Assembly (NCBI RefSeq): GCF_001274535.1
Contig: NZ_CP012410.1
Span: forward strand, 1,151,126 to 1,215,125
Reading direction: 5' to 3'
Origin: Leptotrichia sp. oral taxon 212
Lineage (GTDB): Bacteria > Fusobacteriota > Fusobacteriia > Fusobacteriales > Leptotrichiaceae
Length of the DNA: 64,000 bases
This document shows positions 1-64,000 of this stretch, piece after piece. The translations under genes and the position numbers were made by a program. Position 1 is the stretch's first letter; the number at the start of each line of letters is the position of its first letter. A model generated the notes under the pieces. The model did no database searches. It was not told the DNA's origin and worked only from the letters and a program-made list of their open reading frames with translations.

Positions 1-2
1 CT

Positions 3-203
3 ACTGGGCCAGTTATAGTAATATTAATAAGTATGATTGTAATTTTTAGTATTATGTTTTCTAGTAAAAGAGGAATTGTTTTCAAGATAATTAGAAATTC
101 TAAAAGAAAAAAAATACTTACAGAAAAGCTTGAGAAACAAAAGGCAGAAAAAGCAATGTTTAGAAGACAGTTTCATCAATCGGAAGGAGGAGATACAGTA
201 TGA
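3..203 (+). CDS. Metal ABC transporter permease, C-terminal fragment (cut by window edge)
   Basis: The reading frame is open from the left edge to a TGA at 201-203. The first residues form the end of a hydrophobic transmembrane helix and the rest is a basic, charged cytoplasmic tail. Its stop overlaps the ATG of the next permease gene (ATGA at 200-203), which implies translational coupling. Paired permease genes are the usual arrangement in manganese/iron/zinc ABC operons of the Mnt/Tro/Mts type, so this is most likely the first permease of that pair. Too little is present to name the subunit. Confidence 0.6.
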   Translation, partial: TGPVIVILISMIVIFSIMFSSKRGIVFKIIRNSKRKKILTEKLEKQKAEKAMFRRQFHQSEGGDTV

Positions 204-1291
204 GTGCAGGATTTGAAATACAGCTGATTGCAATACTTGTAGCGGGAGCCTGTTCAATACTGGGAGTTTTTCTCGTTCTGAAAAGTATGGCAATGGTTTC
301 TGATGCAATTACCCACACAATATTACTTGGAATTGTTCTGGCATTCTTTATTGTTCATGATCTTAATTCTCCCCTTTTGATTATTGGTGCAGGAATTATA
401 GGGGTTTTAACAGTTTATCTTGTTGAATTGCTTAATTCTACAAGACTGTTAAAGGAAGATTCAGCTATAGGGATTGTATTTCCCTTATTATTCAGTATTG
501 CTGTAATTCTAATTTCAAAATATACTAAAAATGTTCATTTAGATGTGGATTCTGTATTACTTGGAGAACTTGCATTTGCTCCATTCAATAGAATTGAACT
601 TTTTGGACTTTCAATTGCTAAAGGGTTAGTTAGTATATTTGTAATATTTATGGTAAATCTTGTTTTTGTTATGATTTTTTTCAAGGAGTTGAAAATATCT
701 ACATTTGACAAAGCTTTGGCAATTACTTTAGGAATGAAACCTATTTTAGTACATTATATGCTTATGTCTTTAGTTTCTATAACAGCTGTTACTTCTTTTG
801 AAGCAGTAGGTTCGATATTGGTAGTCGCTTTTATGATAGGACCTCCAATAACAGCATATCTAATGACAAACAAACTCAAAGAAATGATAGTATTAAGCTT
901 AATTGTAGGAGCTATTGCATCAGTTATCGGATATAATGTAGCAATTTTATTCGATGTGTCAATAGCAGGAAGTATTGCGCTTATAATAGGAATACTGTTT
1001 ATTATAGTATTAATAGTTTCTCCAAAAAGCGGATTGATTTCCACAATAAAAAGAAAAAGAAATCAGAAACTGGAATTTTCTGTTAAAATATTACTTATTC
1101 ATCTTGCAAATCACATGAATACACCTAATGAAATAGATGAATGTGGTGTAGATACATTGGAATATCATTTGAGATGGGAAAAAATATTTTTAAATAGAGT
1201 TCTGAAAAAAGCTATGGAGAAAAAACTTATTTATATTGAAAATAAAATTTTTAAATTATCTGACAAAGGGAAAGAATATCTGATGATATAA
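200..1291 (+). CDS. Metal ABC transporter permease with C-terminal winged-helix-like tail
   Basis: This is an integral membrane permease of the ABC-3 family, which imports manganese, iron or zinc with an ATPase and a binding lipoprotein encoded outside the window. Residues 1-285 contain about eight hydrophobic helices, with the family region GSILVVAFMIGPPITAYLM around residue 210. After the last helix there is a charged tail of about 70 residues (roughly 290-363), predicted helical and ending in a basic segment (KLIYIENKIFKLSDKGKEYL). This resembles the winged-helix or DtxR-like tail seen on some TroD/MtsC-type permeases. The SD GGAGGA lies within the upstream gene and the start overlaps its stop, so both are one operon. 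Metal specificity cannot be read from sequence. Confidence 0.8.
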   Translation: MSAGFEIQLIAILVAGACSILGVFLVLKSMAMVSDAITHTILLGIVLAFFIVHDLNSPLLIIGAGIIGVLTVYLVELLNSTRLLKEDSAIGIVFPLLFSIAVILISKYTKNVHLDVDSVLLGELAFAPFNRIELFGLSIAKGLVSIFVIFMVNLVFVMIFFKELKISTFDKALAITLGMKPILVHYMLMSLVSITAVTSFEAVGSILVVAFMIGPPITAYLMTNKLKEMIVLSLIVGAIASVIGYNVAILFDVSIAGSIALIIGILFIIVLIVSPKSGLISTIKRKRNQKLEFSVKILLIHLANHMNTPNEIDECGVDTLEYHLRWEKIFLNRVLKKAMEKKLIYIENKIFKLSDKGKEYLMI

Positions 1292-1566
1292 CAAATTAAA
1301 TAATAAAACTTGTTTATCCTATATAATTTTATTGATATTTTAAATTGTTTAAAATGGAGAAAATACAACATTAGTAAGAAATTTTTATAAATTTTTTATA
1401 TTTATAAAATTTTTTAAAAAAAGCTTGTATTTTTTCTTTTTTTTGGTATCATCTTAGTATAGAAAGAATAATCTAAGCATAATAAAAAAATAATGGAATA
1501 TAATTATTAAAAGTGTATGCTGAATATAATAGGATTTATAGCTTGTAAGTAAGGGAGGAAAATCAA

Positions 1567-2274
1567 ATGGTAAAGAAACCTACATTAGTGGCGTTGTCAT
1601 CATTAATGGCATTGTCTGTGCCTACTGTATCGGAAAAATTATCAACATCAGAAATGAGAAAGAGATCTATAAAACCTAATGCAGTTGAGTTAAATGAAGA
1701 CGCACAAAAGGATATCCCTGTAACAGAGTCTGAAAAATCCAATGTGGCTTCAGATCCTGATTTGATAACAGTAGAATTGTCACAAGATGGAACATCTACA
1801 GTAATAAAAAATAACCAACAGGAAGAAAATAAACCACAGACTAAGAAAAAAGATGATTTTATACCGGAACCAAACATGGTTGGAAGTTCAAAACTTGATA
1901 TTACGAAAGTGGAAGTGCTTAGTGTCAAGGCTGATGAGCTGAAATTTAAATTGAACAGTTCAAAATTGTCAGAAGAGGCTGTTCCTACATTAAAAGATAT
2001 AAAGGAATATATTGAGAAAAATGATTATGTTGTAGCTATAGTTGGATATACTGACTCTTCAGGATTAAATTCATATAATGAAAGATTGTCTTTAAAAAGA
2101 GCAGAAAGTGTAAGTTCAAAGCTCATAGAATTAGGATTGTCTCCAACAAGAATAATAGAAATACTTGGAAAAGGAGATGAAAATCCTGTTGCGAATAATG
2201 AAACAGAAGCTGGAAGAAATGCTAACAGAAGAGTAGAATTCAGACTTGTAAAAAGAGGAATGAATTTGTTGTAA
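1567..2274 (+). CDS. OmpA family protein (peptidoglycan-binding C-terminal domain)
   Basis: The 235-residue protein has a short N-terminal hydrophobic export signal (about residues 1-22), a low-complexity charged linker (about 30-115) and a C-terminal OmpA-like domain (about 118-230). The OmpA domain shows the expected GYTDSSG segment, the N-E-R-L-S-x-x-R-A pattern and the closing N-x-x-NRRVEF motif, which bind diaminopimelate-type peptidoglycan. There is no lipobox and no beta-barrel, so it is probably periplasmic or anchored by its N-terminus and tethers the outer envelope to the cell wall. The ATG has a GGGAGG site at 1553-1558. It is a single gene with its own terminator downstream. Confidence 0.85.
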   Translation: MVKKPTLVALSSLMALSVPTVSEKLSTSEMRKRSIKPNAVELNEDAQKDIPVTESEKSNVASDPDLITVELSQDGTSTVIKNNQQEENKPQTKKKDDFIPEPNMVGSSKLDITKVEVLSVKADELKFKLNSSKLSEEAVPTLKDIKEYIEKNDYVVAIVGYTDSSGLNSYNERLSLKRAESVSSKLIELGLSPTRIIEILGKGDENPVANNETEAGRNANRRVEFRLVKRGMNLL

Positions 2275-2305
2275 TTACAATGTTATCAATTTCAATAATA
2301 TGAAG

Positions 2306-2345
2306 AAGGTTTATTGTAAATTTAAAATTTCAATAAGCCTTTTTT
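2306..2345 (+). terminator. Rho-independent terminator of the OmpA-like gene
   Basis: An 11-bp stem (AAGGTTTATTG with CAATAAGCCTT, one G-T pair) is followed by a T-run, 30 bp after the stop codon. Confidence 0.75.
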
Positions 2346-2375
2346 CCGTATGTAAAAAATTATTTACTGGATAAG

Positions 2376-2410
2376 AAAAAATGATGTATTTATTTTATAC
2401 ACCATTTTTT
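2376..2410. terminator. Bidirectional terminator between OmpA-like gene and htpX
   Basis: A 13-bp inverted repeat (AAAAAATGATGTA at 2376-2388, TACACCATTTTTT at 2398-2410, one mismatch) carries A/T tracts on both sides. It lies between convergent genes and could end transcription from both strands. Confidence 0.65.
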
Positions 2411-2447
2411 GTTATAATATTTTAGGGAATTATATAATTCATAAATT

Positions 2448-3308
2448 TTACATTAGATTTTTGTCATATGCCATTTTTTCCAGTTCCTTTATTCTGTCAG
2501 ATGTAGAAGGGTGTGTTCTAAATAAATCAGCAAGTCCCTGAAGTCCTGAAAGAGGATTGATAATAAACATATGTGAATATGCAGGATTTTGCTTTGTCAT
2601 AGGAATATTATGACTATATGATTCAAGTTTATTTAAAGCATCCCTTAAATATAAAGGATTTCCTGAAAATTCTGCTCCTGCCCTGTCAGCCATAAATTCC
2701 CTACGACGGGAAATTGACATTTGAATAATTGCTGCAGCAAGAGGTGCAAGAAAAGAGAATAACATAAGAGTTCCAGTATTATTTCTTCGTCTTCTCGAAT
2801 CTCCTGAATTTCCAAAATAAGGAAGAAATCTAGCAATATTGGAAATCGCTCCTGCAAAAGTTGCAGCTATTGTACTTATAAGAATATCCCTATGCTTAAC
2901 ATGTCCAAGTTCATGTCCTAAAACTCCGGCAAGTTCATTATCATTCATAATTTCAAGCAGACCTTCAGTACATGCAACTGCAGCATGTTGAGGATTTCTA
3001 CCTGTAGCAAATGCGTTAGGCTGTCTTTCCGGAATAATATAAACTTTTGGCATAGGTAACTTAGCATTAGCAGCTAAATTTTTAACCATTCTGTATAATC
3101 TTGGATTATTAAGTTCTGTAACTTCCTTACCATTATATGCACTTAAAACCATTTTATCACTGAACCAGTAGCTGAAGAAGCTCATTCCGCCAGCTATCAG
3201 AAGTCCTATTAAAGCACCTGAACTATTTCCTAGCAGTCCTCCAATGGTTGTAAACAGCATAATTAATGCAAACATAAGCATTCCTGTTTTTAATGAGTTA
3301 GCAAACAT
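2448..3308 (-). CDS. htpX: HtpX-type membrane zinc metalloprotease (M48)
   Basis: HtpX is a membrane-bound zinc protease that degrades misfolded membrane proteins on the cytoplasmic side. The 286-residue product has two N-terminal hydrophobic segments (about 9-30 and 30-52), the catalytic HELGH at residues 132-136, two further hydrophobic stretches, and the downstream RREFMADRAGAEF segment that supplies the third zinc ligand. The start was set at the ATG at 3308, because it begins with the usual MFANSLKT-like sequence and has an AAGGAG site just upstream. The longer open frame to 3389 adds 27 atypical residues. The gene is divergent from the first giant autotransporter, so an envelope quality-control role beside an abundant secreted protein is plausible (inference). 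Confidence 0.92.
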   Translation of the reverse strand: MFANSLKTGMLMFALIMLFTTIGGLLGNSSGALIGLLIAGGMSFFSYWFSDKMVLSAYNGKEVTELNNPRLYRMVKNLAANAKLPMPKVYIIPERQPNAFATGRNPQHAAVACTEGLLEIMNDNELAGVLGHELGHVKHRDILISTIAATFAGAISNIARFLPYFGNSGDSRRRRNNTGTLMLFSFLAPLAAAIIQMSISRRREFMADRAGAEFSGNPLYLRDALNKLESYSHNIPMTKQNPAYSHMFIINPLSGLQGLADLFRTHPSTSDRIKELEKMAYDKNLM

Positions 3309-3529
3309 TTTTTTCTCCTTTTTATTATTTTCTTCATTATAATATATAAAAGGTATTTTTTCAATTAAAAGTTTAATGGAAAAGTTCAATTAAAAAATAC
3401 AAATAAAATATGTAAATAATATATAGATATTCTTTCTATATATAACTTCTACATTTTCTTCTAAGTATTATTTTTGAAAGGTTTCTTGCTTTATAAAAAA
3501 TAAAAAATGGATTTTTTTAAAAAAAAGAG

Positions 3530-3558
3530 TAGACTATTAAAACAATATTTTGTATAAT
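3530..3558 (+). promoter_or_regulatory. Promoter of autotransporter 1, conserved in autotransporter 2
   Basis: A consensus -10 TATAAT at 3553-3558 lies 17 bp from a weak -35 TAGACT at 3530-3535. Just upstream is a T7-A7-type tract that could act as an UP element. The same block (T/A tract, TAGAnT, ATTAAAACAA, TATAAT, GAAAACTAAG) precedes the second autotransporter, so the two genes are probably co-regulated from duplicated promoters. Confidence 0.7.
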
Positions 3559-3631
3559 ATAACGGAAAACTAAGTATGATAAAAGCTTAAATTAAAGAAA
3601 AAATAAATTAAAGCAGAAGGAGTTGAGAACT

Positions 3632-6600
3632 TTGGATAATAATTTGAGAAATATTGAGAAAACTCTTAGAAATTTTGTAAAAAGATGTAAAGGAGTAGCA
3701 TATACAAAAGAAATGTTATTTACATTTTTATTAACAGGTTCCTTTGCACAGGCAGCACAGATAAAGAGTAATGATGATTCTATTCAAGGTGCAAAAAAAC
3801 AGATTGAGAATTCAATCGGAGATATGAAAAAACTTTTCAAGGAAGCGAAACATGAAAATAATAAACTGATGAAAAATTCAAACCTTGAACTGATACAACT
3901 AATGGAACAGGGAGACCATGTAGTGAAATCCCCATGGAGTTCATGGCAGTTCGGTATGAACTATTTTTACAGTGACTGGAGAGGAACTTACAAAGGCAGA
4001 GGTGATAAAAAAGAGAAATATCCTTATGAAGGTATATTCCAGAGAAGCGAAGATGCATTTGAAAGATATACTTCTCCTTTAAGTGAAAAATATAAAGGAT
4101 TGCCTACTTCAACCAATCCTTATTCTGCATCTTCAACTGCAAGAGAAGGATTAAATAAGGGATATGGAATTTCAAGTACATCGCCTAAACAGGAACCATT
4201 ATCTACATTGAATGTGGATGCTTCAATAAGGCCAAAAGATGTGTTTAGGGATGCAGTAGAAGCTCCGGTAGTATCAGTTCCTGTACCTCAATTAAGTGTG
4301 ATTAATGTACCCAACTTACTGCCACCTTCATTGAACATACCGACTCCGGCAACACCAACTATAAGTCTGAATTTACCAACACCAAACACAAATCCATTTA
4401 CGGATTTCTGTTTTACATGTGGAACTCAAAATGGAGTACACCAAGTTGATAATGCTAAGGCTTTTAACGATGCGCAGCATAACAGTTCTGATGGAAATGA
4501 TCCTGATAAAAAGCCTAACTGGACGGATGGAGGAAATAATAAATTCTGGACAGGATATAATCCGGTTACAGGTTTATTAACTCCAAATTCTGGAACAAAT
4601 GGAAATATAAGAAATTTTTCCTATTCAAGTGGAAGTAGAACTAACTGGGCTCCAAGAACTGCAGCAGCATTATACTTTAATAAGTCTTACGATGAAAGAG
4701 CAAGAGCTAATACAGCTCTAGGATTATCAGCTGCAAATATGAAAAAGCCTAAACCTGATCCGGTAGGATTTGAAGCAAAAAATATTGAAGTATATGTTGC
4801 TGGGAATGTATCAGATAATGCCGGAAATAATGCAGGGAAAACCAATGGTAATCATGATGGTGCAATAGGAATACATACAGTTTGGGATGGAACACTTTCA
4901 AATATTAAAGGGCATCTATATGGAAGAGCAAATTTCCTTTCAATAGAGACTTGGCATTCAGGTAGATTACAATTTAATAATGTATCGATAAATATTGAAA
5001 GAGATGATAGCAAAGGGATAAAAGCAAATGAGAACACTTTATTCTATATTTACCCAGCTACTTATGATACGATAGCTTCTCATAACTACTGGGCAGGAGC
5101 TCCAAAGCAACGTGGAGGATTTATCGGAAAAGTTGATGCAAAAATTGCATCAAATAAAAATATAGTGTACTCTGTACTTGGTGCTCAAGGTTCATTTGAG
5201 ATAACTAGTACAGGTAAATATGAGTTAGAAGGAGCAGATAACATAGTTTATTCTGGTTTAGGTTACTCTCCTAACTTTAATAATTTAAAGGGTAGTGGAA
5301 TAGTTGAAGATTTATATAATACAGGCTTAACTCCTTCAATAAAGCTTGATAAAGCTCCAGAATCTTATGGTGACGGAAACGTTGTGATGCTATTCAATAA
5401 TAGAATCAGCTTAGCTGGTAAAGCCTTCTATGATTCTCCTACTAACAGTTCAAATGCATATATATCAAATGATGGAAATGGACCTGTTAGAAAAGCTAAT
5501 TGGGAAAAATCTGGAGTTGGAATATATCAAGGTGAAATAAGAGCAAAAGCTATTATTGGTAATCAATTAAATATGGCAAATTCCGGAACTCAAACAGCGG
5601 CCGGAAATACAACTACTATAAGAAATGGTGGTATTGAAACAGAAAGAACAGGTGATGCCAACTATGTTGAAAATAATATAGGAATATATGCAAGATCTGG
5701 GCAAAGAGGAAAAGAAACAATAAATGGTCAAGTAGCTCAAATTAAACCTTCAGAAGATTTAGGTGCTAAAGATGCTGCAAGAAATACTAACTTTGATTTA
5801 GATGAAGTTCATTCCCTACAAGTTAATGATATTGATATCAGTTTTGGTAAATATGCTAAAAATGGTATTATGATGGTTTCAGAAAACGGAACTGTTTTAG
5901 ATGTGGCTATGAGTACTAACAAACATCAAGGTAGTGATGCAACAACTGTACCTATAATGACAGGAGATATTAAAGATTATGGAACAGTTAATCTTAATGG
6001 AAAAATTTCATATAATGATGCTGGCAATGAGGCTGCAACTGGAACAATAATAGCTTATTCAGATGGAAAATGGCAAAATGCCGTTCATGGAATGACATCA
6101 GCTGAAGCTGGAAGATTTGAAGGAAAGCCAAGTGAAATCAATATAGGACGTAATGTAGTCCTTACCGGAAGATATAAAAAGTTTGCTGATGGTACAGAGT
6201 CCACTCCTGTAGCTTATGTGGCTAAAAACGGAGGAGAAATCACTGCTCATGAAAAAACTTCAGCAAAAGGTTTTGGAGGATTACTGGCTTATGCTGAAGC
6301 AGGAGGAAAAGTTACATTAAAGAAAGAAGCTGAATCAGTAAGCGAATGGGCTAAGAAGGATGAAGAAACAAAGCCTTATCTGTATGAAAATATTGGAGGA
6401 TATGCTAAAGGTGCAGGTTCAACTGTTACATTTGAAGAAAATCTGAAAATTAACGGTATGGCAGGTTTTGCTGATGGAACAGGAGCAGTTGTAAACTTGA
6501 ATAAAAATGCAAATAAAGTACAGACAGGTAAAGGTGGAGCACTGGTAGCCCTTAATGGAGGAGTAGTTAATTTTGGTGGTGGAGATATCTACCATGAAAC

Positions 6601-9600
6601 GAATGTAACGACTAACAGTGTTGGAACTGGTAATCAAGGTGATAATGCAGGGAATCATGCACAATCAACACCATTTTTTGCAGGAGCTAACTCAAAGGTA
6701 AACTTTACAGGTACTACGACAATAAATATGTCAGATGGTATTTTAAAAGCAGGAGAAACTTCTGACTATACTGCGGCAGCAGGAACAGCTACTAAATATA
6801 ATGGTATGCAGAATGTTAAAGTTAAACTTACTGGAGATAATGTTGTTTTAGCTGCATATGAGGGAAATACAACAAACTGGACGGGATCATCTGCGGGATC
6901 ATCACAGGTTATGACTGAAATGAAGATAAATCCTGCTAATTTTAATCCTAATGGGAAGAAGTATAAAATATTCTATATTAACGGAATATTCAATCTAAAT
7001 ACTAATCTGGATTTAGATGATGCAAATAATGAATTTAACAAGAGTCTTGGTTTATCAAATGAAAAGTTTAATATAGGAAACGGAATTACAGTAAGCTCTC
7101 TTACAGGTAAAGGTCTTGTTATGGGATCAAACAGCAGTGCAACTGATAATACGAGCAACTTGTATAACAATGAAGGGACTGTTGATATAAAAGGTGGAAA
7201 TGTAGCAGGTACGACTGCCTTAAATATAAGTTATGGAACAATTCATAATAAAAATTTGATAAGCGTTGATAAAGGTATTGGTGCTTACGGAATAAATGGA
7301 AGTAAACTGATAAATGATCAGAATGCCAATATAAATATAACTGGTGAAGGTGTAGGAATGGCAGCCTTTACTTCAGGAACTTCTTTACAGGATTATGGAA
7401 CAGATAAAAATATTGCTAACGGTACATTAGGAACGGCAAAAACATTAGAAATATTAAATAAAGGGACAATCACTGTAAATGGAGATACTTCAGTAGGAAT
7501 TTACGGTAAGACTGATAAAATAACAGGTGCTCATGCAAGTACAAATGTAACGAGAGCAAATGGACTTATTAGTAATGAAGGAAAAATTACTATGACAGGA
7601 AATAAAGCTGTTGGAATTGTATCTAACGGATTAGGTAATACCGTTACACTAAAAGGAACAGGAAGTTCTGACATAGTAATTCAAGGAACAGAAGGAATTG
7701 GAGTATATGCTGAAAATTCTGATGTTAATTTATTGACAAATTATGGAATAGAAGTTAAAGATAAGGGAACAGGAATATTTGTAAAAGATGGAAGTAACCT
7801 GAGTGCAGGAACGCTTGAATTGAAATATAGCGGAACAAACACTGGAACAGGAGTAGGATTATTTTATGACAATGCATCCGGAACATCGAAGACAAACAAT
7901 ACAAATGTAAATCTTGTAGATACAGCTGGAACAACAGGAGGTGTTGTAGGACTATATGTAAAAGGAAACGGCGGAGTGCTTACAAATAATGGAAATATAT
8001 CAGGAGACAAGGGCTACGGCTTAATTACAGAAGGAACAGAAGTTGTAAATGCAGCTACAATTACATTGAATAATCCTGTTGATGCGGCAACTAAAAAACC
8101 GAGCGTAGGAATTTATACAAAAGCAACTGATAAAATAACAAATAATGGAACAGTAACAGTAGGAGAAAATTCAGTAGGAATATATGGACATGCAGTTGAT
8201 AATAATGGAACAATAAACACTGGTGAAGGTGGTACAGGTATATACAGTTCAGGTGGAGATGTAAATCTTAATTCTGGAAGCATAAATGTAGGAACTGGAA
8301 AAGCTGCGGCAGTCTACACAAACGGAAGTGGTCAGACTATAAGGGCAAATTCCGGAAGTACTTTAACAATAGGAGATAATTCATTTGGATTTATTAATGA
8401 AGGAAAAACAGGTGTAACAGGAAACAGAATAATAAGTGATATTTCAAGTATAAATAATCTTGGTAACGATACAGTGTATGTGTATTCAGCAGATAGCAGA
8501 ACAGGTGCAGAAGTAATTAACAATACAAACTTAACTTCTACAGGTTCATACAACTACGGATTATATTCGGCTGGAAAAGTAACAAATAATGCAGATATAA
8601 ACTTTGGAAGCGGATTTGGTAATGTTGGAATATACAGTACTCATGGCGGAGAAGCAACAAATGCTGCAGGAAAAAATATTACTGTTGGAGCATCATTTAT
8701 AGATGAAAATAATTCATTAAATAACAGATATGCAGTTGGAATGGCTGCAGGATTTAATCCAACACAGGATGAAATCCTTTTAGGTAAAACAGCTTATACC
8801 GGAAATATTATAAATAAGGGTATTATTAATGTAACAGGTTCAAATAGTATAGGAATGTATGGAACAGGACAGGGAACTAAAGTAATTAATGCGGCAGGAG
8901 CAACAATAAACCTGAATGCAAGTAATACTACAGGAATGTATCTGGATAACGGAGCATATGGATACAACTACGGAACAATCAGATCAAATGGAACAGGACT
9001 TGAGAAAGTGGTTGGAGTAGTTGTTAAGAACGGTTCAACAATTGAAAATCATGGAGATATAATTTTGGATGCAAAATCTGCTGTCGGAATACTTGCTAAA
9101 GGAGATGCTGTAGGAAATAACCTTGGAATAATTAAAAACTATAAAACAATGGTTATACAAGGTGAAGGTTCTATAGATGAAAAAATAGACGAAAATCAAA
9201 GCAGTCTTGGAAAAGGATTAATGGGAGTATCGATAGATGTACCTAAGGGATCAAGTGTAGGAACAATATCAGTAAATGGAACTCCGGTAGTACCTACAAT
9301 TGCGACTTCATCAGCTGAAGAATATAAACCGATGCAGACTTCTACAATTGGAATGTATATAGATACTTCAAGTAAAAGATTTACTAATCCTGTTCAGGGA
9401 TTGAGCGCATTGAGCAGTTTAACTAAAGCGGATCTTATTATAGGTGCAGAAGCAGCAGAAAATACTACAAGTAAATATATTCAGCTGGATAAGAAAATAC
9501 TGGATCCATACAATGAAATGATAAAGAAGAATCCTCAGATAAAAGACTGGAACATATACTCAGGATCATTGACTTGGATGGCTACAGTTGCACAAAATCA

Positions 9601-10786
9601 GACAGATGGAACAATAGAAAATGCATATATGGCAAAAATTCCTTATACTTTCTGGGCTGGAAAAGAACCTAATCCTGTAGAAGTTACAGATACATATAAC
9701 TTCTTAAACGGTATGGAACAGAGATATGGAGTTGAAGAACTTGGAACAAGAGAAAAAAGATTATTTGATAAAATAAGCGGTATAGGAAATAATGAACAGA
9801 TTCTATTCTTCCAGGCAATAGATGAAATGATGGGACACCAGTATGCAAATGTACAGCAGAGAACATATGGAACAGGAAGACTGATAGATAAAGAAATTAC
9901 ACATTTGTCTAAAGAGTGGGATACTAAGTCGAAACAGTCCAACAAAATAAAGGCATTTGGAATGAGGGACGAGTATAAGACTGACACTGCAGGAATAATA
10001 GACTATACAAGTAATGCATACGGATTTGCATATTTACATGAAGATGAAACAGTTAAACTTGGAAACAGCTCAGGATGGTATGCAGGAGCGGTACATAACA
10101 GATTCAAGTTCAAGGACATAGGAAAATCAAAAGAAAACCAGACAATGTTAAAACTTGGAATCTTCAAGACAATGTCACTGGCTGCAGATCATAACGGATC
10201 ATTGAGATGGACAATATCAGGAGAAGGATATGTATCAAGAAATGATATGCACAGAAAGTATCTTGTAGTAGATGAAATCTTCAATGCGAAGTCAGACTAT
10301 ACAACATATGGAGTAGCGGTTAAGAATGAACTGGGATATAACATAAGAACAAGTGAAAGAACAAGCATAAGACCATACGGAAGCTTAAAACTTGAATATG
10401 GAAGATTTACTACAATCAAGGAAAAGTCAGGAGAAATGAGACTTGACGTAAAAGGAAACGACTACTACTCAATAAGACCGGAAGTAGGAGTGGAATTTAG
10501 CTACAGACAGCCTATGGCAGTTAAGACGACATTTGTGACAACATTAGGACTAGGTTATGAAAATGAACTGGGAAAAGTAGGAAATGTAAAGAACATGGCA
10601 AAAGTATCATATACGGATGCAGACTGGTTTAATATAAGAGGCGAAAAGGACGACAGAAAAGGAAACTTTAAAGCGGACTTAAATATCGGAGTAGAGAACC
10701 AGAGATTTGGAGTAACATTAAACGGAGGATATGATACGAAAGGTAAGAATGTAAGAGGAGGAATAGGATTCAGAGCTATTTACTAA
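3632..10786 (+). CDS. Giant type V autotransporter adhesin 1
   Basis: This is a predicted secreted surface protein of 2,384 residues. Residues 1-45 form an extended signal region (RCKGVAYTKEMLF, hydrophobic core, FAQA), followed by a short coiled coil (about 50-95) and a conserved WSSWQFGMNYFYSDW block. A proline-rich stretch (about 210-255) ends in a cysteine pair (FCFTCG, Cys 260 and 263). The passenger, to about residue 2000, is made of Gly/Asn/Thr-rich beta-helix rungs with recurring NNGTI and VGIY motifs. From about residue 2100 to the terminal GFRAIY is an autotransporter beta-barrel ending in an aromatic residue, as required for Bam recognition. The start is the TTG at 3632, nine bases after AGGAG, which aligns with the start of the paralogue; the TTG at 3623 abuts the SD. 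It is a tandem paralogue of the gene at 12445. The ligand is unknown. Confidence 0.9.
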   Translation: MDNNLRNIEKTLRNFVKRCKGVAYTKEMLFTFLLTGSFAQAAQIKSNDDSIQGAKKQIENSIGDMKKLFKEAKHENNKLMKNSNLELIQLMEQGDHVVKSPWSSWQFGMNYFYSDWRGTYKGRGDKKEKYPYEGIFQRSEDAFERYTSPLSEKYKGLPTSTNPYSASSTAREGLNKGYGISSTSPKQEPLSTLNVDASIRPKDVFRDAVEAPVVSVPVPQLSVINVPNLLPPSLNIPTPATPTISLNLPTPNTNPFTDFCFTCGTQNGVHQVDNAKAFNDAQHNSSDGNDPDKKPNWTDGGNNKFWTGYNPVTGLLTPNSGTNGNIRNFSYSSGSRTNWAPRTAAALYFNKSYDERARANTALGLSAANMKKPKPDPVGFEAKNIEVYVAGNVSDNAGNNAGKTNGNHDGAIGIHTVWDGTLSNIKGHLYGRANFLSIETWHSGRLQFNNVSINIERDDSKGIKANENTLFYIYPATYDTIASHNYWAGAPKQRGGFIGKVDAKIASNKNIVYSVLGAQGSFEITSTGKYELEGADNIVYSGLGYSPNFNNLKGSGIVEDLYNTGLTPSIKLDKAPESYGDGNVVMLFNNRISLAGKAFYDSPTNSSNAYISNDGNGPVRKANWEKSGVGIYQGEIRAKAIIGNQLNMANSGTQTAAGNTTTIRNGGIETERTGDANYVENNIGIYARSGQRGKETINGQVAQIKPSEDLGAKDAARNTNFDLDEVHSLQVNDIDISFGKYAKNGIMMVSENGTVLDVAMSTNKHQGSDATTVPIMTGDIKDYGTVNLNGKISYNDAGNEAATGTIIAYSDGKWQNAVHGMTSAEAGRFEGKPSEINIGRNVVLTGRYKKFADGTESTPVAYVAKNGGEITAHEKTSAKGFGGLLAYAEAGGKVTLKKEAESVSEWAKKDEETKPYLYENIGGYAKGAGSTVTFEENLKINGMAGFADGTGAVVNLNKNANKVQTGKGGALVALNGGVVNFGGGDIYHETNVTTNSVGTGNQGDNAGNHAQSTPFFAGANSKVNFTGTTTINMSDGILKAGETSDYTAAAGTATKYNGMQNVKVKLTGDNVVLAAYEGNTTNWTGSSAGSSQVMTEMKINPANFNPNGKKYKIFYINGIFNLNTNLDLDDANNEFNKSLGLSNEKFNIGNGITVSSLTGKGLVMGSNSSATDNTSNLYNNEGTVDIKGGNVAGTTALNISYGTIHNKNLISVDKGIGAYGINGSKLINDQNANINITGEGVGMAAFTSGTSLQDYGTDKNIANGTLGTAKTLEILNKGTITVNGDTSVGIYGKTDKITGAHASTNVTRANGLISNEGKITMTGNKAVGIVSNGLGNTVTLKGTGSSDIVIQGTEGIGVYAENSDVNLLTNYGIEVKDKGTGIFVKDGSNLSAGTLELKYSGTNTGTGVGLFYDNASGTSKTNNTNVNLVDTAGTTGGVVGLYVKGNGGVLTNNGNISGDKGYGLITEGTEVVNAATITLNNPVDAATKKPSVGIYTKATDKITNNGTVTVGENSVGIYGHAVDNNGTINTGEGGTGIYSSGGDVNLNSGSINVGTGKAAAVYTNGSGQTIRANSGSTLTIGDNSFGFINEGKTGVTGNRIISDISSINNLGNDTVYVYSADSRTGAEVINNTNLTSTGSYNYGLYSAGKVTNNADINFGSGFGNVGIYSTHGGEATNAAGKNITVGASFIDENNSLNNRYAVGMAAGFNPTQDEILLGKTAYTGNIINKGIINVTGSNSIGMYGTGQGTKVINAAGATINLNASNTTGMYLDNGAYGYNYGTIRSNGTGLEKVVGVVVKNGSTIENHGDIILDAKSAVGILAKGDAVGNNLGIIKNYKTMVIQGEGSIDEKIDENQSSLGKGLMGVSIDVPKGSSVGTISVNGTPVVPTIATSSAEEYKPMQTSTIGMYIDTSSKRFTNPVQGLSALSSLTKADLIIGAEAAENTTSKYIQLDKKILDPYNEMIKKNPQIKDWNIYSGSLTWMATVAQNQTDGTIENAYMAKIPYTFWAGKEPNPVEVTDTYNFLNGMEQRYGVEELGTREKRLFDKISGIGNNEQILFFQAIDEMMGHQYANVQQRTYGTGRLIDKEITHLSKEWDTKSKQSNKIKAFGMRDEYKTDTAGIIDYTSNAYGFAYLHEDETVKLGNSSGWYAGAVHNRFKFKDIGKSKENQTMLKLGIFKTMSLAADHNGSLRWTISGEGYVSRNDMHRKYLVVDEIFNAKSDYTTYGVAVKNELGYNIRTSERTSIRPYGSLKLEYGRFTTIKEKSGEMRLDVKGNDYYSIRPEVGVEFSYRQPMAVKTTFVTTLGLGYENELGKVGNVKNMAKVSYTDADWFNIRGEKDDRKGNFKADLNIGVENQRFGVTLNGGYDTKGKNVRGGIGFRAIY

Positions 10787-10823
10787 TCTAATATTCTAAC
10801 TTAGAAAGTAGGATTATCAGTGA

Positions 10824-10848
10824 TGTACTGACCCCAAAAAGTTGGACA
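10824..10848 (+). repeat. IS terminal inverted repeat, left (transposase 3' side)
   Basis: This 25-bp end matches the reverse complement of 12242-12266 at 21 positions; the differences are two adjacent pairs. Confidence 0.85.
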
Positions 10849-10855
10849 AATTAAT

Positions 10856-11707
10856 TTAACCAACCAATAAGGATTGACTTCTGTAAGAAGCAGGAGTTAA
10901 TCCTTTTAATTTTTCCTTTATTCTTTTGTTGTTGTAATAATATATGTATTCCTCTATTGCTTCTTTCAGTTCTTCCAGTGTTCTGTACTTTTCTTCCTGT
11001 TCATAAAACATCTCTGATTTTAATAACCCAAAGAAACATTCCATTAATCCGTTATCTAAACTGTTTCCTTTCCTTGACATACTTTGAGTTATATTCTTTT
11101 CTTTTAACCTTTTCTGATATAAATAATGCTGATACTGCCATCCTTGATCGCTATGAAATATCAAATTCTCATAATTCCCATTTTCTTTAAATGCTAAATT
11201 TAACATATGGTTTATCTGCCCCAAGTTAGGACTGCGCGAAATATCATATGAAACTATGTATCTTCCATAAGCATCCAATATTGGAGATAAGTATAACTTT
11301 TCTCCCCTCAGATTAAATTCTGTCACATCTGTAAACCATTTCTGATTTGGAGCTGCTGCTTCAAAATCTCTTCTGATATGATTATCAGCTATCCTTCCTG
11401 TCTGACCTCTGTATGAAGAATATTTCCTCTTTTTACGGATAATGCTCTGTAAATTAAATTTCTTCATAAGCCTCTGTACTTTTTTATGATTAATATTTAA
11501 CCCTTGATTCTTTAATTCCAATGTTACTCTTCGATAACCATATCTTCCTTTATTTGCATAGTAAATTTCTTTGATTTTTTCAATGATATCTTTATTCTTC
11601 TCATCAATATCTTTTTTATCAATATAGTAGTAATATACTGATTTTGATATCCCGGCAATTTTTAACAGCATCTTGAAAGGGTATTTAGCTCTAAGTTCGG
11701 CTATCAC
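10856..11707 (-). CDS. IS3-family transposase OrfB (DDE integrase domain)
   Basis: The 283-residue product has an N-terminal helix-turn-helix segment (about 1-75, the HTH_21 type, YRRVTLELK) and an rve-type integrase domain (about 105-270). The catalytic triad is visible: Asp in FTDVTEF, Asp in FHSDQG and Glu in LMECFFGLLKSE. It opens with GTG at 11707 two bases after the orfA stop. The open frame continues upstream through an A-rich run at the end of orfA, so the active enzyme is probably an OrfAB fusion made by -1 ribosomal frameshifting, as is known for IS3 elements. The frame is intact. Confidence 0.9.
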   Translation of the reverse strand: MIAELRAKYPFKMLLKIAGISKSVYYYYIDKKDIDEKNKDIIEKIKEIYYANKGRYGYRRVTLELKNQGLNINHKKVQRLMKKFNLQSIIRKKRKYSSYRGQTGRIADNHIRRDFEAAAPNQKWFTDVTEFNLRGEKLYLSPILDAYGRYIVSYDISRSPNLGQINHMLNLAFKENGNYENLIFHSDQGWQYQHYLYQKRLKEKNITQSMSRKGNSLDNGLMECFFGLLKSEMFYEQEEKYRTLEELKEAIEEYIYYYNNKRIKEKLKGLTPASYRSQSLLVG

Positions 11708-11709
11708 TC

Positions 11710-12219
11710 TTACTTTTTCTTCTCTTTTAGCTCCCTTTCCTGAACTAGAGCTCTCAATTTTTTTAAGTATTCGTTCTCAGCTTTAAGATACATATTTTCT
11801 TCTTCTAACTGTTTAATCTTATCTTTTTCAGATAGAACTTTCTCATTTTTCTTAGGTTTAGTCATAGATTTAGGTTTCCTTCCTTTTTTCTTCTCTACAA
11901 CATTATACTCATTTTCTTTAAATTTTGAAAGCCAATTATGTAAAATACTAGGAGCTGGCAAACCAATATCAATAGCAACAGAATTAATAGACTCATGATT
12001 AACTAAAATTCTATTAATTATTTGTAATTTAAAATCTTTAGAATAAACTCTATTTTTATCTTTTCTTAAAATATCATATCCATGTTTTTCAATTAAAGCA
12101 ATTAAATATTTAATATTAGATTCCTGAACATCAAAATCATTAGCTAAAGAAGAAATAGTTTCACCATTTTTTCTTCTTTCATATATTTCAATTTTATCTT
12201 CTCTTGTTAATTTGCTCAT
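11710..12219 (-). CDS. IS3-family OrfA (helix-turn-helix DNA-binding subunit)
   Basis: This 169-residue protein carries two helix-turn-helix units (about 1-50 and 55-110) and a C-terminal leucine-zipper-like coiled coil rich in Lys and Glu (about 130-165). It binds the IS ends and is the front half of the OrfAB transposase. The ATG at 12219 is chosen because GGAGG lies about 10 bases upstream, inside the right terminal hairpin. The open frame reaches into the terminal repeat, but no ribosome site supports the longer start. The last codons (GAG AAG AAA AAG TAA) give a slippery A/G run for the -1 shift into orfB. Confidence 0.87.
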   Translation of the reverse strand: MSKLTREDKIEIYERRKNGETISSLANDFDVQESNIKYLIALIEKHGYDILRKDKNRVYSKDFKLQIINRILVNHESINSVAIDIGLPAPSILHNWLSKFKENEYNVVEKKKGRKPKSMTKPKKNEKVLSEKDKIKQLEEENMYLKAENEYLKKLRALVQERELKEKKK

Positions 12220-12241
12220 AAAAACTGCACCTCCAATCTTG

Positions 12242-12266
12242 TGTCCAAGATTTTGGGTGCAGTACA
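12242..12266 (-). repeat. IS terminal inverted repeat, right (orfA side)
   Basis: This is the outer 25 bp of the transposase-proximal end. It is also the distal arm of a hairpin covering 12223-12266, and a second, solo copy of that hairpin lies at 47181-47224. Confidence 0.85.
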
Positions 12267-12341
12267 CTGAATGATAATCCTATTTTTTTTTTTGCAAATA
12301 CAAAAATAATTATAAAAATGGAGTTTTTTTAAAAAAAGGGG

Positions 12342-12370
12342 TAGAATATTAAAACAAATCTCTGTATAAT
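12342..12370 (+). promoter_or_regulatory. Promoter of autotransporter 2
   Basis: TATAAT at 12365-12370 lies 17 bp from TAGAAT at 12342-12347, with a T7-A7 tract just upstream. It is a near copy of the promoter at 3530-3558. It lies about 75 bp outside the IS end, so the gene does not depend on the IS for expression. Confidence 0.7.
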
Positions 12371-12444
12371 CTAATGAAAAACTAAGAGCTAAAAGCATTT
12401 CAAATAAAAGGCAGAAAGATTAAAGCAAAAAGGAGTGGATAACT

Positions 12445-15400
12445 TTGGATAATAATTTGAGAAATATAGAAAAAAGTCTTAGAAGTTTCATAAAAAAATG
12501 TAGAGGTATTACGTATACAAAAGAATTGTTATTTGCATTTTTAGTAACAGGATCTTTTGCACAGGCGACACAGAAGAAAAATGATGATGATTCTATTGAA
12601 GGTGCAAGAAAACAGATTGAAAGCTCAATCGGAGACATGAAGAAACTTTTCAAGGAAGCGAAACAGGAAAACGATAAACTGTTAAAATCTTCTAATTTAG
12701 AATTAATACAGTTAATGGAACAGGGAGATCATGTGGTAAAGTCTCCATGGAGTTCGTGGCAATTTGGAATAAATTACTACTATAGTGACTGGAAAGGTTC
12801 ATTTAGAGGAAAAGGAGACAAGAAAGAGAAATATCCTTATGAAGGGGTTTATAGAAGAGGAAACTGGTGGGAAAGAAGTACTTCTCCCTATGGAAACACT
12901 TACAAAAGATTATTAGAGACTAGTGGAGTTGCTTCAGATCCTCTTTCAGCTTCCAGCAATCTTAGAAATGAACTTAATTATGGTCTTGTTGGAACATTAC
13001 CTGTTCCTGACAAGGGAGTACCTTTTATAATTGAACCGGTTATAAATATAAATACTCCTGGGCTGCCAAATTTAAATATAAATCCTACAATAATTCAGCC
13101 TAATGTAAGATTCACAATACCTGAAGTTAAAACGGTAAGTTTTGAAGAAATAAAGGTAAATAAACTGGAACCGAATGTATTTGAACCGCCTGCATTAGAT
13201 GAAGTATCTACAGGATTTGCACAAGGACAGGAAATAGGGCTAAATACAAACCAGAACTATATTGTAACTAACAGTACTGTTAACTTGCTGGACAATGAAG
13301 TTAATATAAAGGTTAGAGACACAGGTTATGAAGGAAGTGGAAAATTTTCCTGGGATGGACATAGTGACAACAGATCAAGAAGAAATAGACCAGCTGAGGG
13401 AGGAGTTCACGGTACAACAGATCAAGCATACAGCTATATTCACACAGCTGGAGCTCCTGTTGCAGGTGAATATTCATCTAATACCAATAGTCCAGGTTTA
13501 GGATTTTTAGATGATTCAATAACAAGAACAGATAAAAAGTTTCCTATAAATACTAACTGGAGACCGGTAGGTGATCCTAACCGTAGAGAATATGGACCAT
13601 CTTCACAACAGGTATTTTTAAACGTTTTAACAGATAGTTTTAATTTAGACGGTGCAGGAAAAACTTTAATATTTGAAAACCATACAACTGATCCATGGTC
13701 AAATACTTCAAATGGTTTAGTCAGAACAAACACAATGAGAGTAATAAGTGTAAATCATGCTTATGGAAGTGTAAATAAAACAATAGAGTTTAACCTAAAT
13801 GCTGATTTAAGAATTTTTGGTAGAGATGGATATAATGACAAAATGACAACAGGAAATCCTAAAAATTCAAATCCGGCACCTCATATGACAATAGGAATAG
13901 AACATCAGGCTTATGGTTCCATTGCAGCAAGAGCAATAAATAAAGGAACAATGACACTAGAAAAAGACAGTAAAAAAACTGGTGGTCTTGCAACATATAT
14001 GGTAGGTATGACAGCTATGGTAGAAGACTATGGTGATTATGGTCATAAATTAAGTCCAGATGATCCTAATGCAAATGCAGGTATAGATCCGACTTGGTAT
14101 TTAAAAGATGGAGATACAGATAAAGTTGGAAGATCTAGTGATAAATGGAAGTATAGAAGACAAGCACCTTGGGAATCTACTCTTGAAAACAGAGGAACTA
14201 TAAAAGTAAATTCAATAGACAGTATAGGGATGGATTTTGCAGAGTATACTTTTAGAGCAGATCTTGCAGGAACAAATTATCAATCTGATAATATATCCGG
14301 ACCAACACCTAACCCAACAGGTAAGTTACCTGCCTATAATAACAAAGGTTCCTTGAATATATATGCCAGAGTAGGGGATATAGAGTTAAATAGTGAAGAT
14401 CCTGATGGAGGAGTATATACAGGAATTCAGGGAAGTTATGGGTTAAGAGTACCTAATATTTTTAAAGATGCTGATAACTCACAAATATACTATGATGAAA
14501 CAGTCATAGATGGAAGTTTGAATACGTTGGCTTCAAAAGGAATAACAGTAAATGGTAGTCACAATGTAGGAGTGTCTATATCGAAATTAATAACAGGTTC
14601 AGATAGAGTTCGTAGATATCATAAAGGGGAACTGGGAAGTCAGCCTGTGGATGGAGCAAAGACATATTTAGTCTCAAGACCGGATACTGATCCTATAGGA
14701 AACATATATAATCTTAACATCTTTGTTAACGGAAAAGAAAATGTAGGTTTATTAAGAAAATCTGATTATATGCAAGGAACTAAGTATGATCTGAATAACT
14801 TTATGCCAGGACTTGCAAGATCTAAAAATGACTTTGTAATAACAGATTCACATGTGCAGTCTATAGATTTTTCAAAGGATGCAAAAGGTGGAGTTTTATT
14901 CAGAACGGATAAATATGGAATTGATCTTTCAAAGGATAATTTTACTGTAACAGCTATGGAAAATAGAAATAAAGATACTTCAGGTAATGATATGTATAAT
15001 ATTGTTATGCTTGCAAATGGAAGTGTTAACAGTGTTGTAACGGGAGCACCATCAGGAAGTAATCTTGATGTAAATAATCCCGTAAAAGTAAAAAATTCAA
15101 AAGCTATAACTATAGGGACAGCAGCAAATACAGGATACAATATGCTGGGACTTATGGCATATAAGGGTGGAAAATTTGAAAATAATGCAGATCTTACAGT
15201 AAATACAAAAAATTCTATTGGACTGGTTGTAGAAGGTGAAGGAGTAAGAGGAGCAGCAAAAGAGGAAAGTTCAGGAACAAGTAATAACAGTAATATAAAA
15301 ATGACCGGAGATAATTCCATTGGAGTGTATAATAACGGAAGAAATTATACAATGAATGGTGGAGAAATCAATATTTCAGGAGAAAAAAATGTAGGAGTTT

Positions 15401-18400
15401 ATGCTGCAGGAATTCCAACACTTGATCATTTAGGAAATGTGACAGGATATTCAAAACTAGCTTCAACAACATTAAATAATGGAAGTTTAAAAGTGGCCGG
15501 TAAAGGAAGTGTCGGATTATATGCAAATGGTGGTTCAGATATAAAGCTGAATAATATGACAAATATGGAAGTTAATGAAAATGGTCTATTATTCTATGGT
15601 ATAAAACATGGTACAGATTATTCACAGCTTGAACTGACCGGAAATAACACAGCTACAATAAAGCGTGGAGGATACGCCTTCTATTTTAAAAATGAAAACT
15701 TAATGAATCAGGTAGTTAAAGGTGGAAGTACAGGAAAAATATATCTGACATTACATGATGGAGCAACATTGAGTGTCATAGAAGGAGACGGAACTACACC
15801 TCTTTTACTCTCAAACGTACCTGTTCCTTCTTCAAATGTAACAGGAGATTATGAAATAGCACCTGGAGTCGTTATAAAAGGAAATTCAGGTAACTATATA
15901 ACTACAAAATCAACAAAAGTAAATTTACAAATGGATATGGATTCGAATTTAGATGATAAAAATGACAGATATTTAAATTCAGAATTTTCATCTTCAAGCA
16001 TAACTCTGCTAAATGGAAGGTCAATAAAAGGTTCGGGAGCATTAACAACAGCAGATACAAGTATTGAAAAAGTTAAAAAGTCAAAAGCGGCAATAGCTCA
16101 GTCAAATTCCGATTCTTTAAGAGATAAAGTTAAATTGACAAATAACGGTATAATAGAATTAACAGGTACTGGAATGGCAGGAATTGTTGGAGAATTTACA
16201 GAAATACATAATAACAGCATTTTGAAAACAACAGGAGATAATTCAACAGCAATAATCGGTTCAAACGGAACATTGGCTCAGAATGAAACAAGTGGAACAA
16301 TTGAAATAGGAAATGGCGGAGTAGGAATAGCAGGAATAAATTACCTTGGATTGACAGATACACCGAAGGGAAGTGCCCCTTCAAATGGAAACAGGGGAAT
16401 AGACATAGTAAATAAAGGTAGCATAAAATCTGTTGGAAACAGTTCTGCTATAGGTATACTTTCTGTAGATGATGAAAGTGAAAATATAACTGGAGCATTT
16501 GGTCCTAATTCAATCCTGCTGGAAAATGGTTCATCAATAGATATGTCATCAGGAGCAGGTGGAATAGGGGTATTTTCACAGATTAAAAACCGTGTTTCTA
16601 AAACAGGAACAATAACTGACAATGGATCTCTAATTAGAATAGGAATTAACGGAGTAGGTATATATTCGGATGGAGCAGTTATAAACGCCAATAATGGGGG
16701 TAATATAGAAACTGTAAACGGACAGACTGGAAAAGGTATATATACAAACGAAAATGTTGTTTCAAATAAAACAATGACTTTAATGGGAGATAAATCCATA
16801 GGAATGCACGTATACGGTAATTCACCTGTAACAATAACAAATAATGGAAATATAACAATAGGTGATTCTTCAGATAAAAATGATCCTGGAATAGCAATAT
16901 ATGCTCCAAATGCCGGAGCGGTAAATCATCTGGGAGGCACAATAAATGTAGGAAACAAGTCTCTTGGAATTTATTCTGAGAATGGAACTGTTACATCTTC
17001 TGCTCCTATAACTGTCGGAAATGAAGGATTGGGAATATACAAAAAAGCAGGAACTGCAGTTATAAATGGAACAATAAATACAGGAAATTCTGCTGTAGCA
17101 GTATTTGGAGATAACAATGCTTCAATTGTAAATAATTCTTCTGATATAAATATAGGAGATAATTCATTTGGATTTGCAATATTAGGTAATGGAACAAACA
17201 ATTATACAGGAGCTGCAGGTTCTAACATCAACATGGGAACAGAAAGTGTATATCTTTATAAAGCTGGAGCATTAGGTTCAGTTGTGAGTGAAACTGCAGT
17301 TAATTTAAAACCGGGTGCAGAAAGAAGTACAGCTTTTTACGCTGTTAATGATGCGGTTATAAGAAACAGGGGACAAGTTAATTTTTCCAATGGAGTGGGA
17401 AATGTAGGAGCTTATGCTGAAACTAACGGAACAGTGTATAATGAAGGTAATATAACAGTAGGTGGATCAGACATATTACAGAATTATTATTCAATAGGTA
17501 TGGCGGCTAAAAATGGAGGAAAAGTTGTAAATGCAGCAGGACATACAATAAATGTAACTGGAACTTATGGGATAGGAATGTTTGCAGAAGGAGCAGGATC
17601 AAGAGCAGAAAATTATGGAACAATAGATATGTCATCTTCAGGAGAATTAAGAGGGGCATATGGAATGTATCTGAGTGACAATGCAACAGGATATGTAGGA
17701 GCAACAGGAGTTATAAAATCTGGAAGATATGGTGGAGATGCTCAGAAAAGTGATTTGATAGGAATAGCAGTTTTAAATGGTGCAACACTTGAAAATCATG
17801 GATTAATAGACATAGATGCAAGAAGTTCCTATGGAATATATGTAAGGAACGGAGTTATAAAAAATTATGGTACTATTAATATATCAGGGGTAGGATCTGC
17901 AGGAGTCAGATTTAAAAATGCCAAGGATGAAAATGGAAATCCTTTAAATGCTTCAGAGATTGGCGCAGCAGTAAATGCAGGAAATGGTGCAATTTCACAC
18001 AAGGAAGATCTTAATGTAAATAATAATGTTGGAACTTCTGCAGGAGGAACAAGCATATCTCCTACAGGGGTTGTGACAATTAACGGTAATGTTGTTCCTG
18101 TTCATGATTTGACTTCAGAAATAAGCCCTCTTGCAGGAAACTACGGATTCTCAAATGTAGGAATCTATGTAGATACACTTGGAAGAACAAACCCTATCAA
18201 CTGGATAGACGGATTTAATCCAAGTGTAGAAAATGATCTGATAATAGGAGCGGAAGCTGCAGAATTGTCAACAAGCAAGGCAATAAAAATAGGAAGAAAC
18301 GTATTAGGACCTTATGTGGCACCTTATATGCAGCTTACTGGAACAACTGGACAGACATTAAATGCAATATCGGGTTCGCTTACATGGAATGTAAAACCTC

Positions 18401-19575
18401 TAGCAGGAGCAAGCGGATATCCTGAAGAAGCTATAATGGCAAAGATACCATATACGGACTTTGTATCGAAGAGTGAAAATGCATGGAACTTTGCAGACGG
18501 ACTTGAGCAGAGATATGGAGTGGAAGCAGTCGGAACAAGGGAGAAACAGCTGTTCAACAAGCTTAACAGCATAGGAAAGAACGAACAGGCGCTTCTTACT
18601 CAGGCATATGATGAAATGATGGGACACCAGTATGCGAATACTCAGCAGAGAATATACGGTACAGGAAGACTTCTTGAGAAGGAATTTACACATCTTAAGA
18701 AAGAATGGGATACCAAGTCAAAACAGTCCAATAAGATAAAGGCATTTGGAATGAGGGACGAGTACAGTACTGATACGGCAGGAGTAATAGACTATACAAG
18801 CAATGCATACGGATTTGCATATCTGCATGAAGATGAGACAGTTAAGTTAGGAAATTCATCAGGATGGTATGCGGGAGCGGTGCATAACAGATTCAAGTTC
18901 AAGGACATAGGAAGATCTAAAGAAGACCAGACAATGCTTAAACTTGGAATTTTCAGGACAATGTCACCGGCATCAGACCATAATGGAAGCCTTCAGTGGA
19001 CAGTATCAGGGGAAGGATATGTTACAAGAAACGACATGCACAGAAAATATCTTGTAGTTGATGAGATATTCAATGCGAAGTCGACATATAATTCATATGG
19101 ATTGGCACTAAAGAATGAGCTTGGATATAACATAAGAACAAGCGAGAGAACGAGCATAAGACCATATGGAAGCCTGAAGCTGGAATATGGAAGAACGGGA
19201 GATATAGAAGAAAAGACAGGAGAAGTAAGACTTGAAGTGAAAGGAAATGACTACTATTCAATAAGACCTGAAGTAGGAGTTGAATTTACATACAGACAGC
19301 CAATGGCAGTTAAGACGACATTTGTGACTACATTAGGATTTGGTTATGAAAATGAGCTGGGGAAAGTAGGAAATGTAGGTAACAAGGCAAGGGTTAACTA
19401 CACGAATGCGGACTGGTTCAACATACCTTCAGAGAAGGATGATAGAAGAGGCAACTTCAAGGCTGACTTAAATATTGGAGTAGAGAACCAGAGATTTGGA
19501 GTAACAGTTAATGGAGGATACGATACGAAAGGAAAGAACATAAGAGGCGGAATAGGTTTCAGGGCAATTTACTAA
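12445..19575 (+). CDS. Giant type V autotransporter adhesin 2
   Basis: This 2,376-residue protein is a tandem paralogue of the autotransporter at 3632. The N-terminal 120 residues are very similar (signal region KKCRGITYTKELLF, FAQA, coiled coil, WSSWQFGINYYYSDW), as is the C-terminal barrel from about residue 2095 to GFRAIY. The middle passenger is Gly/Asn/Thr-rich beta-helix sequence and differs strongly. It lacks the CxxC of the first copy; the only cysteine seen is in the signal region. A proline-rich linker of different sequence (about 190-260) is in the same place. The start is a TTG at 12445 with AGGAG nine bases upstream, the same layout as copy 1. The passenger probably mediates adhesion or aggregation (inference). 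Confidence 0.9.
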   Translation: MDNNLRNIEKSLRSFIKKCRGITYTKELLFAFLVTGSFAQATQKKNDDDSIEGARKQIESSIGDMKKLFKEAKQENDKLLKSSNLELIQLMEQGDHVVKSPWSSWQFGINYYYSDWKGSFRGKGDKKEKYPYEGVYRRGNWWERSTSPYGNTYKRLLETSGVASDPLSASSNLRNELNYGLVGTLPVPDKGVPFIIEPVININTPGLPNLNINPTIIQPNVRFTIPEVKTVSFEEIKVNKLEPNVFEPPALDEVSTGFAQGQEIGLNTNQNYIVTNSTVNLLDNEVNIKVRDTGYEGSGKFSWDGHSDNRSRRNRPAEGGVHGTTDQAYSYIHTAGAPVAGEYSSNTNSPGLGFLDDSITRTDKKFPINTNWRPVGDPNRREYGPSSQQVFLNVLTDSFNLDGAGKTLIFENHTTDPWSNTSNGLVRTNTMRVISVNHAYGSVNKTIEFNLNADLRIFGRDGYNDKMTTGNPKNSNPAPHMTIGIEHQAYGSIAARAINKGTMTLEKDSKKTGGLATYMVGMTAMVEDYGDYGHKLSPDDPNANAGIDPTWYLKDGDTDKVGRSSDKWKYRRQAPWESTLENRGTIKVNSIDSIGMDFAEYTFRADLAGTNYQSDNISGPTPNPTGKLPAYNNKGSLNIYARVGDIELNSEDPDGGVYTGIQGSYGLRVPNIFKDADNSQIYYDETVIDGSLNTLASKGITVNGSHNVGVSISKLITGSDRVRRYHKGELGSQPVDGAKTYLVSRPDTDPIGNIYNLNIFVNGKENVGLLRKSDYMQGTKYDLNNFMPGLARSKNDFVITDSHVQSIDFSKDAKGGVLFRTDKYGIDLSKDNFTVTAMENRNKDTSGNDMYNIVMLANGSVNSVVTGAPSGSNLDVNNPVKVKNSKAITIGTAANTGYNMLGLMAYKGGKFENNADLTVNTKNSIGLVVEGEGVRGAAKEESSGTSNNSNIKMTGDNSIGVYNNGRNYTMNGGEINISGEKNVGVYAAGIPTLDHLGNVTGYSKLASTTLNNGSLKVAGKGSVGLYANGGSDIKLNNMTNMEVNENGLLFYGIKHGTDYSQLELTGNNTATIKRGGYAFYFKNENLMNQVVKGGSTGKIYLTLHDGATLSVIEGDGTTPLLLSNVPVPSSNVTGDYEIAPGVVIKGNSGNYITTKSTKVNLQMDMDSNLDDKNDRYLNSEFSSSSITLLNGRSIKGSGALTTADTSIEKVKKSKAAIAQSNSDSLRDKVKLTNNGIIELTGTGMAGIVGEFTEIHNNSILKTTGDNSTAIIGSNGTLAQNETSGTIEIGNGGVGIAGINYLGLTDTPKGSAPSNGNRGIDIVNKGSIKSVGNSSAIGILSVDDESENITGAFGPNSILLENGSSIDMSSGAGGIGVFSQIKNRVSKTGTITDNGSLIRIGINGVGIYSDGAVINANNGGNIETVNGQTGKGIYTNENVVSNKTMTLMGDKSIGMHVYGNSPVTITNNGNITIGDSSDKNDPGIAIYAPNAGAVNHLGGTINVGNKSLGIYSENGTVTSSAPITVGNEGLGIYKKAGTAVINGTINTGNSAVAVFGDNNASIVNNSSDINIGDNSFGFAILGNGTNNYTGAAGSNINMGTESVYLYKAGALGSVVSETAVNLKPGAERSTAFYAVNDAVIRNRGQVNFSNGVGNVGAYAETNGTVYNEGNITVGGSDILQNYYSIGMAAKNGGKVVNAAGHTINVTGTYGIGMFAEGAGSRAENYGTIDMSSSGELRGAYGMYLSDNATGYVGATGVIKSGRYGGDAQKSDLIGIAVLNGATLENHGLIDIDARSSYGIYVRNGVIKNYGTINISGVGSAGVRFKNAKDENGNPLNASEIGAAVNAGNGAISHKEDLNVNNNVGTSAGGTSISPTGVVTINGNVVPVHDLTSEISPLAGNYGFSNVGIYVDTLGRTNPINWIDGFNPSVENDLIIGAEAAELSTSKAIKIGRNVLGPYVAPYMQLTGTTGQTLNAISGSLTWNVKPLAGASGYPEEAIMAKIPYTDFVSKSENAWNFADGLEQRYGVEAVGTREKQLFNKLNSIGKNEQALLTQAYDEMMGHQYANTQQRIYGTGRLLEKEFTHLKKEWDTKSKQSNKIKAFGMRDEYSTDTAGVIDYTSNAYGFAYLHEDETVKLGNSSGWYAGAVHNRFKFKDIGRSKEDQTMLKLGIFRTMSPASDHNGSLQWTVSGEGYVTRNDMHRKYLVVDEIFNAKSTYNSYGLALKNELGYNIRTSERTSIRPYGSLKLEYGRTGDIEEKTGEVRLEVKGNDYYSIRPEVGVEFTYRQPMAVKTTFVTTLGFGYENELGKVGNVGNKARVNYTNADWFNIPSEKDDRRGNFKADLNIGVENQRFGVTVNGGYDTKGKNIRGGIGFRAIY

Positions 19576-19639
19576 TCATGCATACAGATATTTTTGGTGA
19601 CATGATTTACAGACAAACTTTTTAAATTATTATTCATAT

Positions 19640-19681
19640 AAAAGGATCATCTTGGAATGTATATTCTGAGGTGGTCTTTTT
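19640..19681 (+). terminator. Terminator of autotransporter 2
   Basis: A 13-bp stem (AAAAGGATCATCT at 19640-19652 with AGGTGGTCTTTTT at 19669-19681) pairs at every position with three G-T pairs and ends in a T-run. Confidence 0.75.
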
Positions 19682-19777
19682 AAATATATGAGGTACCGGA
19701 TATACGGATAATAATTACGAAAATATCATTTTCTCTTTGTTTTAAAATATATTTTCATGTGAAAAAATATTTGTCTG

Positions 19778-19806
19778 TAGTCAGTTTTCTGTTTATATGC
19801 TATAAT
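19778..19806 (+). promoter_or_regulatory. Extended -10 promoter for the M48 lipoprotein gene
   Basis: TGC plus TATAAT (19798-19806) forms an extended -10 element. TAGTCA at 19778-19783 is a 4-of-6 match to -35 with 17-bp spacing. Confidence 0.6.
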
Positions 19807-19867
19807 AAAACAGTTAAAATAAGAAATAAATGAAAAAACTGTAAATAAATTTAGGAGGGAATCTGGA

Positions 19868-20683
19868 ATGAGTATGAAAAGAAAATCAAAATTAATTATT
19901 TCAATATTGGGAATGCTACTTTTAGCAAGCTGTACCACTGCACCACTGACAGGAAGAAAACAGTTGAAATTAGTAAGTGATGAAAGTGTTGCAAGAGATT
20001 CTGTAGAGTCCTACAGACAATTTATAAATGAAGCAAGTTCTAAAAATTTACTTGCAAATGATACTGCCGATGGAAGAAGACTGAAAGAAATTGGTGGAAG
20101 AATATCAAGGGCAGTTGAAAAGTATATGAATGAAAATGGAATGTCAAAAAAAGTAAATAGTTTAAACTGGGAATTTAACCTTATAAAAAGTAATGAAATG
20201 AATGCATTTGCAATGCCTGGCGGGAAAATAGCATTTTTCACAGGTATTATGCCTGTTTTAAAGACAGATGGGGGTATAGCATTTGTAATGGGACATGAAA
20301 TAGGTCACGTTATTGGTGGACATCATGCTGAAGGTAAGAGTAACAGACTGACAGCCGGAGTGGTTATGATTGGAAAAGGAGTTGTAGATGTCCTGACAGG
20401 TGGAGCAACAGAAGCTATAAGCAATGATCTGATAGGTCAGGGGCTTCAGATAGGACTTCTGAAATTCAACAGAACACAGGAATATGAAGCTGATAAATAT
20501 GGAATGATATTTATGGCAATGGCAGGATATAATCCTGAAGAGGCTATAAAAGTACAGGAAAGAATGGCAGAAAAAGGAAGTGGAAAAGGAAGTGATTTTC
20601 TTTCTACACATCCGTCAAGTGATAAAAGAATTCAGGCTTTGAAAGATTTTCTCCCTGAAGCCATGAAATATTACAGAAAATAG
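19868..20683 (+). CDS. M48 family zinc metalloprotease lipoprotein (BepA/LoiP-like)
   Basis: The 271-residue precursor has a lipoprotein signal with lipobox LLASC (Cys 22), the TGRKQL motif typical of envelope M48 proteases, and catalytic HEIGH at 143-147, with the third ligand in the EYEADKYG segment. There are no C-terminal TPRs, so it is closer in size to LoiP/YcaL than to BepA. Such proteases act in the periplasm at the outer membrane and clear or help assemble outer-membrane proteins. It directly follows the two giant autotransporters, while HtpX lies on their other side, so an outer-membrane quality-control role here is a reasonable inference. The SD AGGAGG is nine bases before the ATG. 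Confidence 0.88.
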   Translation: MSMKRKSKLIISILGMLLLASCTTAPLTGRKQLKLVSDESVARDSVESYRQFINEASSKNLLANDTADGRRLKEIGGRISRAVEKYMNENGMSKKVNSLNWEFNLIKSNEMNAFAMPGGKIAFFTGIMPVLKTDGGIAFVMGHEIGHVIGGHHAEGKSNRLTAGVVMIGKGVVDVLTGGATEAISNDLIGQGLQIGLLKFNRTQEYEADKYGMIFMAMAGYNPEEAIKVQERMAEKGSGKGSDFLSTHPSSDKRIQALKDFLPEAMKYYRK

Positions 20684-20712
20684 TAATAAGATTTATAAAA
20701 TAAGGAATTGAA

Positions 20713-21699
20713 ATGGAAAGTATTAAGAATAAAATAAGTGTTGCACCAATGGTCGATAAAACAGACAGAAATTTTAGAAATTTTGTAAGGATGATAAATA
20801 AAGATGTTACTCTGTATACGGAAATGATAACAGCTCAGGCTATTATCAAAGGCGATACTGATTATATACTGGGATTTGATGAAGTAGAAAATCCCATAGT
20901 TTTACAGATATCTGCTTCTAATAAAAAGGAAGCGTATGAAGCAGTAAAAATTGCAGAAGAATATAATTATGATGAAATAAATCTGAATGTAGGATGTCCA
21001 TCAGACAGAGTTTCCGGCAATGCAATGGGAGCTTATCTTATGGCTTTTCCGGAATTAGTTGCTGAAATAGTGCATGAAATGAAAAAAGCTACTAAAAAAC
21101 CTGTTTCCATAAAACATAGAATAGGTATTGACGGAAAAGGTGTACTTCCTGACAGTTTTGACAGGACACTTCTGGATAGATATGAAGATATGCTTAATTT
21201 CATCAATATAACAGAACAGGCAGGAGTAAATAAATATATTATTCATGCGAGAATTGCCATATTGGCAGGACTTGATCCAAAAGAAAACAGGGAAATTCCA
21301 CCTCTGAGATATGATGAAGTGTATAAGATAAAAAAAGAGAAGCCACATCTGCACATTGAAATAAATGGGGGAATAAAAACTGTTGCAGCAATTGATGAAC
21401 ATTTAAAAAATGTAGATTCAGTGATGCTGGGACGTGAAATTTACGATAATCCCATGATACTTTCTGAATTTGGTAAATATTATGACAAGGAAATAAATAT
21501 TACGAGAAAAGAAATTATGGAAAAGATGCTCTCATATGTAGAAAAAATGGAAGAAAATGGTAACCGTCCACATCTTTTTCTATTGCATACACATGGACTG
21601 TTTCATGGAGTAAAGGGAAGCAAATACTGGAAACGTGAAATCAATGATTCTAAAGCAGGTTCTGAAACATTGAGAAGGTTATTATTAGAAGTTGAATAG
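20713..21699 (+). CDS. dusA: tRNA-dihydrouridine synthase (DusA subfamily)
   Basis: DusA reduces uridine to dihydrouridine in the tRNA D-loop (U20/U20a) using FMN and NADPH. The 328-residue TIM-barrel protein starts with the FMN-binding APMVDKTDRNFR, carries catalytic Cys 95 in NVGCPSDRV, and has the HAR...GLSPKENREIPPL-type segment (here GLDPKENREIPPL) and INGGIK that mark DusA rather than DusB or DusC. Length is normal. It starts 29 bp after the M48 gene, possibly in one transcript; the site AAGGAATTGAA gives adequate spacing to the ATG. Confidence 0.92.
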   Translation: MESIKNKISVAPMVDKTDRNFRNFVRMINKDVTLYTEMITAQAIIKGDTDYILGFDEVENPIVLQISASNKKEAYEAVKIAEEYNYDEINLNVGCPSDRVSGNAMGAYLMAFPELVAEIVHEMKKATKKPVSIKHRIGIDGKGVLPDSFDRTLLDRYEDMLNFINITEQAGVNKYIIHARIAILAGLDPKENREIPPLRYDEVYKIKKEKPHLHIEINGGIKTVAAIDEHLKNVDSVMLGREIYDNPMILSEFGKYYDKEINITRKEIMEKMLSYVEKMEENGNRPHLFLLHTHGLFHGVKGSKYWKREINDSKAGSETLRRLLLEVE

Positions 21700-21852
21700 A
21701 AAATATATCATTTAATGATTAATTAATATCAAGCAAGAATTAAACAACTGATTTTATTGGGTTTTAAAAGTTAAAAAAATATTAATAATACCCCTAAAAA
21801 TCAGTCCTTATAACTGTTAACATATAAGAAAACAGGTATGAGGTGAAATTTC

Positions 21853-23250
21853 TTGCTTGATTTTAATTACGATGAAATAGAACTGATATCAAAAATATTA
21901 AATTTTAAGATTATAAATAAGAAAAAAGCATTTGAAAATAAAATTATTTCAGAGAAAAATTTTTCAGAAAAACTTCAAACTGTAAATCGCCTGTTAAATG
22001 CTGAAAAACTAGAACAGATAGTAGAAACAAAAGAATATTTTTTCTATTTTGAAAAATATGACGAAAAAGTTTTAAAATGGAAAGAAGTTTTCAAATTTGT
22101 AAATTCAATGAGAAAAGAAATAATTTACCTTTTTCTTTTAATAAGCGAACGGCATTTTAATATTATGAGGTTTGGAGAAAAATTCTGGAAAAGTAATGAA
22201 AATAGAAAAACGTTAAAGTCGGATTTGAGAGCAATATTAAATGAATTAGGTATAGAATATAAGAAATATATGTCTTATCCTGAACCTGCTGAACTTATAA
22301 AGATTAAAATAAATAAATTTGAAAAAGTAAGACAGGAATATGTGAAGAATATATTACTGAAAAAATGGGAAAGAGTATATAATCGGATAGGTACAAAACC
22401 TGAAATTGTAGAAATGGAAGTGATACAGGAAGAATTAGGAATAAAGGATTTAAGATACATATATGAACTGCTGGAAGAGTTTTTCGAAAAATATGGAAAA
22501 ATAAATTCTAAAAGTAAAAGATATGATTTTTTTACATATCTGATTTTAAACCTTAGAAATGAAAAGATAAACCTCAGGAAGAGAGTGACTTCGTCAGGAG
22601 TTAAACTGAAGGAAGAAAATAATTTCAATTTATTGGATGAAATGCTGAGAAAAATATCAGAAAAAGAAGGCGTAAAAATATATTCATATTTTAAGTTTAA
22701 ACTATATAAGTATCTTTTGAAAAAAGAAAAAGCCAACAATGAAATTTCATATGAAAATTATGAACCGCAAGAATACACAATAGCTGAAGATATTCTGAAA
22801 GAAAATATTCTGGAATATCAAGTAAAGAAGATTTTAGCAGACGTTAAGGAAAGTGAAAAAATAAAAGTTGCAATAGTTTATGATCTGGAAAATATAGAAA
22901 TAAGTAAGAATATTGAAAATTTGAGGAAAATATCAGAATTAATGGATATTATCAGAATATATAGATTTGATGAATTTAAAAGAGAGCAGTCAAATTCAGC
23001 TAAAAAAGGAAAAAAAGATAATTTTGACCAGATTTTGATTGTGTCTAATGATGAAATCCAGAATACAGTTATAAACTATTCAGATAAACCTATAAGCTTT
23101 TTAAAATTAAGTGATAGAGAAAATGATGGAAAAAAGAAAAGTAAATTTAAGAAAAATGCTGAATTTTATAATGATTTGAAAATTATAGATGATATGATGA
23201 AGGAATATGAGAAAATGTATTGTAAAGAAATAATTGAGATGAAAAAATAG
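21853..23250 (+). CDS. Unrecognised lysine-rich protein
   Basis: I do not recognise this 465-residue protein. It is soluble, strongly charged (Lys, Glu) and predicted mostly helical, with no signal peptide or membrane helix. A segment around 335-375 (KIKVAIVYDLENIEI) could be a beta-strand-led domain with a low-complexity basic linker after it (about 395-440). The start is a TTG at 21853 with a GAGGTG site eight bases upstream. It follows dusA after about 150 bp. A nucleic-acid or ribosome-related role would fit the charge, but this is only a guess. Confidence 0.7.
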   Translation: MLDFNYDEIELISKILNFKIINKKKAFENKIISEKNFSEKLQTVNRLLNAEKLEQIVETKEYFFYFEKYDEKVLKWKEVFKFVNSMRKEIIYLFLLISERHFNIMRFGEKFWKSNENRKTLKSDLRAILNELGIEYKKYMSYPEPAELIKIKINKFEKVRQEYVKNILLKKWERVYNRIGTKPEIVEMEVIQEELGIKDLRYIYELLEEFFEKYGKINSKSKRYDFFTYLILNLRNEKINLRKRVTSSGVKLKEENNFNLLDEMLRKISEKEGVKIYSYFKFKLYKYLLKKEKANNEISYENYEPQEYTIAEDILKENILEYQVKKILADVKESEKIKVAIVYDLENIEISKNIENLRKISELMDIIRIYRFDEFKREQSNSAKKGKKDNFDQILIVSNDEIQNTVINYSDKPISFLKLSDRENDGKKKSKFKKNAEFYNDLKIIDDMMKEYEKMYCKEIIEMKK

Positions 23251-23424
23251 CTGGAAAAGTTATGTTGTTTAATTGAGGTGCATTACGAATTTTTATACAT
23301 ACTTTATTAAAAGGAAAGGAGAAAAAAATTGTAGTGAAAAATACAAATAAAAAGGGAGGCGTGTAAAATAGAAAATAAGGAAGCAACAGAAGCATTTTAT
23401 TTCCTGGAGAAAGCCAGAAATTCT

Positions 23425-23778
23425 GTGGAGGTTGAAAAGTACATTGAGGACAATATTTGTGAGGGAGGGAAAATATATCAGATAAAAGGTAAGAAAATAG
23501 GAAAAACAGGAAGAGATGCTATGACGATAGACCTGGGTAAATATAAATTTGCAGTTTACCCTGTCAGAAGTCATGGAATCAGGGAAAAAGTTATTATGTT
23601 AAAGACAAAGGAGGAAATCAGATATAAATCTGGTGAATTAACTAAAACCCTATCAGCAGATTTTAAATCAAATCACTGTTTTGTGATTTTACATTCTGCC
23701 GATAACAGATTCAACTTTATTTTCGAACAGCTTTTGGAAGACATTTTGGAAAAAATAGAGAAATATAGGAATTTTTAA
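23425..23778 (+). CDS. Unrecognised small protein, start uncertain
   Basis: The GTG at 23425 gives 117 residues, but it has no ribosome site. The same frame stays open upstream to a TGA at 23335-23337, and a strong GGGAGG at 23354-23359 is eight bases before an ATA at 23368, with no ATG/GTG/TTG in that stretch. Translation could start at ATA, which would add 19 residues (IENKEATEAFYFLEKARNS). The protein is a small alpha/beta-looking domain with conserved-looking basic positions (GKTGRDAMTIDLGKYKFAVYPV can be split as two strands). No family is recognised. It is followed by a terminator. Confidence 0.6.
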   Translation: MEVEKYIEDNICEGGKIYQIKGKKIGKTGRDAMTIDLGKYKFAVYPVRSHGIREKVIMLKTKEEIRYKSGELTKTLSADFKSNHCFVILHSADNRFNFIFEQLLEDILEKIEKYRNF

Positions 23779-23808
23779 TTAAAGATGTAAAGTCAGTATT
23801 TAAATAAG

Positions 23809-23881
23809 CTGTCTCAAAAAGGGAATCAATGGAAATAAAGATTGTTTTCAGAAATTTATCCTATTTTGAGGCAGTTTTTTT
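23809..23881 (+). terminator. Terminator upstream of pnp
   Basis: CTGTCTCAAAA at 23809-23819 pairs with TTTTGAGGCAG at 23864-23874 (one G-T pair) and is followed by seven T. The loop is long at 44 bases. The same CTGTCTCAAAA arm occurs in the terminator at 57132. Confidence 0.7.
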
Positions 23882-23897
23882 GTATAAGATTTTTATA

Positions 23898-23926
23898 TTG
23901 TAAAAATCATATAAAAATGGTATAAT
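23898..23926 (+). promoter_or_regulatory. pnp promoter
   Basis: TTGTAA at 23898-23903, a 17-bp spacer and TATAAT at 23921-23926 preceded by TGG form an extended -10 promoter. It implies a 5' leader of about 125 bases on pnp. Confidence 0.7.
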
Positions 23927-24057
23927 TATTAAAATTCAGGAAGGTATTTGAGTAAGTAATTGTAAAGAATTTTATTGAAAAAATAAAGCTTTTTACTATT
24001 ATTTGCTCCCTTCTTGATTTTAAATAAATTTAGAAAAGAGAATTTAGGAGGAAGTAA

Positions 24058-26202
24058 ATGTTTGATGAAAAAAATTATGGGTTCAATTTAGGAACTCAGC
24101 AGGTAAAAATAAGTACAGGTAAAATAGCTAGACAGGCTGGAGGTTCAGTAATCGTTCAATGTGGAGGAACTGTTCTGCTTGTAACTGCAACAAGAAGCAA
24201 GGACGTAAAGGAAGGACAGGATTTCTTTCCTTTGACAGTGGATTATATTGAAAAGTTCTATGCATCCGGAAAATTTCCGGGAGGATTTATAAAAAGGGAA
24301 TCAAAGCCTTCAACAGAGGAAATTTTAATTTCAAGACTGGTAGATAGACCAATAAGACCACTATTTCCTGAAGGATTTTTAAATGCTGTTCATATTGTTA
24401 TAACAGTAATTTCATATGATGAAGTTAATCAGCCTGAAAATCTTGCAACAATTGGAGTTTCTGTTGCTTTAGGATTGTCTGACATTCCGTTTGCAGGAAG
24501 AGTGGCAGGAGTAACTGTCGGGTATATTGATGGAGAATACATCTTAAATCCTACGCCTGAACAGCTTGAAGTTAGTGAAATAGAACTGTCAGTAGCAGGA
24601 ACAGAAGATGCGGTAACTATGGTTGAAGCAGGAGCAAAGGAAGTTTCTGAAGATGTAATGCTTGAAGCTATAATGTTTGGACACGAAAGAATAAAGGAAA
24701 TCTGTGCAGAACAGGATAAATTCCTGACACAGTTTGAAGTAGTAAAATATGAGTTTGAAAAACAGGAAACTGATGCTGAAGTAAAAGAATTCATCGACGG
24801 TTTTGCAGGTGAACTTGAAACTGCGATAATGACACCTGGTAAACTTGAAAAATATGAAGCAATAGATAATCTTGAAATAGAACTGTTTGATAAATACATT
24901 GCAAAACTTGAAGAAGAAAATAGGGAAATAGAAGAAGATCTTGAAAAAGTATTTAAAAAATACTACCGTGATCTTGAAAAAAGAACGGTAAGAGATGCGA
25001 TTCTTTATAAAAAATATAGGACTGATGGAAGAACAACAACAGAAATCAGACCACTTGATGTGGAAATAGATACACTTCCTGTTCCTCATGGTTCTGCTCT
25101 GTTCACAAGAGGAGAAACTCAGGCACTGGTAGTTGCAACTCTTGGAAGTAAGGCGGATGAACAGATAGTGGATGGAATGGAAGATGAATCAAGAAAGAAA
25201 TTCTTCCTGCATTATAACTTTCCTCCATATTCTGTTGGAGAGGCAGGATTTATGAGAGCTCCGGGAAGAAGGGAACTTGGACATGGAAATCTTGCTGAAA
25301 GGGCATTGAAATACGTAATGCCTTCACAGGATGATTTTCCATATACTGTAAGACTTGTTTCAGAGATTACTGAATCAAATGGTTCTTCATCTCAGGCAAG
25401 TATTTGTGGTGGTTCTCTGGCACTTATGGCAGCGGGGGTACCTATAAAATCTACTGTTGCAGGAATTGCAATGGGACTTATAAAAGAAGGAGATACATTT
25501 ACTGTACTGACTGATATACAGGGACTTGAAGATCATCTGGGAGATATGGACTTTAAAGTGGCAGGAACAAGAAAAGGTATAACTGCTATACAGATGGATA
25601 TTAAAATAGAAGGAATCACAAGGGAAATAATGGAAATAGCATTAAAACAGGCACTGGATGGAAGAATGTTTATAATAGACAAAATGGAATCAGTTATAAG
25701 TGAACCAAGACCTGAAGTTGCTGAAAATGCACCAAAAATTGAACTGATGAAAATAGACCCTTCTAAAATTGCAGGACTGATAGGGCCGGCAGGAAAAGTT
25801 ATAAAAGCTATAATTGAAGAAACTGGAGTTTCAATAGACATAGAAGATGATGGAAGTGTGGCTATATTTGGAAAAGATCCTGAAATGATGAAAAAAGCCA
25901 TAGAGCTTGTAAAAAGACAGACACAGTCAGTAGAACTGAATGCGATTTATGAAGGTAAAGTAACAAAACTTATGAAATTCGGTGCATTTGTAGAAGTGCT
26001 TCCAGGTAAGGAAGGACTGCTTCATATTTCTGAAATAAGTGAAAAAAGAGTAGGAAAAGTTGAAGATGTACTGAAAGAAGGACAGATTGTAAAAGTAAAA
26101 GTAATAACATTGGAAGATGAAAATAAATTTAATTTAAGTATGAAAGCTTTAATTCCTAAAGAAAATAAAGGAGAAGGTGGTAAGGATGAATCTGCCAAAT
26201 AA
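24058..26202 (+). CDS. pnp: Polyribonucleotide nucleotidyltransferase (PNPase)
   Basis: PNPase degrades RNA 3' to 5' by phosphorolysis. The 714-residue protein has the full family layout: two RNase PH-like domains (about 10-210 and 325-540), a linking helical domain, a KH domain (about 555-615, with [11 protein letters not shown]) and an S1 domain (about 625-690, [16 protein letters not shown]). Length is normal. GGAGG lies just before the ATG. The 3' end overlaps the start of pgsA by 17 bases, so the two are co-transcribed and probably translationally coupled. Confidence 0.97.
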
Positions 26203-26734
26203 ACTTGCAACTTTGAGGATGATTTTGATAATTCCTTTTGTATTTTTACTTGAAATAGCTCTGGGAACTGACAATACGGTATTATCGATAACTTTGAGAA
26301 TACTTGCATGCCTTATATTTGTGGGAGCTTCAATAACAGATTATTTTGATGGACAGATAGCAAGAAAGTATAATCTTGTTACTAATCTTGGAAAGCTGAT
26401 AGATCCTCTGGCTGATAAGCTTCTTGTTATATCAGCACTGGTAGTTCTTGCAAAATACAATCTGATAAGCTTATGGATTGTTCTTGTTATTATTTTTAGG
26501 GAGCTTCTTATAACAGGCCTTAGAGCCATAGTAGCTGCGGAAGGTGTTGTTATTGCGGCTGAAACACTTGGAAAATGGAAGACTGCAACACAGATGGTAG
26601 CCTTAACGGTTATTATATTAATTCCGTTAAGTTATACTATAAATAATATATTACTGTTAATTCCATTGATTTTGACAATAGTTTCAGGAATAGAGTACGT
26701 CTGGAAATCAAGAAATGTGTTAACAGATAAATAA
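26186..26734 (+). CDS. pgsA: CDP-diacylglycerol-glycerol-3-phosphate 3-phosphatidyltransferase
   Basis: PgsA makes phosphatidylglycerophosphate, the committed step to phosphatidylglycerol and cardiolipin. The 182-residue membrane protein shows the CDP-alcohol phosphotransferase signature DG(x2)AR(x8)G(x3)D(x3)D in [12 protein letters not shown] through [11 protein letters not shown], plus four to five hydrophobic helices. The ATG at 26186 is chosen because PgsA proteins begin MNLPNKL; the open frame begins at a GTG three codons earlier. The SD and start lie inside the end of pnp. Confidence 0.95.
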
Positions 26735-26819
26735 TATAACAGTTATAATTATATAAAAAATTACAAGAAACAGAAGTATAATAATAAAAGATATTTTATA
26801 GAGGGAATAAGGAAAAAAT

Positions 26820-27083
26820 ATGAGATACAGTTTAGTAAATTTAATCATAAATATAATAGATTTTTATTCATTTTTGATATTGATATCGGTTTTAGGTTCA
26901 TGGATTGATCCTTTTAACAAATCAAAAATATTTCAGACTGTCAGAAAGTTTACAGAACCATATCTGAAATTGTTTAGAATAATAATTCCTATAGGAAATA
27001 TGAATCTTGACATATCTCCTGTAATTGGACTTTTTATATTAAATTATATATTAAAAGGAATAATTTTAAGAATATTGTATTAG
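26820..27083 (+). CDS. YggT family membrane protein
   Basis: This 87-residue protein has two hydrophobic segments (about 8-30 and 62-85) and the family pattern SWIDP(F)...FTEPYLKLFRIIIP, followed by LDISPVIGLFIL. YggT proteins are small inner-membrane proteins linked to cell-division or osmotic phenotypes in different bacteria, without a settled biochemical role. The GAGGGAATAAGG region supplies the ribosome site. It sits 85 bp after pgsA, with a possible -10 (TATAAT, 26777-26782) in the gap. Confidence 0.88.
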   Translation: MRYSLVNLIINIIDFYSFLILISVLGSWIDPFNKSKIFQTVRKFTEPYLKLFRIIIPIGNMNLDISPVIGLFILNYILKGIILRILY

Positions 27084-27086
27084 AAA

Positions 27087-27133
27087 TAAGGAGGTAAACT
27101 TTGGCAGGAATGTCTGAGAGCCTCCTTAAATAA
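27087..27133 (+). promoter_or_regulatory. Hairpin enclosing a 10-codon open frame with perfect Shine-Dalgarno
   Basis: TAAGGAGG at 27087-27094 pairs perfectly with CCTCCTTA at 27121-27128. The left arm is a full-strength ribosome site followed at 27101 by TTG and an open frame MAGMSESLLK ending in TAA at 27131-27133. The hairpin would hide the ribosome site, and ribosomes in the frame would open it. It lies between yggT and dgt and could be a leader-peptide type switch for dgt. There is no T-run, so it is not an ordinary terminator. Function is inferred. Confidence 0.4.
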
Positions 27134-27220
27134 TGTATAAATTGAATTATTTAAGTGATTATTACATATATTTTGAAATAATTCAGAAAAAATAAACATG
27201 AAAGAGTTAGAGGATAATTT

Positions 27221-28786
27221 ATGGGAAAATTCAGAATGAGCTGGAGCAGGCTTTTATCAACGGACAGTCAAAGACCTAGAACAAATAGAAAAAATAATCT
27301 ATCTGAAGATAGAAAAATTCAGGAAAATAAAAAAAATGATGAAAACAGGAAAAAAATTACAATAGATCTGAGAAGTGATTTTGAGAGGGATTATCATCGT
27401 ATATTGAGCAGTCCTTCCTTTAGGAGATTGCAGGATAAGACACAGGTATTTCCACTTGAAAAGAATGATTTTATACGTACAAGGCTTACACATTCAATAG
27501 AAGTGTCGTCTTTTGCAAAGTCTCTTGCACAGTCTGTTGCGAGTGAAATAATGCATCAGGGACTGGATAATGAATTCAATTATGAAGAAGCAAACGCAAT
27601 ATCAGACATTCTTGCCAGTTCAGGACTTTTACATGATATTGGAAATCCTCCTTTTGGGCATTTTGGAGAAGATACAATAAGAACATGGTTTCATAGAAAT
27701 CTGGATAAAATTACTATGAAAAATTCCAAAGGAGAAGAAAAAAAGCTGGGAGAAATCCTTAATCCTCAAATGTGCGGAGATCTGTTAAATTTTGAAGGAA
27801 ATGCACAGGCAATAAGGGTGGTGGCAAAACTTCATTTTCTAATTGATGAGAATGGAATGAATCTTACCTATGCCCTGCTCAATACTCTTATTAAATATCC
27901 TGTGGATTCATTAAATATTGATAGAAAAAGTGGTGACATAAAAACAAAGAAAATGGGATACAATCTGGCTGAAAAAGATTTGTTTGAGAAAATTGTGCAA
28001 AGTACAGGAACGAAGAATGAAGAAACAGGGGAAGTGTACCGTCATCCTCTTACTTTTCTTCTGGAAGCGGCAGATGATATAGCGTACTGCACTGCAGATG
28101 TAGAAGATGGAGTGAAAAAAAAATTTATAAAATTCGAAGAACTGGTGGAAGCCTTATATGAAGCAATACCTGAAAATAAGAAGTTACATGAGGATCTTAT
28201 AAATTATAAACTGCATGCAAAAGAGAGAAAATACGATGACCCTGAGTTGTATGCGGTACAAAGATGGGTAGTAAAAATACAGGGAATTTTTATAAGAGCA
28301 GTTGTAGGATCGTTTATACAGAATTACGATACCATAATGAATGGAGAATATAAAAGAGATCTCTTTGCAGATACAGAAGCTGAAATTCTTCTTAAAACCT
28401 TGAAAAATATTGCATATAATGAAGTTTTTGATGCAAAGGCAATTGTAAAGATGGAAGTAACAGCCAACAATATTATAAATTATTTTTTAGATAATTTTAT
28501 AAGCTCGGTTCTGTACTGGGACACAGAATATGAGAATGAAATGCAGGGAATAGATAAAAAATATCTTTCGATTCTTTCTGAAACACATAGATATATTTAT
28601 AGCTATTATAGTGAACTGTATGCCGGCAGTGAAGAAATATCTCAAATATCTGATGATAATGAAAAGAAAGAAAAAATATATTCATATAAACTTTATTTAA
28701 GAATATTGCTTGTTACCGATTATATTTCTGGAATGACAGACAGTTTCATGAAAACATCATATCAGGAATTAATTGGAATTGAATAG
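27221..28786 (+). CDS. dgt: Deoxyguanosinetriphosphate triphosphohydrolase
   Basis: dGTPase removes triphosphate from dGTP (and often other dNTPs), helping set dNTP pools and sometimes limiting phage. The 521-residue protein has the HD-domain metal site: His in RLTHSIEV, HD at 138-139 in LLHDIGNPPFGHFGE, and a later Asp in LLEAADDIAYCTADVED, all diagnostic of the dNTPase family. The C-terminal half is helical. The N-terminal 45 residues are basic and variable. It stands alone between the leader hairpin at 27087 and glgP. Length is normal for the long Dgt type. Confidence 0.93.
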   Translation: MGKFRMSWSRLLSTDSQRPRTNRKNNLSEDRKIQENKKNDENRKKITIDLRSDFERDYHRILSSPSFRRLQDKTQVFPLEKNDFIRTRLTHSIEVSSFAKSLAQSVASEIMHQGLDNEFNYEEANAISDILASSGLLHDIGNPPFGHFGEDTIRTWFHRNLDKITMKNSKGEEKKLGEILNPQMCGDLLNFEGNAQAIRVVAKLHFLIDENGMNLTYALLNTLIKYPVDSLNIDRKSGDIKTKKMGYNLAEKDLFEKIVQSTGTKNEETGEVYRHPLTFLLEAADDIAYCTADVEDGVKKKFIKFEELVEALYEAIPENKKLHEDLINYKLHAKERKYDDPELYAVQRWVVKIQGIFIRAVVGSFIQNYDTIMNGEYKRDLFADTEAEILLKTLKNIAYNEVFDAKAIVKMEVTANNIINYFLDNFISSVLYWDTEYENEMQGIDKKYLSILSETHRYIYSYYSELYAGSEEISQISDDNEKKEKIYSYKLYLRILLVTDYISGMTDSFMKTSYQELIGIE

Positions 28787-28907
28787 AAAACTCTATTTTT
28801 GATCATAATTCTTATTAAGAACAGTTAAAATTAAATAAAACTAATAATTTGCATTATATATACGAATATTAAAAAACATAAAAATATAATATGAATCATA
28901 AAAATAC

Positions 28908-28936
28908 TAGTAAAAACAATAAAAAATGTGTATAAT
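28908..28936 (+). promoter_or_regulatory. Probable glgP promoter
   Basis: TATAAT at 28931-28936 lies 17 bp from a weak TAGTAA at 28908-28913. It overlaps the first codons of the longest open frame, which argues against the GTG at 28928 as the start of glgP. Confidence 0.45.
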
Positions 28937-29008
28937 AACAGGGTAATGCTAGAAATAAAATATTTAAAAGATAATGATTATTTTAAAAATGGAAGGAAGG
29001 TCAGAGAG

Positions 29009-31471
29009 ATGGTTATAGACAAACCTCAATTAAAAGACAGTATTCTTAGAAAGTTGAGAAGACAGTACGGTAAAACGATAGAAGAAGCTCATGAATATGA
29101 AATTTATTATGCTGTTTCAAGGGCAACTTTAGACTATGTAGTCGAAAATTGGTACAATACAAAAAAAACATATGCAAAGAAATGTGTTAAACAAATATAT
29201 TACTTTTCAGCAGAATTTCTGATGGGACGTTATTTAGGGAACAATCTTATTAATCTTCAGATGAATGAAGTAATAAAAGAAACATTGAGTGAACTTGGAG
29301 TAGATATCAACAAAATTGAAGATCATGAAATTGATACAGGACTTGGTAATGGTGGATTAGGAAGACTTGCAGCATGTTTTCTGGATTCAATGGCAACACT
29401 TAAATTGCCAGGAAATGGATATGGATTAAGATATAAATACGGTATGTTTGAACAGAGAATTGAAAATGGTTTTCAGGTGGAATACCCTGACAACTGGACA
29501 AAATATGGGGATCCATGGTCAATAAAGAGAATGGACAGGGTATTTGAAGTAAAATTTGGAGGAAAAATAGAAGTTCATAGAGATGAAGTAGGTAAAGAAT
29601 ACTTCAAGAGAGTAGATACTGAAAATGTTCTTGCAGTAGCTTATGATGTTCCTATAATAGGGTATGGAAATGAAACAGTAAATACACTTAGATTGTGGGA
29701 AGCAAGATCACCTGAAGGATTTGACCTTAATCTCTTTAACTCACAGAAGTATCTGATGGCTTCAGAAAAAGCAATAGAAGCTGAAGATATTTCAAGAGTA
29801 CTGTATCCAAATGACACTGAAAAAGATGGGAAACTGCTAAGACTTAAACAGCAGTATTTCTTCACATCAGCTTCGTTACAGGATATAGTGAGAAGATATA
29901 AATCAATATACGGAAATGATTTTTCGAAATTCCATGAAAAGGTGGCAATTCAGCTGAATGATACTCATCCTGTAGTTGCAATACCTGAATTAATGAGAAT
30001 TTTCCTTGACTATGAAAAATTAGGATGGGATGAAGCATGGTCAATATGTAAAAAAGTGTTTGCATACACTAACCATACAATATTGTCAGAAGCATTGGAA
30101 AAATGGGATATTTCATTATTCCAGCCACTTCTGCCTAGAACTTATCAGATTGTTGAAGAAATAAACAGAAGGTTTATGGATGATCTGAATGAAAGATACA
30201 ACGGAGACTGGCAAAAAATACAGTATATGTCAATTATTGGAAATGGACAGATAAGAATGGCATGGCTTGCAATAGTAGGTTCACATAAGGTAAATGGAGT
30301 TGCGGCATTGCATACTGAAATATTGAAAAATTCAGAGCTGAAGGACTGGTATGACCTTTATCCTGAAAAGTTCCTGAACAAGACGAATGGAATTACTCAA
30401 AGAAGATGGTTGTTAAAAGCTAATCCTGAGCTGGCAGCATTGATTACAGAACTTATTGGAGATAAATGGATTACAGATTTATATGAACTGAAGAAATTGG
30501 AACATTTTATTGAAAATGATGATGTGCTTAACAGACTTGCTGAAATTAAGTTTAATAATAAGAAAAAATTAGCAGACTATATTAAGGAAACAGCAGGAAT
30601 TGAAGTTAATCCTGACTCAATTTTTGATATTCAGGTAAAAAGACTTCACGAATACAAAAGACAGCTGTTAAATGTATTACATATAATGGATCTGTATAAT
30701 AAACTGAAGGAAAATCCATTACTTGACATAGAACCTAGAACATTTATATTTGGTGCCAAAGCGGCGGCAGGATACAGAAGGGCAAAGGGAATTATTAAGT
30801 TAATCAATGCAGTTGCTGAAAAAGTGAATAATGATACAGATATTAATGATAAAATAAAAGTTGTCTTCCTTGAAAATTATAGAGTTTCACTTGCAGAAAA
30901 AATATTTCCTGCGGCAGATGTTTCAGAGCAAATTTCTACAGCAGGCAAGGAAGCATCAGGAACAGGGAATATGAAATTCATGCTTAATGGAGCAATTACT
31001 ATAGGAACATTAGATGGGGCAAACGTGGAAATCGTAGAAGAAGCTGGAAGTGAAAATGCATTTATTTTTGGACTGAAGGCAAATGAAGTTGAAGAACTAC
31101 AGCACAGTAATTCATATAATCCATTTGAAGAATATAACAATATTGAAGGCCTGAAAAAAGTTATCGATCAGTTAGGTGACGGAACTTATGATGACAATCA
31201 TACAGGTATATTTAGGGAATTGCAGGCTTCACTTTTATATGGAGTGGAAGGTTCAAGACCTGATGTATATTTCCTTCTAAAAGATTTTGACTCTTACAGG
31301 GATGCACAGGCTGAACTTGGAAGAGCGTACAGGGATAAAAGAAACTGGGCTAAAAAAACTCTTAAGAATATAGCTAATGCAGGAAAATTTAGCTCTGACA
31401 GAACTATAATGGAATATGCAAAAGAAATATGGGATGTTCATCCTGTAGAAGTAGAAGATTATATAAACTAG
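29009..31471 (+). CDS. glgP: Glycogen/alpha-glucan phosphorylase
   Basis: This GT35 enzyme releases glucose-1-phosphate from alpha-1,4-glucans. The 820-residue protein has normal length. It shows the catalytic-core segments LGNGGLGRLAACFLDS, the substrate loop region with QLNDTHPVVAIPELMR, and the pyridoxal-phosphate lysine (Lys 656) in EASGTGNMKFMLNG. The ATG at 29009 is preferred over upstream codons because GGAAGGAAGG is just before it and a -10 box lies inside the longer frame. No other glycogen genes are in the window, so it could also serve maltodextrin breakdown. Confidence 0.95.
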   Translation: MVIDKPQLKDSILRKLRRQYGKTIEEAHEYEIYYAVSRATLDYVVENWYNTKKTYAKKCVKQIYYFSAEFLMGRYLGNNLINLQMNEVIKETLSELGVDINKIEDHEIDTGLGNGGLGRLAACFLDSMATLKLPGNGYGLRYKYGMFEQRIENGFQVEYPDNWTKYGDPWSIKRMDRVFEVKFGGKIEVHRDEVGKEYFKRVDTENVLAVAYDVPIIGYGNETVNTLRLWEARSPEGFDLNLFNSQKYLMASEKAIEAEDISRVLYPNDTEKDGKLLRLKQQYFFTSASLQDIVRRYKSIYGNDFSKFHEKVAIQLNDTHPVVAIPELMRIFLDYEKLGWDEAWSICKKVFAYTNHTILSEALEKWDISLFQPLLPRTYQIVEEINRRFMDDLNERYNGDWQKIQYMSIIGNGQIRMAWLAIVGSHKVNGVAALHTEILKNSELKDWYDLYPEKFLNKTNGITQRRWLLKANPELAALITELIGDKWITDLYELKKLEHFIENDDVLNRLAEIKFNNKKKLADYIKETAGIEVNPDSIFDIQVKRLHEYKRQLLNVLHIMDLYNKLKENPLLDIEPRTFIFGAKAAAGYRRAKGIIKLINAVAEKVNNDTDINDKIKVVFLENYRVSLAEKIFPAADVSEQISTAGKEASGTGNMKFMLNGAITIGTLDGANVEIVEEAGSENAFIFGLKANEVEELQHSNSYNPFEEYNNIEGLKKVIDQLGDGTYDDNHTGIFRELQASLLYGVEGSRPDVYFLLKDFDSYRDAQAELGRAYRDKRNWAKKTLKNIANAGKFSSDRTIMEYAKEIWDVHPVEVEDYIN

Positions 31472-31532
31472 AACGATTGACTAAAAGTATATTATCTGTT
31501 ATACTTGATATAAATACATAGGAGGTGCAAAT

Positions 31533-31742
31533 ATGGAATTAGTAAATAAGGACATGAATATAATGGAAGCAGTGGAAAAGTATCCTGTAATTGCGCAAGT
31601 ATTGATGAGATACGGACTTGGATGTGTAGGATGCATAATTTCAAGTGCTGAAACTTTAGGTGAAGGAATTGCTGCCCACGGATTAAATCCTGATATTATA
31701 ATAGAAGAAGTAAATATGATATTAGAAAAACAGGGAGAATAA
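31533..31742 (+). CDS. DUF1858 domain protein (CxxC redox-type)
   Basis: A 69-residue protein that is essentially one DUF1858 domain, the small helical domain found alone or attached to hybrid-cluster-associated redox proteins. It has the CVGC pair (Cys 31 and 34) in YGLGCVGCIISSAETL and the typical start with two short helices. A thiol redox or metal-binding role is suspected for the family but not shown. A strong TAGGAGGTG site precedes the ATG. It lies 60 bp after glgP and ends at a terminator. Confidence 0.88.
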   Translation: MELVNKDMNIMEAVEKYPVIAQVLMRYGLGCVGCIISSAETLGEGIAAHGLNPDIIIEEVNMILEKQGE

Positions 31743-31779
31743 TCACAGAAATCAATTAAAATTATAGAACTTTAAAAAT

Positions 31780-31837
31780 AGAAACTGTTCAAAATAAGAA
31801 TCTTTTTCTTGAATTTTGATACAGTTCTATTTTTTTG
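31780..31837 (+). terminator. Terminator of the DUF1858 gene
   Basis: An imperfect stem (GAAACTGTTCAAAAT at 31781-31795 with ATTTTGATACAGTTC from 31813) has small bulges and is followed by a T-run at 31831-31837. Confidence 0.65.
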
Positions 31838-31923
31838 TAGTAGAAAATTAACTTTAATATATTATCCTTCTAGAGAAATGGACATAAAATGTATTGTCAA
31901 AATTATAATTTTATAAGTTTTAT

Positions 31924-31952
31924 TTGACAAAATAAAAAACACAAGTTATAAT
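31924..31952 (+). promoter_or_regulatory. Perfect consensus promoter of the FadL-like gene
   Basis: TTGACA at 31924-31929 and TATAAT at 31947-31952 with exactly 17 bp between them is a full sigma-70 consensus, the strongest promoter in the window. It implies high constitutive expression of the porin. Confidence 0.85.
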
Positions 31953-31987
31953 TGTATAGACATTAAAGAAAATTATAAGGAGAAACT

Positions 31988-33280
31988 ATGAAACTAAAAA
32001 TTGTAATTATGTCATTATTGGCAAGTATACTTATGAGTGCTGCAAGTATAGATTATTTATCAAATAACTCAGCATCTTATTTCCAGAATCCATCTCAGAC
32101 AGGGAAAATATCAGTAGAAGGGATTTTTTATAACCCTGCCGGTACAGTATTTTTAGAAGATGGAACATATTTAAACCTAAATATGCAAAATTCCTTGATA
32201 GAAGAATCAATGACTTTAAAGGGAAAGAAATATAAATCTAAAAACTATGCAGGAGCCCCTTCATTTAATCTTTTATATAAAAAAGATAAATTTTCATTAT
32301 TTGGAAATGCTAGTGTAGTAGCAGGAGGTGCAACTTTAAAATATAAGGATGGTGTAGTTGGAGTAGAACTTGCGGCGGATGCTTTCAACCAGCTTACAGG
32401 TGGACGTCTGGGAGCCAGATTAACTACAAATAATTTTAAAGGGCAGAATAGATATTATCAGTTGACTTTTGGAGGAGCTTATAAAGTTAATGAACAGTTT
32501 TCAATATCAGGAGGATTGAGATATGTTCTTGGTGTAAGAAAGCTCAAAGGGAATGCTATATATAGCTACAATCCATTAGTTGGAAGAATGATAGGATTAA
32601 GCGGAAATGAACTTCATATTGATTCAGAAAGAACAGCAAACGGTATCGGAGGAACAATCGGATTTGATTATAAACCTACTGATACATTAAACTTTGCATT
32701 AAAATACGATACTCCGGTAAAAATGAAATTTAAAGCTAAGGCAACTGAAGTAAAGGGAATGTCAATAGCAGGAAGACCATTGGGAATTTCATTATTCTAT
32801 CCTGAATATGCAGATGGTGCAGAATACAGAAGGGATTTACCAGGAGTTCTTTCAATAGGTGTTTCAAAAAATGTTGACAGATTTACATATTCCGGAGGAT
32901 ATATCCATTACTTCAATAAATCTGCTAAAATGGACAGATTTAAATATAAAGATGGATATGAACTTAATTTCGGTATAGATTACAGAATTAATGATAAATT
33001 CACATGGCATGCCGGATTTAACTATGCAAATACAGGTGCTCCAAGAAATACATATACAGATGTAGAATATGCAATAAATTCCCAGATATATGCTACAGGA
33101 CTTACTTATAAGCCTACAGAAAATTCAGAATGGAAATTTGGGATAGCTCATGTTTCATATAATTCTGCAAACGGAGAAAAGGAAAACAGTGTATTAAGAG
33201 GAGTAAGCCTTGATAAATCAAAAGTTAAGTATGATAAATCAATAAATGTATTCACAGTAGGATATACACATAAATTTTAA
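31988..33280 (+). CDS. OmpP1/FadL family outer-membrane transport protein
   Basis: The 430-residue precursor has a signal peptide (about 1-19, ending SAAS) followed by the FadL-type hatch region rich in Asn/Ser with NPAGTVFLEDG and then alternating amphipathic strands. It ends VFTVGYTHKF, an aromatic-terminal beta-signal. The family takes up long-chain fatty acids or other hydrophobic compounds across the outer membrane; the substrate here is unknown. AAGGAG lies before the ATG. It is a single gene between a consensus promoter and a strong terminator. Confidence 0.9.
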   Translation: MKLKIVIMSLLASILMSAASIDYLSNNSASYFQNPSQTGKISVEGIFYNPAGTVFLEDGTYLNLNMQNSLIEESMTLKGKKYKSKNYAGAPSFNLLYKKDKFSLFGNASVVAGGATLKYKDGVVGVELAADAFNQLTGGRLGARLTTNNFKGQNRYYQLTFGGAYKVNEQFSISGGLRYVLGVRKLKGNAIYSYNPLVGRMIGLSGNELHIDSERTANGIGGTIGFDYKPTDTLNFALKYDTPVKMKFKAKATEVKGMSIAGRPLGISLFYPEYADGAEYRRDLPGVLSIGVSKNVDRFTYSGGYIHYFNKSAKMDRFKYKDGYELNFGIDYRINDKFTWHAGFNYANTGAPRNTYTDVEYAINSQIYATGLTYKPTENSEWKFGIAHVSYNSANGEKENSVLRGVSLDKSKVKYDKSINVFTVGYTHKF

Positions 33281-33315
33281 ATTTAAAAAATTATTTAGAA
33301 TAATATAAAAAGCAT

Positions 33316-33358
33316 AAGAAACTGTTTGAAAATCTAGTATTTAAAACAGTTTCTTTTT
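33316..33358 (+). terminator. Terminator of the FadL-like gene
   Basis: A perfect 12-bp stem (AAGAAACTGTTT at 33316-33327 with AAACAGTTTCTT at 33344-33355) runs into a T-run. Confidence 0.8.
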
Positions 33359-33386
33359 GTATTTTAAATATATTCCATAAAGTGTG

Positions 33387-33415
33387 TGGACTTAATTCGA
33401 TATTTCCTGTATAAT
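33387..33415 (+). promoter_or_regulatory. Promoter of the B3/4 protein gene
   Basis: TGGACT at 33387-33392, a 17-bp spacer and TATAAT at 33410-33415. Confidence 0.6.
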
Positions 33416-33468
33416 ATAAATAAAAATTTAATTTGTAAAAATAGAAAGTGGAGAAGGAGCTGATAGGT

Positions 33469-34176
33469 ATGAGTACTTTTATAGTGGATAATTCATTCTG
33501 GGAAATTTTTCCGGAGGCTAGTGTAGGAGTGTTAGTTCTGGATAATTTAGATAACACAAAGAAATCTTCAGAAAATGTAATAAAATTACTGGAAAATGCA
33601 AATGAAGAAGCAAAAAAACATCTGACAGAAGCACAGCTGAGCCAGAATCCTGTCATTTCCATATGGAGAGAAGCTTATCAAAAATTTAAGACAAAAAAAG
33701 GAGTACGTTCGAGTATAGAAGCGCTTCTTAAAAGAGTAGAAAAAGGAAATGCTGTAGGAACAATAAATCCCTTAGTTGACATATATAATTCCATTTCGTT
33801 GAAATATGGTATGCCTTGTGGAGCTGAGGATATAGATACATTTGAAGGTAATCTGATTTTAGGAGTAACTGAAGGTGGCGATGAATTTTATGCATTAGGA
33901 GATGAAGAAAATTCACCAACACTTGCAGGAGAAGTATGTTACAAAGATGATAAGGGAGCTGTGTGCCGTTGTTTTAACTGGAGAGACGGAAAAAGAACTA
34001 TGATTACAGAGAATACAAAGAAAGCATTTGTAGTTATTGAAGCAGTAAATTCTGATAGGGATGAGGATATAACAAAAGCTCTTGAAGAGATAGCTGTTTA
34101 TGCAGGAGAAGAGCTTGGAGCAAAAAAAGTAAGATTGGAGATATTGAAGAAGGACAATAATACATTAGAATTGTAA
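33469..34176 (+). CDS. B3/4 domain-containing protein
   Basis: The 235-residue protein is a free-standing B3/4 domain, the fold that edits mischarged tRNA in the beta subunit of phenylalanyl-tRNA synthetase. Recognisable parts are the central VDIYNSISLKYGMPCGAEDID segment and the later CRCFNWRDGKRTMIT strand pair. Free B3/4 proteins are common in low-GC bacteria and are presumed to bind or edit tRNA or an amino acid. The ATG at 33469 has AAGGAG nine bases upstream; the longer GTG start overlaps that site. It has its own promoter, and the GH32 gene follows after 44 bp. Confidence 0.85.
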   Translation: MSTFIVDNSFWEIFPEASVGVLVLDNLDNTKKSSENVIKLLENANEEAKKHLTEAQLSQNPVISIWREAYQKFKTKKGVRSSIEALLKRVEKGNAVGTINPLVDIYNSISLKYGMPCGAEDIDTFEGNLILGVTEGGDEFYALGDEENSPTLAGEVCYKDDKGAVCRCFNWRDGKRTMITENTKKAFVVIEAVNSDRDEDITKALEEIAVYAGEELGAKKVRLEILKKDNNTLEL

Positions 34177-34220
34177 TATTTGATTTATATGATGAAAATA
34201 TATTTTGTATGGGGTGACTT

Positions 34221-35684
34221 ATGGATTTTAAACATGTCAAGGAAAATGAAGAAAAATCTGTTTTAGAGAAAAAGGAAAAAGTGAATCAGGATTTTTGGAG
34301 ACAGAAATATCATCTGCAGGGAATTGTAGGATTGATTAACGATCCAAATGGTTTTTCACAGTTCAAGGGGAAATATCACCTTTTTTATCAATGGAATCCT
34401 TTAAAGACAGATCATACTGCGAAATACTGGGCACATAGCGTGAGTGACAACCTGCTTCATTGGGAAAGGAAAAATACAGCACTTAGGCCTGATACATGGT
34501 ATTCTAAAAATGGAGTATATTCAGGAAGCGGAATAGTTATAGATGAAAAGCTTTATCTGTTTTATACAGGAAACGTAAAAGATGAAGAAGGAAACAGAAG
34601 TTCCTATCAATGTTTTGCAGTTTCAGAAGATGGGGAAAATTTTGAAAGATTTGAGCCTAGTATAGTAAATCAGCCTGATGGCTACACAAGACATATAAGA
34701 GATCCTAAAATTTGGGAAAAAGACGGGAAATATTATGCAGTTATTGGAATTCAAAGTGAAAAACTTGAAGGGAAAGTAGGTTTATACAGTTCGGAAGATT
34801 TAAAGGACTGGAAGTTTTTAGGTGAAATTGCAGGTGGAAATAGAGGTCTGCTAGGAGATTTCGGATATATGTGGGAATGTCCCGACTATTTCCAATTAAA
34901 GGATGAAAAAACAGGAAAAATTGTGGATATACTGGCAGTGTGTCCTCAAGGAATGGAAGCAGAAGGAGATTTGTATAATAACAAATATCAGAGTGGATAT
35001 TTCTTTGGAAAATTAAACTATGAAAAACCTGAATTTGAAATTTCTTCTGAGTTTACTGAGCTTGACAGAGGTCATGACTTTTATGCACCACAGACAATGG
35101 AAGATGATAAGGGAAGAAGAATTCTTGTTGGATGGATGGGAGTTCCAGAAGAGGAAGACTATCCTACAGTTAAAAATGAATGGCTTCATTGCCTTACTTT
35201 ACCTCGTGAACTGAAGGTAATAGACGGAGTACTTTATCAGTTGCCTATAGATGAAATGCATAGCATAAGAGGTGAAAAAATAGAATTTAACGGAACAGTA
35301 AATGGAGAAACAGTAATAGGAAAAGGTATGGTATATGAGATAAAAGCTGATTTTTCTGATTTTTCGGATGATTTTGGACTTAAACTGAGAGCTGATGAAA
35401 ACAATGAGATGGTAATAAAGTTTGATTATAAGGAAAAGAAGCTTGTTCTGGACAGAAGCAGAGGAGAACAGCCTGATAAAAAACCTAGAAAAGTATATTT
35501 AGGAGATATTGAAAAGCTGGATTTAAGAATATTTGTAGACAATTCATCTGTTGAAGTATTTGTAAATGGTGGAAAGGAAGTATTCAGTTCCAGAATTTTC
35601 CCTCAGAAAAATGCAGATGGAATAAAGGTCTTTTCTGAAGGAAATGTAAACGTCAAAATTGAAAAATGGGAATGGCAGGATTAA
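34221..35684 (+). CDS. scrB: Sucrose-6-phosphate hydrolase / beta-fructosidase (GH32)
   Basis: GH32 enzymes split sucrose-6-phosphate (or sucrose and related fructosides) to give fructose. The 487-residue cytoplasmic protein (no signal) has the nucleophile Asp 41 in LINDPNGF, the transition-state stabiliser Asp 161 in RDPKIW and the acid/base Glu 219 in ECPDYF, followed by a C-terminal beta-sandwich (about 350-487). No PTS or other sugar transporter is adjacent, so whether the natural substrate is phosphorylated cannot be told from the window. Confidence 0.88.
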   Translation: MDFKHVKENEEKSVLEKKEKVNQDFWRQKYHLQGIVGLINDPNGFSQFKGKYHLFYQWNPLKTDHTAKYWAHSVSDNLLHWERKNTALRPDTWYSKNGVYSGSGIVIDEKLYLFYTGNVKDEEGNRSSYQCFAVSEDGENFERFEPSIVNQPDGYTRHIRDPKIWEKDGKYYAVIGIQSEKLEGKVGLYSSEDLKDWKFLGEIAGGNRGLLGDFGYMWECPDYFQLKDEKTGKIVDILAVCPQGMEAEGDLYNNKYQSGYFFGKLNYEKPEFEISSEFTELDRGHDFYAPQTMEDDKGRRILVGWMGVPEEEDYPTVKNEWLHCLTLPRELKVIDGVLYQLPIDEMHSIRGEKIEFNGTVNGETVIGKGMVYEIKADFSDFSDDFGLKLRADENNEMVIKFDYKEKKLVLDRSRGEQPDKKPRKVYLGDIEKLDLRIFVDNSSVEVFVNGGKEVFSSRIFPQKNADGIKVFSEGNVNVKIEKWEWQD

Positions 35685-35709
35685 AAAAATATAAATTAGG
35701 GATTGTAAA

Positions 35710-37017
35710 ATGAGAGAAAAAAAGAATATAAAATTAGATATAGTAAATTTACTGGATGAAATCCAGAATGGAAAATATAGTAATATTCAGATGAATTATT
35801 ATTTCAGTCAAAATGAATATTCAAAAAAGGAAAGGGAATTCATAACAAATATAATAAATGTTACACTTAAGAATCTCATATTTGTAGATTATATACTTGG
35901 CCAGACTGTAAGAAATATTCAGAAGCGTAAAATAAAACAGCTTCTGAGAATATCAGTCGCCCAGATATTGTTTATGGATTCTGATAATGCAGGGGTAGTC
36001 TATGAAGCGGGAGAAATTTCCAAAATAATAAATAAGCATCAGACAGGATTTGTAAATGCGACTTTGCAGGCAATTATTAAAAATAAGGAGGAAATCATAA
36101 ATGCCATACCTGAAGATAAAAAGGAGGGCATAGTAAATTCATATCCTCAATGGTTTGTAAATAAGCTTAAAACTGATTATCCTGATGATTATCTGGCTAT
36201 GATGAAAGCATATAAGGAACGTAGTTATCTTTCTGTCAGATATAACAGTAAAAAATTAAGTAAAGAAGATTTTGAAAAAATATTATCGGAAATAAAAAGT
36301 GAAGTTCTATTTTCTGCTGACGAAGTACATTACCTTTCAAATGGAAATATACTGACAACAGAAGAATATAAACGAGGGGATATAATAATACAGGATGCTT
36401 CCTCGTATATTGCAGTAAAAAATCTGGATGTATCAGAAAAGGATACGGTACTTGACGCCTGTGCGGCTCCAGGAGGAAAATCACTGGTAATATTGCAGAC
36501 ATTCAGTCCAAAATTACTTCTAGCAACAGATATACATGAGCATAAAATAGAAGTAATGAAAAAAATGAAGGAAAGATATGGATATGATAATTTTGAAATA
36601 AAACTGAATGATGCAGCAAATATTGAAAACCTGAATATGAAGTTTGACAGAATTTTACTTGATGTTCCATGTAGTGGACTTGGAGTTTTACGTAAAAAGC
36701 CTGAAAAAATATATAATCTGACATCTGATGATATTAAAAATCTAAAAAAATTACAGAAAAAAATATTTGACAGTGCTTATTCATGTTTAAATGATGACGG
36801 AATAATTTTATACAGCACATGCACTTTTACTGAAAATGAGAATACAAATAATCTAAAGTATTTTTTAGAAAAATATGATGATCTGAAAGTGGTAGAAATA
36901 GAAGTACCAGAAAATGTAATTATCAGCAAAGATGAATTTGGTGGAACATATATAAGCTATAAAAATCAATATTTAGATGGTTTTTATATAGCTAAACTGA
37001 AAAAAGCAAAGAAATAA
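35710..37017 (+). CDS. rsmB: 16S rRNA (cytosine-967-C5)-methyltransferase RsmB
   Basis: RsmB methylates C967 of 16S rRNA with S-adenosylmethionine. The 435-residue protein has an N-terminal NusB-like RNA-binding domain (about 5-130) and a C-terminal methyltransferase domain with DACAAPGGKS (motif I, about 255), the catalytic-cysteine segments DVPCSGLGVLRKKPE and LYSTCTFTENEN. Length is normal. It is 25 bp after the GH32 gene and 21 bp before the CCA-transferase gene, so it heads or joins an RNA-modification run. Confidence 0.93.
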   Translation: MREKKNIKLDIVNLLDEIQNGKYSNIQMNYYFSQNEYSKKEREFITNIINVTLKNLIFVDYILGQTVRNIQKRKIKQLLRISVAQILFMDSDNAGVVYEAGEISKIINKHQTGFVNATLQAIIKNKEEIINAIPEDKKEGIVNSYPQWFVNKLKTDYPDDYLAMMKAYKERSYLSVRYNSKKLSKEDFEKILSEIKSEVLFSADEVHYLSNGNILTTEEYKRGDIIIQDASSYIAVKNLDVSEKDTVLDACAAPGGKSLVILQTFSPKLLLATDIHEHKIEVMKKMKERYGYDNFEIKLNDAANIENLNMKFDRILLDVPCSGLGVLRKKPEKIYNLTSDDIKNLKKLQKKIFDSAYSCLNDDGIILYSTCTFTENENTNNLKYFLEKYDDLKVVEIEVPENVIISKDEFGGTYISYKNQYLDGFYIAKLKKAKK

Positions 37018-37038
37018 CTTTTAGAAAGGATATCCGAT

Positions 37039-38814
37039 ATGCAATTCAATCTGAACAGCGATGTCAGCTTTATACTGGAACAACTGAATAAAAATGGAAG
37101 TGGATTTCTTGTCGGTGGAGCTGTCAGAGATTTAATAATGGGACGTGTCCCAGGAGATTATGACTTTGCAACAGATATCGAATATGCCAGACTAAAGGAG
37201 ATATTTGCAGATTATAGTCCAAAAGAAGTAGGAGCACATTTTGGAATACTCATAATAAAAGTAAATGGAAAAAGTTATGAGATTGCCAAGTTTAGAAAAG
37301 AAAAGGGAATATATAACAGCAGATATCCAAAAGAAATTAAATTTATAAATAGTATAGATGAAGATCTGGCAAGACGTGATTTTACAATAAATGCACTCGC
37401 ATATAATGAGAAAACCGGAGTGATAGACTTATACAGGGGAAAAAAGGATATAAAATATAGAACAATAAGATTTGTAGGAAACCCAAAACTCCGTATTGAA
37501 GAAGATGCATTAAGAATAATGCGCGCATTCAGATTTATTTCAAAACTTGGTTTCAGCCTGGATAAAAAAACTGCAGAAGCCATTTATGAGAAGAGAAGAT
37601 TTTTGAGTAAAATTTCGAAGGAAAGAATTTTTGATGAACTTAGTAAAATTCTTTTAGGCTCTTATGTGAAAAAAGCGCTATATGAAATGAAAAATCTTGG
37701 AATATTTGAATTTATAATACCTGAATTTAAGTATACATATAAATTTAAGCTCGGTGATTTTAAGAATAAAAATAATCTTTTTAATCATATTGTAAACACA
37801 GTAGATTTTTGTAAAAGAGATTTAATTACCAGACTGACTGCATTATTTCATGATCTTGGGAAAATAAATACACGGATTATAGATGCGAAAGGAAATTCCT
37901 TCTATTATGGACATGAAAAGGAGAGTGCGCTCATTGCCGAAGAAAAGCTTCGTCAGCTGAAAGCCTCAAAGGATATAATTTTTTCAGTAAAAAATATCAT
38001 ACTTAATCATATGACAGTAGAACAGGATTTATCAGTGAAGGAATTAAAAAAACTTATTATGGGGCTCGGTAAGGAAAATCTATCCAGACTTTTTGATCTG
38101 ATGTTAGCAAATATGAATTCAAAAACTGATTTAGACAAGGAAAAAGAAAAGATTTTAATTTACAGGTTAAAAGACAGGATAGAAGAAATAGAAAAAATGG
38201 GAAAAATTCCTGATATAAGAGATATTGCAATATCAGGAGTAGATTTGATAAATTCAGGATTTGAAGCAAAGGAAATAGGTAAAATAAAGAATGAAGTATA
38301 TAACCTGGTTTTGGGTGAAGAACTTGAAAATGAAAAGGAAACTGTAATCAGCTATTTATCTGAAAAATATAATTTAGGTACATTTAAGCGGGAAAAATCA
38401 TGTGGAGCAGTTGTCTATAATCCAAAAAAACATTCATTTTTAATTATAAAGATGCTGAATGGAAACTGGGGCTTTCCTAAAGGACATACTGAAGATCAGG
38501 AAACAGATATTCAGACTGCCATAAGGGAAGTGATGGAAGAAACAGGAATAAATATAGAAATATTAGACGGATTTAAAAAATCCATCAAATATATCCCATT
38601 TCCTGAAGTCTTAAAGGAAGTTATATTTTTCATCGGAATAACGGAGGAAGAAAAGGTTACAATTGATAAGGATGAAATAGAAGATTATATGTGGTGCAGT
38701 TATGAAGAAGCCTTAAAAATGATAACTTATAAACCTCAGAGAGATGTTATGGAAAGTTCATTGCAATTTATAAAAAACTATTATGGAGATGATAAAAATG
38801 ATATACCTGGATAA
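37039..38814 (+). CDS. CCA tRNA nucleotidyltransferase fused to a C-terminal Nudix hydrolase domain
   Basis: Residues 1-440 are a class II tRNA nucleotidyltransferase: GGAVRDLIMGRVPGDYDFAT with the metal-binding DxD, the ARRDFTINALAY segment, the RIEEDALRIMRAFRF region and an HD motif (FHDLGK, His 271). Residues 455-585 form a Nudix domain with a complete box (GX5EX7REUXEEXGU, residues 482-504: GHTEDQ, E, REVMEETGI) of the Ap4A-hydrolase-like sort. The parts join without a stop, giving 591 residues against about 450 for the enzyme alone. The first part adds or repairs the 3' CCA of tRNA; the second may remove a nucleotide by-product (inference). Its end overlaps the next gene by 17 bases. Confidence 0.9.
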   Translation: MQFNLNSDVSFILEQLNKNGSGFLVGGAVRDLIMGRVPGDYDFATDIEYARLKEIFADYSPKEVGAHFGILIIKVNGKSYEIAKFRKEKGIYNSRYPKEIKFINSIDEDLARRDFTINALAYNEKTGVIDLYRGKKDIKYRTIRFVGNPKLRIEEDALRIMRAFRFISKLGFSLDKKTAEAIYEKRRFLSKISKERIFDELSKILLGSYVKKALYEMKNLGIFEFIIPEFKYTYKFKLGDFKNKNNLFNHIVNTVDFCKRDLITRLTALFHDLGKINTRIIDAKGNSFYYGHEKESALIAEEKLRQLKASKDIIFSVKNIILNHMTVEQDLSVKELKKLIMGLGKENLSRLFDLMLANMNSKTDLDKEKEKILIYRLKDRIEEIEKMGKIPDIRDIAISGVDLINSGFEAKEIGKIKNEVYNLVLGEELENEKETVISYLSEKYNLGTFKREKSCGAVVYNPKKHSFLIIKMLNGNWGFPKGHTEDQETDIQTAIREVMEETGINIEILDGFKKSIKYIPFPEVLKEVIFFIGITEEEKVTIDKDEIEDYMWCSYEEALKMITYKPQRDVMESSLQFIKNYYGDDKNDIPG

Positions 38815-39955
38815 AGCTGCTACTTCTTATCATAAGCCTGAAGAAGTGGCAAAGGCAGTATACGAGGCTGTAAAAGCTACTGGAAATAGTGGAAGAGGAG
38901 CAAATTCTGTTTCACTGAACACTACTAAGATGCTCTATGATACAAGAGAAAAACTTTGCAAGCTTTTTAACGGAAAGGATTCATCACGAATAACTTTTGC
39001 TCATAACGCAACAGAAGCTCTAAATATTGTCATTAGGGGACTGTTTAAGGAAGGAGATCATGTTATTACTACAGAAGCTGAACATAATTCAGTTCTGAGA
39101 CCTCTTTATCGTAGCAGAAGGGAAGAAAATACAGAACTCACCTTTATAAAATGTGATAAAAAAGGGAGGCTTGAGATTTCAGAAATTGAAAAAAATATAC
39201 AGAAAAATACTAAAGCCATAATATGTACTCATGCATCGAATCTCACTGGAAATATAATGGATATAGAAAAAATAGGAAAAATATGCAGGGAAAATAATCT
39301 GATTTTTATAGTTGATGCATCTCAAAGTGCAGGAAGCATACCTATAGATATTGAAAGACAGAATATTGATGTACTGTGTTTTACTGGACATAAAAGTCTG
39401 TATGGTGCTCAGGGGACTGGAGGATTATATGTCAGAGAAGGTATCTTAATAGATCCTCTAAAAGTTGGTGGAAGCGGAATAGATACATATAATATTGAAC
39501 ATCCTGCTGAAATGCCTGAAAGACTTGAGGCCGGAACTCTTAACAGTCATGGAATTGCAGGACTTAGAGCTGGAATAGATTTTATAAACAGAACAGGGCT
39601 TGAAAAAATTCACAGCAGGGAAAAAGAACTTATGTGGAGATTTTATAATGGTATAAAGGATATAAAAAATATAAAAATTTATGGAGAGTTTTTTGATGCT
39701 GATGGCAGGGAAATAGATAGAATTGCCATTGTTTCAATCAATTTAGGCGATATTGACTCTGCGGAAATATGTGATATACTTAATATAGAATATGATATTG
39801 TAACAAGGGCAGGAGGGCACTGTGCTCCTTTGATGCATAAAGCTCTGGAAACTGATATACAGGGGGCTGTAAGATTCAGTTTTTCCTATTTCAATACAGA
39901 AGAAGAAATAGATGTGGCGATTAATGCAATTAAAGAAATAGCAGAATCCTTTTAA
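38798..39955 (+). CDS. Cysteine desulfurase family protein (class V aminotransferase fold)
   Basis: A PLP enzyme of 385 residues with the lysine in CFTGHKSLYGAQG (Lys 199) and the conserved His/Gln contacts (AEHNSVLRP, DASQSAGS). A cysteine in AGGHCAP (Cys 342) is in the place of the active-site cysteine of desulfurases. Such enzymes take sulfur (or selenium) from cysteine (or selenocysteine). The ATG at 38798 (MIYLDKAATS) is preferred over the frame start 15 bases upstream because GGAG then has normal spacing. It overlaps the CCA-Nudix gene and is followed by YedE and DUF3343, a grouping linked to selenium metabolism. Confidence 0.88.
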   Translation: MIYLDKAATSYHKPEEVAKAVYEAVKATGNSGRGANSVSLNTTKMLYDTREKLCKLFNGKDSSRITFAHNATEALNIVIRGLFKEGDHVITTEAEHNSVLRPLYRSRREENTELTFIKCDKKGRLEISEIEKNIQKNTKAIICTHASNLTGNIMDIEKIGKICRENNLIFIVDASQSAGSIPIDIERQNIDVLCFTGHKSLYGAQGTGGLYVREGILIDPLKVGGSGIDTYNIEHPAEMPERLEAGTLNSHGIAGLRAGIDFINRTGLEKIHSREKELMWRFYNGIKDIKNIKIYGEFFDADGREIDRIAIVSINLGDIDSAEICDILNIEYDIVTRAGGHCAPLMHKALETDIQGAVRFSFSYFNTEEEIDVAINAIKEIAESF

Positions 39956-40015
39956 GTATTTTAGTCCTTGTGAAAATAATATTATATAAAATACTGGAAT
40001 AAGGGAGAGATTTAA

Positions 40016-41107
40016 ATGGAATTAAGTAATTCAAAAAAAGGTCTATTTGTTTTCGGTTTACTAGCAGGACTAGTTGCAGTTGTATTGGCAATGTCTGGAA
40101 ATCCTAAGAATATGGCAATATGTGTTGCATGTTTTATAAGAGATATGGCAGGTTCAATGAAGTTTCACACAGCTGCAGTAGTCCAGTATTTCAGGCCGGA
40201 AATAGTAGGATTTGTTTTGGGGTCCTTTATTATTTCTAACTTTACAAAAGAATATAAGGCAACGGGAGGTTCATCACCTGTAATAAGATTTTTCGCAGGT
40301 GTGGCAATGATGATAGGGGCGCTTGTATTTTTAGGATGTCCTTTAAGAATGATTATACGTATGTCAGCAGGAGATCTTAGTGCATATATTGGATTTATAG
40401 GACTTCTGGCCGGTATAGCAACTGGAACTTTCTTCTTGAAGAGAGGATATTCCTTAGAGAAAAAAGTTGAAATAAGAAAAGAAAATGGATATATATTTCC
40501 TGCAGTATTAGTTTTACTGTTAATATTAAGTGCAACTACAGGTCTTTTTGCTGTAAGTCAGAAAGGTCCTGGAAGTATGCATGCACCTTTACTTGTTTCT
40601 TTAGCAGGTGGTATCATATTTGGTATTATTGCACAAAGAGCAAGAATATGTTTTGCAGGAAGCTTCAGAGATATACTTCTTATGAAAAATTTTGAATTGG
40701 CAACTCCAATTTTTGGAATGTTTATTGTATTGTTAATTTTTAATATAGCAACAGGAAACTTCAAATTTGTTGCTTATGGTCCAGTAGCTCACCCTCAAGT
40801 AATCTGGAACATTTTAGGTCTGTATATAGTTGGACTTGCTGGAATACTTATGGGAGGATGTCCGTTAAGACAGCTAATTCTTGCAGGACAAGGTTCATCT
40901 GACTCTGTAATAGCTGTTCTTGGAATGTTCGTAGGTGCAGGTATAGCACATAACTTCAATCTGGCAGGAGCGGCAGCTGCAAAGGCGACTGCAACAACTC
41001 CGGCAGCAGCAGGAGGACCTGGAATAAATGGTCAAATTGCAATTGTAGTATGTATAATATATTTACTGATAGTAGGATTTATAGGAAGTAAGAAGGATAA
41101 TAAATAA
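40016..41107 (+). CDS. yedE: YedE/YeeE family (selenium- or thiosulfate-related) membrane transporter
   Basis: The 363-residue membrane protein has about ten hydrophobic helices in two related halves. Each half contains a cysteine motif in a helix: GCPLRMIIRMS (about 110) and GCPLRQLILAG (about 285), along with ARICFAGSFRD and AICVACFIRD. These are hallmarks of the YeeE/YedE family, which moves thiosulfate or a selenium/sulfur compound; the size fits the YedE branch assigned to selenium metabolism. It lies 60 bp after the cysteine desulfurase, and its stop overlaps the start of the DUF3343 gene by one base. Confidence 0.88.
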   Translation: MELSNSKKGLFVFGLLAGLVAVVLAMSGNPKNMAICVACFIRDMAGSMKFHTAAVVQYFRPEIVGFVLGSFIISNFTKEYKATGGSSPVIRFFAGVAMMIGALVFLGCPLRMIIRMSAGDLSAYIGFIGLLAGIATGTFFLKRGYSLEKKVEIRKENGYIFPAVLVLLLILSATTGLFAVSQKGPGSMHAPLLVSLAGGIIFGIIAQRARICFAGSFRDILLMKNFELATPIFGMFIVLLIFNIATGNFKFVAYGPVAHPQVIWNILGLYIVGLAGILMGGCPLRQLILAGQGSSDSVIAVLGMFVGAGIAHNFNLAGAAAAKATATTPAAAGGPGINGQIAIVVCIIYLLIVGFIGSKKDNK

Positions 41108-41340
41108 TGAGGAAAAAAAAATTAAAGGCGGTAGTAACTTTTCATACTACCGCTGAAAGTATAAAATTTGAAAAGGCATGCAAGAGGGAAAACGTGAAAG
41201 GACGTTTAATAACAGTTCCAAGGGAAATTTCTGCGGGATGTGGATTTGCGTGGTGCTCTGACTTAAAACTGAAAGAAAAATTAAAAGAAGTATGTGGGAT
41301 GGAAAATATCGACAGTGAAATCCATGAAATATATAGATAA
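41107..41340 (+). CDS. DUF3343 domain protein (putative Se/S carrier)
   Basis: A 77-residue protein matching the small DUF3343 family that is repeatedly found next to YedE and class V desulfurases. It has FHTTAESIKFEKACK near the start and conserved cysteines in SAGCGFAWCSD (two Cys), plus one near the end (VCGMEN). A role in carrying or binding a sulfur or selenium species is inferred from context. The TAATG overlap with yedE indicates coupling. No terminator hairpin with T-run is obvious before the repeat that follows. Confidence 0.85.
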   Translation: MRKKKLKAVVTFHTTAESIKFEKACKRENVKGRLITVPREISAGCGFAWCSDLKLKEKLKEVCGMENIDSEIHEIYR

Positions 41341-41342
41341 AT

Positions 41343-41503
41343 AAAACTATATTTAATCATTTATTAGAATTTTACTTATATAAAACAGTTATTCATTAAG
41401 AAAAAATCAAAAACTCGCCTAAAGGCTCAAACAATGATTTTTTCTAAATTCATTTCCTGTTTTAAATTGTAAAATTTTAAATAATTTTTAAATATAGTTT
41501 TTT
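41343..41503 (-). repeat. MITE-like quasi-palindrome, copy 1 (minus orientation)
   Basis: This 161-bp intergenic stretch is closely similar, when reverse-complemented, to 49399-49563 and 57165-57332. It is bounded by AAAACTATATTT and its complement, and the interior mirrors itself (for example TTAAGAAAAAATCA against TGATTTTTTCTAAAT), so RNA would fold into one long hairpin. It has no open frame of its own. Together with 41505-41611 it fills the 359-bp gap before sppA. Confidence 0.75.
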
Positions 41504-41504
41504 A

Positions 41505-41587
41505 TATAGTGAAGCCGCTTTAAAGTTAAACTGAGAAATTTCATTTATATGGAATAATCAGTTTGACATTAAAGAAGTTTCACTATA
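41505..41587. repeat. Second, unrelated palindromic element
   Basis: The 83-bp stretch starts TATAGTGAA and ends TTCACTATA, with inner arms CTTTAA and AAACTGA also matched (about 23 of the first 29 positions pair). It directly abuts repeat copy 1 and is not homologous to it. It looks like another small transposon derivative. Confidence 0.6.
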
Positions 41588-41589
41588 CA

Positions 41590-41611
41590 TTTTCCTATAA
41601 ACAAAGGAAAA
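41590..41611. promoter_or_regulatory. Inverted repeat TTTTCCTATAAACA-type upstream of sppA
   Basis: TTTTCCT and AGGAAAA flank eight bases at 41590-41611. The same TTTTCCTATAAACA core with inverted arms occurs before lepA at 62181-62205. A -10-like TATAAT follows at 41640-41645. It could be an operator (inference). Confidence 0.35.
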
Positions 41612-41699
41612 ACAAATGGAATATATTCTGAAAAAAGATTATAATTAGATTAAAATAGAGAAATCTAGAAAATTGTTTATAAAAAGGGAGATGGTATTG

Positions 41700-43346
41700 A
41701 TGTTTATTTTACGAATGTTACTGGAAATAGTAATAATGTTTATTTTATGTGTTATTGCAGGTTTGATTGTGATGAAGATGATTTTTAAGAGAAAAGGTAA
41801 AAAGAAGTTATCGATAAAAAAAGTTAAAACCGTTGTATTTGATGTGAAGAAAGTGAAGGAAGACATTGCAATACCGGCAGTAAAAGGGAAGGATGAGCCG
41901 GCTTATTATGAGATATTGCAGGGATTACATGATATTGCTGATGATAAAAATATAAAAAAAGTGATAATTGATGTAGATAAACTGAATTTGACGCTTGCAC
42001 AGATGGAGGAAATTTCAAAAATTTTTGATAAAATTAGAAAAAATAAGGAAGTCGTGGCAATAGGAACGCTTTTTGATGAAAATAAATATAGACAGGCATT
42101 GCTTGCAGATAAGATTTATATGTTTGATACAAGACAGTCGAGTATTATTTTTAGAGGGTATTTGCATAAAGAACTCTATTTAAAGTCATTTCTGGAAAAA
42201 TTTGGAGTAAGGATGAATGTGCTTCATATCGGGAATTATAAGGTTGCCGGAGAAAAGTACAGTCATAATGAAATGTCTGAAGAAAAGAAGGAGTCCATAA
42301 AGAATATAAAGGATAAAGTCTTTGAAAGCTTTGTGAAACTGGTAAAAGATAAAAGGGGAACTGATATTGAGGAAGAAATACTGAATGGAAATCTTATTTT
42401 TACAGGAGAAGAAAAGGCACTGGAATATAAATTGATTGACGGTGCTGCAGATTATGATGAAATAGGGATAAATTATAAGGAAGATACTGTTTCGATTGAG
42501 GATTACATTTCAATGTCAAAAGAGAAAAAAGAGAAGGTAAAGGATACAATCGCAGTAATAAATCTTGAAGGTGTCATAGATGTAAGAAATCCCAAGAAAA
42601 ACATTACTTATGAAAATGTATGTGATAAACTGGAAATACTGGAAAAAATAAAAAACTTGAAAGGGCTGGTATTAAGAATAAATTCTCCTGGAGGAAGTGC
42701 CCTGGTTTCTGAAAAAATATATAAGAAATTGAAAAAACTGACTGTGCCTATATATGTTTCAATGGGAAATCTTTGTGCCAGCGGTGGATATTATATTGCT
42801 ACAACTGGCCAGAAATTATTTGCAAATAATCTTACTCTTACAGGTTCAATAGGTGTTGTCATGATGTATCCTGAAGTTGTGGAAACCTTGAAAAAGCTGG
42901 ATGTCAATCTGGAAGGTTTTGAAAAAGGGACAGGATTTGATATGCTGAATCCGTTTGAAAAACTGGGGGAAGATTCAAAAGAGAAGATAATTAACAATAT
43001 GAGTGAAGTGTATACTGAGTTTAAGGAACACGTAATGAAAGCCAGAGGAATGAATGATGATGAACTTGAAAAAATTGCACAGGGAAGAGTGTGGCTGGGA
43101 AGTGAAGCTAAAAATATCAATTTAGTTGATGAAATCGGTTCCCTTGAAGAATGCATAAAATCAATGGCAGATGATTTGAAACTTGATAAGTATAAAGTAA
43201 GAATTATAGAACTGACACAGACTATTAAGGAAACTTTGACAGATATAAAATTACCGTTTGTATCTGAAGAGGTTAAGGAAAAAATTGAATTTTTACAGGG
43301 AAATATGAATCAGGTTCTGTATTATGAAAATGATTTTGAATTGTAG
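41700..43346 (+). CDS. sppA: Signal peptide peptidase SppA, 67K (two-domain) type
   Basis: SppA is a membrane-anchored serine protease that degrades signal peptides left after export. The 548-residue protein has one N-terminal membrane helix (about 1-25) and two tandem S49 domains. The catalytic dyad is split between them: Lys 181 in GNYKVAGE in the first, and Ser 361 in LCASGGYYIATTG in the second, as in E. coli SppA. Length fits the long type. The ATG at 41700 has GGGAG nine bases upstream; the longer TTG-started frame has no site. Confidence 0.92.
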   Translation: MFILRMLLEIVIMFILCVIAGLIVMKMIFKRKGKKKLSIKKVKTVVFDVKKVKEDIAIPAVKGKDEPAYYEILQGLHDIADDKNIKKVIIDVDKLNLTLAQMEEISKIFDKIRKNKEVVAIGTLFDENKYRQALLADKIYMFDTRQSSIIFRGYLHKELYLKSFLEKFGVRMNVLHIGNYKVAGEKYSHNEMSEEKKESIKNIKDKVFESFVKLVKDKRGTDIEEEILNGNLIFTGEEKALEYKLIDGAADYDEIGINYKEDTVSIEDYISMSKEKKEKVKDTIAVINLEGVIDVRNPKKNITYENVCDKLEILEKIKNLKGLVLRINSPGGSALVSEKIYKKLKKLTVPIYVSMGNLCASGGYYIATTGQKLFANNLTLTGSIGVVMMYPEVVETLKKLDVNLEGFEKGTGFDMLNPFEKLGEDSKEKIINNMSEVYTEFKEHVMKARGMNDDELEKIAQGRVWLGSEAKNINLVDEIGSLEECIKSMADDLKLDKYKVRIIELTQTIKETLTDIKLPFVSEEVKEKIEFLQGNMNQVLYYENDFEL

Positions 43347-43419
43347 GTGTTTTAGAAATAAAGATAAATAATATTGAGAAATAAGAATTTTAATTAATAT
43401 ACGTTATTTGAGAATATCG

Positions 43420-43449
43420 TTTACATTCTTTAAAAAATTGTGATATAAT
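43420..43449 (+). promoter_or_regulatory. Promoter of the small secreted protein gene
   Basis: TTTACA at 43420-43425, an 18-bp spacer and TATAAT at 43444-43449. Confidence 0.6.
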
Positions 43450-43484
43450 CAATATATAAAATAGTGAAAGAAAAGGTGGTTTTT

Positions 43485-43862
43485 ATGAGAAAAATTTTTA
43501 ATAAAAAGATTGGTGTACTGTTTTTTTCTTTAATATGTGCAGGTTTAGTAAATGCAGCTCCTGTAAAAAGTGAAAATGAAGCTGTAAAGCTTGTAATAAA
43601 ATCTGTAATTAAACATAATTTTTATGGTGTGAAAAATGAAAATGATCTTGAATGTTTTAGATTTTACATTGATGAAACCGATGAAGAATTTGAAATTGAT
43701 GTACGTAGTAATAATGAAAAATGTGGAGGAGATCCTAATGTTGAACCTCGTCTTTTCAGCTATATAGTAAATAAGAAAACTGGTAAACTTTTAACAGACA
43801 ATTTTGAATATGCGAAAAAACAGGGGATTGAATGGGATGGAAGTTATTTACCTATAGATTAA
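43485..43862 (+). CDS. Small secreted protein, CGGDP family, paralogue 1
   Basis: A 125-residue precursor with a signal peptide (about 1-24, ending VNAA). The mature domain has the block NEKCGGDP, N/R-VEPR, FSYxVNKKTGK, FEYAK, GIxWxGxYLxID, which is nearly the same in the protein at 58747. Two cysteines, one in LECF and one in KCGG, could form a disulfide. The fold looks like a small alpha/beta domain. I do not know its function. The ATG at 43485 follows AAGGTGG; an upstream GTG lacks a site. It is monocistronic or the first gene before pepD, 51 bp away. Confidence 0.75.
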   Translation: MRKIFNKKIGVLFFSLICAGLVNAAPVKSENEAVKLVIKSVIKHNFYGVKNENDLECFRFYIDETDEEFEIDVRSNNEKCGGDPNVEPRLFSYIVNKKTGKLLTDNFEYAKKQGIEWDGSYLPID

Positions 43863-43913
43863 AAAAAGGCTAATTGAATATTTTTAGATAAAAATAAAAA
43901 AGGAGGACACACA

Positions 43914-45350
43914 GTGAGAAAATTGGAAAATTTAAAGCCTGAAAGAGTTTTTTACTATTTTGAGGAAATATCTAAAATACCTAGAAATTCTTATGAAGAA
44001 AAGGAAATAAGCGATTATCTGCTGAATTTTGGAAAAGAACATGGACTCGAATGTTATCGTGATGATGTTTATAATGTTATTTTAAGAAAAAAGGCAAGCA
44101 CAGGTTATGAAAATTCACCTAAGATTGTTCTACAGGGACATACTGACATGGTATGTGAAAAGACAGAAGACAGTACTCATGACTTTAAGAAGGATCCTAT
44201 AAACCTGATAGTAGATGGAAAATATCTGAAAGCAGATAAAACAACACTTGGTGCAGATAATGGAATAGCTGTGGCAATGATGCTTGCTGTAGCTGAAGAT
44301 GACAAGCTTGAGCATGGTCCGATAGAATTTCTGTTTACTACTTCGGAAGAAATAGATTTAGGAGGGGCAATGGCTCTGAAACCTGGAATATTGCAGGGAG
44401 ATATGCTTATAAATCTTGATTCTGAAGAAGAAGGAATACTTACTGCAGGTTCTGCAGGTGGTGAAAATATTGATGTAATACTGCCTGTTAAAAAAGTAAG
44501 TTCAGATGTAAATTTTAGTTATAAAATTAAATTACAGGGATTTTTTGGAGGGCATTCAGGTTCAGAAATTCATAAAAACAGAAAAAATTCAAATAAGGTA
44601 TTAAATGAAATTTTAGCTCTTTTAAATGAAAAAGCTGATATTTATCTAGTTTCAGTATCTGGAGGGGGAAAGGACAATGCGATTCCAAGAACTGCAGAAG
44701 CTGTAATTTCTTCCAAGGAAGATATAAAAAGTGTAATAGACGCAGTAGTAAAGGAAATAAAGGAAAAATACATAAAAGATGAACCTCAGACTGAAATACT
44801 GGTTGAAAAAGTTGATAAAATAAGCGAAACAATGGATAAGGAATCTACAGACAAGTATATTAATATACTTGAAGAAATTCCAACAGGAGTATACAGCTTT
44901 ATGAAGGAATATCCTGAAATTGTTGAGGCTTCTGATAATCTGGCAATAGTAAAAACAGGAGAGGATAACATAAGAATTATAACTTCAATGAGAAGTTCGG
45001 AACCTCATGTTCTGGAAGAGCTTAAAAGGAAAATAGTTGTAATTGCTGAAAAATACAATGCAAGTTATGAATTTTCGGCAAAATATCCTGAATGGAGATA
45101 CAGATCTGAATCTGTTCTGAGGGAGAAAGCGGTAGAGGCATGGAAAGAACTTACAGGAAAAGATATGGTAGTTCAGGTAATTCATGCAGGACTTGAATGT
45201 GGTGCCATCATGCAGCAATATCCTGACATGGACTTTATAAGCATAGGCCCTGACATGCAGGATGTTCATACTCCTGAAGAAAAGCTTGATATAGTTTCTA
45301 CAGAAAAAATTTATAATTATATAATTAAGCTATTGAAAAATTTGAAATAG
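43914..45350 (+). CDS. pepD: Aminoacyl-histidine dipeptidase (PepD, M20 family)
   Basis: The 478-residue zinc peptidase splits X-His and other dipeptides in the cytosol. Motifs include metal-binding LQGHTDMVCEK (about 82), GADNGIAVAMMLA (about 118), the EEIDLGGA catalytic Glu segment and the C-terminal HAGLECGAI. A lid/dimerisation domain lies in the middle (about 200-390). Length is normal. The start is a GTG with a strong AAAGGAGG eight bases upstream. Confidence 0.93.
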   Translation: MRKLENLKPERVFYYFEEISKIPRNSYEEKEISDYLLNFGKEHGLECYRDDVYNVILRKKASTGYENSPKIVLQGHTDMVCEKTEDSTHDFKKDPINLIVDGKYLKADKTTLGADNGIAVAMMLAVAEDDKLEHGPIEFLFTTSEEIDLGGAMALKPGILQGDMLINLDSEEEGILTAGSAGGENIDVILPVKKVSSDVNFSYKIKLQGFFGGHSGSEIHKNRKNSNKVLNEILALLNEKADIYLVSVSGGGKDNAIPRTAEAVISSKEDIKSVIDAVVKEIKEKYIKDEPQTEILVEKVDKISETMDKESTDKYINILEEIPTGVYSFMKEYPEIVEASDNLAIVKTGEDNIRIITSMRSSEPHVLEELKRKIVVIAEKYNASYEFSAKYPEWRYRSESVLREKAVEAWKELTGKDMVVQVIHAGLECGAIMQQYPDMDFISIGPDMQDVHTPEEKLDIVSTEKIYNYIIKLLKNLK

Positions 45351-45386
45351 AGCAATTAAATAATAAATGGAAGAGAACAAAAAGAT

Positions 45387-45467
45387 AAAAAATACTTCAT
45401 GTTTTATGCTGATTCTAATAATATCATGAGATTACGAATCAGAATATTCTCTACTGGAGTATTTTTT
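45387..45467 (+). terminator. Terminator of pepD
   Basis: AAAAAATACTTC at 45387-45398 pairs with GGAGTATTTTTT at 45456-45467 (one G-T pair). A second inner pair (GATTCT/AGAATC) shortens the long loop. Confidence 0.65.
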
Positions 45468-45481
45468 ATTTATATTGAAAA

Positions 45482-45510
45482 ACCATATTTATCAGAAAAT
45501 ATGGTATAAT
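45482..45510 (+). promoter_or_regulatory. Promoter with overlapping palindrome before the oxidoreductase gene
   Basis: A TGG-extended -10 TATAAT lies at 45505-45510. The perfect 9-bp inverted repeat ACCATATTT (45482-45490) and AAATATGGT (45497-45505) occupies the spacer and the first base of the -10, the usual place for a repressor operator. Confidence 0.5.
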
Positions 45511-45555
45511 ATAAATATAAAAAACTTATAAATCATAAATTTAGGAGTTGAAATT

Positions 45556-46551
45556 ATGAGATTTGGTATAATTGGAACTAACTGGATTACTGACAAACTG
45601 CTTGATGCCGGCAGTCAGCTGGAAAACTTCGAACTGACGGCGGTTTACTCAAGGACTGAAGAAAAAGCCAGAGAATTTGCTGCTAAGTATAATGTTAAAA
45701 ATATTTTTACTGATTTAAAGGAAATGGCTGAAAGTGATTTGATTGACGGAGTTTACATTGCCTCCCCGAACTCTTTCCATTGCGAACAGAGTGTACTCTT
45801 TCTGAAAAATGGAAAAGCTGTATTATGTGAAAAGCCTTCAGTTTCAAATTCTTACGAGCTGGAAAAAGTTATAAATACAGCAAGGGAAAATAACACTTTA
45901 TATATGGAAGCTCTAAAAATTCCATTTATTCCTACGTATAATGTCTTAAAGGAAAATCTTCATAAAGTTGGAAAGATAAGAAAAGTTGTGGCAAACTACT
46001 GCCAGCATTCTTCGAGATATGAAGACTATAAAAAAGGTGATGTCAGAAATGCCTTTAAAAAGGAATTTTCAAATGGAGCATTAATGGATATAGGAGTCTA
46101 TCCTCTGTTTTTTGTAATCTCATTATTTGGAATTCCTGAAAAAATAACTGCAGAAGGATTGATTCTTGAAGATGGAAAAGGAATCGATGGACAGGGAACA
46201 GTTAACATGGTGTACAATGAAATGGACATTACAGTTCTTTTTTCAAAAATTACCAATTCATATCTGCCAACTGAAATTATGGGAGAAGAAGGTTCTCTTC
46301 TCATAGAGCATGTTTCAGAAATGGATAAACTCTACTTTATAAAAAGGGGAAGCAATGAAAAGACTGATCTGACATTGCCAAGAAAAGAAAATTCAATGTA
46401 TTATGAACTGAAACATTTTGTTGATTTATACAATGAAAATAAGAAGGAATCGCCTGTAAATACTTTTTCATTATCTCTTGAAGTAATGAAAATACTGGAT
46501 ACAATAAGAGGAAAAATCGGGATTATATTTCCTGCAGACAATAAAAAATAA
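45556..46551 (+). CDS. Gfo/Idh/MocA family NAD(P)-dependent oxidoreductase
   Basis: The 331-residue protein has an N-terminal Rossmann domain (RFGIIGTNWITDKLL), the CEKPS motif with its catalytic lysine (about 96), and a C-terminal alpha/beta substrate domain with GALMDIGVYPLFF. The family oxidises or reduces sugars, inositols or related cyclic compounds; the substrate is not readable. It stands alone behind a promoter with an operator-like palindrome, which suggests control by a sugar or similar ligand (inference). SD is GGAG. Confidence 0.88.
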   Translation: MRFGIIGTNWITDKLLDAGSQLENFELTAVYSRTEEKAREFAAKYNVKNIFTDLKEMAESDLIDGVYIASPNSFHCEQSVLFLKNGKAVLCEKPSVSNSYELEKVINTARENNTLYMEALKIPFIPTYNVLKENLHKVGKIRKVVANYCQHSSRYEDYKKGDVRNAFKKEFSNGALMDIGVYPLFFVISLFGIPEKITAEGLILEDGKGIDGQGTVNMVYNEMDITVLFSKITNSYLPTEIMGEEGSLLIEHVSEMDKLYFIKRGSNEKTDLTLPRKENSMYYELKHFVDLYNENKKESPVNTFSLSLEVMKILDTIRGKIGIIFPADNKK

Positions 46552-46615
46552 AAAACTTATGTTATTTTATTAAAAAATGATGTATAATATACAAAAAAGC
46601 GAAGGAGTAATCTAT

Positions 46616-47158
46616 ATGAAAAAAGTATTGTTTTTGTTAATAATTTTATTTGGAGCGTTTAACAGTTTTTCTGCTCATATTTTAAATGGCAAAAATTCCG
46701 GTATGTTTACAGACAAGGAAATGATGAGCCTTGTATCAGGAAACTATAATACTGATGTTCAGCTGGCTGTTGTTTCTAAAGCAAGGGGAAGTAATCAGGA
46801 ATCAACAACAAAGGCTGAAAATGATGCAAGACTGACTTTACAGAGCACAATTAAGGAATATTCCTATCTGGTATTGACTACATATTTAAAAGAAACAGGA
46901 ATAACAGGACAAAATTTTGATGTAAAAAAAATGAAAGATATAGCTGATCAGATAGCAAAGGAAGCCTTGCTTTCAGCAACTCAGAAAGGAAAATGGATAA
47001 CAGGACGTAATGATACTGTTATGCTTTATCTGATAGAAAAGGAAACCGTAAGAAAAATGTCGGCAAAAGCATTCAGGGAGAGACTGACAAATCTTATTGA
47101 AAAACTGACAGAGTACAGAGGAGTATTTGAAACTTTAAAAATACCCGGAGGAAATTAA
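46616..47158 (+). CDS. Secreted LPP20-like protein
   Basis: A 180-residue precursor with a clear signal peptide (about 1-20, FNSFSA). The mature part begins near KARGSNQESTTKAENDARLTLQSTI, an Ala/Thr-rich helix with the spacing seen in LPP20-type envelope proteins, then a long mostly helical C-terminus. There is no lipobox cysteine, so it would be periplasmic rather than a lipoprotein. The assignment is tentative. The ATG at 46616 has GAAGGAG at 46601-46607; the longer frame starts over a -10-like TATAAT at 46583-46588. Confidence 0.65.
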   Translation: MKKVLFLLIILFGAFNSFSAHILNGKNSGMFTDKEMMSLVSGNYNTDVQLAVVSKARGSNQESTTKAENDARLTLQSTIKEYSYLVLTTYLKETGITGQNFDVKKMKDIADQIAKEALLSATQKGKWITGRNDTVMLYLIEKETVRKMSAKAFRERLTNLIEKLTEYRGVFETLKIPGGN

Positions 47159-47180
47159 CTATTTAATAAATATATAAATA

Positions 47181-47224
47181 TACTGCACCTCCAATCTTGT
47201 ATTCAAGATTTTGGGTGCAGTACA
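47181..47224. repeat. Solo copy of the IS3 right-end hairpin
   Basis: The 43 bases 47182-47224 differ from the IS right end (12224-12266) at only two positions. Both fold as TACTGCACC...AATCTTG, four-base loop, CAAGATT...GGTGCAGTA. No transposase is attached. It sits between convergent genes, where it may serve as a transcription stop, although there is no T-run. Confidence 0.75.
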
Positions 47225-47280
47225 TTTATATTAACTTTAAATTTTCTTTTGAGATAGGATCTTTTATACCTGTAGATTTT

Positions 47281-47538
47281 TTAAAAAGCTGTAATTGTTG
47301 CAAGCAAACCAAAAATTATTCCTGGTAAATTTGCAGCGGCCAAAGGATAGTCTTTTTTTTCTTTTAAAAGTCCATAACTTGTCCAGATTGTACAGTTAAT
47401 TGTTGCAGCTAAAGGCTGTAAGAAAAATGTTTTATTTCCGTTCAAATTTCCTATTATTTGAGGAACATATGATACATACATTATTACTGAAAGTATTGTT
47501 CCAATCCATCCCAAAATTTTTAGATTTCTTTCATTCAT
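47281..47538 (-). CDS. SemiSWEET-type sugar transporter
   Basis: An 85-residue protein made of one three-helix SWEET unit: ILGWIGTILSVIMYVSYVPQIIGNLNG with the PQ motif in helix 1, a middle helix with NCTIWTSYGLL, and a C-terminal helix. SemiSWEETs work as dimers and move mono- or disaccharides passively. Sugar use by this organism is also suggested by the GH32 and glgP genes, but they are not adjacent. The gene is convergent with the LPP20-like gene. The ATG has a GGGG-type site. Confidence 0.88.
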   Translation of the reverse strand: MNERNLKILGWIGTILSVIMYVSYVPQIIGNLNGNKTFFLQPLAATINCTIWTSYGLLKEKKDYPLAAANLPGIIFGLLATITAF

Positions 47539-47626
47539 ATTTTTCCCCTATCTTTTTAAAATTTGTTTTTAAAGTATATCATAATCTATTAAAAAATTCA
47601 AAACTTTTTATATGCGTTTTTTCATA

Positions 47627-47655
47627 TTGAAGAATATTGAAATTTGTAGTATAAT
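47627..47655 (+). promoter_or_regulatory. tcdA promoter
   Basis: TTGAAG at 47627-47632, a 17-bp spacer and TATAAT at 47650-47655. Confidence 0.65.
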
Positions 47656-47706
47656 AACAAATCAGAAAACTAAAGAAGGAAATAGTAAAAGGAGATAGAA
47701 ATATAA

Positions 47707-48462
47707 ATGGAACAAATTTTTTCAAGATTTGCCATGCTGGTAGGCGAAGAAGGAATAGAAAAACTGAAAAAATCAAGTGTAATTGTTTTTGGAGTAGGTG
47801 GAGTAGGCTCATATGTGGTAGAATCTCTTGCAAGATCAGGAATAGGAAAAATAACTATGGTGGATTTTGACGAGATTTCAGAGTCTAACATTAACAGGCA
47901 GATTCATGCGTTGAAAAGTACAGTTGGAAAATCAAAGATAGAAGTAATGAAGGAAAGAATTTTAGATATAAATCCTGAATGTGAAGTTATACTGAAAAAG
48001 AAATTTGTCTTTGAAAATGTTTCTGAAATTTTTGAAGAAGATGGTAAGACATATAATTTTGCTGTTGATGCCATAGATGTTATTTATAGTAAAGTAACGA
48101 TTATTGAATATTGCATGAAAAATAATATAAAAATAATATCATCAATGGGATTTGGAAATAAGATGCATCCTGAAAAAATAGAAATAGACACTATAGAGCA
48201 TACCTCTGTCTGTCCTATGGCAAGGGCTATGAGACGTATTTTAAAGAAAAAGGGAATCAAAGGACTTGTAGCTGTTTATTCGCGAGAAATACCACTAAAA
48301 CCTGATAAATCTGATTTGTATGTCAGTGAAGAACCTACAGAATTTAGGGAAAATAATGAACTGCCAAATAAAATTACTCCCGGAAGCAATGCTTTTGTAC
48401 CGGGAACTGCAGGACTTGTAATATCTGCCTATGTAATAAGAAAACTTATAGGAGTGGAGTAA
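47707..48462 (+). CDS. tcdA: tRNA threonylcarbamoyladenosine dehydratase (TcdA)
   Basis: TcdA is an E1-like ATP-dependent enzyme that cyclises t6A37 of tRNA to ct6A. The 251-residue ThiF-fold protein has the nucleotide loop VVFGVGGVGSYVVESLARSG, DFDEISESNINRQIHAL, and the later SMGFGNKMHPEKIEI and VYSREIP strands that separate TcdA from MoeB/ThiF. The N-terminus (FSRFAMLVGEEGIEKL) is typical. AAAGGAG lies upstream. It has its own promoter and is followed closely by a membrane protein gene. Confidence 0.92.
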   Translation: MEQIFSRFAMLVGEEGIEKLKKSSVIVFGVGGVGSYVVESLARSGIGKITMVDFDEISESNINRQIHALKSTVGKSKIEVMKERILDINPECEVILKKKFVFENVSEIFEEDGKTYNFAVDAIDVIYSKVTIIEYCMKNNIKIISSMGFGNKMHPEKIEIDTIEHTSVCPMARAMRRILKKKGIKGLVAVYSREIPLKPDKSDLYVSEEPTEFRENNELPNKITPGSNAFVPGTAGLVISAYVIRKLIGVE

Positions 48463-48522
48463 AGTAAATTTAAGGAGGGTGATTTAAATGCTTCAGATTA
48501 TAAAAAAAATAAAAATAAAATT

Positions 48523-49359
48523 GTGAAAATTGCAATAATAACAGGGATTGTATTATGTGTATTTGGAATAATGGATGTAATATTTGAAAATACTATTTTC
48601 AATCTGTTTAAAAATTTGACTAAGCCCTATTTAGAAAAGGCTTATGAAGAATCAAAAAAATTGTTTATTACTTTATCATTGCTGAAAGGAACAGCTGACG
48701 TCATTGAAGGAAGTACAGTTAATGTAAATATGATACTTGGAATGAATGTGGAAATAGGAGATATTGTAAAACCTATTTATGATATAATAAATACAATATG
48801 GCAAATATCGCTGGCAAGTGTAGTTATTTTAAAGCTGGAAACTATTTATTACGAGATATTCAGGGTAAAAATAGCTTCAATTTTGATTTTTATCTCATTA
48901 ATTACTTATTTTCCGTATACTTTTACTAAGAATAAAATTACGGAAATCCTAAAAAAAATAGCTAAATATGCATTTTCTTTGCTGCTTTTTATTTATATTG
49001 TTCTTCCGGGGGCAATTTTGATAAGTTCAGGAGTTTCTGGCTACTTTGAAAATGAATATAAAAAACCTGCTGTTGCACAGCTTACTACGAGCCTTGATAA
49101 ACTGAACAAAGTTAAAGATGAGCTTTTTGTATTGGAACAGTCAAAAGGATTATTTAATATTCCTGGACAGCTTGAAAGTGCCAAAGAAAGATTCAACGGT
49201 TTTGGAAATGAAATAAACAATGTTTCGAAAAGCCTTACAGACAATACTCCAATAATAATAGGAATAACACTGCTTTCCTATCTTATTATGCCGTTGCTTG
49301 TAATTGTATTTTTATACAAACTTATGAAGGATATATTCTGGGAAAAATTAAAAAAATAG
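48523..49359 (+). CDS. Unrecognised membrane protein, start disturbed by an A8 tract
   Basis: From the GTG at 48523 the product has 278 residues with four to five membrane helices (near 1-20, 115-135, 145-170, 245-270) and a soluble loop with helical coiled-coil character (about 185-240). No family is recognised. A strong AAGGAGG at 48474-48480 precedes an ATG at 48488 whose frame stops after 12 codons. Adding one base to the A8 run at 48502-48509 would join that ATG to this gene (MLQIIKKNKNKIVKIAIITG). As it stands, translation relies on the GTG overlapping the TGA of the mini-frame. Confidence 0.7.
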   Translation: MKIAIITGIVLCVFGIMDVIFENTIFNLFKNLTKPYLEKAYEESKKLFITLSLLKGTADVIEGSTVNVNMILGMNVEIGDIVKPIYDIINTIWQISLASVVILKLETIYYEIFRVKIASILIFISLITYFPYTFTKNKITEILKKIAKYAFSLLLFIYIVLPGAILISSGVSGYFENEYKKPAVAQLTTSLDKLNKVKDELFVLEQSKGLFNIPGQLESAKERFNGFGNEINNVSKSLTDNTPIIIGITLLSYLIMPLLVIVFLYKLMKDIFWEKLKK

Positions 49360-49602
49360 AAATAAAAAAGAGGATATTCAAAAATAAAATATTAATGTGA
49401 AAAACTATATTTAAGAATTATTTAAAATTTTACAATTTAAAACAGGAAATGAATTTAGAAAAAATCATCTGTCTGAGCCTTTAGACAAGTTTTGATTTTT
49501 TCTTAATGAATGACTGTTTTATATGAGTAAAATTCTAATAAATGAATAAATATAGTTTTTTATATATAATATATTTCAATTTGAGAATCCTCTTTTTTAT
49601 TT
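49360..49602. terminator. Bidirectional terminator with a MITE-like repeat in its loop
   Basis: The 23-bp arms AAATAAAAAAGAGGAT... (49360-49382) and ...ATCCTCTTTTTTATTT (49580-49602) pair at 21 of 23 positions. They lie between two convergent genes, beginning right after the stop of the first. The repeat at 49399-49563 is inside the loop. Confidence 0.8.
49399..49563 (+). repeat. MITE-like quasi-palindrome, copy 2
   Basis: About 165 bp, starting GAAAAACTATATTT and ending AAATATAGTTTTT. The two halves mirror each other around GAGCCTTTAGAC. It is homologous to 41343-41503 (reverse) and 57165-57332. Confidence 0.8.
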
Positions 49603-49609
49603 CTACTTT

Positions 49610-50542
49610 TTAATATTGTGATATTCCCAGATTAAATCCATTTCTTGCTACTGGAACGCCTCTTAAATCATAAGCTGTCCAAGTTCCGTCAGCAGTATAA
49701 TTTTTTATTTTTCCTTTCAGTTTTATGGAACCATTATTGTAATATTGTTCAAAGTCTCCGTTTCCATTTACCAGGTCAGCTTTTCTTTCTTTGGCGCCAT
49801 CAGGATACTGTCCCTTAATTTGTTTTAACTTACCATAGTCATAAGTTTCAGTAAGTCTTTTTATATTTCTTCCTTCTGAAGCAGGATAATACCAGATCCA
49901 TTCCTTATCCCTCATGTTATCTACATATACACCTTCAGCTTTAAGATTTCCGTCTGTATAATATGAAAGTGACTTTCCATTTTTTCTTCCGTTTTTATAA
50001 ATGTCTTCCTGTATTTTTATTCCTTGAGAAAATTTCAGTTCAGTTCCTTCTTTAACACCATTATTGTATTCAACTGCTAAAGTTAAACTTCCTTTATCAT
50101 CAAATTCATATCTTGGACCATCTAAAACACCGTTTTTATAATTACTTATGGAATTTGAATATCCGGTAGATAAACTAAAATCAATTTCTTCACCATTTTT
50201 TTGGCCATTTTTGTATTCTGAAACTTTTGATACACCTCCATCACCATTATAATAGTATACTTTTCCGTCAAGTACACCGTTTCTGTAATTTTTTATGGAC
50301 TGTACTCCGTAATTATAATTATACTCAACCAATGGTCCTGTAATAGGAGTGTTATTTTCCAGACTAACAACAATTCCGTTAGCAATAGTAGTGTTTTCAG
50401 ATGTATAGTAATTTCTGCTGTCTAATATTCTATGCTGTTCTGAATAATAATTTCCTGATGATTTTGGTCTTGTATTTGGATTTATGGCAGCTGCAGCACT
50501 TAGTGCGATAAGTGAAAATAATATGACAATAAGTTTTTTCAT
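49610..50542 (-). CDS. Secreted MORN/YwqK-type repeat protein
   Basis: The 310-residue precursor has a signal peptide (about 1-19, ALSAAAA) and then about seven repeats of the MORN variant of the YwqK family (patterns such as YKNGQKNGEEIDF, YKNGVLDGPRYEF, YKNGRKNGKSLSYY). Such repeats form an extended beta surface and are often in exported proteins of fusobacteria; YwqK itself was named as an antitoxin in Bacillus, which does not fit an exported protein. The role is unknown. A strong GAAAGGAGG precedes the ATG. Confidence 0.82.
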   Translation of the reverse strand: MKKLIVILFSLIALSAAAAINPNTRPKSSGNYYSEQHRILDSRNYYTSENTTIANGIVVSLENNTPITGPLVEYNYNYGVQSIKNYRNGVLDGKVYYYNGDGGVSKVSEYKNGQKNGEEIDFSLSTGYSNSISNYKNGVLDGPRYEFDDKGSLTLAVEYNNGVKEGTELKFSQGIKIQEDIYKNGRKNGKSLSYYTDGNLKAEGVYVDNMRDKEWIWYYPASEGRNIKRLTETYDYGKLKQIKGQYPDGAKERKADLVNGNGDFEQYYNNGSIKLKGKIKNYTADGTWTAYDLRGVPVARNGFNLGISQY

Positions 50543-50679
50543 GAGTTTCTGCCTCCTTTCTGTATTTTTATTATAACAAATAAAAATTATAATTTCATTT
50601 GAAAATTTCTAATTAGTATTTCTATAATCAAAAAAAATATGATATAATAAACATAAAACTGTTTGAAAGAGGAAAAAAT

Positions 50680-51543
50680 ATGAATGAGATAAAACAGCTG
50701 TTAGGGGAAAAGTATTTGAAAATGGAAGATTACTATAATATTTCTTTTGATGTATTAAAAAAGATATTTAAGCAGAATAAAATGCTTATAATAATTTTTA
50801 TTTTAATTAATATGTCAATAAAAATTATTACTGAAAAATATCAGGGATTTTTAAAAACGTTAGAAATGATGGAAATCTCCAATCTTACAGAGATTAAAAA
50901 TTACTGGTATTCCATAAATGCTATCATAGTACTATCGATTGTTTCGATTATTGTTTCTATGATTATACTGAAGAAAACAGGTGCAGTTATTGAAGAAGAA
51001 AAGGGAAAATATGTACTGGAAACAGTTTTAAAATCCTTTAAGCTATTTTGTACAACATTTGCATTCCTTCTAATTTTTTATGTGGTAATGGTAATAGTAT
51101 GGTCTGTGATTTTTATGATTTATTTTTCTGTATCGGGTACAGAAAAAATTACTTTATCCAGTATGAAAAATATATCAACCATTAATCTTTTTATATTTAT
51201 TTCAATTACTATAACTGCTATAATCTTCATTTTAAAGATACTGTATTTTGTTCAGATGTATTTTCTAAGAAGAATAAGTATGTATGAAGCTCTTATTTAT
51301 AATTTTCATCTGTGCAAAAGAAATAAGCTGAGAATTATACTTCCTGTAATACTGCTTGTAATTCTGAACATACTTCTTAACCTTCCTTCAGGTATTTTAA
51401 ATTTTGTAACATTATTTTCAAAATATAAATTACTGGTAGTAGGTATATCAGCAATATTAAACAGTATGCTAAATATTTTTTATATTATACTCATAACAGT
51501 TATATATTTAAATGTAGAATATATGGACTTAAGAAAAAATTAG
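50680..51543 (+). CDS. Unrecognised six-helix membrane protein
   Basis: A 287-residue protein with an N-terminal soluble segment of about 35 residues and six hydrophobic helices (about 37-52, 70-98, 120-150, 165-190, 210-235, 245-275). The layout resembles small membrane proteins annotated only by domain-of-unknown-function families. A -10-like TATAAT lies at 50643-50648. It is followed by the TPR, membrane and amidase genes on the same strand, which may form an envelope group. Confidence 0.75.
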   Translation: MNEIKQLLGEKYLKMEDYYNISFDVLKKIFKQNKMLIIIFILINMSIKIITEKYQGFLKTLEMMEISNLTEIKNYWYSINAIIVLSIVSIIVSMIILKKTGAVIEEEKGKYVLETVLKSFKLFCTTFAFLLIFYVVMVIVWSVIFMIYFSVSGTEKITLSSMKNISTINLFIFISITITAIIFILKILYFVQMYFLRRISMYEALIYNFHLCKRNKLRIILPVILLVILNILLNLPSGILNFVTLFSKYKLLVVGISAILNSMLNIFYIILITVIYLNVEYMDLRKN

Positions 51544-51646
51544 ACAGACTTACTGTCAAAAAGAATTTTTATTTGAAAAAAATAATGAAAATTGTTATTA
51601 TATAAGTATATTTTAATTAAGAGCCGTAATATTTTTAGGAGGATAC

Positions 51647-53590
51647 ATGAAAATTTTCAATATATTTAAGCCATCGGAAGAGAATAATAAAGATATAGCC
51701 GATAATAAAGATGTTTTAGAAAATGTAGTAGAAAATTCTCTTCCTGAAATAGCAGAGCCAGAAGAAGTGGAAAAAATATCCTACTATGATGAATTTGGTA
51801 AAGAACATAAAGTAGAAAAAAAGAAGTGGGTAGAAAAAAAGTTAAATCCTGGAATAAAAGAAAACTGGAATAATGTAGAAGCTTTATATCCCATTGTACT
51901 GGATGCTTTTTCAAAGGAGGCTTATTCTGAAGTACAGGAAGCATGTTTCAGAATATATTCTTTAGATAAGAACAAGGAAAGAAAAACTAATATTTTAGGA
52001 ACATATTATATAAAAACAGATGCATATGATCAGGCTATTGAAATGTATAAAAAATACCTCTCTTCAGAAGTGGCATCTGAGTCCATATATGTAAACTATG
52101 CCACTGCGCTTGAAGGTGCAGACAGGACATGGGAAGCTGAATCAATATATCTCAGAGCTCTAAAGCTAAACCCAAATTCTGTTGAAGCCTTCAGAAATTA
52201 TTTTAAACTTATTAGAAGAAAAGGAACAAAGGAATACATAAAACAGCTTGAGAAATTTTCTTCTGAAAGAGGTTCTTGGAGGGCAAGGCTTACTCTGGCA
52301 ACTGATTATTTCAAAAGAGGAGATAAGGATAACGGTAACAGATATTTAAGGGATGCATTACGTGAATCCGGCTACAACGCAGAAACTATGGCTGTCGCTT
52401 CAGGAATTTACAGTATGAATCATCTGTTTGATGAACTTGAGCAATATGTATTTCCATTTTATATTCCTGAAAAGCATGGAGCATACACAACCTTAAATAT
52501 TCTGGAATACTATAAAATAAAGAAAGACTATAAAAAGGGACTTGAATTATGTAAATTTACTTCAAAGTATTCATGGCCTGAATTTTTTGATAAATTTATA
52601 GCATATGAAGATGAATTCTTAAGAATACGTTCAGAGGCTGAACAGAATGGCAAAAAAGAAGCAGGAAACAGTTTCTTTTCTACGAATTATCCGTTATGGT
52701 ACTATAATTTTAATGAACCTGACTGGCTTCTGAATAACAGTGAAAGAGGGAAACCAAATCTGCTTGTATTGTCTTTTACGGCATTGGGAGAGCAGTCAGA
52801 TTTTGCAGAAAATCTTGCTGTTTCGTTACCTCTTCAGTTAAATGAGACATTACATTACAAAAGTAATTTAAACTATCAGGTTGCTATTTATCATAATAAG
52901 GATAAAATTTTCGTATCTAGAAAAAAATATAGTGTAGATTACATGAATCTGATAAAAAAGCAGAATCCAAAATTAGATTATGTATTATCAGGAAACATTA
53001 TGAAAGTGCCTAACAGCTATGAAAAATATGATATTGAAATTTATCTTTATGATTATGCAAATGAAGCAAAAGTAAAATTAGTCAGCAAAATTTATGAACA
53101 GGATGAATTATACAGAGTACAGAATGAAATAATTGACAAGTTTAATGAATTTTTTAAATGCATAAATAAAAATCATATAAAATATGAACATGATTTTGAT
53201 AATCTGGTTCTGTTTAGCCAGAAAGTAAAATTTCTTATGACAGAAAAAAAAGATAGGGAATTTCAGGCATGGAGATACAAAAAACTATTTATTGACCAGA
53301 TAAAGGTTGTATTGAATGATCAGAAAAATGATCTGAAGAAAATAAATCTGATAGTTCTTCTTTATGAACTGAAAAAATATAACAGTCAGTTGTTGAAAGG
53401 GCAAAAGCCTTTAATTTACGACATGATATACAAGGAAATTTTTAAAACACCTACATTAAAATTGTTGACACCTATTATATATAATGTATATAATGATGAG
53501 GAAAATTATAATAATTATATGGAAGAACTTCAGCAGAACAGTCCTATTTACATAAAATGGATAAATAAATTTTTAGATTATGTTAACTAG
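51647..53590 (+). CDS. TPR-repeat protein
   Basis: The 647-residue protein begins with a charged region (about 1-75), then TPR-like helical repeats (about 75-330; for example YYIKTDAYDQAIEMYKKYL and TWEAESIYLRALKLNPNSVEAF). A second domain (about 350-560) contains a strand-rich part with LSFTALGEQSDFAENLAVSLPLQL, reminiscent of envelope proteins that bind partners. There is no signal peptide, so it is cytoplasmic or membrane-associated. A strong TAGGAGG precedes the ATG. Its stop is eight bases before the next gene's start. Function is unknown. Confidence 0.78.
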   Translation: MKIFNIFKPSEENNKDIADNKDVLENVVENSLPEIAEPEEVEKISYYDEFGKEHKVEKKKWVEKKLNPGIKENWNNVEALYPIVLDAFSKEAYSEVQEACFRIYSLDKNKERKTNILGTYYIKTDAYDQAIEMYKKYLSSEVASESIYVNYATALEGADRTWEAESIYLRALKLNPNSVEAFRNYFKLIRRKGTKEYIKQLEKFSSERGSWRARLTLATDYFKRGDKDNGNRYLRDALRESGYNAETMAVASGIYSMNHLFDELEQYVFPFYIPEKHGAYTTLNILEYYKIKKDYKKGLELCKFTSKYSWPEFFDKFIAYEDEFLRIRSEAEQNGKKEAGNSFFSTNYPLWYYNFNEPDWLLNNSERGKPNLLVLSFTALGEQSDFAENLAVSLPLQLNETLHYKSNLNYQVAIYHNKDKIFVSRKKYSVDYMNLIKKQNPKLDYVLSGNIMKVPNSYEKYDIEIYLYDYANEAKVKLVSKIYEQDELYRVQNEIIDKFNEFFKCINKNHIKYEHDFDNLVLFSQKVKFLMTEKKDREFQAWRYKKLFIDQIKVVLNDQKNDLKKINLIVLLYELKKYNSQLLKGQKPLIYDMIYKEIFKTPTLKLLTPIIYNVYNDEENYNNYMEELQQNSPIYIKWINKFLDYVN

Positions 53591-53598
53591 AGGTGTGT

Positions 53599-54189
53599 AT
53601 GAATACTAATAAAAAAATATTGGCTGTATTTCCAATTGTTTTATATATAATTGCCAATATGTTATTTTACAGTGTTATTTTTAATGATTATGTAAACAGA
53701 AGAATCTTTTTTATTACAGGCTTTCTGTTTTTATGTGAAATTGCATTTTGGATTGTAATTTTTTATTTTATCAATAGAGAAAAAGATATACAGAAATGGG
53801 AAAAATACTTAATTGAAGGAATATTTTTAACTGGAGTTGCAGCTACTGGTATAGGAAGAATCCTTCTAAACAGTTCCCCTTATGTAAATGATCTTGTAAA
53901 CAGCAGCACAGCAATGATTTATCTTCTGGGAAGCGGAAGAGTTCTGATGCTGTTCTGCAGTATTCTGTTGATTATTTATGTTTTTGACAATAAAAATTGG
54001 TTTATAATTTTATTGGCAATTCTCAATATAGTTGTCGCAATATTAATATGGGTTGATTTTGATAACAGTATTACATCATCAATCAGAATAATTATGGGAC
54101 TTATAGCAATTATGCGTGTTTTACTCTTTAAAGAAAATGAAACACAAGAAGTAAAAATGGAGGGAAAAAATGAAAAAAAAATTGACTAG
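53599..54189 (+). CDS. Unrecognised six-helix membrane protein
   Basis: A 196-residue integral membrane protein with six predicted helices and short loops. The start is set at the ATG at 53599, because AGAGGTG precedes it; the frame opens two codons earlier. It follows the TPR gene after eight bases and its 3' end overlaps the amidase gene by 20 bases, so all three are translated from one message. No family is recognised. Confidence 0.75.
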   Translation: MNTNKKILAVFPIVLYIIANMLFYSVIFNDYVNRRIFFITGFLFLCEIAFWIVIFYFINREKDIQKWEKYLIEGIFLTGVAATGIGRILLNSSPYVNDLVNSSTAMIYLLGSGRVLMLFCSILLIIYVFDNKNWFIILLAILNIVVAILIWVDFDNSITSSIRIIMGLIAIMRVLLFKENETQEVKMEGKNEKKID

Positions 54190-55090
54190 GATGTTATTAC
54201 TGCTGGCATTAATGTCTTTTACAGCAAATAACACTTATTCGTATAATGCACTCGGAAAAATCTTAAAACCAAAATCTGAAGAAGAAACAAGTAATAGAGG
54301 TAATTCCAATGGCTCTGATAAAGGTTATGATAAAAAGACGATAAGTAATTCTGCCGGAAGTATAGTGCTTGATTCACAATACGATTCTGTCGGACAGAAT
54401 TACAGAGAAAGATTTATAATACTGCACTATACGGCTTTAAACAGGGAAAAATCACTGACAGCTCTTACAAAAAACCAGGTAAGTGCACATTTTCTTGTGT
54501 CAGATGATAAAAGTGATCCAGTTTTTGCACTGGTTCCTGAGGGTAAGAGAGCATGGCATGCAGGTGACAGCGAATGGAAAACTACAAAAAATTTGAATGA
54601 TAGTTCACTTGGGATAGAAATAGTAAATGATGGAGATGTTTCAGGACAATTTGTTCCATACAAAAGCTTTCAGATAAAAAACATAGCAGTTCTTGTAAAA
54701 TACCTTGCTGAAAAATATGAAATTCCACCTGAAAATATATTGGCACATTCAGATATAGCTCCTCAGAGAAAATCTGACCCGGGGCCATTATTTCCATGGA
54801 AAGAATTATATACTAAGTATAACATAGGAATATGGTATGATGAGGTAACTAAGAGATCTTATGAAAATCAGTATTCATCTGGATTAAGCAATATATCTGT
54901 GTCAGAAATGCAGAAAGAACTCAAAAAATTTGGTTACTCAATAAATATAACTGACCAATGGGACAAACAGGCTAAAAATGTTGTAAGGGTTTTTCAGCAT
55001 CGTTTCAGACCTTCAAAATATGATGGAGTGATGGATGTTGAAACATATGCAATATTGAAGGCATTAAATGAAAAATATAATAGAAAATAG
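54170..55090 (+). CDS. N-acetylmuramoyl-L-alanine amidase with peptidoglycan-binding domain
   Basis: This exported amidase cuts the bond between muramic acid and the stem peptide. The 306-residue precursor has a signal (about 1-24), a low-complexity linker, an Amidase_2 (AmpD/AmiD-like) domain (about 65-215) with zinc ligands His 86 in LHYTALN, His 193 in AHSDIAPQRKSDPGPLF and the Asp in SDPGP, and a C-terminal peptidoglycan-binding helical domain (about 240-300). The order and the signal peptide match AmiD rather than cytosolic AmpD. GGAGGG is before the ATG, inside the preceding gene. The A9 run after the ATG is in frame. Confidence 0.9.
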   Translation: MKKKLTRMLLLLALMSFTANNTYSYNALGKILKPKSEEETSNRGNSNGSDKGYDKKTISNSAGSIVLDSQYDSVGQNYRERFIILHYTALNREKSLTALTKNQVSAHFLVSDDKSDPVFALVPEGKRAWHAGDSEWKTTKNLNDSSLGIEIVNDGDVSGQFVPYKSFQIKNIAVLVKYLAEKYEIPPENILAHSDIAPQRKSDPGPLFPWKELYTKYNIGIWYDEVTKRSYENQYSSGLSNISVSEMQKELKKFGYSINITDQWDKQAKNVVRVFQHRFRPSKYDGVMDVETYAILKALNEKYNRK

Positions 55091-55157
55091 AATATATGAA
55101 AGGAGAGTAATAACTCAGATTAAAATAAAAATTAAAGTATAGAGTTATTAAGCAGTT

Positions 55158-56354
55158 ATGAAATTTTCAAATAGAATTTTAGGAATGCAGTATTCGCCAA
55201 TAAGAAAACTGGTTCCGCTAATTGATAAAGCAAAAAAAGATGGGGTAACAGTGTATGAACTTCATATTGGACAGCCGGATGTAAAAACACCGGATACATT
55301 TTTTGAAGGATTGAATAATTTTAAGGAAAAAATTGTAAAATATGCCAATTCTGCGGGGATACTGGAATTAAGGGAGTCCTTTTCAAAATCATATGAAAAA
55401 AGCGGTATTGATATAACTCCTGATGAGATGCTCATTACTCATGGGGGAAGTGAGGCTATACAGATAGCATTACAGACTATATGTAATCCGGGAGATGAAG
55501 TATTAATTCCTGAACCATATTACACAAACTACGAGAGTTTTTTAAAAACTGCAGAAGCAGTTTTAGTACCAATTGAAACTGTAATTGAAAACCATTATCA
55601 CTTACCTGCAAAGGAAGAAATTGAAAAACTTATAACACCACGTACCAGGGCAATAATGTTTTCAAACCCAAGTAATCCTACAGGAATAGTTTTTACTGCT
55701 GAAGAAGTTGAAATTATTAAGGAAATTGCAATAAAATATGACCTTTATATTATTTCAGACGAAGTATACAGACAGTTTATATATGATGAAGAAATTGAAT
55801 ACCAGTCGTTTATGACAATACCTGAAATAAGTGACAGGACTATATTGATAGACAGTATTTCCAAACACTACAGTGCATGCGGTGCAAGAATAGGTGTTCT
55901 GGCTTCAAAAAATAAAGAATTTATTGCTCAGGCACTGAAACTTTGTCAGGCAAGGCTGTCAGTTTCGACTATAGAACAGATTGCAAGTTCAAACCTGATT
56001 AACACACTGGATACGTATATAGATAATGTCAGACTTGAATACAAAGTAAGAAGAGATCTTATGTACAATCACCTGAAGGAAATACCTGGAATTGTTTCAT
56101 TTAAACCAAGCAGTGCCTTTTATATTGTTGCGGAACTTCCTGTTGATAATATAGAAAACTTTATTAAATGGCTACTGACGGAATTCAGATATAAAAATCA
56201 GACATTGTCTTTTGCAACGGGGCCGGGATTCTATTCACAGGAAGGAAAAGGTACAAAAGAAGCCAGATTCTCCTTCTGTACGCACAACCTGACTGAAATA
56301 GAAAATGGAATGAAAGTTCTGAAAAAAGCATTACAGGCATATAATGAGAGATAA
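55158..56354 (+). CDS. Pyridoxal-phosphate aminotransferase (class I/II, AspC-like)
   Basis: The 398-residue enzyme has the class I fold with the PLP lysine in DSISKHYSACGARIG (Lys 236), the FSNPSNPTGIVF segment and the C-terminal arginine region GPGFYSQEGKGTKEARFSF. It transfers amino groups, probably from aspartate or another amino acid; specificity cannot be decided. The ribosome site is weak (no clear GGAGG in the ten bases upstream), unlike most genes here. The queH remnant follows after 21 bp. Confidence 0.87.
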   Translation: MKFSNRILGMQYSPIRKLVPLIDKAKKDGVTVYELHIGQPDVKTPDTFFEGLNNFKEKIVKYANSAGILELRESFSKSYEKSGIDITPDEMLITHGGSEAIQIALQTICNPGDEVLIPEPYYTNYESFLKTAEAVLVPIETVIENHYHLPAKEEIEKLITPRTRAIMFSNPSNPTGIVFTAEEVEIIKEIAIKYDLYIISDEVYRQFIYDEEIEYQSFMTIPEISDRTILIDSISKHYSACGARIGVLASKNKEFIAQALKLCQARLSVSTIEQIASSNLINTLDTYIDNVRLEYKVRRDLMYNHLKEIPGIVSFKPSSAFYIVAELPVDNIENFIKWLLTEFRYKNQTLSFATGPGFYSQEGKGTKEARFSFCTHNLTEIENGMKVLKKALQAYNER

Positions 56355-56375
56355 ATTTTAAGGAATGATATAGAT

Positions 56376-57073
56376 TTGATAGAAAAAAATATAAAAGATG
56401 TAAAAGAAATTCTGGAAAGAATGAATCCAAACCAGAAAATAAATTATCATACAATATTGACTAAACTGGTTGATGACTGGAAAAAAGCGAAGTAAGGCCC
56501 AAAATACTTATTCACAGCTGTTGTGCACCATGCAGTACATATACTCTTGAATTTCTTTCAGAATATGCTGATGTTACTGTACTTTTTGCCAATTCCAATA
56601 TTCATCCTAAAGCTGAATATGAGAAAAGAGCACTTGTGCAGAAAGAATTTATTGATAACTTTAATGAAAAAACGGGAAATAAAGTAGGATTTATTGAAGA
56701 TGAATATAATCCTGCAAGTTTTTTTCAAAAAGTGAAGGGACTGGAAGAAGAAAAGGAAGGCGGTGCCAGATGTACTTCGTGTTTTCAGATGAGGCTTGAT
56801 ATTGTTGCAAAGAAAGCTCAGGATTTAGGTTATGATTATTTTGGGAGTGCACTGACGCTTAGTCCTAAGAAAAACAGCCAGCTGATTAATACACTCGGAC
56901 TTGAAATACAGGAAATATTTGATGTGAAATATCTTCCTTCAGATTTTAAAAAGAATAATGGCTATAGCCGTTCGATTGAAATGTGCAAGGAATACGATGT
57001 TTACAGACAGTGCTACTGCGGATGCATTTTTGCGGCAATGGATCAGGGGATAGATTTGAATGAATATAAATAG
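56376..57073 (+). pseudogene. queH: Epoxyqueuosine reductase QueH with a one-base frameshift
   Basis: QueH reduces epoxyqueuosine to queuosine in tRNA, the last step of queuosine synthesis. Frame one (start TTG at 56376 or ATG at 56421) gives NPNQKINYHTILTKLVDDWKKAK then stops at TAA 56493-56495. A second frame continues from about 56492 with RPKILIHSCCAPCSTYTLEF through CTSCFQMRL and the final CYCGC. Together they cover a full-length protein of about 232 residues with all cysteines in place. One base is missing near the A6 run at 56481-56486 or the AAG-TAAGG after it. The rest looks under selection, so a sequence error or slippage is as likely as true loss. Confidence 0.85.
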
Positions 57074-57131
57074 AAATAAAAGAAACTGTCGTACTATAAC
57101 TGAATAAAAAAATTGAATTAATTTACTTTAT

Positions 57132-57380
57132 AAGGGGGCTGTCTCAAAAAGAAAACTTAAAATTAATGTGAAAAACTATATTTTTGAATTATTTAAAATT
57201 TTACAATGTAAAATAGGAAATGAATTTAGAAAAAGTCATTTGTTCGAACCTTTAGGTAATTTTTTGACTTTTCTTTAATGAATGACTGTTTTATATAAGT
57301 AAAATTTTAGTAAATGAATAAATATAGTTTTCATATATTGCATTTATATTTTTGCTATTTTGAGACAGCCCCCTTTATTT
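57132..57380 (+). terminator. Terminator with a MITE-like repeat in its loop
   Basis: The arms AAGGGGGCTGTCTCAAAA (57132-57149) and TTTTGAGACAGCCCCCTT (57358-57375) pair perfectly over 18 bp, followed by a T-rich run. The repeat at 57165-57332 is inside the loop. It follows queH; the whole gap 57074-57488 holds only this composite and the start region of the next gene. Confidence 0.82.
57165..57332 (+). repeat. MITE-like quasi-palindrome, copy 3
   Basis: About 168 bp, similar to 49399-49563 along its length (shared TTAATGTGAAAAACTA start and AATAAATATAGTTTT end) and to 41343-41503 in reverse. Confidence 0.8.
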
Positions 57381-57488
57381 TTTGATTTTCTTAATTTTTA
57401 AAGTATTCTATATTTTTTTAAAATTTTTCAGTTAATTTTCAGGTTTATTTGCTAAAATAGGTTTATCCAAAAAAGAAGGAGAAAATTT

Positions 57489-58699
57489 ATGAAAAAAAAG
57501 CAGGAAAATTATCTGTATTAATTACAGCTGGATTGATGTTATGCATTTTAAATGGATTTTCAATAACAATAGCTACTAAAGAATATATTTGCCCATTAGG
57601 GAATGAGAAGTTTACAGCAGGTATTAATTTACCACAACAATGTCCAGAAAATAAATTTGTAATGTTCAAGGAAAATTTTACAAAAGAGGAGTTGCAAAGA
57701 TATGAAAAGATAATAAGTTCAAAAGAATATAAAACTATTCCTAAAAATTCTCCTAAAGAACACTATTTAGGAAGATTTTATGAAATGGCAGGAGGATTTT
57801 CAGATAAAGAAATAGGGGAAGCATATTATAAAGCCTATATTGAACACATTAATAGAAATGTTCAGAATAATGATACTTTAAAGGAGAGTCTGATAAAAGG
57901 TATAGATTATCTTGAAAAATCTTTATCTTCAGGAAAAAAAGATGGTTTTCCATCGAGTTTAGCTTACTTGTATATCAGTAACAGGGAATACGATAAAGCA
58001 AATGCTCTGATAGAAAAACAGGATAAAAATATTTATTTAGAAAAGATAACTGATTTTTATTATAGCGTTTCCAGTTTGCAGAAGACTGAAAGTGGTTATC
58101 GTTATAAATATTATAATGAAATCGGTATTGATGAGAAAGCAAAGAAAATTTTTAGGGAAAAGGCATTGAATTATTTACAGGCAGTAATTAGAAAAAATAA
58201 TGGACAGTATTCGGGACAGGAGCTTTTAAGGCAAGCAGAATTGTATAGTTCTTTAGGTAATAAAAAAGCTATAGATGAAGTATTTCTTAAAGCACAGCCA
58301 AAATATTGGAAGTTGATTATTTTACATTATCTGGATGAACACGGAGGAATTATTGGCGAAGTTTATGATAAAAATAATTTATCAACAGAAGCTGATTTGA
58401 AAAAAGCTCTAAGTTATGCTGGCAAATTAGAAAAAATGACCTACAAATCATTTAAAGAGAATATTAACATGGAAATGAAAAATATTAAAAGAAATGATTA
58501 TCTTGAAGCTGCATTTTTGAAAGCTGAAGCTGAACGTCGTTTAGGAAAATTTAGAGAAGCATTAAAAACTCTGAGCAAAATAGATGTAGCAGATATAAAA
58601 AATACTGCTTTTAATAGTGATTTGGAAAAACTTAAAGAATTAATTGAAAAAAAGGATAACAGCGTAAGCCAATATATTCCAGGTCGAATTATGTATTAG
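57489..58699 (+). CDS. Secreted TPR-like protein, frame interrupted at an A8 tract
   Basis: The main frame from the TTG at 57533 gives 388 residues. A better start is the ATG at 57489, eight bases after AAGGAG, but that frame stops after ten codons. If the A8 run at 57492-57499 held nine A, the ATG would lead straight into a signal peptide (MKKKAGKLSVLITAGLMLCI) joined to the main frame. The mature protein is helical with pairs that look like TPR or Sel1 repeats (about 110-160 and 300-370) and few cysteines. Function is unknown. It opens the run of small secreted proteins that continues to 61.5 kb. Confidence 0.7.
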
Positions 58700-58718
58700 T
58701 TTAACAAAAAATTATAAA

Positions 58719-58754
58719 ATTAAAACTTAAAGGAGAGATGATTTTTATGAAAAA
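58719..58754 (+). repeat. Duplicated leader, copy 1
   Basis: These 36 bases, including AAAGGAGAG and the start codon of the gene at 58747, are identical to 59136-59171, which covers the start of the next gene. This indicates a recent tandem duplication of the ribosome site region. Confidence 0.75.
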
Positions 58755-59115
58755 GTTTTTTAATAGAAAGATTGAAATTTTTACTCTTTTGTTATTATGT
58801 GCTAGTTTTTTAAGTGCCGCACCTGTAAAAAGTGAGGAAGAAGCATTAAAAAATGTGAAAAAATCTATAATTAAGCATAACCTTGGTGGTAAATTAGGAA
58901 CAAAGTGTATGAAATTTTACATTGATGAAACTGCGGAAGATTTTCAGGTTGATGTACGTAGTGATAACGAAAAATGTGGAGGAGATCCTAGAGTTGAACC
59001 TCGTATGTTCAGTTATACTGTAAATAAAAAAACTGGTAAACTTAAAACAGACAGTTTTGAATATGCAAAGGAAAAAGGAATTGACTGGGAAGGCGATTAT
59101 CTGTCTATAGATTAG
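58747..59115 (+). CDS. Small secreted protein, CGGDP family, paralogue 2
   Basis: A 122-residue precursor with a signal peptide (about 1-23, FLSAA). The mature part closely matches the protein at 43485: NEKCGGDPRVEPRMFSY, VNKKTGKLKTDSFEYAK and IDWEGDYLSID, with two cysteines kept. The gap between the two copies is 15 kb, so this is a dispersed pair. The ATG at 58747 has AAAGGAG upstream; an ATG three codons earlier is too close to it. Function is unknown; location is periplasmic or secreted. Confidence 0.75.
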   Translation: MKKFFNRKIEIFTLLLLCASFLSAAPVKSEEEALKNVKKSIIKHNLGGKLGTKCMKFYIDETAEDFQVDVRSDNEKCGGDPRVEPRMFSYTVNKKTGKLKTDSFEYAKEKGIDWEGDYLSID

Positions 59116-59135
59116 CGAAGCAGAAAATATGGTTA

Positions 59136-59171
59136 ATTAAAACTTAAAGGAGAGATGATTTTTATGAAAAA
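59136..59171 (+). repeat. Duplicated leader, copy 2
   Basis: This is the exact match to 58719-58754, carrying the ribosome site and start codon of the gene at 59164. The coding parts that follow are not alike beyond the signal peptide. Confidence 0.75.
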
Positions 59172-59709
59172 ATTAGTTTTAACAGGATTGCTTGTATTAA
59201 GTGCAATGGCATTTGCAGCAAAAATTACTACAACAGGAAAAAGCTGGGAGAAAATTGAAAAAGAAAATAAAGTTCCCGAACAGGAGATCAGCATAATGAA
59301 TTTTAGCTGGTTGGATAAAAAAGATGGTGTAGAGGGTGTATATAACACATATAGCTTTAAAATAGGGAAATTAGAATCTGATAAAAATAATAACTTTTAT
59401 CTATCATCATATTATGATGAAAAACCCGAAAATGGTCTTCCGTTAGTATCAGATTTTAATAATATCAAAAATTTAAATGGTTTTACCATTAAAGAAAGTC
59501 TTGATGAAAATTCTGAAGTTTATGTTTCATATTATAAAATAAGAAAAACAGCTGTAAAAGGAATTTATTATATAGATAACTATATTGGTCAGGATGGGAA
59601 AAAACATCCTAAATTGTACTTTGGATTTGATGAAAAAACTAAAAAGGTTGTAATTACTGATAAAAATGGTAATATAAAGAATGTATTGGAATATTATCCA
59701 GCAGGTTAG
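59164..59709 (+). CDS. Small secreted protein of unknown function
   Basis: A 181-residue precursor with a signal peptide (about 1-19, AMAFAA) and a mature part rich in Lys, Asn and Tyr without cysteines. Alternating hydrophobic residues suggest a beta-rich domain (for example VYVSYYKIRKTAVKGIYYIDNY). I recognise no family. It is the third of the six genes in this run, and its leader is a copy of that of the gene before it. Confidence 0.7.
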   Translation: MKKLVLTGLLVLSAMAFAAKITTTGKSWEKIEKENKVPEQEISIMNFSWLDKKDGVEGVYNTYSFKIGKLESDKNNNFYLSSYYDEKPENGLPLVSDFNNIKNLNGFTIKESLDENSEVYVSYYKIRKTAVKGIYYIDNYIGQDGKKHPKLYFGFDEKTKKVVITDKNGNIKNVLEYYPAG

Positions 59710-59759
59710 TTATTAAATTAATATTTAAAAAAAATATAAATGAAAGCAAGGGATAAAAA

Positions 59760-60377
59760 ATGCTAAAAAAAATAGGAATAGCAATGTTAATTATAGCAAG
59801 TTTAGGAATTACAGCTACAACAAATGAATCAAAACAAATTAAATTCCATAAAACATTTAAAGAAAGTAATCAGGTAAATAAAAATTTAAGCAATGAAGAT
59901 AAAGAAATAATAAATATAGCAATAAACTTTGCAAATGAATATATACAATTAAAAAACCCTGATGAGTTCGATAAATGGTTTGCAAAAGCTCCAATTACAG
60001 AAAAATTTAGAAAGGAATATTTTAGAAAAGAAAAATATATAGATTTAAAGGAAAAAGAATTGTATGCAGTAACAAGTGAATCATCTAAAGAAAAATTAAC
60101 TCCTGCTGAAAAGAAATTTTTAAAAGAAAATAACGATATATATTCCTATTATCAATACGATCCTTTATTGGGATTAGGAATAGAAGATTTAGCACAGGAA
60201 AGTGAATTTTTATTGAAAGAATATGATCCCAAATCTAAAACAGTTTATTTAAAAGATAAGTATGAGGAAGAATTTGTTATTGATGGTAGAAAAAATTATC
60301 AAGGTGGAACAGAAATAATATTAAAACTTGTAAAACAAAATGGAAAATGGTTAATTGATGAATCAAAAATAAAATAA
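59760..60377 (+). CDS. Small secreted protein, tandem paralogue A
   Basis: A 205-residue precursor with a short signal (about 1-20, IASLGITATT). It is homologous along its whole length to the protein at 60916: shared blocks include NEYIxxxxPDExDKWxAKAPITEKFRKEY, SKTVYLKDKYEE and GGTEIxLKLVKQNGKWLIDxSK. The closing segment is like the last strands of NTF2-like or DUF3828-type domains, but that is a loose impression. No cysteines and no catalytic motif are visible. Confidence 0.72.
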   Translation: MLKKIGIAMLIIASLGITATTNESKQIKFHKTFKESNQVNKNLSNEDKEIINIAINFANEYIQLKNPDEFDKWFAKAPITEKFRKEYFRKEKYIDLKEKELYAVTSESSKEKLTPAEKKFLKENNDIYSYYQYDPLLGLGIEDLAQESEFLLKEYDPKSKTVYLKDKYEEEFVIDGRKNYQGGTEIILKLVKQNGKWLIDESKIK

Positions 60378-60404
60378 TTTAAGAAAAATAAAGGAGAACT
60401 AATT

Positions 60405-60887
60405 ATGAAAAAAATGTTATTATTTATGATGTTGCTATTATCAGCAATAGTATTTGGAGAAAAAGTTACGAATAAAATTAATTTTGAAATTTCTCCAAAA
60501 GAATTGAGAAATATTGTGAAAAGTGAACCGTTATCAAATTCACATGATGATGGAAGTTATGCTGTTTATTATTATGCAAATGTAGAAGATCCGTTAGGTG
60601 TGAAAAGACAATTTAACAGTTTTGCTTTTTCTGAAAATAAGCTGTATTCTACAATCTTTGATTCAGTAACAACAGATGAGGAACATGCAAAAATAATTGA
60701 AAGTTATAAAAAAAATATAAGCAAAATTTCTAAAGAAAAAATGAATATAAAAGAACATAAAGGAGCTTTATTATTATATAATTCAAAAAAAATAATTGAA
60801 ATATATAGAGTAGTAGACCATACATTTATAAATATTGCTCTTTATAGTGCTGGAAAATTAAACAATAGTTTGAAAAATTATGAATAA
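60405..60887 (+). CDS. Small secreted protein of unknown function
   Basis: A 160-residue precursor with a signal peptide (about 1-18, IVFGE). The mature domain mixes strands and helices (YAVYYYANVEDPLG, then a helical KIIESYKKNISKISKEKMNIKE) and has no cysteines. It lies between the two tandem paralogues, 27 bp after the first and 28 bp before the second, so the three are co-transcribed. AAAGGAG precedes the ATG. No family is recognised. Confidence 0.7.
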   Translation: MKKMLLFMMLLLSAIVFGEKVTNKINFEISPKELRNIVKSEPLSNSHDDGSYAVYYYANVEDPLGVKRQFNSFAFSENKLYSTIFDSVTTDEEHAKIIESYKKNISKISKEKMNIKEHKGALLLYNSKKIIEIYRVVDHTFINIALYSAGKLNNSLKNYE

Positions 60888-60915
60888 ATATAAAAAATGA
60901 AAGCGAGTGGTAAAA

Positions 60916-61497
60916 ATGTTAAAAAAAGTAGGAATAGCTATGTTAATAGTAGCAAGTTTAGGAATGGCGGTTACAAGAAATAAATCAAAAGTAGGTAAAG
61001 TTCAAAAAACAGTTAAAGAAAGTAATCAGGTAAATACAAAATTAAGTAGTGAGGATAAAGAAGCGATAAATACAGCAATAAACTTTATGAATGAATATAT
61101 AGAAATTAGAGATCCTGATGAGCTTGATAAATGGCTTGCAAAAGCTCCAATTACAGAAAAATTCAGAAAAGAATACCGAAGAAGAGAAAAATATATAGAA
61201 TTAAGTCAAAAATCACTTGAAGGAAAATTATCTCCTGCTGATGAGAAATTTTTAAAAGAAAATGACGATATTCATTATGAGTATGATGCCTTATTAGGAG
61301 CAGGAATAATAGATATAAGAGAAGAAAGTGGATTTCAATTGAAAAAATATGATTCTAAGTCTAAAACAGTTTATTTAAAAGATAAATACGAAGAAGATTT
61401 TGTTGTTGATGGTAGAAAAGGTCATCAAGGTGGAACAGAGATAACATTAAAACTTGTAAAACAAAATGGAAAATGGTTAATTGATGACTCAAAATAA
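60916..61497 (+). CDS. Small secreted protein, tandem paralogue B
   Basis: A 193-residue precursor whose closest relative in the window is the protein at 59760; the C-terminal 60 residues are almost the same. It lacks a stretch of about 12 residues found in the other copy around position 100. The ATG at 60916 is used because it aligns with the start of the paralogue; a GTG three codons upstream gives a longer frame. It is the last gene of the run and ends before a terminator. Confidence 0.72.
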   Translation: MLKKVGIAMLIVASLGMAVTRNKSKVGKVQKTVKESNQVNTKLSSEDKEAINTAINFMNEYIEIRDPDELDKWLAKAPITEKFRKEYRRREKYIELSQKSLEGKLSPADEKFLKENDDIHYEYDALLGAGIIDIREESGFQLKKYDSKSKTVYLKDKYEEDFVVDGRKGHQGGTEITLKLVKQNGKWLIDDSK

Positions 61498-61575
61498 ATT
61501 TTGATAGATTTTCTTAAGTATATTTGCAGAAATTATTAATTAAAAATTTCCAATAAAAAATCATATATAAAATAC

Positions 61576-61625
61576 AAAAAGAGATATATAAACTGATTTG
61601 ACGGTCAATATATCTCTCTTTTTAT
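61576..61625. terminator. Bidirectional terminator between the secreted-protein run and mscL
   Basis: AAAAAGAGATATAT (from 61576) pairs with ATATATCTCTcTTTTT (to about 61623) around an 18-base loop. The arms carry A and T runs for both strands. Confidence 0.75.
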
Positions 61626-61640
61626 TTATACTCTCAAGTA

Positions 61641-62036
61641 CTACTTATTTCTTAAGATGTCTCTTATTTCAGCCAGTAAAGCTTCTTCTTTTGTAGGAAC
61701 TTCTACAGCGGGTGCTTCTTCTTTTACAGGTTTTTTAAGTTTATTAACTAATTTTACCATTAAGAAAATAACAAAAGCCATTATTAAGAAATTTACTACA
61801 TTCTGAATGAAACTACCATATAATATAGCAACTTCAGGTGCATCACCGGAAGCAGGTGTAATAACAAGTTTTAATCCTGTAAAATTAATTTTTCCCAATA
61901 TAATTCCTAAAACAGGCATTATCATATCTTCAACAAGTGAAGTTACTATTTTACCGAACGCAGCCCCTATAATAACTCCGACTGCAAGATCCATGACATT
62001 TCCTTTAGAAATAAAATCCTTAAATTCTTTAAACAT
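61641..62036 (-). CDS. mscL: Large-conductance mechanosensitive channel MscL
   Basis: MscL is a pentameric inner-membrane channel that opens on membrane tension and protects from osmotic down-shock. The 131-residue protein has the N-terminal FKEFKDFISKGNVMDLAVGV, first pore helix with GAAFGKIVTSLVEDMIMP, a periplasmic loop, the second helix (FLIMAFVIFLMVKLVNK) and the charged C-terminal helix (EEALLAEIRDIL). Length is normal. GGAG sits before the ATG. Confidence 0.96.
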   Translation of the reverse strand: MFKEFKDFISKGNVMDLAVGVIIGAAFGKIVTSLVEDMIMPVLGIILGKINFTGLKLVITPASGDAPEVAILYGSFIQNVVNFLIMAFVIFLMVKLVNKLKKPVKEEAPAVEVPTKEEALLAEIRDILRNK

Positions 62037-62180
62037 TAAAATATTCTCCTCTCAAATTCTATTTATCTATTATAATGTATTTTTTATAAAATTACAACGA
62101 TTATTATGTAAATCTAAGAAAAATAAAAGAAAAAAGATAAAAATTGTATTATGAAATTTTTTATGTAAATTTATCAAATA

Positions 62181-62225
62181 TTTTTCCTATAAACACTAGG
62201 AAAAAAAGTAAATTTATTATATAAT
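62181..62225 (+). promoter_or_regulatory. Inverted repeat and -10 box upstream of lepA
   Basis: TTTTTCCTA (62181-62189) and TAGGAAAAA (62197-62205) form a perfect 9-bp inverted repeat, and TATAAT lies at 62220-62225 with the right arm in the -35 position. The core TTTTCCTATAAACA also occurs at 41590-41603 before sppA. Confidence 0.45.
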
Positions 62226-62274
62226 AAAAGGAAATAAAAAAATAGAATTGGATATATGGAAGGAAACAATATAA

Positions 62275-64000
62275 ATGTCAAATCAAAAAAACAAACGTAA
62301 TTTTTCTATAATTGCCCATATAGATCATGGAAAATCTACTATTGCAGATAGACTACTGGAAGTAACAGGGACTGTCACACAGAGGGAAATGATGGATCAG
62401 TTACTGGACAGCATGGATCTTGAAAGAGAAAAAGGGATTACAATTAAGGCTCAGGCAGTAACCCTTAACTATAATGCCAGAAATGGTGAGACATATGAAT
62501 TAAATCTTATAGATACTCCAGGACACGTGGATTTTATTTATGAAGTATCAAGATCCCTTGCGGCATGTGATGGAGCACTTTTAGTTGTGGATGCGGCTCA
62601 GGGAATTGAGGCACAGACGTTGGCAAATGTATATCTTGCTCTTGAAAATGATCTTGAAATACTGCCTGTCATAAATAAAATTGACTTGCCGTCAGCAGAT
62701 CCTGATAGAGTAAAACTGGAGATTGAAGATATTATCGGACTGCCATCAGATAATGCAGTACTCGTATCCGGAAAGACAGGACTTGGTATTGAAAATCTTC
62801 TGGAAGCTATAGTTGAATATATTCCTGAACCCGAAGGTGAAACAGATGCTCCTCTAAAAGCTCTGATATTTGATTCACACTATGATGATTTCAGGGGAGT
62901 AATCACTTATATACGAATAATGGATGGAAAACTGGCTAAAGGTGACAGAATAAAAATCATGTCTACAGACAAGGAATTTGATGTACTTGAAGTTGGAGTA
63001 TTCTCACCTAAGATGAAGGAAGTAAAGGAACTGACAGTAGGGTCGGTGGGATATATCATTACTGGAATTAAGTCAATAAAAGATACACAGGTTGGAGATA
63101 CTATTACCCACGTAAAAAATCCTACAAATACACCACTTGCCGGATACAGACCTGCATTAAGCATGGTATTTGCAGGAGTTTATCCAATATCTACTGATGA
63201 TTATGAAGATTTAAGGGAAGCCTTGGAAAAATTGCAGCTAAATGACGCTTCACTGTCTTATGTGCCTGAAACATCACTTGCCTTGGGATTTGGATTCAGA
63301 TGTGGGTTCTTAGGACTGCTTCATATGGAAATAATAGTTGAAAGACTGAGAAGGGAATTTAACATTGACTTAATATCGACAGCACCTTCGGTTAAATATC
63401 ATGTCACTCCTGAAGTTGGAGAAATGATAGTTATAGACAATCCTGCCGAATTTCCTGCAGGTAAGAAATATATAGAGGAACCTTATGTAAAAGGAACTGT
63501 CATAGTTCCAAAAGATTATGTAGGAAATGTCATGGAACTTTGTCAGGAAAAGAGGGGAACATTCCTTAATATGAGCTATCTCGATGATACACGTGCAATG
63601 ATAAGCTATGATTTGCCATTAGCTGAAATTGTAATTGACTTCTATGATAAGCTGAAATCAAGAACAAAAGGATATGCTTCATTTGAATATGAAATGATAG
63701 GATACAAAGAATCTGACCTTGTTAAGGTAGATATTCTCGTAAGTGGAAATCCTGTAGATGCATTTTCATTTATAGCACATAAGGATAATGCCTACTACAG
63801 AGGACGTTCAATCGTTGAAAAGCTTAAAGAAGTCATTCCAAGACAGCAGTTTGAAATACCTTTACAGGCGGCACTTGGAACTAAGATAATAGCTAGGGAA
63901 ACGATAAAAGCACTTAGAAAAAATGTACTTGCAAAATGTTATGGTGGGGATATAACACGTAAGAAGAAGCTGCTTGAAAAGCAGAAAGAGGGGAAAAAAC
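62275..64000 (+). CDS. lepA: Elongation factor 4 (LepA), cut by window edge
   Basis: LepA is a ribosome-bound GTPase that back-translocates or remodels stalled ribosomes. The frame starts at the ATG at 62275, with AGGAA upstream, and is still open at 64000 after 575 codons of the usual 600 or so. The G-domain motifs are clear: AHIDHGKST (P-loop), DTPGHVDF and NKIDL. Later LepA-specific segments include [14 protein letters not shown], the VKYHVT region and [16 protein letters not shown]. The missing part is only the C-terminal tail. Confidence 0.96.

What the first reader, a model, noticed from the sequence alone, without database searches (positions are those of the whole stretch)
37039..38814. 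CCA-adding enzyme fused to a Nudix hydrolase
The 591-residue protein carries a complete Nudix box after a full CCA-transferase. The fusion suggests that the Nudix part removes a nucleotide by-product or controls CCA addition, for example by acting on Ap4A or on mis-incorporated NTPs.
Basis: partly seen in the sequence, partly recalled or inferred. Interest (0 to 1): 0.52.

Follow-up and report, generated by a model that had tools for sequence, protein, structure and literature searches.

The report
tRNA-end repair enzyme with Nudix domain
In one family of fusobacteria the enzyme that restores the CCA tail of tRNA carries a built-in Nudix hydrolase of the Ap4A-hydrolase type; the extra domain stays intact even where the enzyme's older HD repair domain has decayed, which hints at a real but untested link between tRNA repair and nucleotide clean-up.

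Summary
Window 37039-38814 (+) is one open frame of 591 aa: CCA-adding enzyme (NTase head, neck, HD domain, C-terminal domain), a linker of about six residues, then a complete Nudix domain. It is no assembly artefact: all 28 genomes of this bacterial family (Leptotrichiaceae, by a named Leptotrichia locus) that are at least 90% complete carry the full fusion; 0 of 65 other Fusobacteriota do, and none appeared in samples of Bacillota genomes. The Nudix domain belongs by profile and by predicted fold with asymmetrical Ap4A hydrolases, not with MutT or RppH. It is under strong purifying selection. In nine members, mostly with small genomes, the HD domain has lost its catalytic residues, while the Nudix domain keeps every tested catalytic residue and is as conserved as the polymerase head. 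All 42 tRNA genes of the host genome encode CCA, so the enzyme repairs tails rather than making them. Most likely the Nudix domain hydrolyses Ap4A-like dinucleotides beside a tRNA-repair enzyme; action on RNA 5' ends is the main rival. A prediction that it replaces the usual Ap4A hydrolase YqeK failed: YqeK is present too. New domain architecture of known parts; substrate untested.

The parts
37039..38814 (+). whole gene: CCA tRNA nucleotidyltransferase-HD-Nudix fusion, 591 aa
37039..37731 (+). class II nucleotidyltransferase head and neck (residues 1-231): VGGAVRD, D40/D42, E81, RRDFT, R159/R162
   Evidence: the residues tested are invariant in 28 of 28 fusions
37732..38187 (+). HD region (residues 232-383) with H250, H271-D272, H292, H324 intact here
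38188..38379 (+). C-terminal domain of the CCA enzyme and short linker (residues 384-447); last helix 433-443, Nudix strand from 450
38383..38778 (+). Nudix domain, Ap4A-hydrolase type (residues 449-580); Nudix box at residues 482-504
35710..37017 (+). upstream gene, RsmB-like 16S rRNA methyltransferase by its sequence (name recalled), 21 bases before the fusion gene
38783..39955 (+). downstream gene, cysteine-desulfurase-like (name recalled); its start overlaps the end of the fusion gene by up to 32 bases

Best explanation
The gene encodes the host's only CCA tRNA nucleotidyltransferase, used for repair of tRNA 3' ends, with two further hydrolase domains. Shown: the domains, their intact catalytic residues, family-wide conservation, strong purifying selection on the Nudix part, its place by profile and fold among asymmetrical Ap4A hydrolases, and that all host tRNA genes already encode CCA. 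Inferred: the HD domain clears phosphate or cyclic phosphate from damaged tRNA 3' ends, the head rebuilds CCA, and the Nudix domain cuts Ap4A-like dinucleoside polyphosphates (to ATP and AMP). A possible reason to join them: aminoacyl-tRNA synthetases make Ap4A when an aminoacyl-adenylate meets ATP instead of an intact tRNA CCA end (recalled chemistry), so damaged CCA ends and Ap4A would rise together.
For: Single PolyA_pol gene in the genome. tRNA genes encoding CCA: 42 of 42. Nudix profile A1: the best six distinct PDB sequences are NUDT2 (three), CT771, Aquifex Ap4A hydrolase and C. elegans Ap4A hydrolase, E 1e-21 to 4e-19; Dcp2-type relatives follow at 1e-13. Nudix model (pLDDT 92.9): Foldseek best 3i7u and 4mpo; VIA-align Z 21.0, rmsd 1.4 over 126 residues to Ndx1, then 3i7u 20.8 and CT771 20.6. 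Tyr518 and Lys526, invariant in 13 of 13 rows of A1, coincide with a Tyr and a Lys of NUDT2 in the printed alignment. Nudix residues K481, G482, H483, E485, E488, E501 kept in 28 of 28. dN/dS of the Nudix part 0.025-0.118 in 9 chosen close pairs, NTase part 0.024-0.134.
Against: YqeK, the symmetrical Ap4A hydrolase, is over its cut-off in 95 of 98 Fusobacteriota genomes, all 33 family members included, so the Nudix domain is not filling a missing Ap4A activity. NUDT2 itself also trims 5'-triphosphate RNA (PMC8616924, passages read), so this subfamily does not fix the substrate. No tool here tests catalysis. The placing of the Nudix domain relative to the rest in the full model is uncertain (pTM 0.74; no PAE seen).
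Confidence: 0.5

Rival explanations
1. The Nudix domain works on RNA 5' ends: it removes pyrophosphate or NpnN caps from RNA, using the CCA enzyme as an RNA-binding platform, i.e. an RppH-like or decapping role.
For: The nearest characterised human member, NUDT2, trims 5'-triphosphate RNA to monophosphate RNA (PMC8616924, passages); NpnN caps exist on bacterial RNA and are removed by RppH and ApaH (PMC7044304, abstract and outline). The Nudix profile's next relatives after Ap4A hydrolases are Dcp2 decapping enzymes. The partner domain binds RNA. None of three other Nudix proteins of the host that I scanned reaches the RppH or YtkD cut-off (the fifth Nudix gene, L056, was not scanned), and ApaH is over its cut-off in 0 of 98 genomes.
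Against: The fused domain scores 27.7 bits against the RppH cut-off of 118. A tRNA-specific partner is an odd platform for mRNA 5' ends; mature tRNA has a 5' monophosphate (recalled).
Confidence: 0.25
2. The Nudix domain is mainly a sensor: it binds Ap4A or a similar alarmone and tunes CCA repair under stress.
For: Domains are joined by about six residues, so they could communicate. The fusion is kept in all 28 near-complete genomes of the family.
Against: All catalytic residues tested are kept in 28 of 28 fusions, which a pure binding domain would not need.
Confidence: 0.1
3. The fusion is neutral: two housekeeping activities joined by chance, with no functional link.
For: The same Nudix type is fused to unrelated partners elsewhere (HD protein L156/L158, membrane protease-like L157, glycosidase-like L154, HAD phosphatase-like L390, RdgB-like L391), so it is prone to fusion.
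Against: Joined and intact through the whole family, while the HD domain decays in nine members. In another genus of Fusobacteriota a different Nudix gene sits 4 bases before, or overlaps by 1 base, the CCA gene (L021, L022).
Confidence: 0.15

Closest known systems
Class II CCA-adding enzymes with HD domain (E. coli Cca, M. tuberculosis Rv3907c; structures 1miv and 6qy6 for the polymerase part)
   Same: Head, neck, RNA-binding and HD motifs; best PDB hits by sequence and fold are CCA enzymes; HD-bearing CCA enzymes have phosphatase activity (PMC10673834, passages)
   Different: An extra C-terminal Nudix domain of about 130 residues; in nine family members the HD residues are lost
Asymmetrical Ap4A hydrolases of the Nudix superfamily (human NUDT2, Chlamydia CT771, Aquifex 3i7u; also Thermus Ndx1)
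   Same: Nudix box, Tyr and Lys downstream, fold
   Different: Those matched are short proteins of 126-155 residues; here the domain is C-terminal in a tRNA enzyme
NMN adenylyltransferase-Nudix fusions (PRK05379, a curated NCBIfam name seen)
   Same: Precedent for a nucleotidyltransferase joined to a Nudix hydrolase
   Different: Unrelated nucleotidyltransferase and pathway (recalled)
Co-located Nudix and CCA genes (L021/L022, Fusobacteriota genus g17)
   Same: Nudix and CCA genes adjacent on the same strand
   Different: Separate proteins, reverse order, and a MutT/NudG-like Nudix

Membership tests
Class II CCA tRNA nucleotidyltransferase | GG-x-VRD head motif, DxD metal residues, RRDFT motif, EDxLRxxRAxRF-type motif; over the PolyA_pol cut-off | tested here: met
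Class II CCA tRNA nucleotidyltransferase | curated NCBIfam CCA equivalog score (PRK13299) | tested here: not met
   249.3 bits against a cut-off of 290; best-scoring model all the same, so the family is right and the equivalog call is open
Class II CCA tRNA nucleotidyltransferase | adds CCA (not only A or CC) to tRNA | not testable with these tools
   sole PolyA_pol gene in the genome argues for full CCA activity
HD-domain CCA enzyme | H...HD...H metal-binding residues | tested here: met
   present in this protein; intact in 18 of 19 group A fusions, 0 of 9 group B fusions
Asymmetrical Ap4A hydrolase (Nudix) | Nudix box GX5EX7REUXEEXGU | tested here: met
   in relatives the last G is often N
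Asymmetrical Ap4A hydrolase (Nudix) | closest by profile and fold to solved Ap4A hydrolases | tested here: met
Asymmetrical Ap4A hydrolase (Nudix) | cleaves Ap4A to ATP and AMP | not testable with these tools
   needs an assay
RppH RNA pyrophosphohydrolase | curated NCBIfam score | tested here: not met
   best 27.7 bits against 118
MutT 8-oxo-dGTP diphosphatase | curated NCBIfam score | tested here: not met
   24.3 bits against 97.9

The most novel reading that the evidence does not exclude
The protein is a three-step healing enzyme for tRNA ends: HD removes 3' phosphates, the head rebuilds CCA, and the Nudix domain removes pyrophosphate-type lesions from tRNA itself, for example a 3'-pyrophosphate such as toxSAS toxins put on CCA ends, or polyphosphate or NpnN on 5' ends of pre-tRNA. 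Precedent: the Nudix enzymes MutT and NudG cut ppGpp to pGp, thus cleave a 3'-pyrophosphate (PMC5845004, passages), and toxSAS pyrophosphorylate tRNA 3'-CCA (PMC11559606, abstract start and passages). Against: the host has a single RelA/SpoT protein, of full length, and only 5 of 33 family genomes have a shorter second one, so no native source of the lesion is evident here.
Probability: 0.12. Interest if true: 0.78.

Novelty: new variant of a known kind. Interest (0 to 1): 0.42.

Why it matters
A fixed, selected fusion is a strong hint of a functional tie. Here it would tie Ap4A or RNA-end chemistry to tRNA repair, a link for which I found no paper in the library searched (open-licence PubMed Central only, and by those terms only). 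The family offers a natural experiment: members that kept Nudix but lost HD. A single purified protein would test whether tRNA damage and Ap4A are handled together.

Tried and rejected
Nudix as stand-in for a missing Ap4A hydrolase: rejected, YqeK present in all 33 family genomes. MutT-type sanitation: not supported by subfamily scores. Assembly artefact: rejected. Eleven Bacillota regions with long CCA frames were fetched and none held a Nudix box. Viral contigs: the full-length query found nothing; of the 80 CCA loci kept none was fused. Actinobacterial CCA genes lie beside a Nudix gene (recalled); not tested. One origin of the fused Nudix domain: the short-domain tree splits 29 rows into 26 and 3; one clade is not rejected (p-AU 0.253) and not shown either. 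The CCA tree also leaves the fused rows in more than one place, with long branches. Rows dropped: the duplicates L031 and L053 and the other-type Nudix L040, L052, L054, L055; the partial L034, and only 11 unfused CCA rows, those fetched; one search used 9 chosen pairs. Structure alignments used 27 of 80 viral CCA loci and 21 of 79 Nudix loci, each with L057; alignment A3 was misaligned and not used.

Full report
What is there. Window 37039-38814 (+) encodes 591 residues in one frame. Pfam finds PolyA_pol 23-144, PolyA_pol_RNAbd 171-231, HD 262-329 and NUDIX 452-568, all over cut-off. Sequence search of solved structures gives CCA-adding enzymes for the first half (1miv, E 7.2e-44) and CT771/NUDT2-type hydrolases for the last part. 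The predicted full model has mean pLDDT 91.4; the last CCA helix ends at 443 and the Nudix sheet begins at 450. Its best folds are CCA enzymes and other tRNA nucleotidyltransferases or poly(A) polymerases, then Ap4A hydrolases. The gene starts 21 bases after an upstream gene and overlaps the next gene by up to 32 bases.

Distribution. Among 98 Fusobacteriota genomes the window's own family has 33. The full fusion is in 28; one more (G089) shows a partial fusion from a contig start, one (G067) is cut at a contig end, and three (G068, G086, G087) gave no CCA match. These five are all under 90% complete by the table, so 28 of 28 near-complete genomes have it. Outside the family, 0 of 65. That the family is Leptotrichiaceae rests on L057, a named Leptotrichia locus whose genome gives the same match coordinates as G073. 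Samples of Bacillota and other genomes showed no such fusion, with the limits told under Tried and rejected.

The domain that persists. I aligned 28 complete fusions. Head residues D40, D42, E81, R112, D114, R159 and R162 are invariant in 28. HD residues H250, H271 and D272 are together intact in 18 of 19 members of group A (genera g1, g3, g6, g8, g9; the exception has HE) and in 0 of 9 of group B (g2, g7, g10, g11, genomes of 1.2 to 1.8 Mb). The truncated G067 protein has FN in place of HD. The Nudix box is complete in all 28. Mean identity between the groups over 171 pairs: head and neck 40.4%, HD region 18.6%, C-terminal domain 30.0%, Nudix 41.5%. So the Nudix domain is held as firmly as the polymerase head where the HD domain has been given up. 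dN/dS of the Nudix part is 0.025-0.118 in nine chosen pairs of close relatives.

What kind of Nudix. Profile search puts Ap4A hydrolases first, and fold comparison does the same (Z 21.0 to Ndx1, 20.8 to Aquifex Ap4A hydrolase, 20.6 to CT771, with mycobacterial MutT1 close behind at 19.6 but with larger rmsd). Curated RppH and MutT models are far below cut-off.

What the CCA part is for. The host genome has one PolyA_pol gene. All 42 tRNA genes found with Rfam's model are followed by an encoded CCA (37, 5). Among tRNA genes that ARAGORN found in the fetched loci of four relatives, 20 of 20 (G094), 20 of 20 (G092), 15 of 15 (G090) and 28 of 28 (G039) are too. As in E. [quoted passage not shown] The same paper reports phosphatase activity for HD-bearing CCA enzymes.

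Tests that went against a simple story. If the Nudix part had replaced the common Ap4A hydrolase, YqeK should be missing; it is not (95 of 98 over cut-off, all 33 of the family). ApaH is over cut-off in 0 of 98. Free Nudix genes close to this one are rare in other Fusobacteriota: strong matches only in G042-G044 and G097. Thus the family has two likely Ap4A activities, one tied to tRNA repair. A role against toxSAS-type 3'-pyrophosphate has no evident native source in the host: one RelA/SpoT protein, in a 766-residue frame.

Independent hint. In G038 and G039 a MutT/NudG-like Nudix gene lies directly upstream of an unfused CCA gene, overlapping by 1 base or 4 bases apart. Among 118 loci with a CCA frame, 32 are fusions (four of them duplicates of others); of the 86 unfused, six show a Nudix frame in the flanks, three within 40 bases. 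How often this would happen by chance was not computed.

Conclusion. The parts are known; their lasting union in a tRNA-repair enzyme is, as far as the searches made here show, unreported. I could not consult domain-architecture databases, where it may be listed. The most likely reading is Ap4A-type hydrolysis joined to tRNA repair (0.5), then RNA 5'-end work (0.25), a neutral union (0.15) and a sensor (0.1). The tRNA-lesion reading of the section on the most novel reading overlaps the first two and is given its own probability.

Noticed in passing
L045:2304-4217 (-), genome G097: A different CCA fusion: epoxyqueuosine reductase QueH (PF02677, E 1.9e-62) joined to the front of a CCA enzyme, 638 aa; two tRNA-directed activities in one protein.
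   Followed up: partly
L037, L038, L039 (genomes G066, G081, G080): A second CCA gene (446 aa, no Nudix) almost identical in two genera of the family and grouping with genus g17 of another family: probably recent horizontal spread.
   Followed up: partly
L154, L156, L157, L158, L390, L391: The Ap4A-type Nudix domain is fused to many partners in Bacillota samples: glycosidase-like, HD protein, CPBP-like membrane protein, HAD phosphatase-like, RdgB-like (partner names other than HD recalled from sequence).
   Followed up: partly
L058-L136, e.g. L060:4599-5408: Many Clostridia Nudix proteins of this type have about 100 extra N-terminal residues; the one scanned has no Pfam match there.
   Followed up: no
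L291:1963-2388 (-) and 2429-3793 (+): On a contig of the viral collection a GH-E type Nudix gene and a CCA gene are divergent, 40 bases apart.
   Followed up: no
L052 (G000:C1:2127086-2127466, -): In the host genome a free Nudix gene lies about 2 kb from the RelA/SpoT match (2125040-2125372, -) on the same strand.
   Followed up: no

What the first reader, a model, noticed from the sequence alone, without database searches (positions are those of the whole stretch)
57132..57380. MITE-like repeat inserted into the loop of a terminator (second case)
An independent 18-bp perfect terminator stem of unrelated sequence (AAGGGGGCTGTCTCAAAA arms) again holds the same repeat family in its loop. Together with the IS3 case, three insertions in terminator loops occur in 64 kb. 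This suggests a transposition system that recognises hairpin DNA or the T-rich tail.
Basis: partly seen in the sequence, partly recalled or inferred. Interest (0 to 1): 0.72.

Follow-up and report, generated by a model that had tools for sequence, protein, structure and literature searches.

The report
IS1182-type MITE mistaken for split terminator
The "terminator arms" around this repeat are the ends of the repeat itself, a small non-self-moving transposon of a known insertion-sequence family (IS1182) that is known in staphylococci to land in hairpins; its many copies in this Leptotrichia-like genome sit at gene ends and look as if they follow the same habit.

Summary
The 18-bp perfect arms at 57132-57149 and 57358-57375 are real, but they are not a separate terminator split by a repeat. 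The inner 13 bp (GGCTGTCTCAAAA) recur at the ends of many other copies in this genome, including 53-111 bp deletion forms. They are identical to the terminal inverted repeat (TIR) of an IS1182-family insertion sequence in related Leptotrichia genomes. A decayed IS1182 fragment bearing nearly the same end lies in this genome too. So 57132-57375 is one complete 244-bp miniature element (MITE), a single end-to-end hairpin. The "composite" reading fails for this copy.

The wider idea, transposition into hairpin DNA, gains support elsewhere. Of 35 full-length copies, 15 lie between convergent gene ends and 1 between divergent starts. Outside their TIRs, roughly a third sit in copy-specific complementary arms, far more than mismatched flank pairs show (0 of 5000 permutations). 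No target duplication was found. IS1272/TnSha1 (IS1182 family) is published to insert into terminator hairpins, delete part of the stem and make no duplication. I infer the same mechanism here. No clean empty site exists in the genomes held, so insertion into a pre-existing hairpin is not shown directly.

The parts
57132..57375 (+). complete MITE copy (244 bp), one long imperfect palindrome
57137..57149 (+). left terminal inverted repeat GGCTGTCTCAAAA, identical to the IS1182-type IS ends
57358..57370 (-). right terminal inverted repeat (reverse complement of GGCTGTCTCAAAA)
57132..57136 (+). outer 5-bp extension of the stem (AAGGG), not significantly beyond chance for this copy
57371..57375 (+). 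outer 5-bp extension of the stem (CCCTT), partner of 57132-57136; followed by a T-rich stretch
57172..57204 (+). subterminal inner arm of the MITE (AAAACTATATTT...)
57299..57331 (+). subterminal inner arm of the MITE, partner of 57172-57204
49351..49382 (+). second copy in window: left outer stem unique to this copy (AAAAAATAGAAATAAAAAAGAGG) running into a decayed TIR; starts at the 3' end of the upstream gene
49395..49565 (+). core of the second copy
49580..49611 (+). right outer stem of the second copy, 91% complementary to 49351-49382
41337..41507 (-). third copy in window, core only, TIRs not recognisable

Best explanation
The feature is a non-autonomous IS1182-type MITE, 244 bp, with TIRs GGCTGTCTCAAAA (shown). 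The family was most likely mobilised in trans by an IS1182-family transposase. An autonomous relative with the same TIRs survives in sister Leptotrichia genomes, and only a fragment was found here (TIR identity shown; mobilisation inferred). Copies entered intergenic DNA at gene 3' ends without target duplication (distribution shown). They probably did so by using terminator hairpins as targets and replacing the upper part of the stem, as published for IS1272/TnSha1. The foot of the old stem would remain as the copy-specific outer arms seen around a subset of copies (inferred). The inserted palindrome can itself serve as a bidirectional terminator (inferred).
For: TIR: GGCTGTCTCAAAA 13/13 at both ends of a 1.83-kb IS in G011 (1857-3688 of L218), at one end of the G010 IS whose 525-aa transposase is intact (PF13751, PF01609, PF05598), and in G013 and G016; 12/13 at a transposase fragment in the window's own genome at 1688598-1688734. 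Element boundary: in 35 full-length copies 28 of 70 ends match at least 10/13; I estimate about 2% per end by chance. Deletion forms of 53-111 bp keep both ends and subterminal sequence; about 80-bp relatives with the same ends occur in other Leptotrichia genomes. Targeting: 15 convergent, 19 co-directional, 1 divergent; convergent and divergent junctions must be equal in number on a circle, binomial two-sided p about 5e-4. Own left/right flanks outside the TIR are more complementary than swapped pairs (8.84 vs 5.04; 0/5000), weaker in a mixed second set (z 2.1, 105/5000). Striking cases: L022 AAAAACTCAGTTTTT, L029 AAAGAACATTTCAAAATAAA, L101 AACAGAAACTATT, L009 TAGAAATAAAAAAGAGG. No target duplication: 11 of 12 good copies have no direct repeat of 4 bp or more. 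Precedent: PMC5678879 and PMC4923244, where TnSha1 partly deletes terminator hairpins.
Against: No clean empty site was found: flanks in relatives are too diverged, and the best case (G013 IS versus G000 2236179) shares only the right flank. Only about a third of copies show strong extra stems, and the 57132 copy does not. The MITE shares only the TIR with the IS, not the subterminal sequence. No intact transposase was found in this genome.
Confidence: 0.78

Rival explanations
1. The core repeat (AAAACTATATTT ends, ~160 bp) is the mobile unit and inserted into the loops of pre-existing GGCTGTCTC-type terminators.
For: Perfect 18-bp arms at 57132/57358; some copies match only over the core.
Against: The same arm sequence flanks many copies and extends seamlessly into conserved subterminal sequence; copies lacking it mostly show decayed versions; no GGCTGTCTC hairpin without element sequence was found in this genome, the short ones hold MITE subterminal sequence; the arms equal the TIR of an IS1182-type IS.
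Confidence: 0.06
2. The element is an IS1182-type MITE with no structural target preference; it accumulates at gene 3' ends only because insertions elsewhere are removed, and the outer complementary arms arose afterwards through selection for better bidirectional terminators.
For: A-rich left and T-rich right flanks give some complementarity by composition (swapped-pair mean 5.0); absence from divergent regions is also expected from purifying selection on promoters.
Against: Own-pair complementarity exceeds swapped pairs of the same composition in all 5000 permutations; several arms are long, specific and not simple A/T tracts (L022, L029, L101); structure targeting is published in the IS family.
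Confidence: 0.22
3. A vertically inherited long hairpin (structural RNA or extended terminator), not a mobile element.
For: Very stable continuous hairpin (z -9.7).
Against: About 40 dispersed copies in one genome next to unrelated genes; absent at the aligned sites in related genera.
Confidence: 0.02

Closest known systems
IS1182 family, in particular IS1272 and TnSha1 of staphylococci
   Same: Related IS in Leptotrichia has the IS1182-type transposase domains and the same TIR as the MITE; no target duplication; copies at gene 3' ends; inverted repeats around the ends of some copies match the published partial deletion of target hairpins (PMC4923244, PMC5678879).
   Different: The element here is a non-autonomous 244-bp MITE in a Leptotrichiaceae genome; the hairpin target is inferred, not shown by paired alleles.
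Bacterial MITEs and terminator-like repeats (reviewed in PMC10969869; e.g. BOX, RUP, SPRITE of pneumococcus)
   Same: Short, AT-rich, palindromic, intergenic, multi-copy, with truncated and internally deleted forms; possible terminator role.
   Different: Different TIR and parent IS family.

Membership tests
MITE (non-autonomous, IS-derived) | short (<600 bp), no coding capacity, terminal inverted repeats, multiple dispersed copies | tested here: met
   244 bp, end-to-end inverted repeat, about 40 copies next to unrelated genes; no ORF of 100 aa or more in it
MITE of IS1182 type | TIR shared with an autonomous IS of the family | tested here: met
   GGCTGTCTCAAAA 13/13 at IS ends in G010, G011, G013, G016 and 12/13 at an own-genome fragment
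MITE of IS1182 type | transposase of the family (DUF772 plus DDE_Tnp_1_6) encoded by the TIR-bearing IS | tested here: met
   PF05598, PF01609 and PF13751 in the 525-aa protein of G010
MITE of IS1182 type | subterminal sequence shared with the autonomous IS | tested here: not met
   IS continues TGATTAAAATTTTGAGTTCAGCTTC, MITE continues AGAAAACTTAAAA; not a required feature of a MITE, but it weakens direct descent from this IS copy
IS1272-like structure-targeted insertion | no target-site duplication | tested here: met
   11 of 12 well-kept copies have no direct repeat of 4 bp or more; no offset significant after 56 tests
IS1272-like structure-targeted insertion | remnants of the target hairpin outside the TIRs | tested here: met
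   excess own-flank complementarity across the set (0/5000), about a third of copies; not met for the 57132 copy itself
IS1272-like structure-targeted insertion | empty allele with intact hairpin | tested here: inconclusive
   no close strain held; flanks in other genera too diverged

The most novel reading that the evidence does not exclude
A MITE family in Leptotrichiaceae was spread by an IS1182-type transposase that cuts terminator hairpins and leaves their feet around each copy, so structure-targeted, stem-replacing transposition is a general property of IS1182-type elements, reaches another phylum and also moves non-autonomous elements that then act as replacement terminators.
Probability: 0.5. 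Interest if true: 0.5.

Novelty: new member of a known kind. Interest (0 to 1): 0.36.

Why it matters
It corrects a composite that was not one, and ties the repeat to a known transposon family. The genome holds about 40 natural insertions, many still bracketed by inverted repeats found nowhere else in the set. That makes it a ready test bed for whether the hairpin-targeting reported for IS1272 in staphylococci is a family-wide mechanism, and for how terminators are recycled by mobile DNA.

Tried and rejected
Empty GGCTGTCTC hairpins in the own genome: none with a loop of 30 or less and full GGCTGTCTCAAAA arms; those with a slightly shorter arm hold MITE subterminal sequence. Orthologous empty sites for the 49401 and 57132 copies in 17 and 16 relatives: element absent, intergenic DNA not alignable. 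HGT-linked downstream block at 57404-58750 (about 92% to G007 and G015): no informative left flank. Congeners by protein scan of GTDB genomes: none closer than other genera. Shared short copy in six Leptotrichia-group genomes: all carry it, no empty allele. IS copies in G011 and G013 versus relatives: the G013 right flank is shared with a hairpin in G000 but the left flank differs. G009/G007 and G005/G010 pairs: not clean. L114 (515766) as a possible autonomous IS: no transposase recognised among its ORFs (read by eye only). Target duplications: none.

Full report
Observation. The window holds 18-bp perfect arms at 57132-57149 and 57358-57375 (AAGGGGGCTGTCTCAAAA) around a repeat whose inner arms begin AAAACTATATTT. 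As RNA, 57126-57385 folds into one hairpin of -75.7 kcal/mol, z -9.7 against dinucleotide shuffles.

It is one thing. A search of the window's own genome (2.44 Mb, one contig) gives about 40 copies of the repeat. The best ones match from inside the arms to inside the arms: 94%, 91%, 91% and 88% identity over query positions 1-8 to 235-239 of 244. Reading all copies with their flanks shows GGCTGTCTCAAAA or a decayed form at the same place. In 35 full-length copies, 28 of 70 ends match at least 10 of 13 bases, 12 copies at both ends; my estimate for chance is about 2% per end. Hairpins in this genome with the same arms but a short interior, for example 2182834-2182893 and 1252231-1252305, contain the MITE's subterminal sequence and are deletion forms. 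Other Leptotrichia genomes carry versions of about 80 bp with the same ends. No GGCTGTCTC hairpin without element sequence was found here.

Whose ends are they? Relatives encode transposases with DUF772. In G011 the transposase relic lies in a 1.83-kb element with GGGGCTGTCTCAAAA at both ends (L218 1857-3688); G010, G013 and G016 carry the same end. The intact 525-aa G010 protein has PF05598, PF01609 and PF13751, the domains of IS1182-type transposases (family assignment from general knowledge). In the window's own genome a transposase fragment (62% over 39 aa, 1688598-1688714) lies 7 bp from AGCTGTCTCAAAA at 1688722-1688734. The MITE shares the TIR with this IS but not the sequence further in.

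How it got there. By simple ORF calls, 15 of 35 full-length copies lie between convergent genes, 19 between co-directional ones and 1 between divergent ones. Convergent and divergent junctions are equally many on a circular chromosome, so 15:1 is unlikely by chance (binomial p about 5e-4), though selection against insertions in promoters would act the same way. I then asked whether the flanks outside the TIRs are complementary to each other. Own left/right pairs score 8.84 on average against 5.04 for swapped pairs, with 0 of 5000 permutations reaching the observed mean (28 copies). The effect fades 20 bases further out (z 5.7 to 2.8). A second set of short copies and copies from other genomes, which includes some doubtful pairs, gives z 2.1, 105 of 5000. 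About a third of copies drive the result, with arms found only once each: AAAAACTCAGTTTTT (L022), AAAGAACATTTCAAAATAAA (L029), AACAGAAACTATT (L101), TTAAATGA (L012), and in this window TAGAAATAAAAAAGAGG at 49351-49611. The finding's own copy is not among them: AAGGG/CCCTT outside the TIR is matched or beaten by 16% of swapped pairs. No target duplication is seen.

Precedent. TnSha1 and IS1272, IS1182-family elements of staphylococci, insert into sequences that form hairpins, several confirmed as terminators, delete part of the hairpin and make no target duplication (PMC4923244; PMC5678879). That is the pattern the flanks here suggest: old stem foot, then TIR, then element.

What is shown and what is inferred. 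Shown: the element's limits, its TIR identity with an IS1182-type IS, copy number, deletion forms, lack of target duplication, gene-end location, excess flank complementarity. Inferred: mobilisation in trans by an IS1182-type transposase, insertion into terminator hairpins, and the terminator role after insertion. The missing proof is an empty allele. Genes flanking the 57132 copy are at most about 79% identical at the nucleotide level in the nearest held genomes on the upstream side, and the intergenic DNA does not align; the genus holds this genome alone in the collection.

Noticed in passing
window 10809-12282: An IS3-family element (HTH_Tnp_1 ORF 11710-12267 and rve ORF 10856-11707, minus strand) lies between TAGGATTATCA and TGATAATCCTA followed by T11, that is, inside what looks like a terminator hairpin loop; this is an insertion case independent of the MITE.
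   Followed up: partly
window 41505-41587: A separate 30-nt imperfect hairpin (83%) directly abuts the third MITE copy; similar sequence (TTTACTTTAAAGTAGTTTCATTATA) is seen next to an IS1182-type hairpin in G005 and G010, possibly another repeat family.
   Followed up: no
L218:1745-1856; L104 (G000 1877684-1877792): A different repeat of about 100 bp (contains ACAGGATGATAAAACTACCATCCTGT) is present in many Leptotrichia genomes at about 95% and lies directly beside IS1182-type or MITE ends in both G011 and G000.
   Followed up: no
window 57404-58750: Gene block about 92% identical to G007 and G015 (another genus) while neighbouring genes are 73-79%: likely recent horizontal transfer; in G007, G009 and G015 it is part of a tandem array of paralogues.
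   Followed up: partly
window 56504-57073: QueH reading frame lacks ATG/GTG/TTG near its conserved N-terminus (open frame starts after a stop at ...LEKSEVRPKILIHSCCAPC); start codon unusual or a frameshift upstream.
   Followed up: no
L225-L230: An 800-bp stretch with a short IS1182-type MITE is 96-100% identical in six Leptotrichia-group genomes of two genera, suggesting recent exchange.
   Followed up: no
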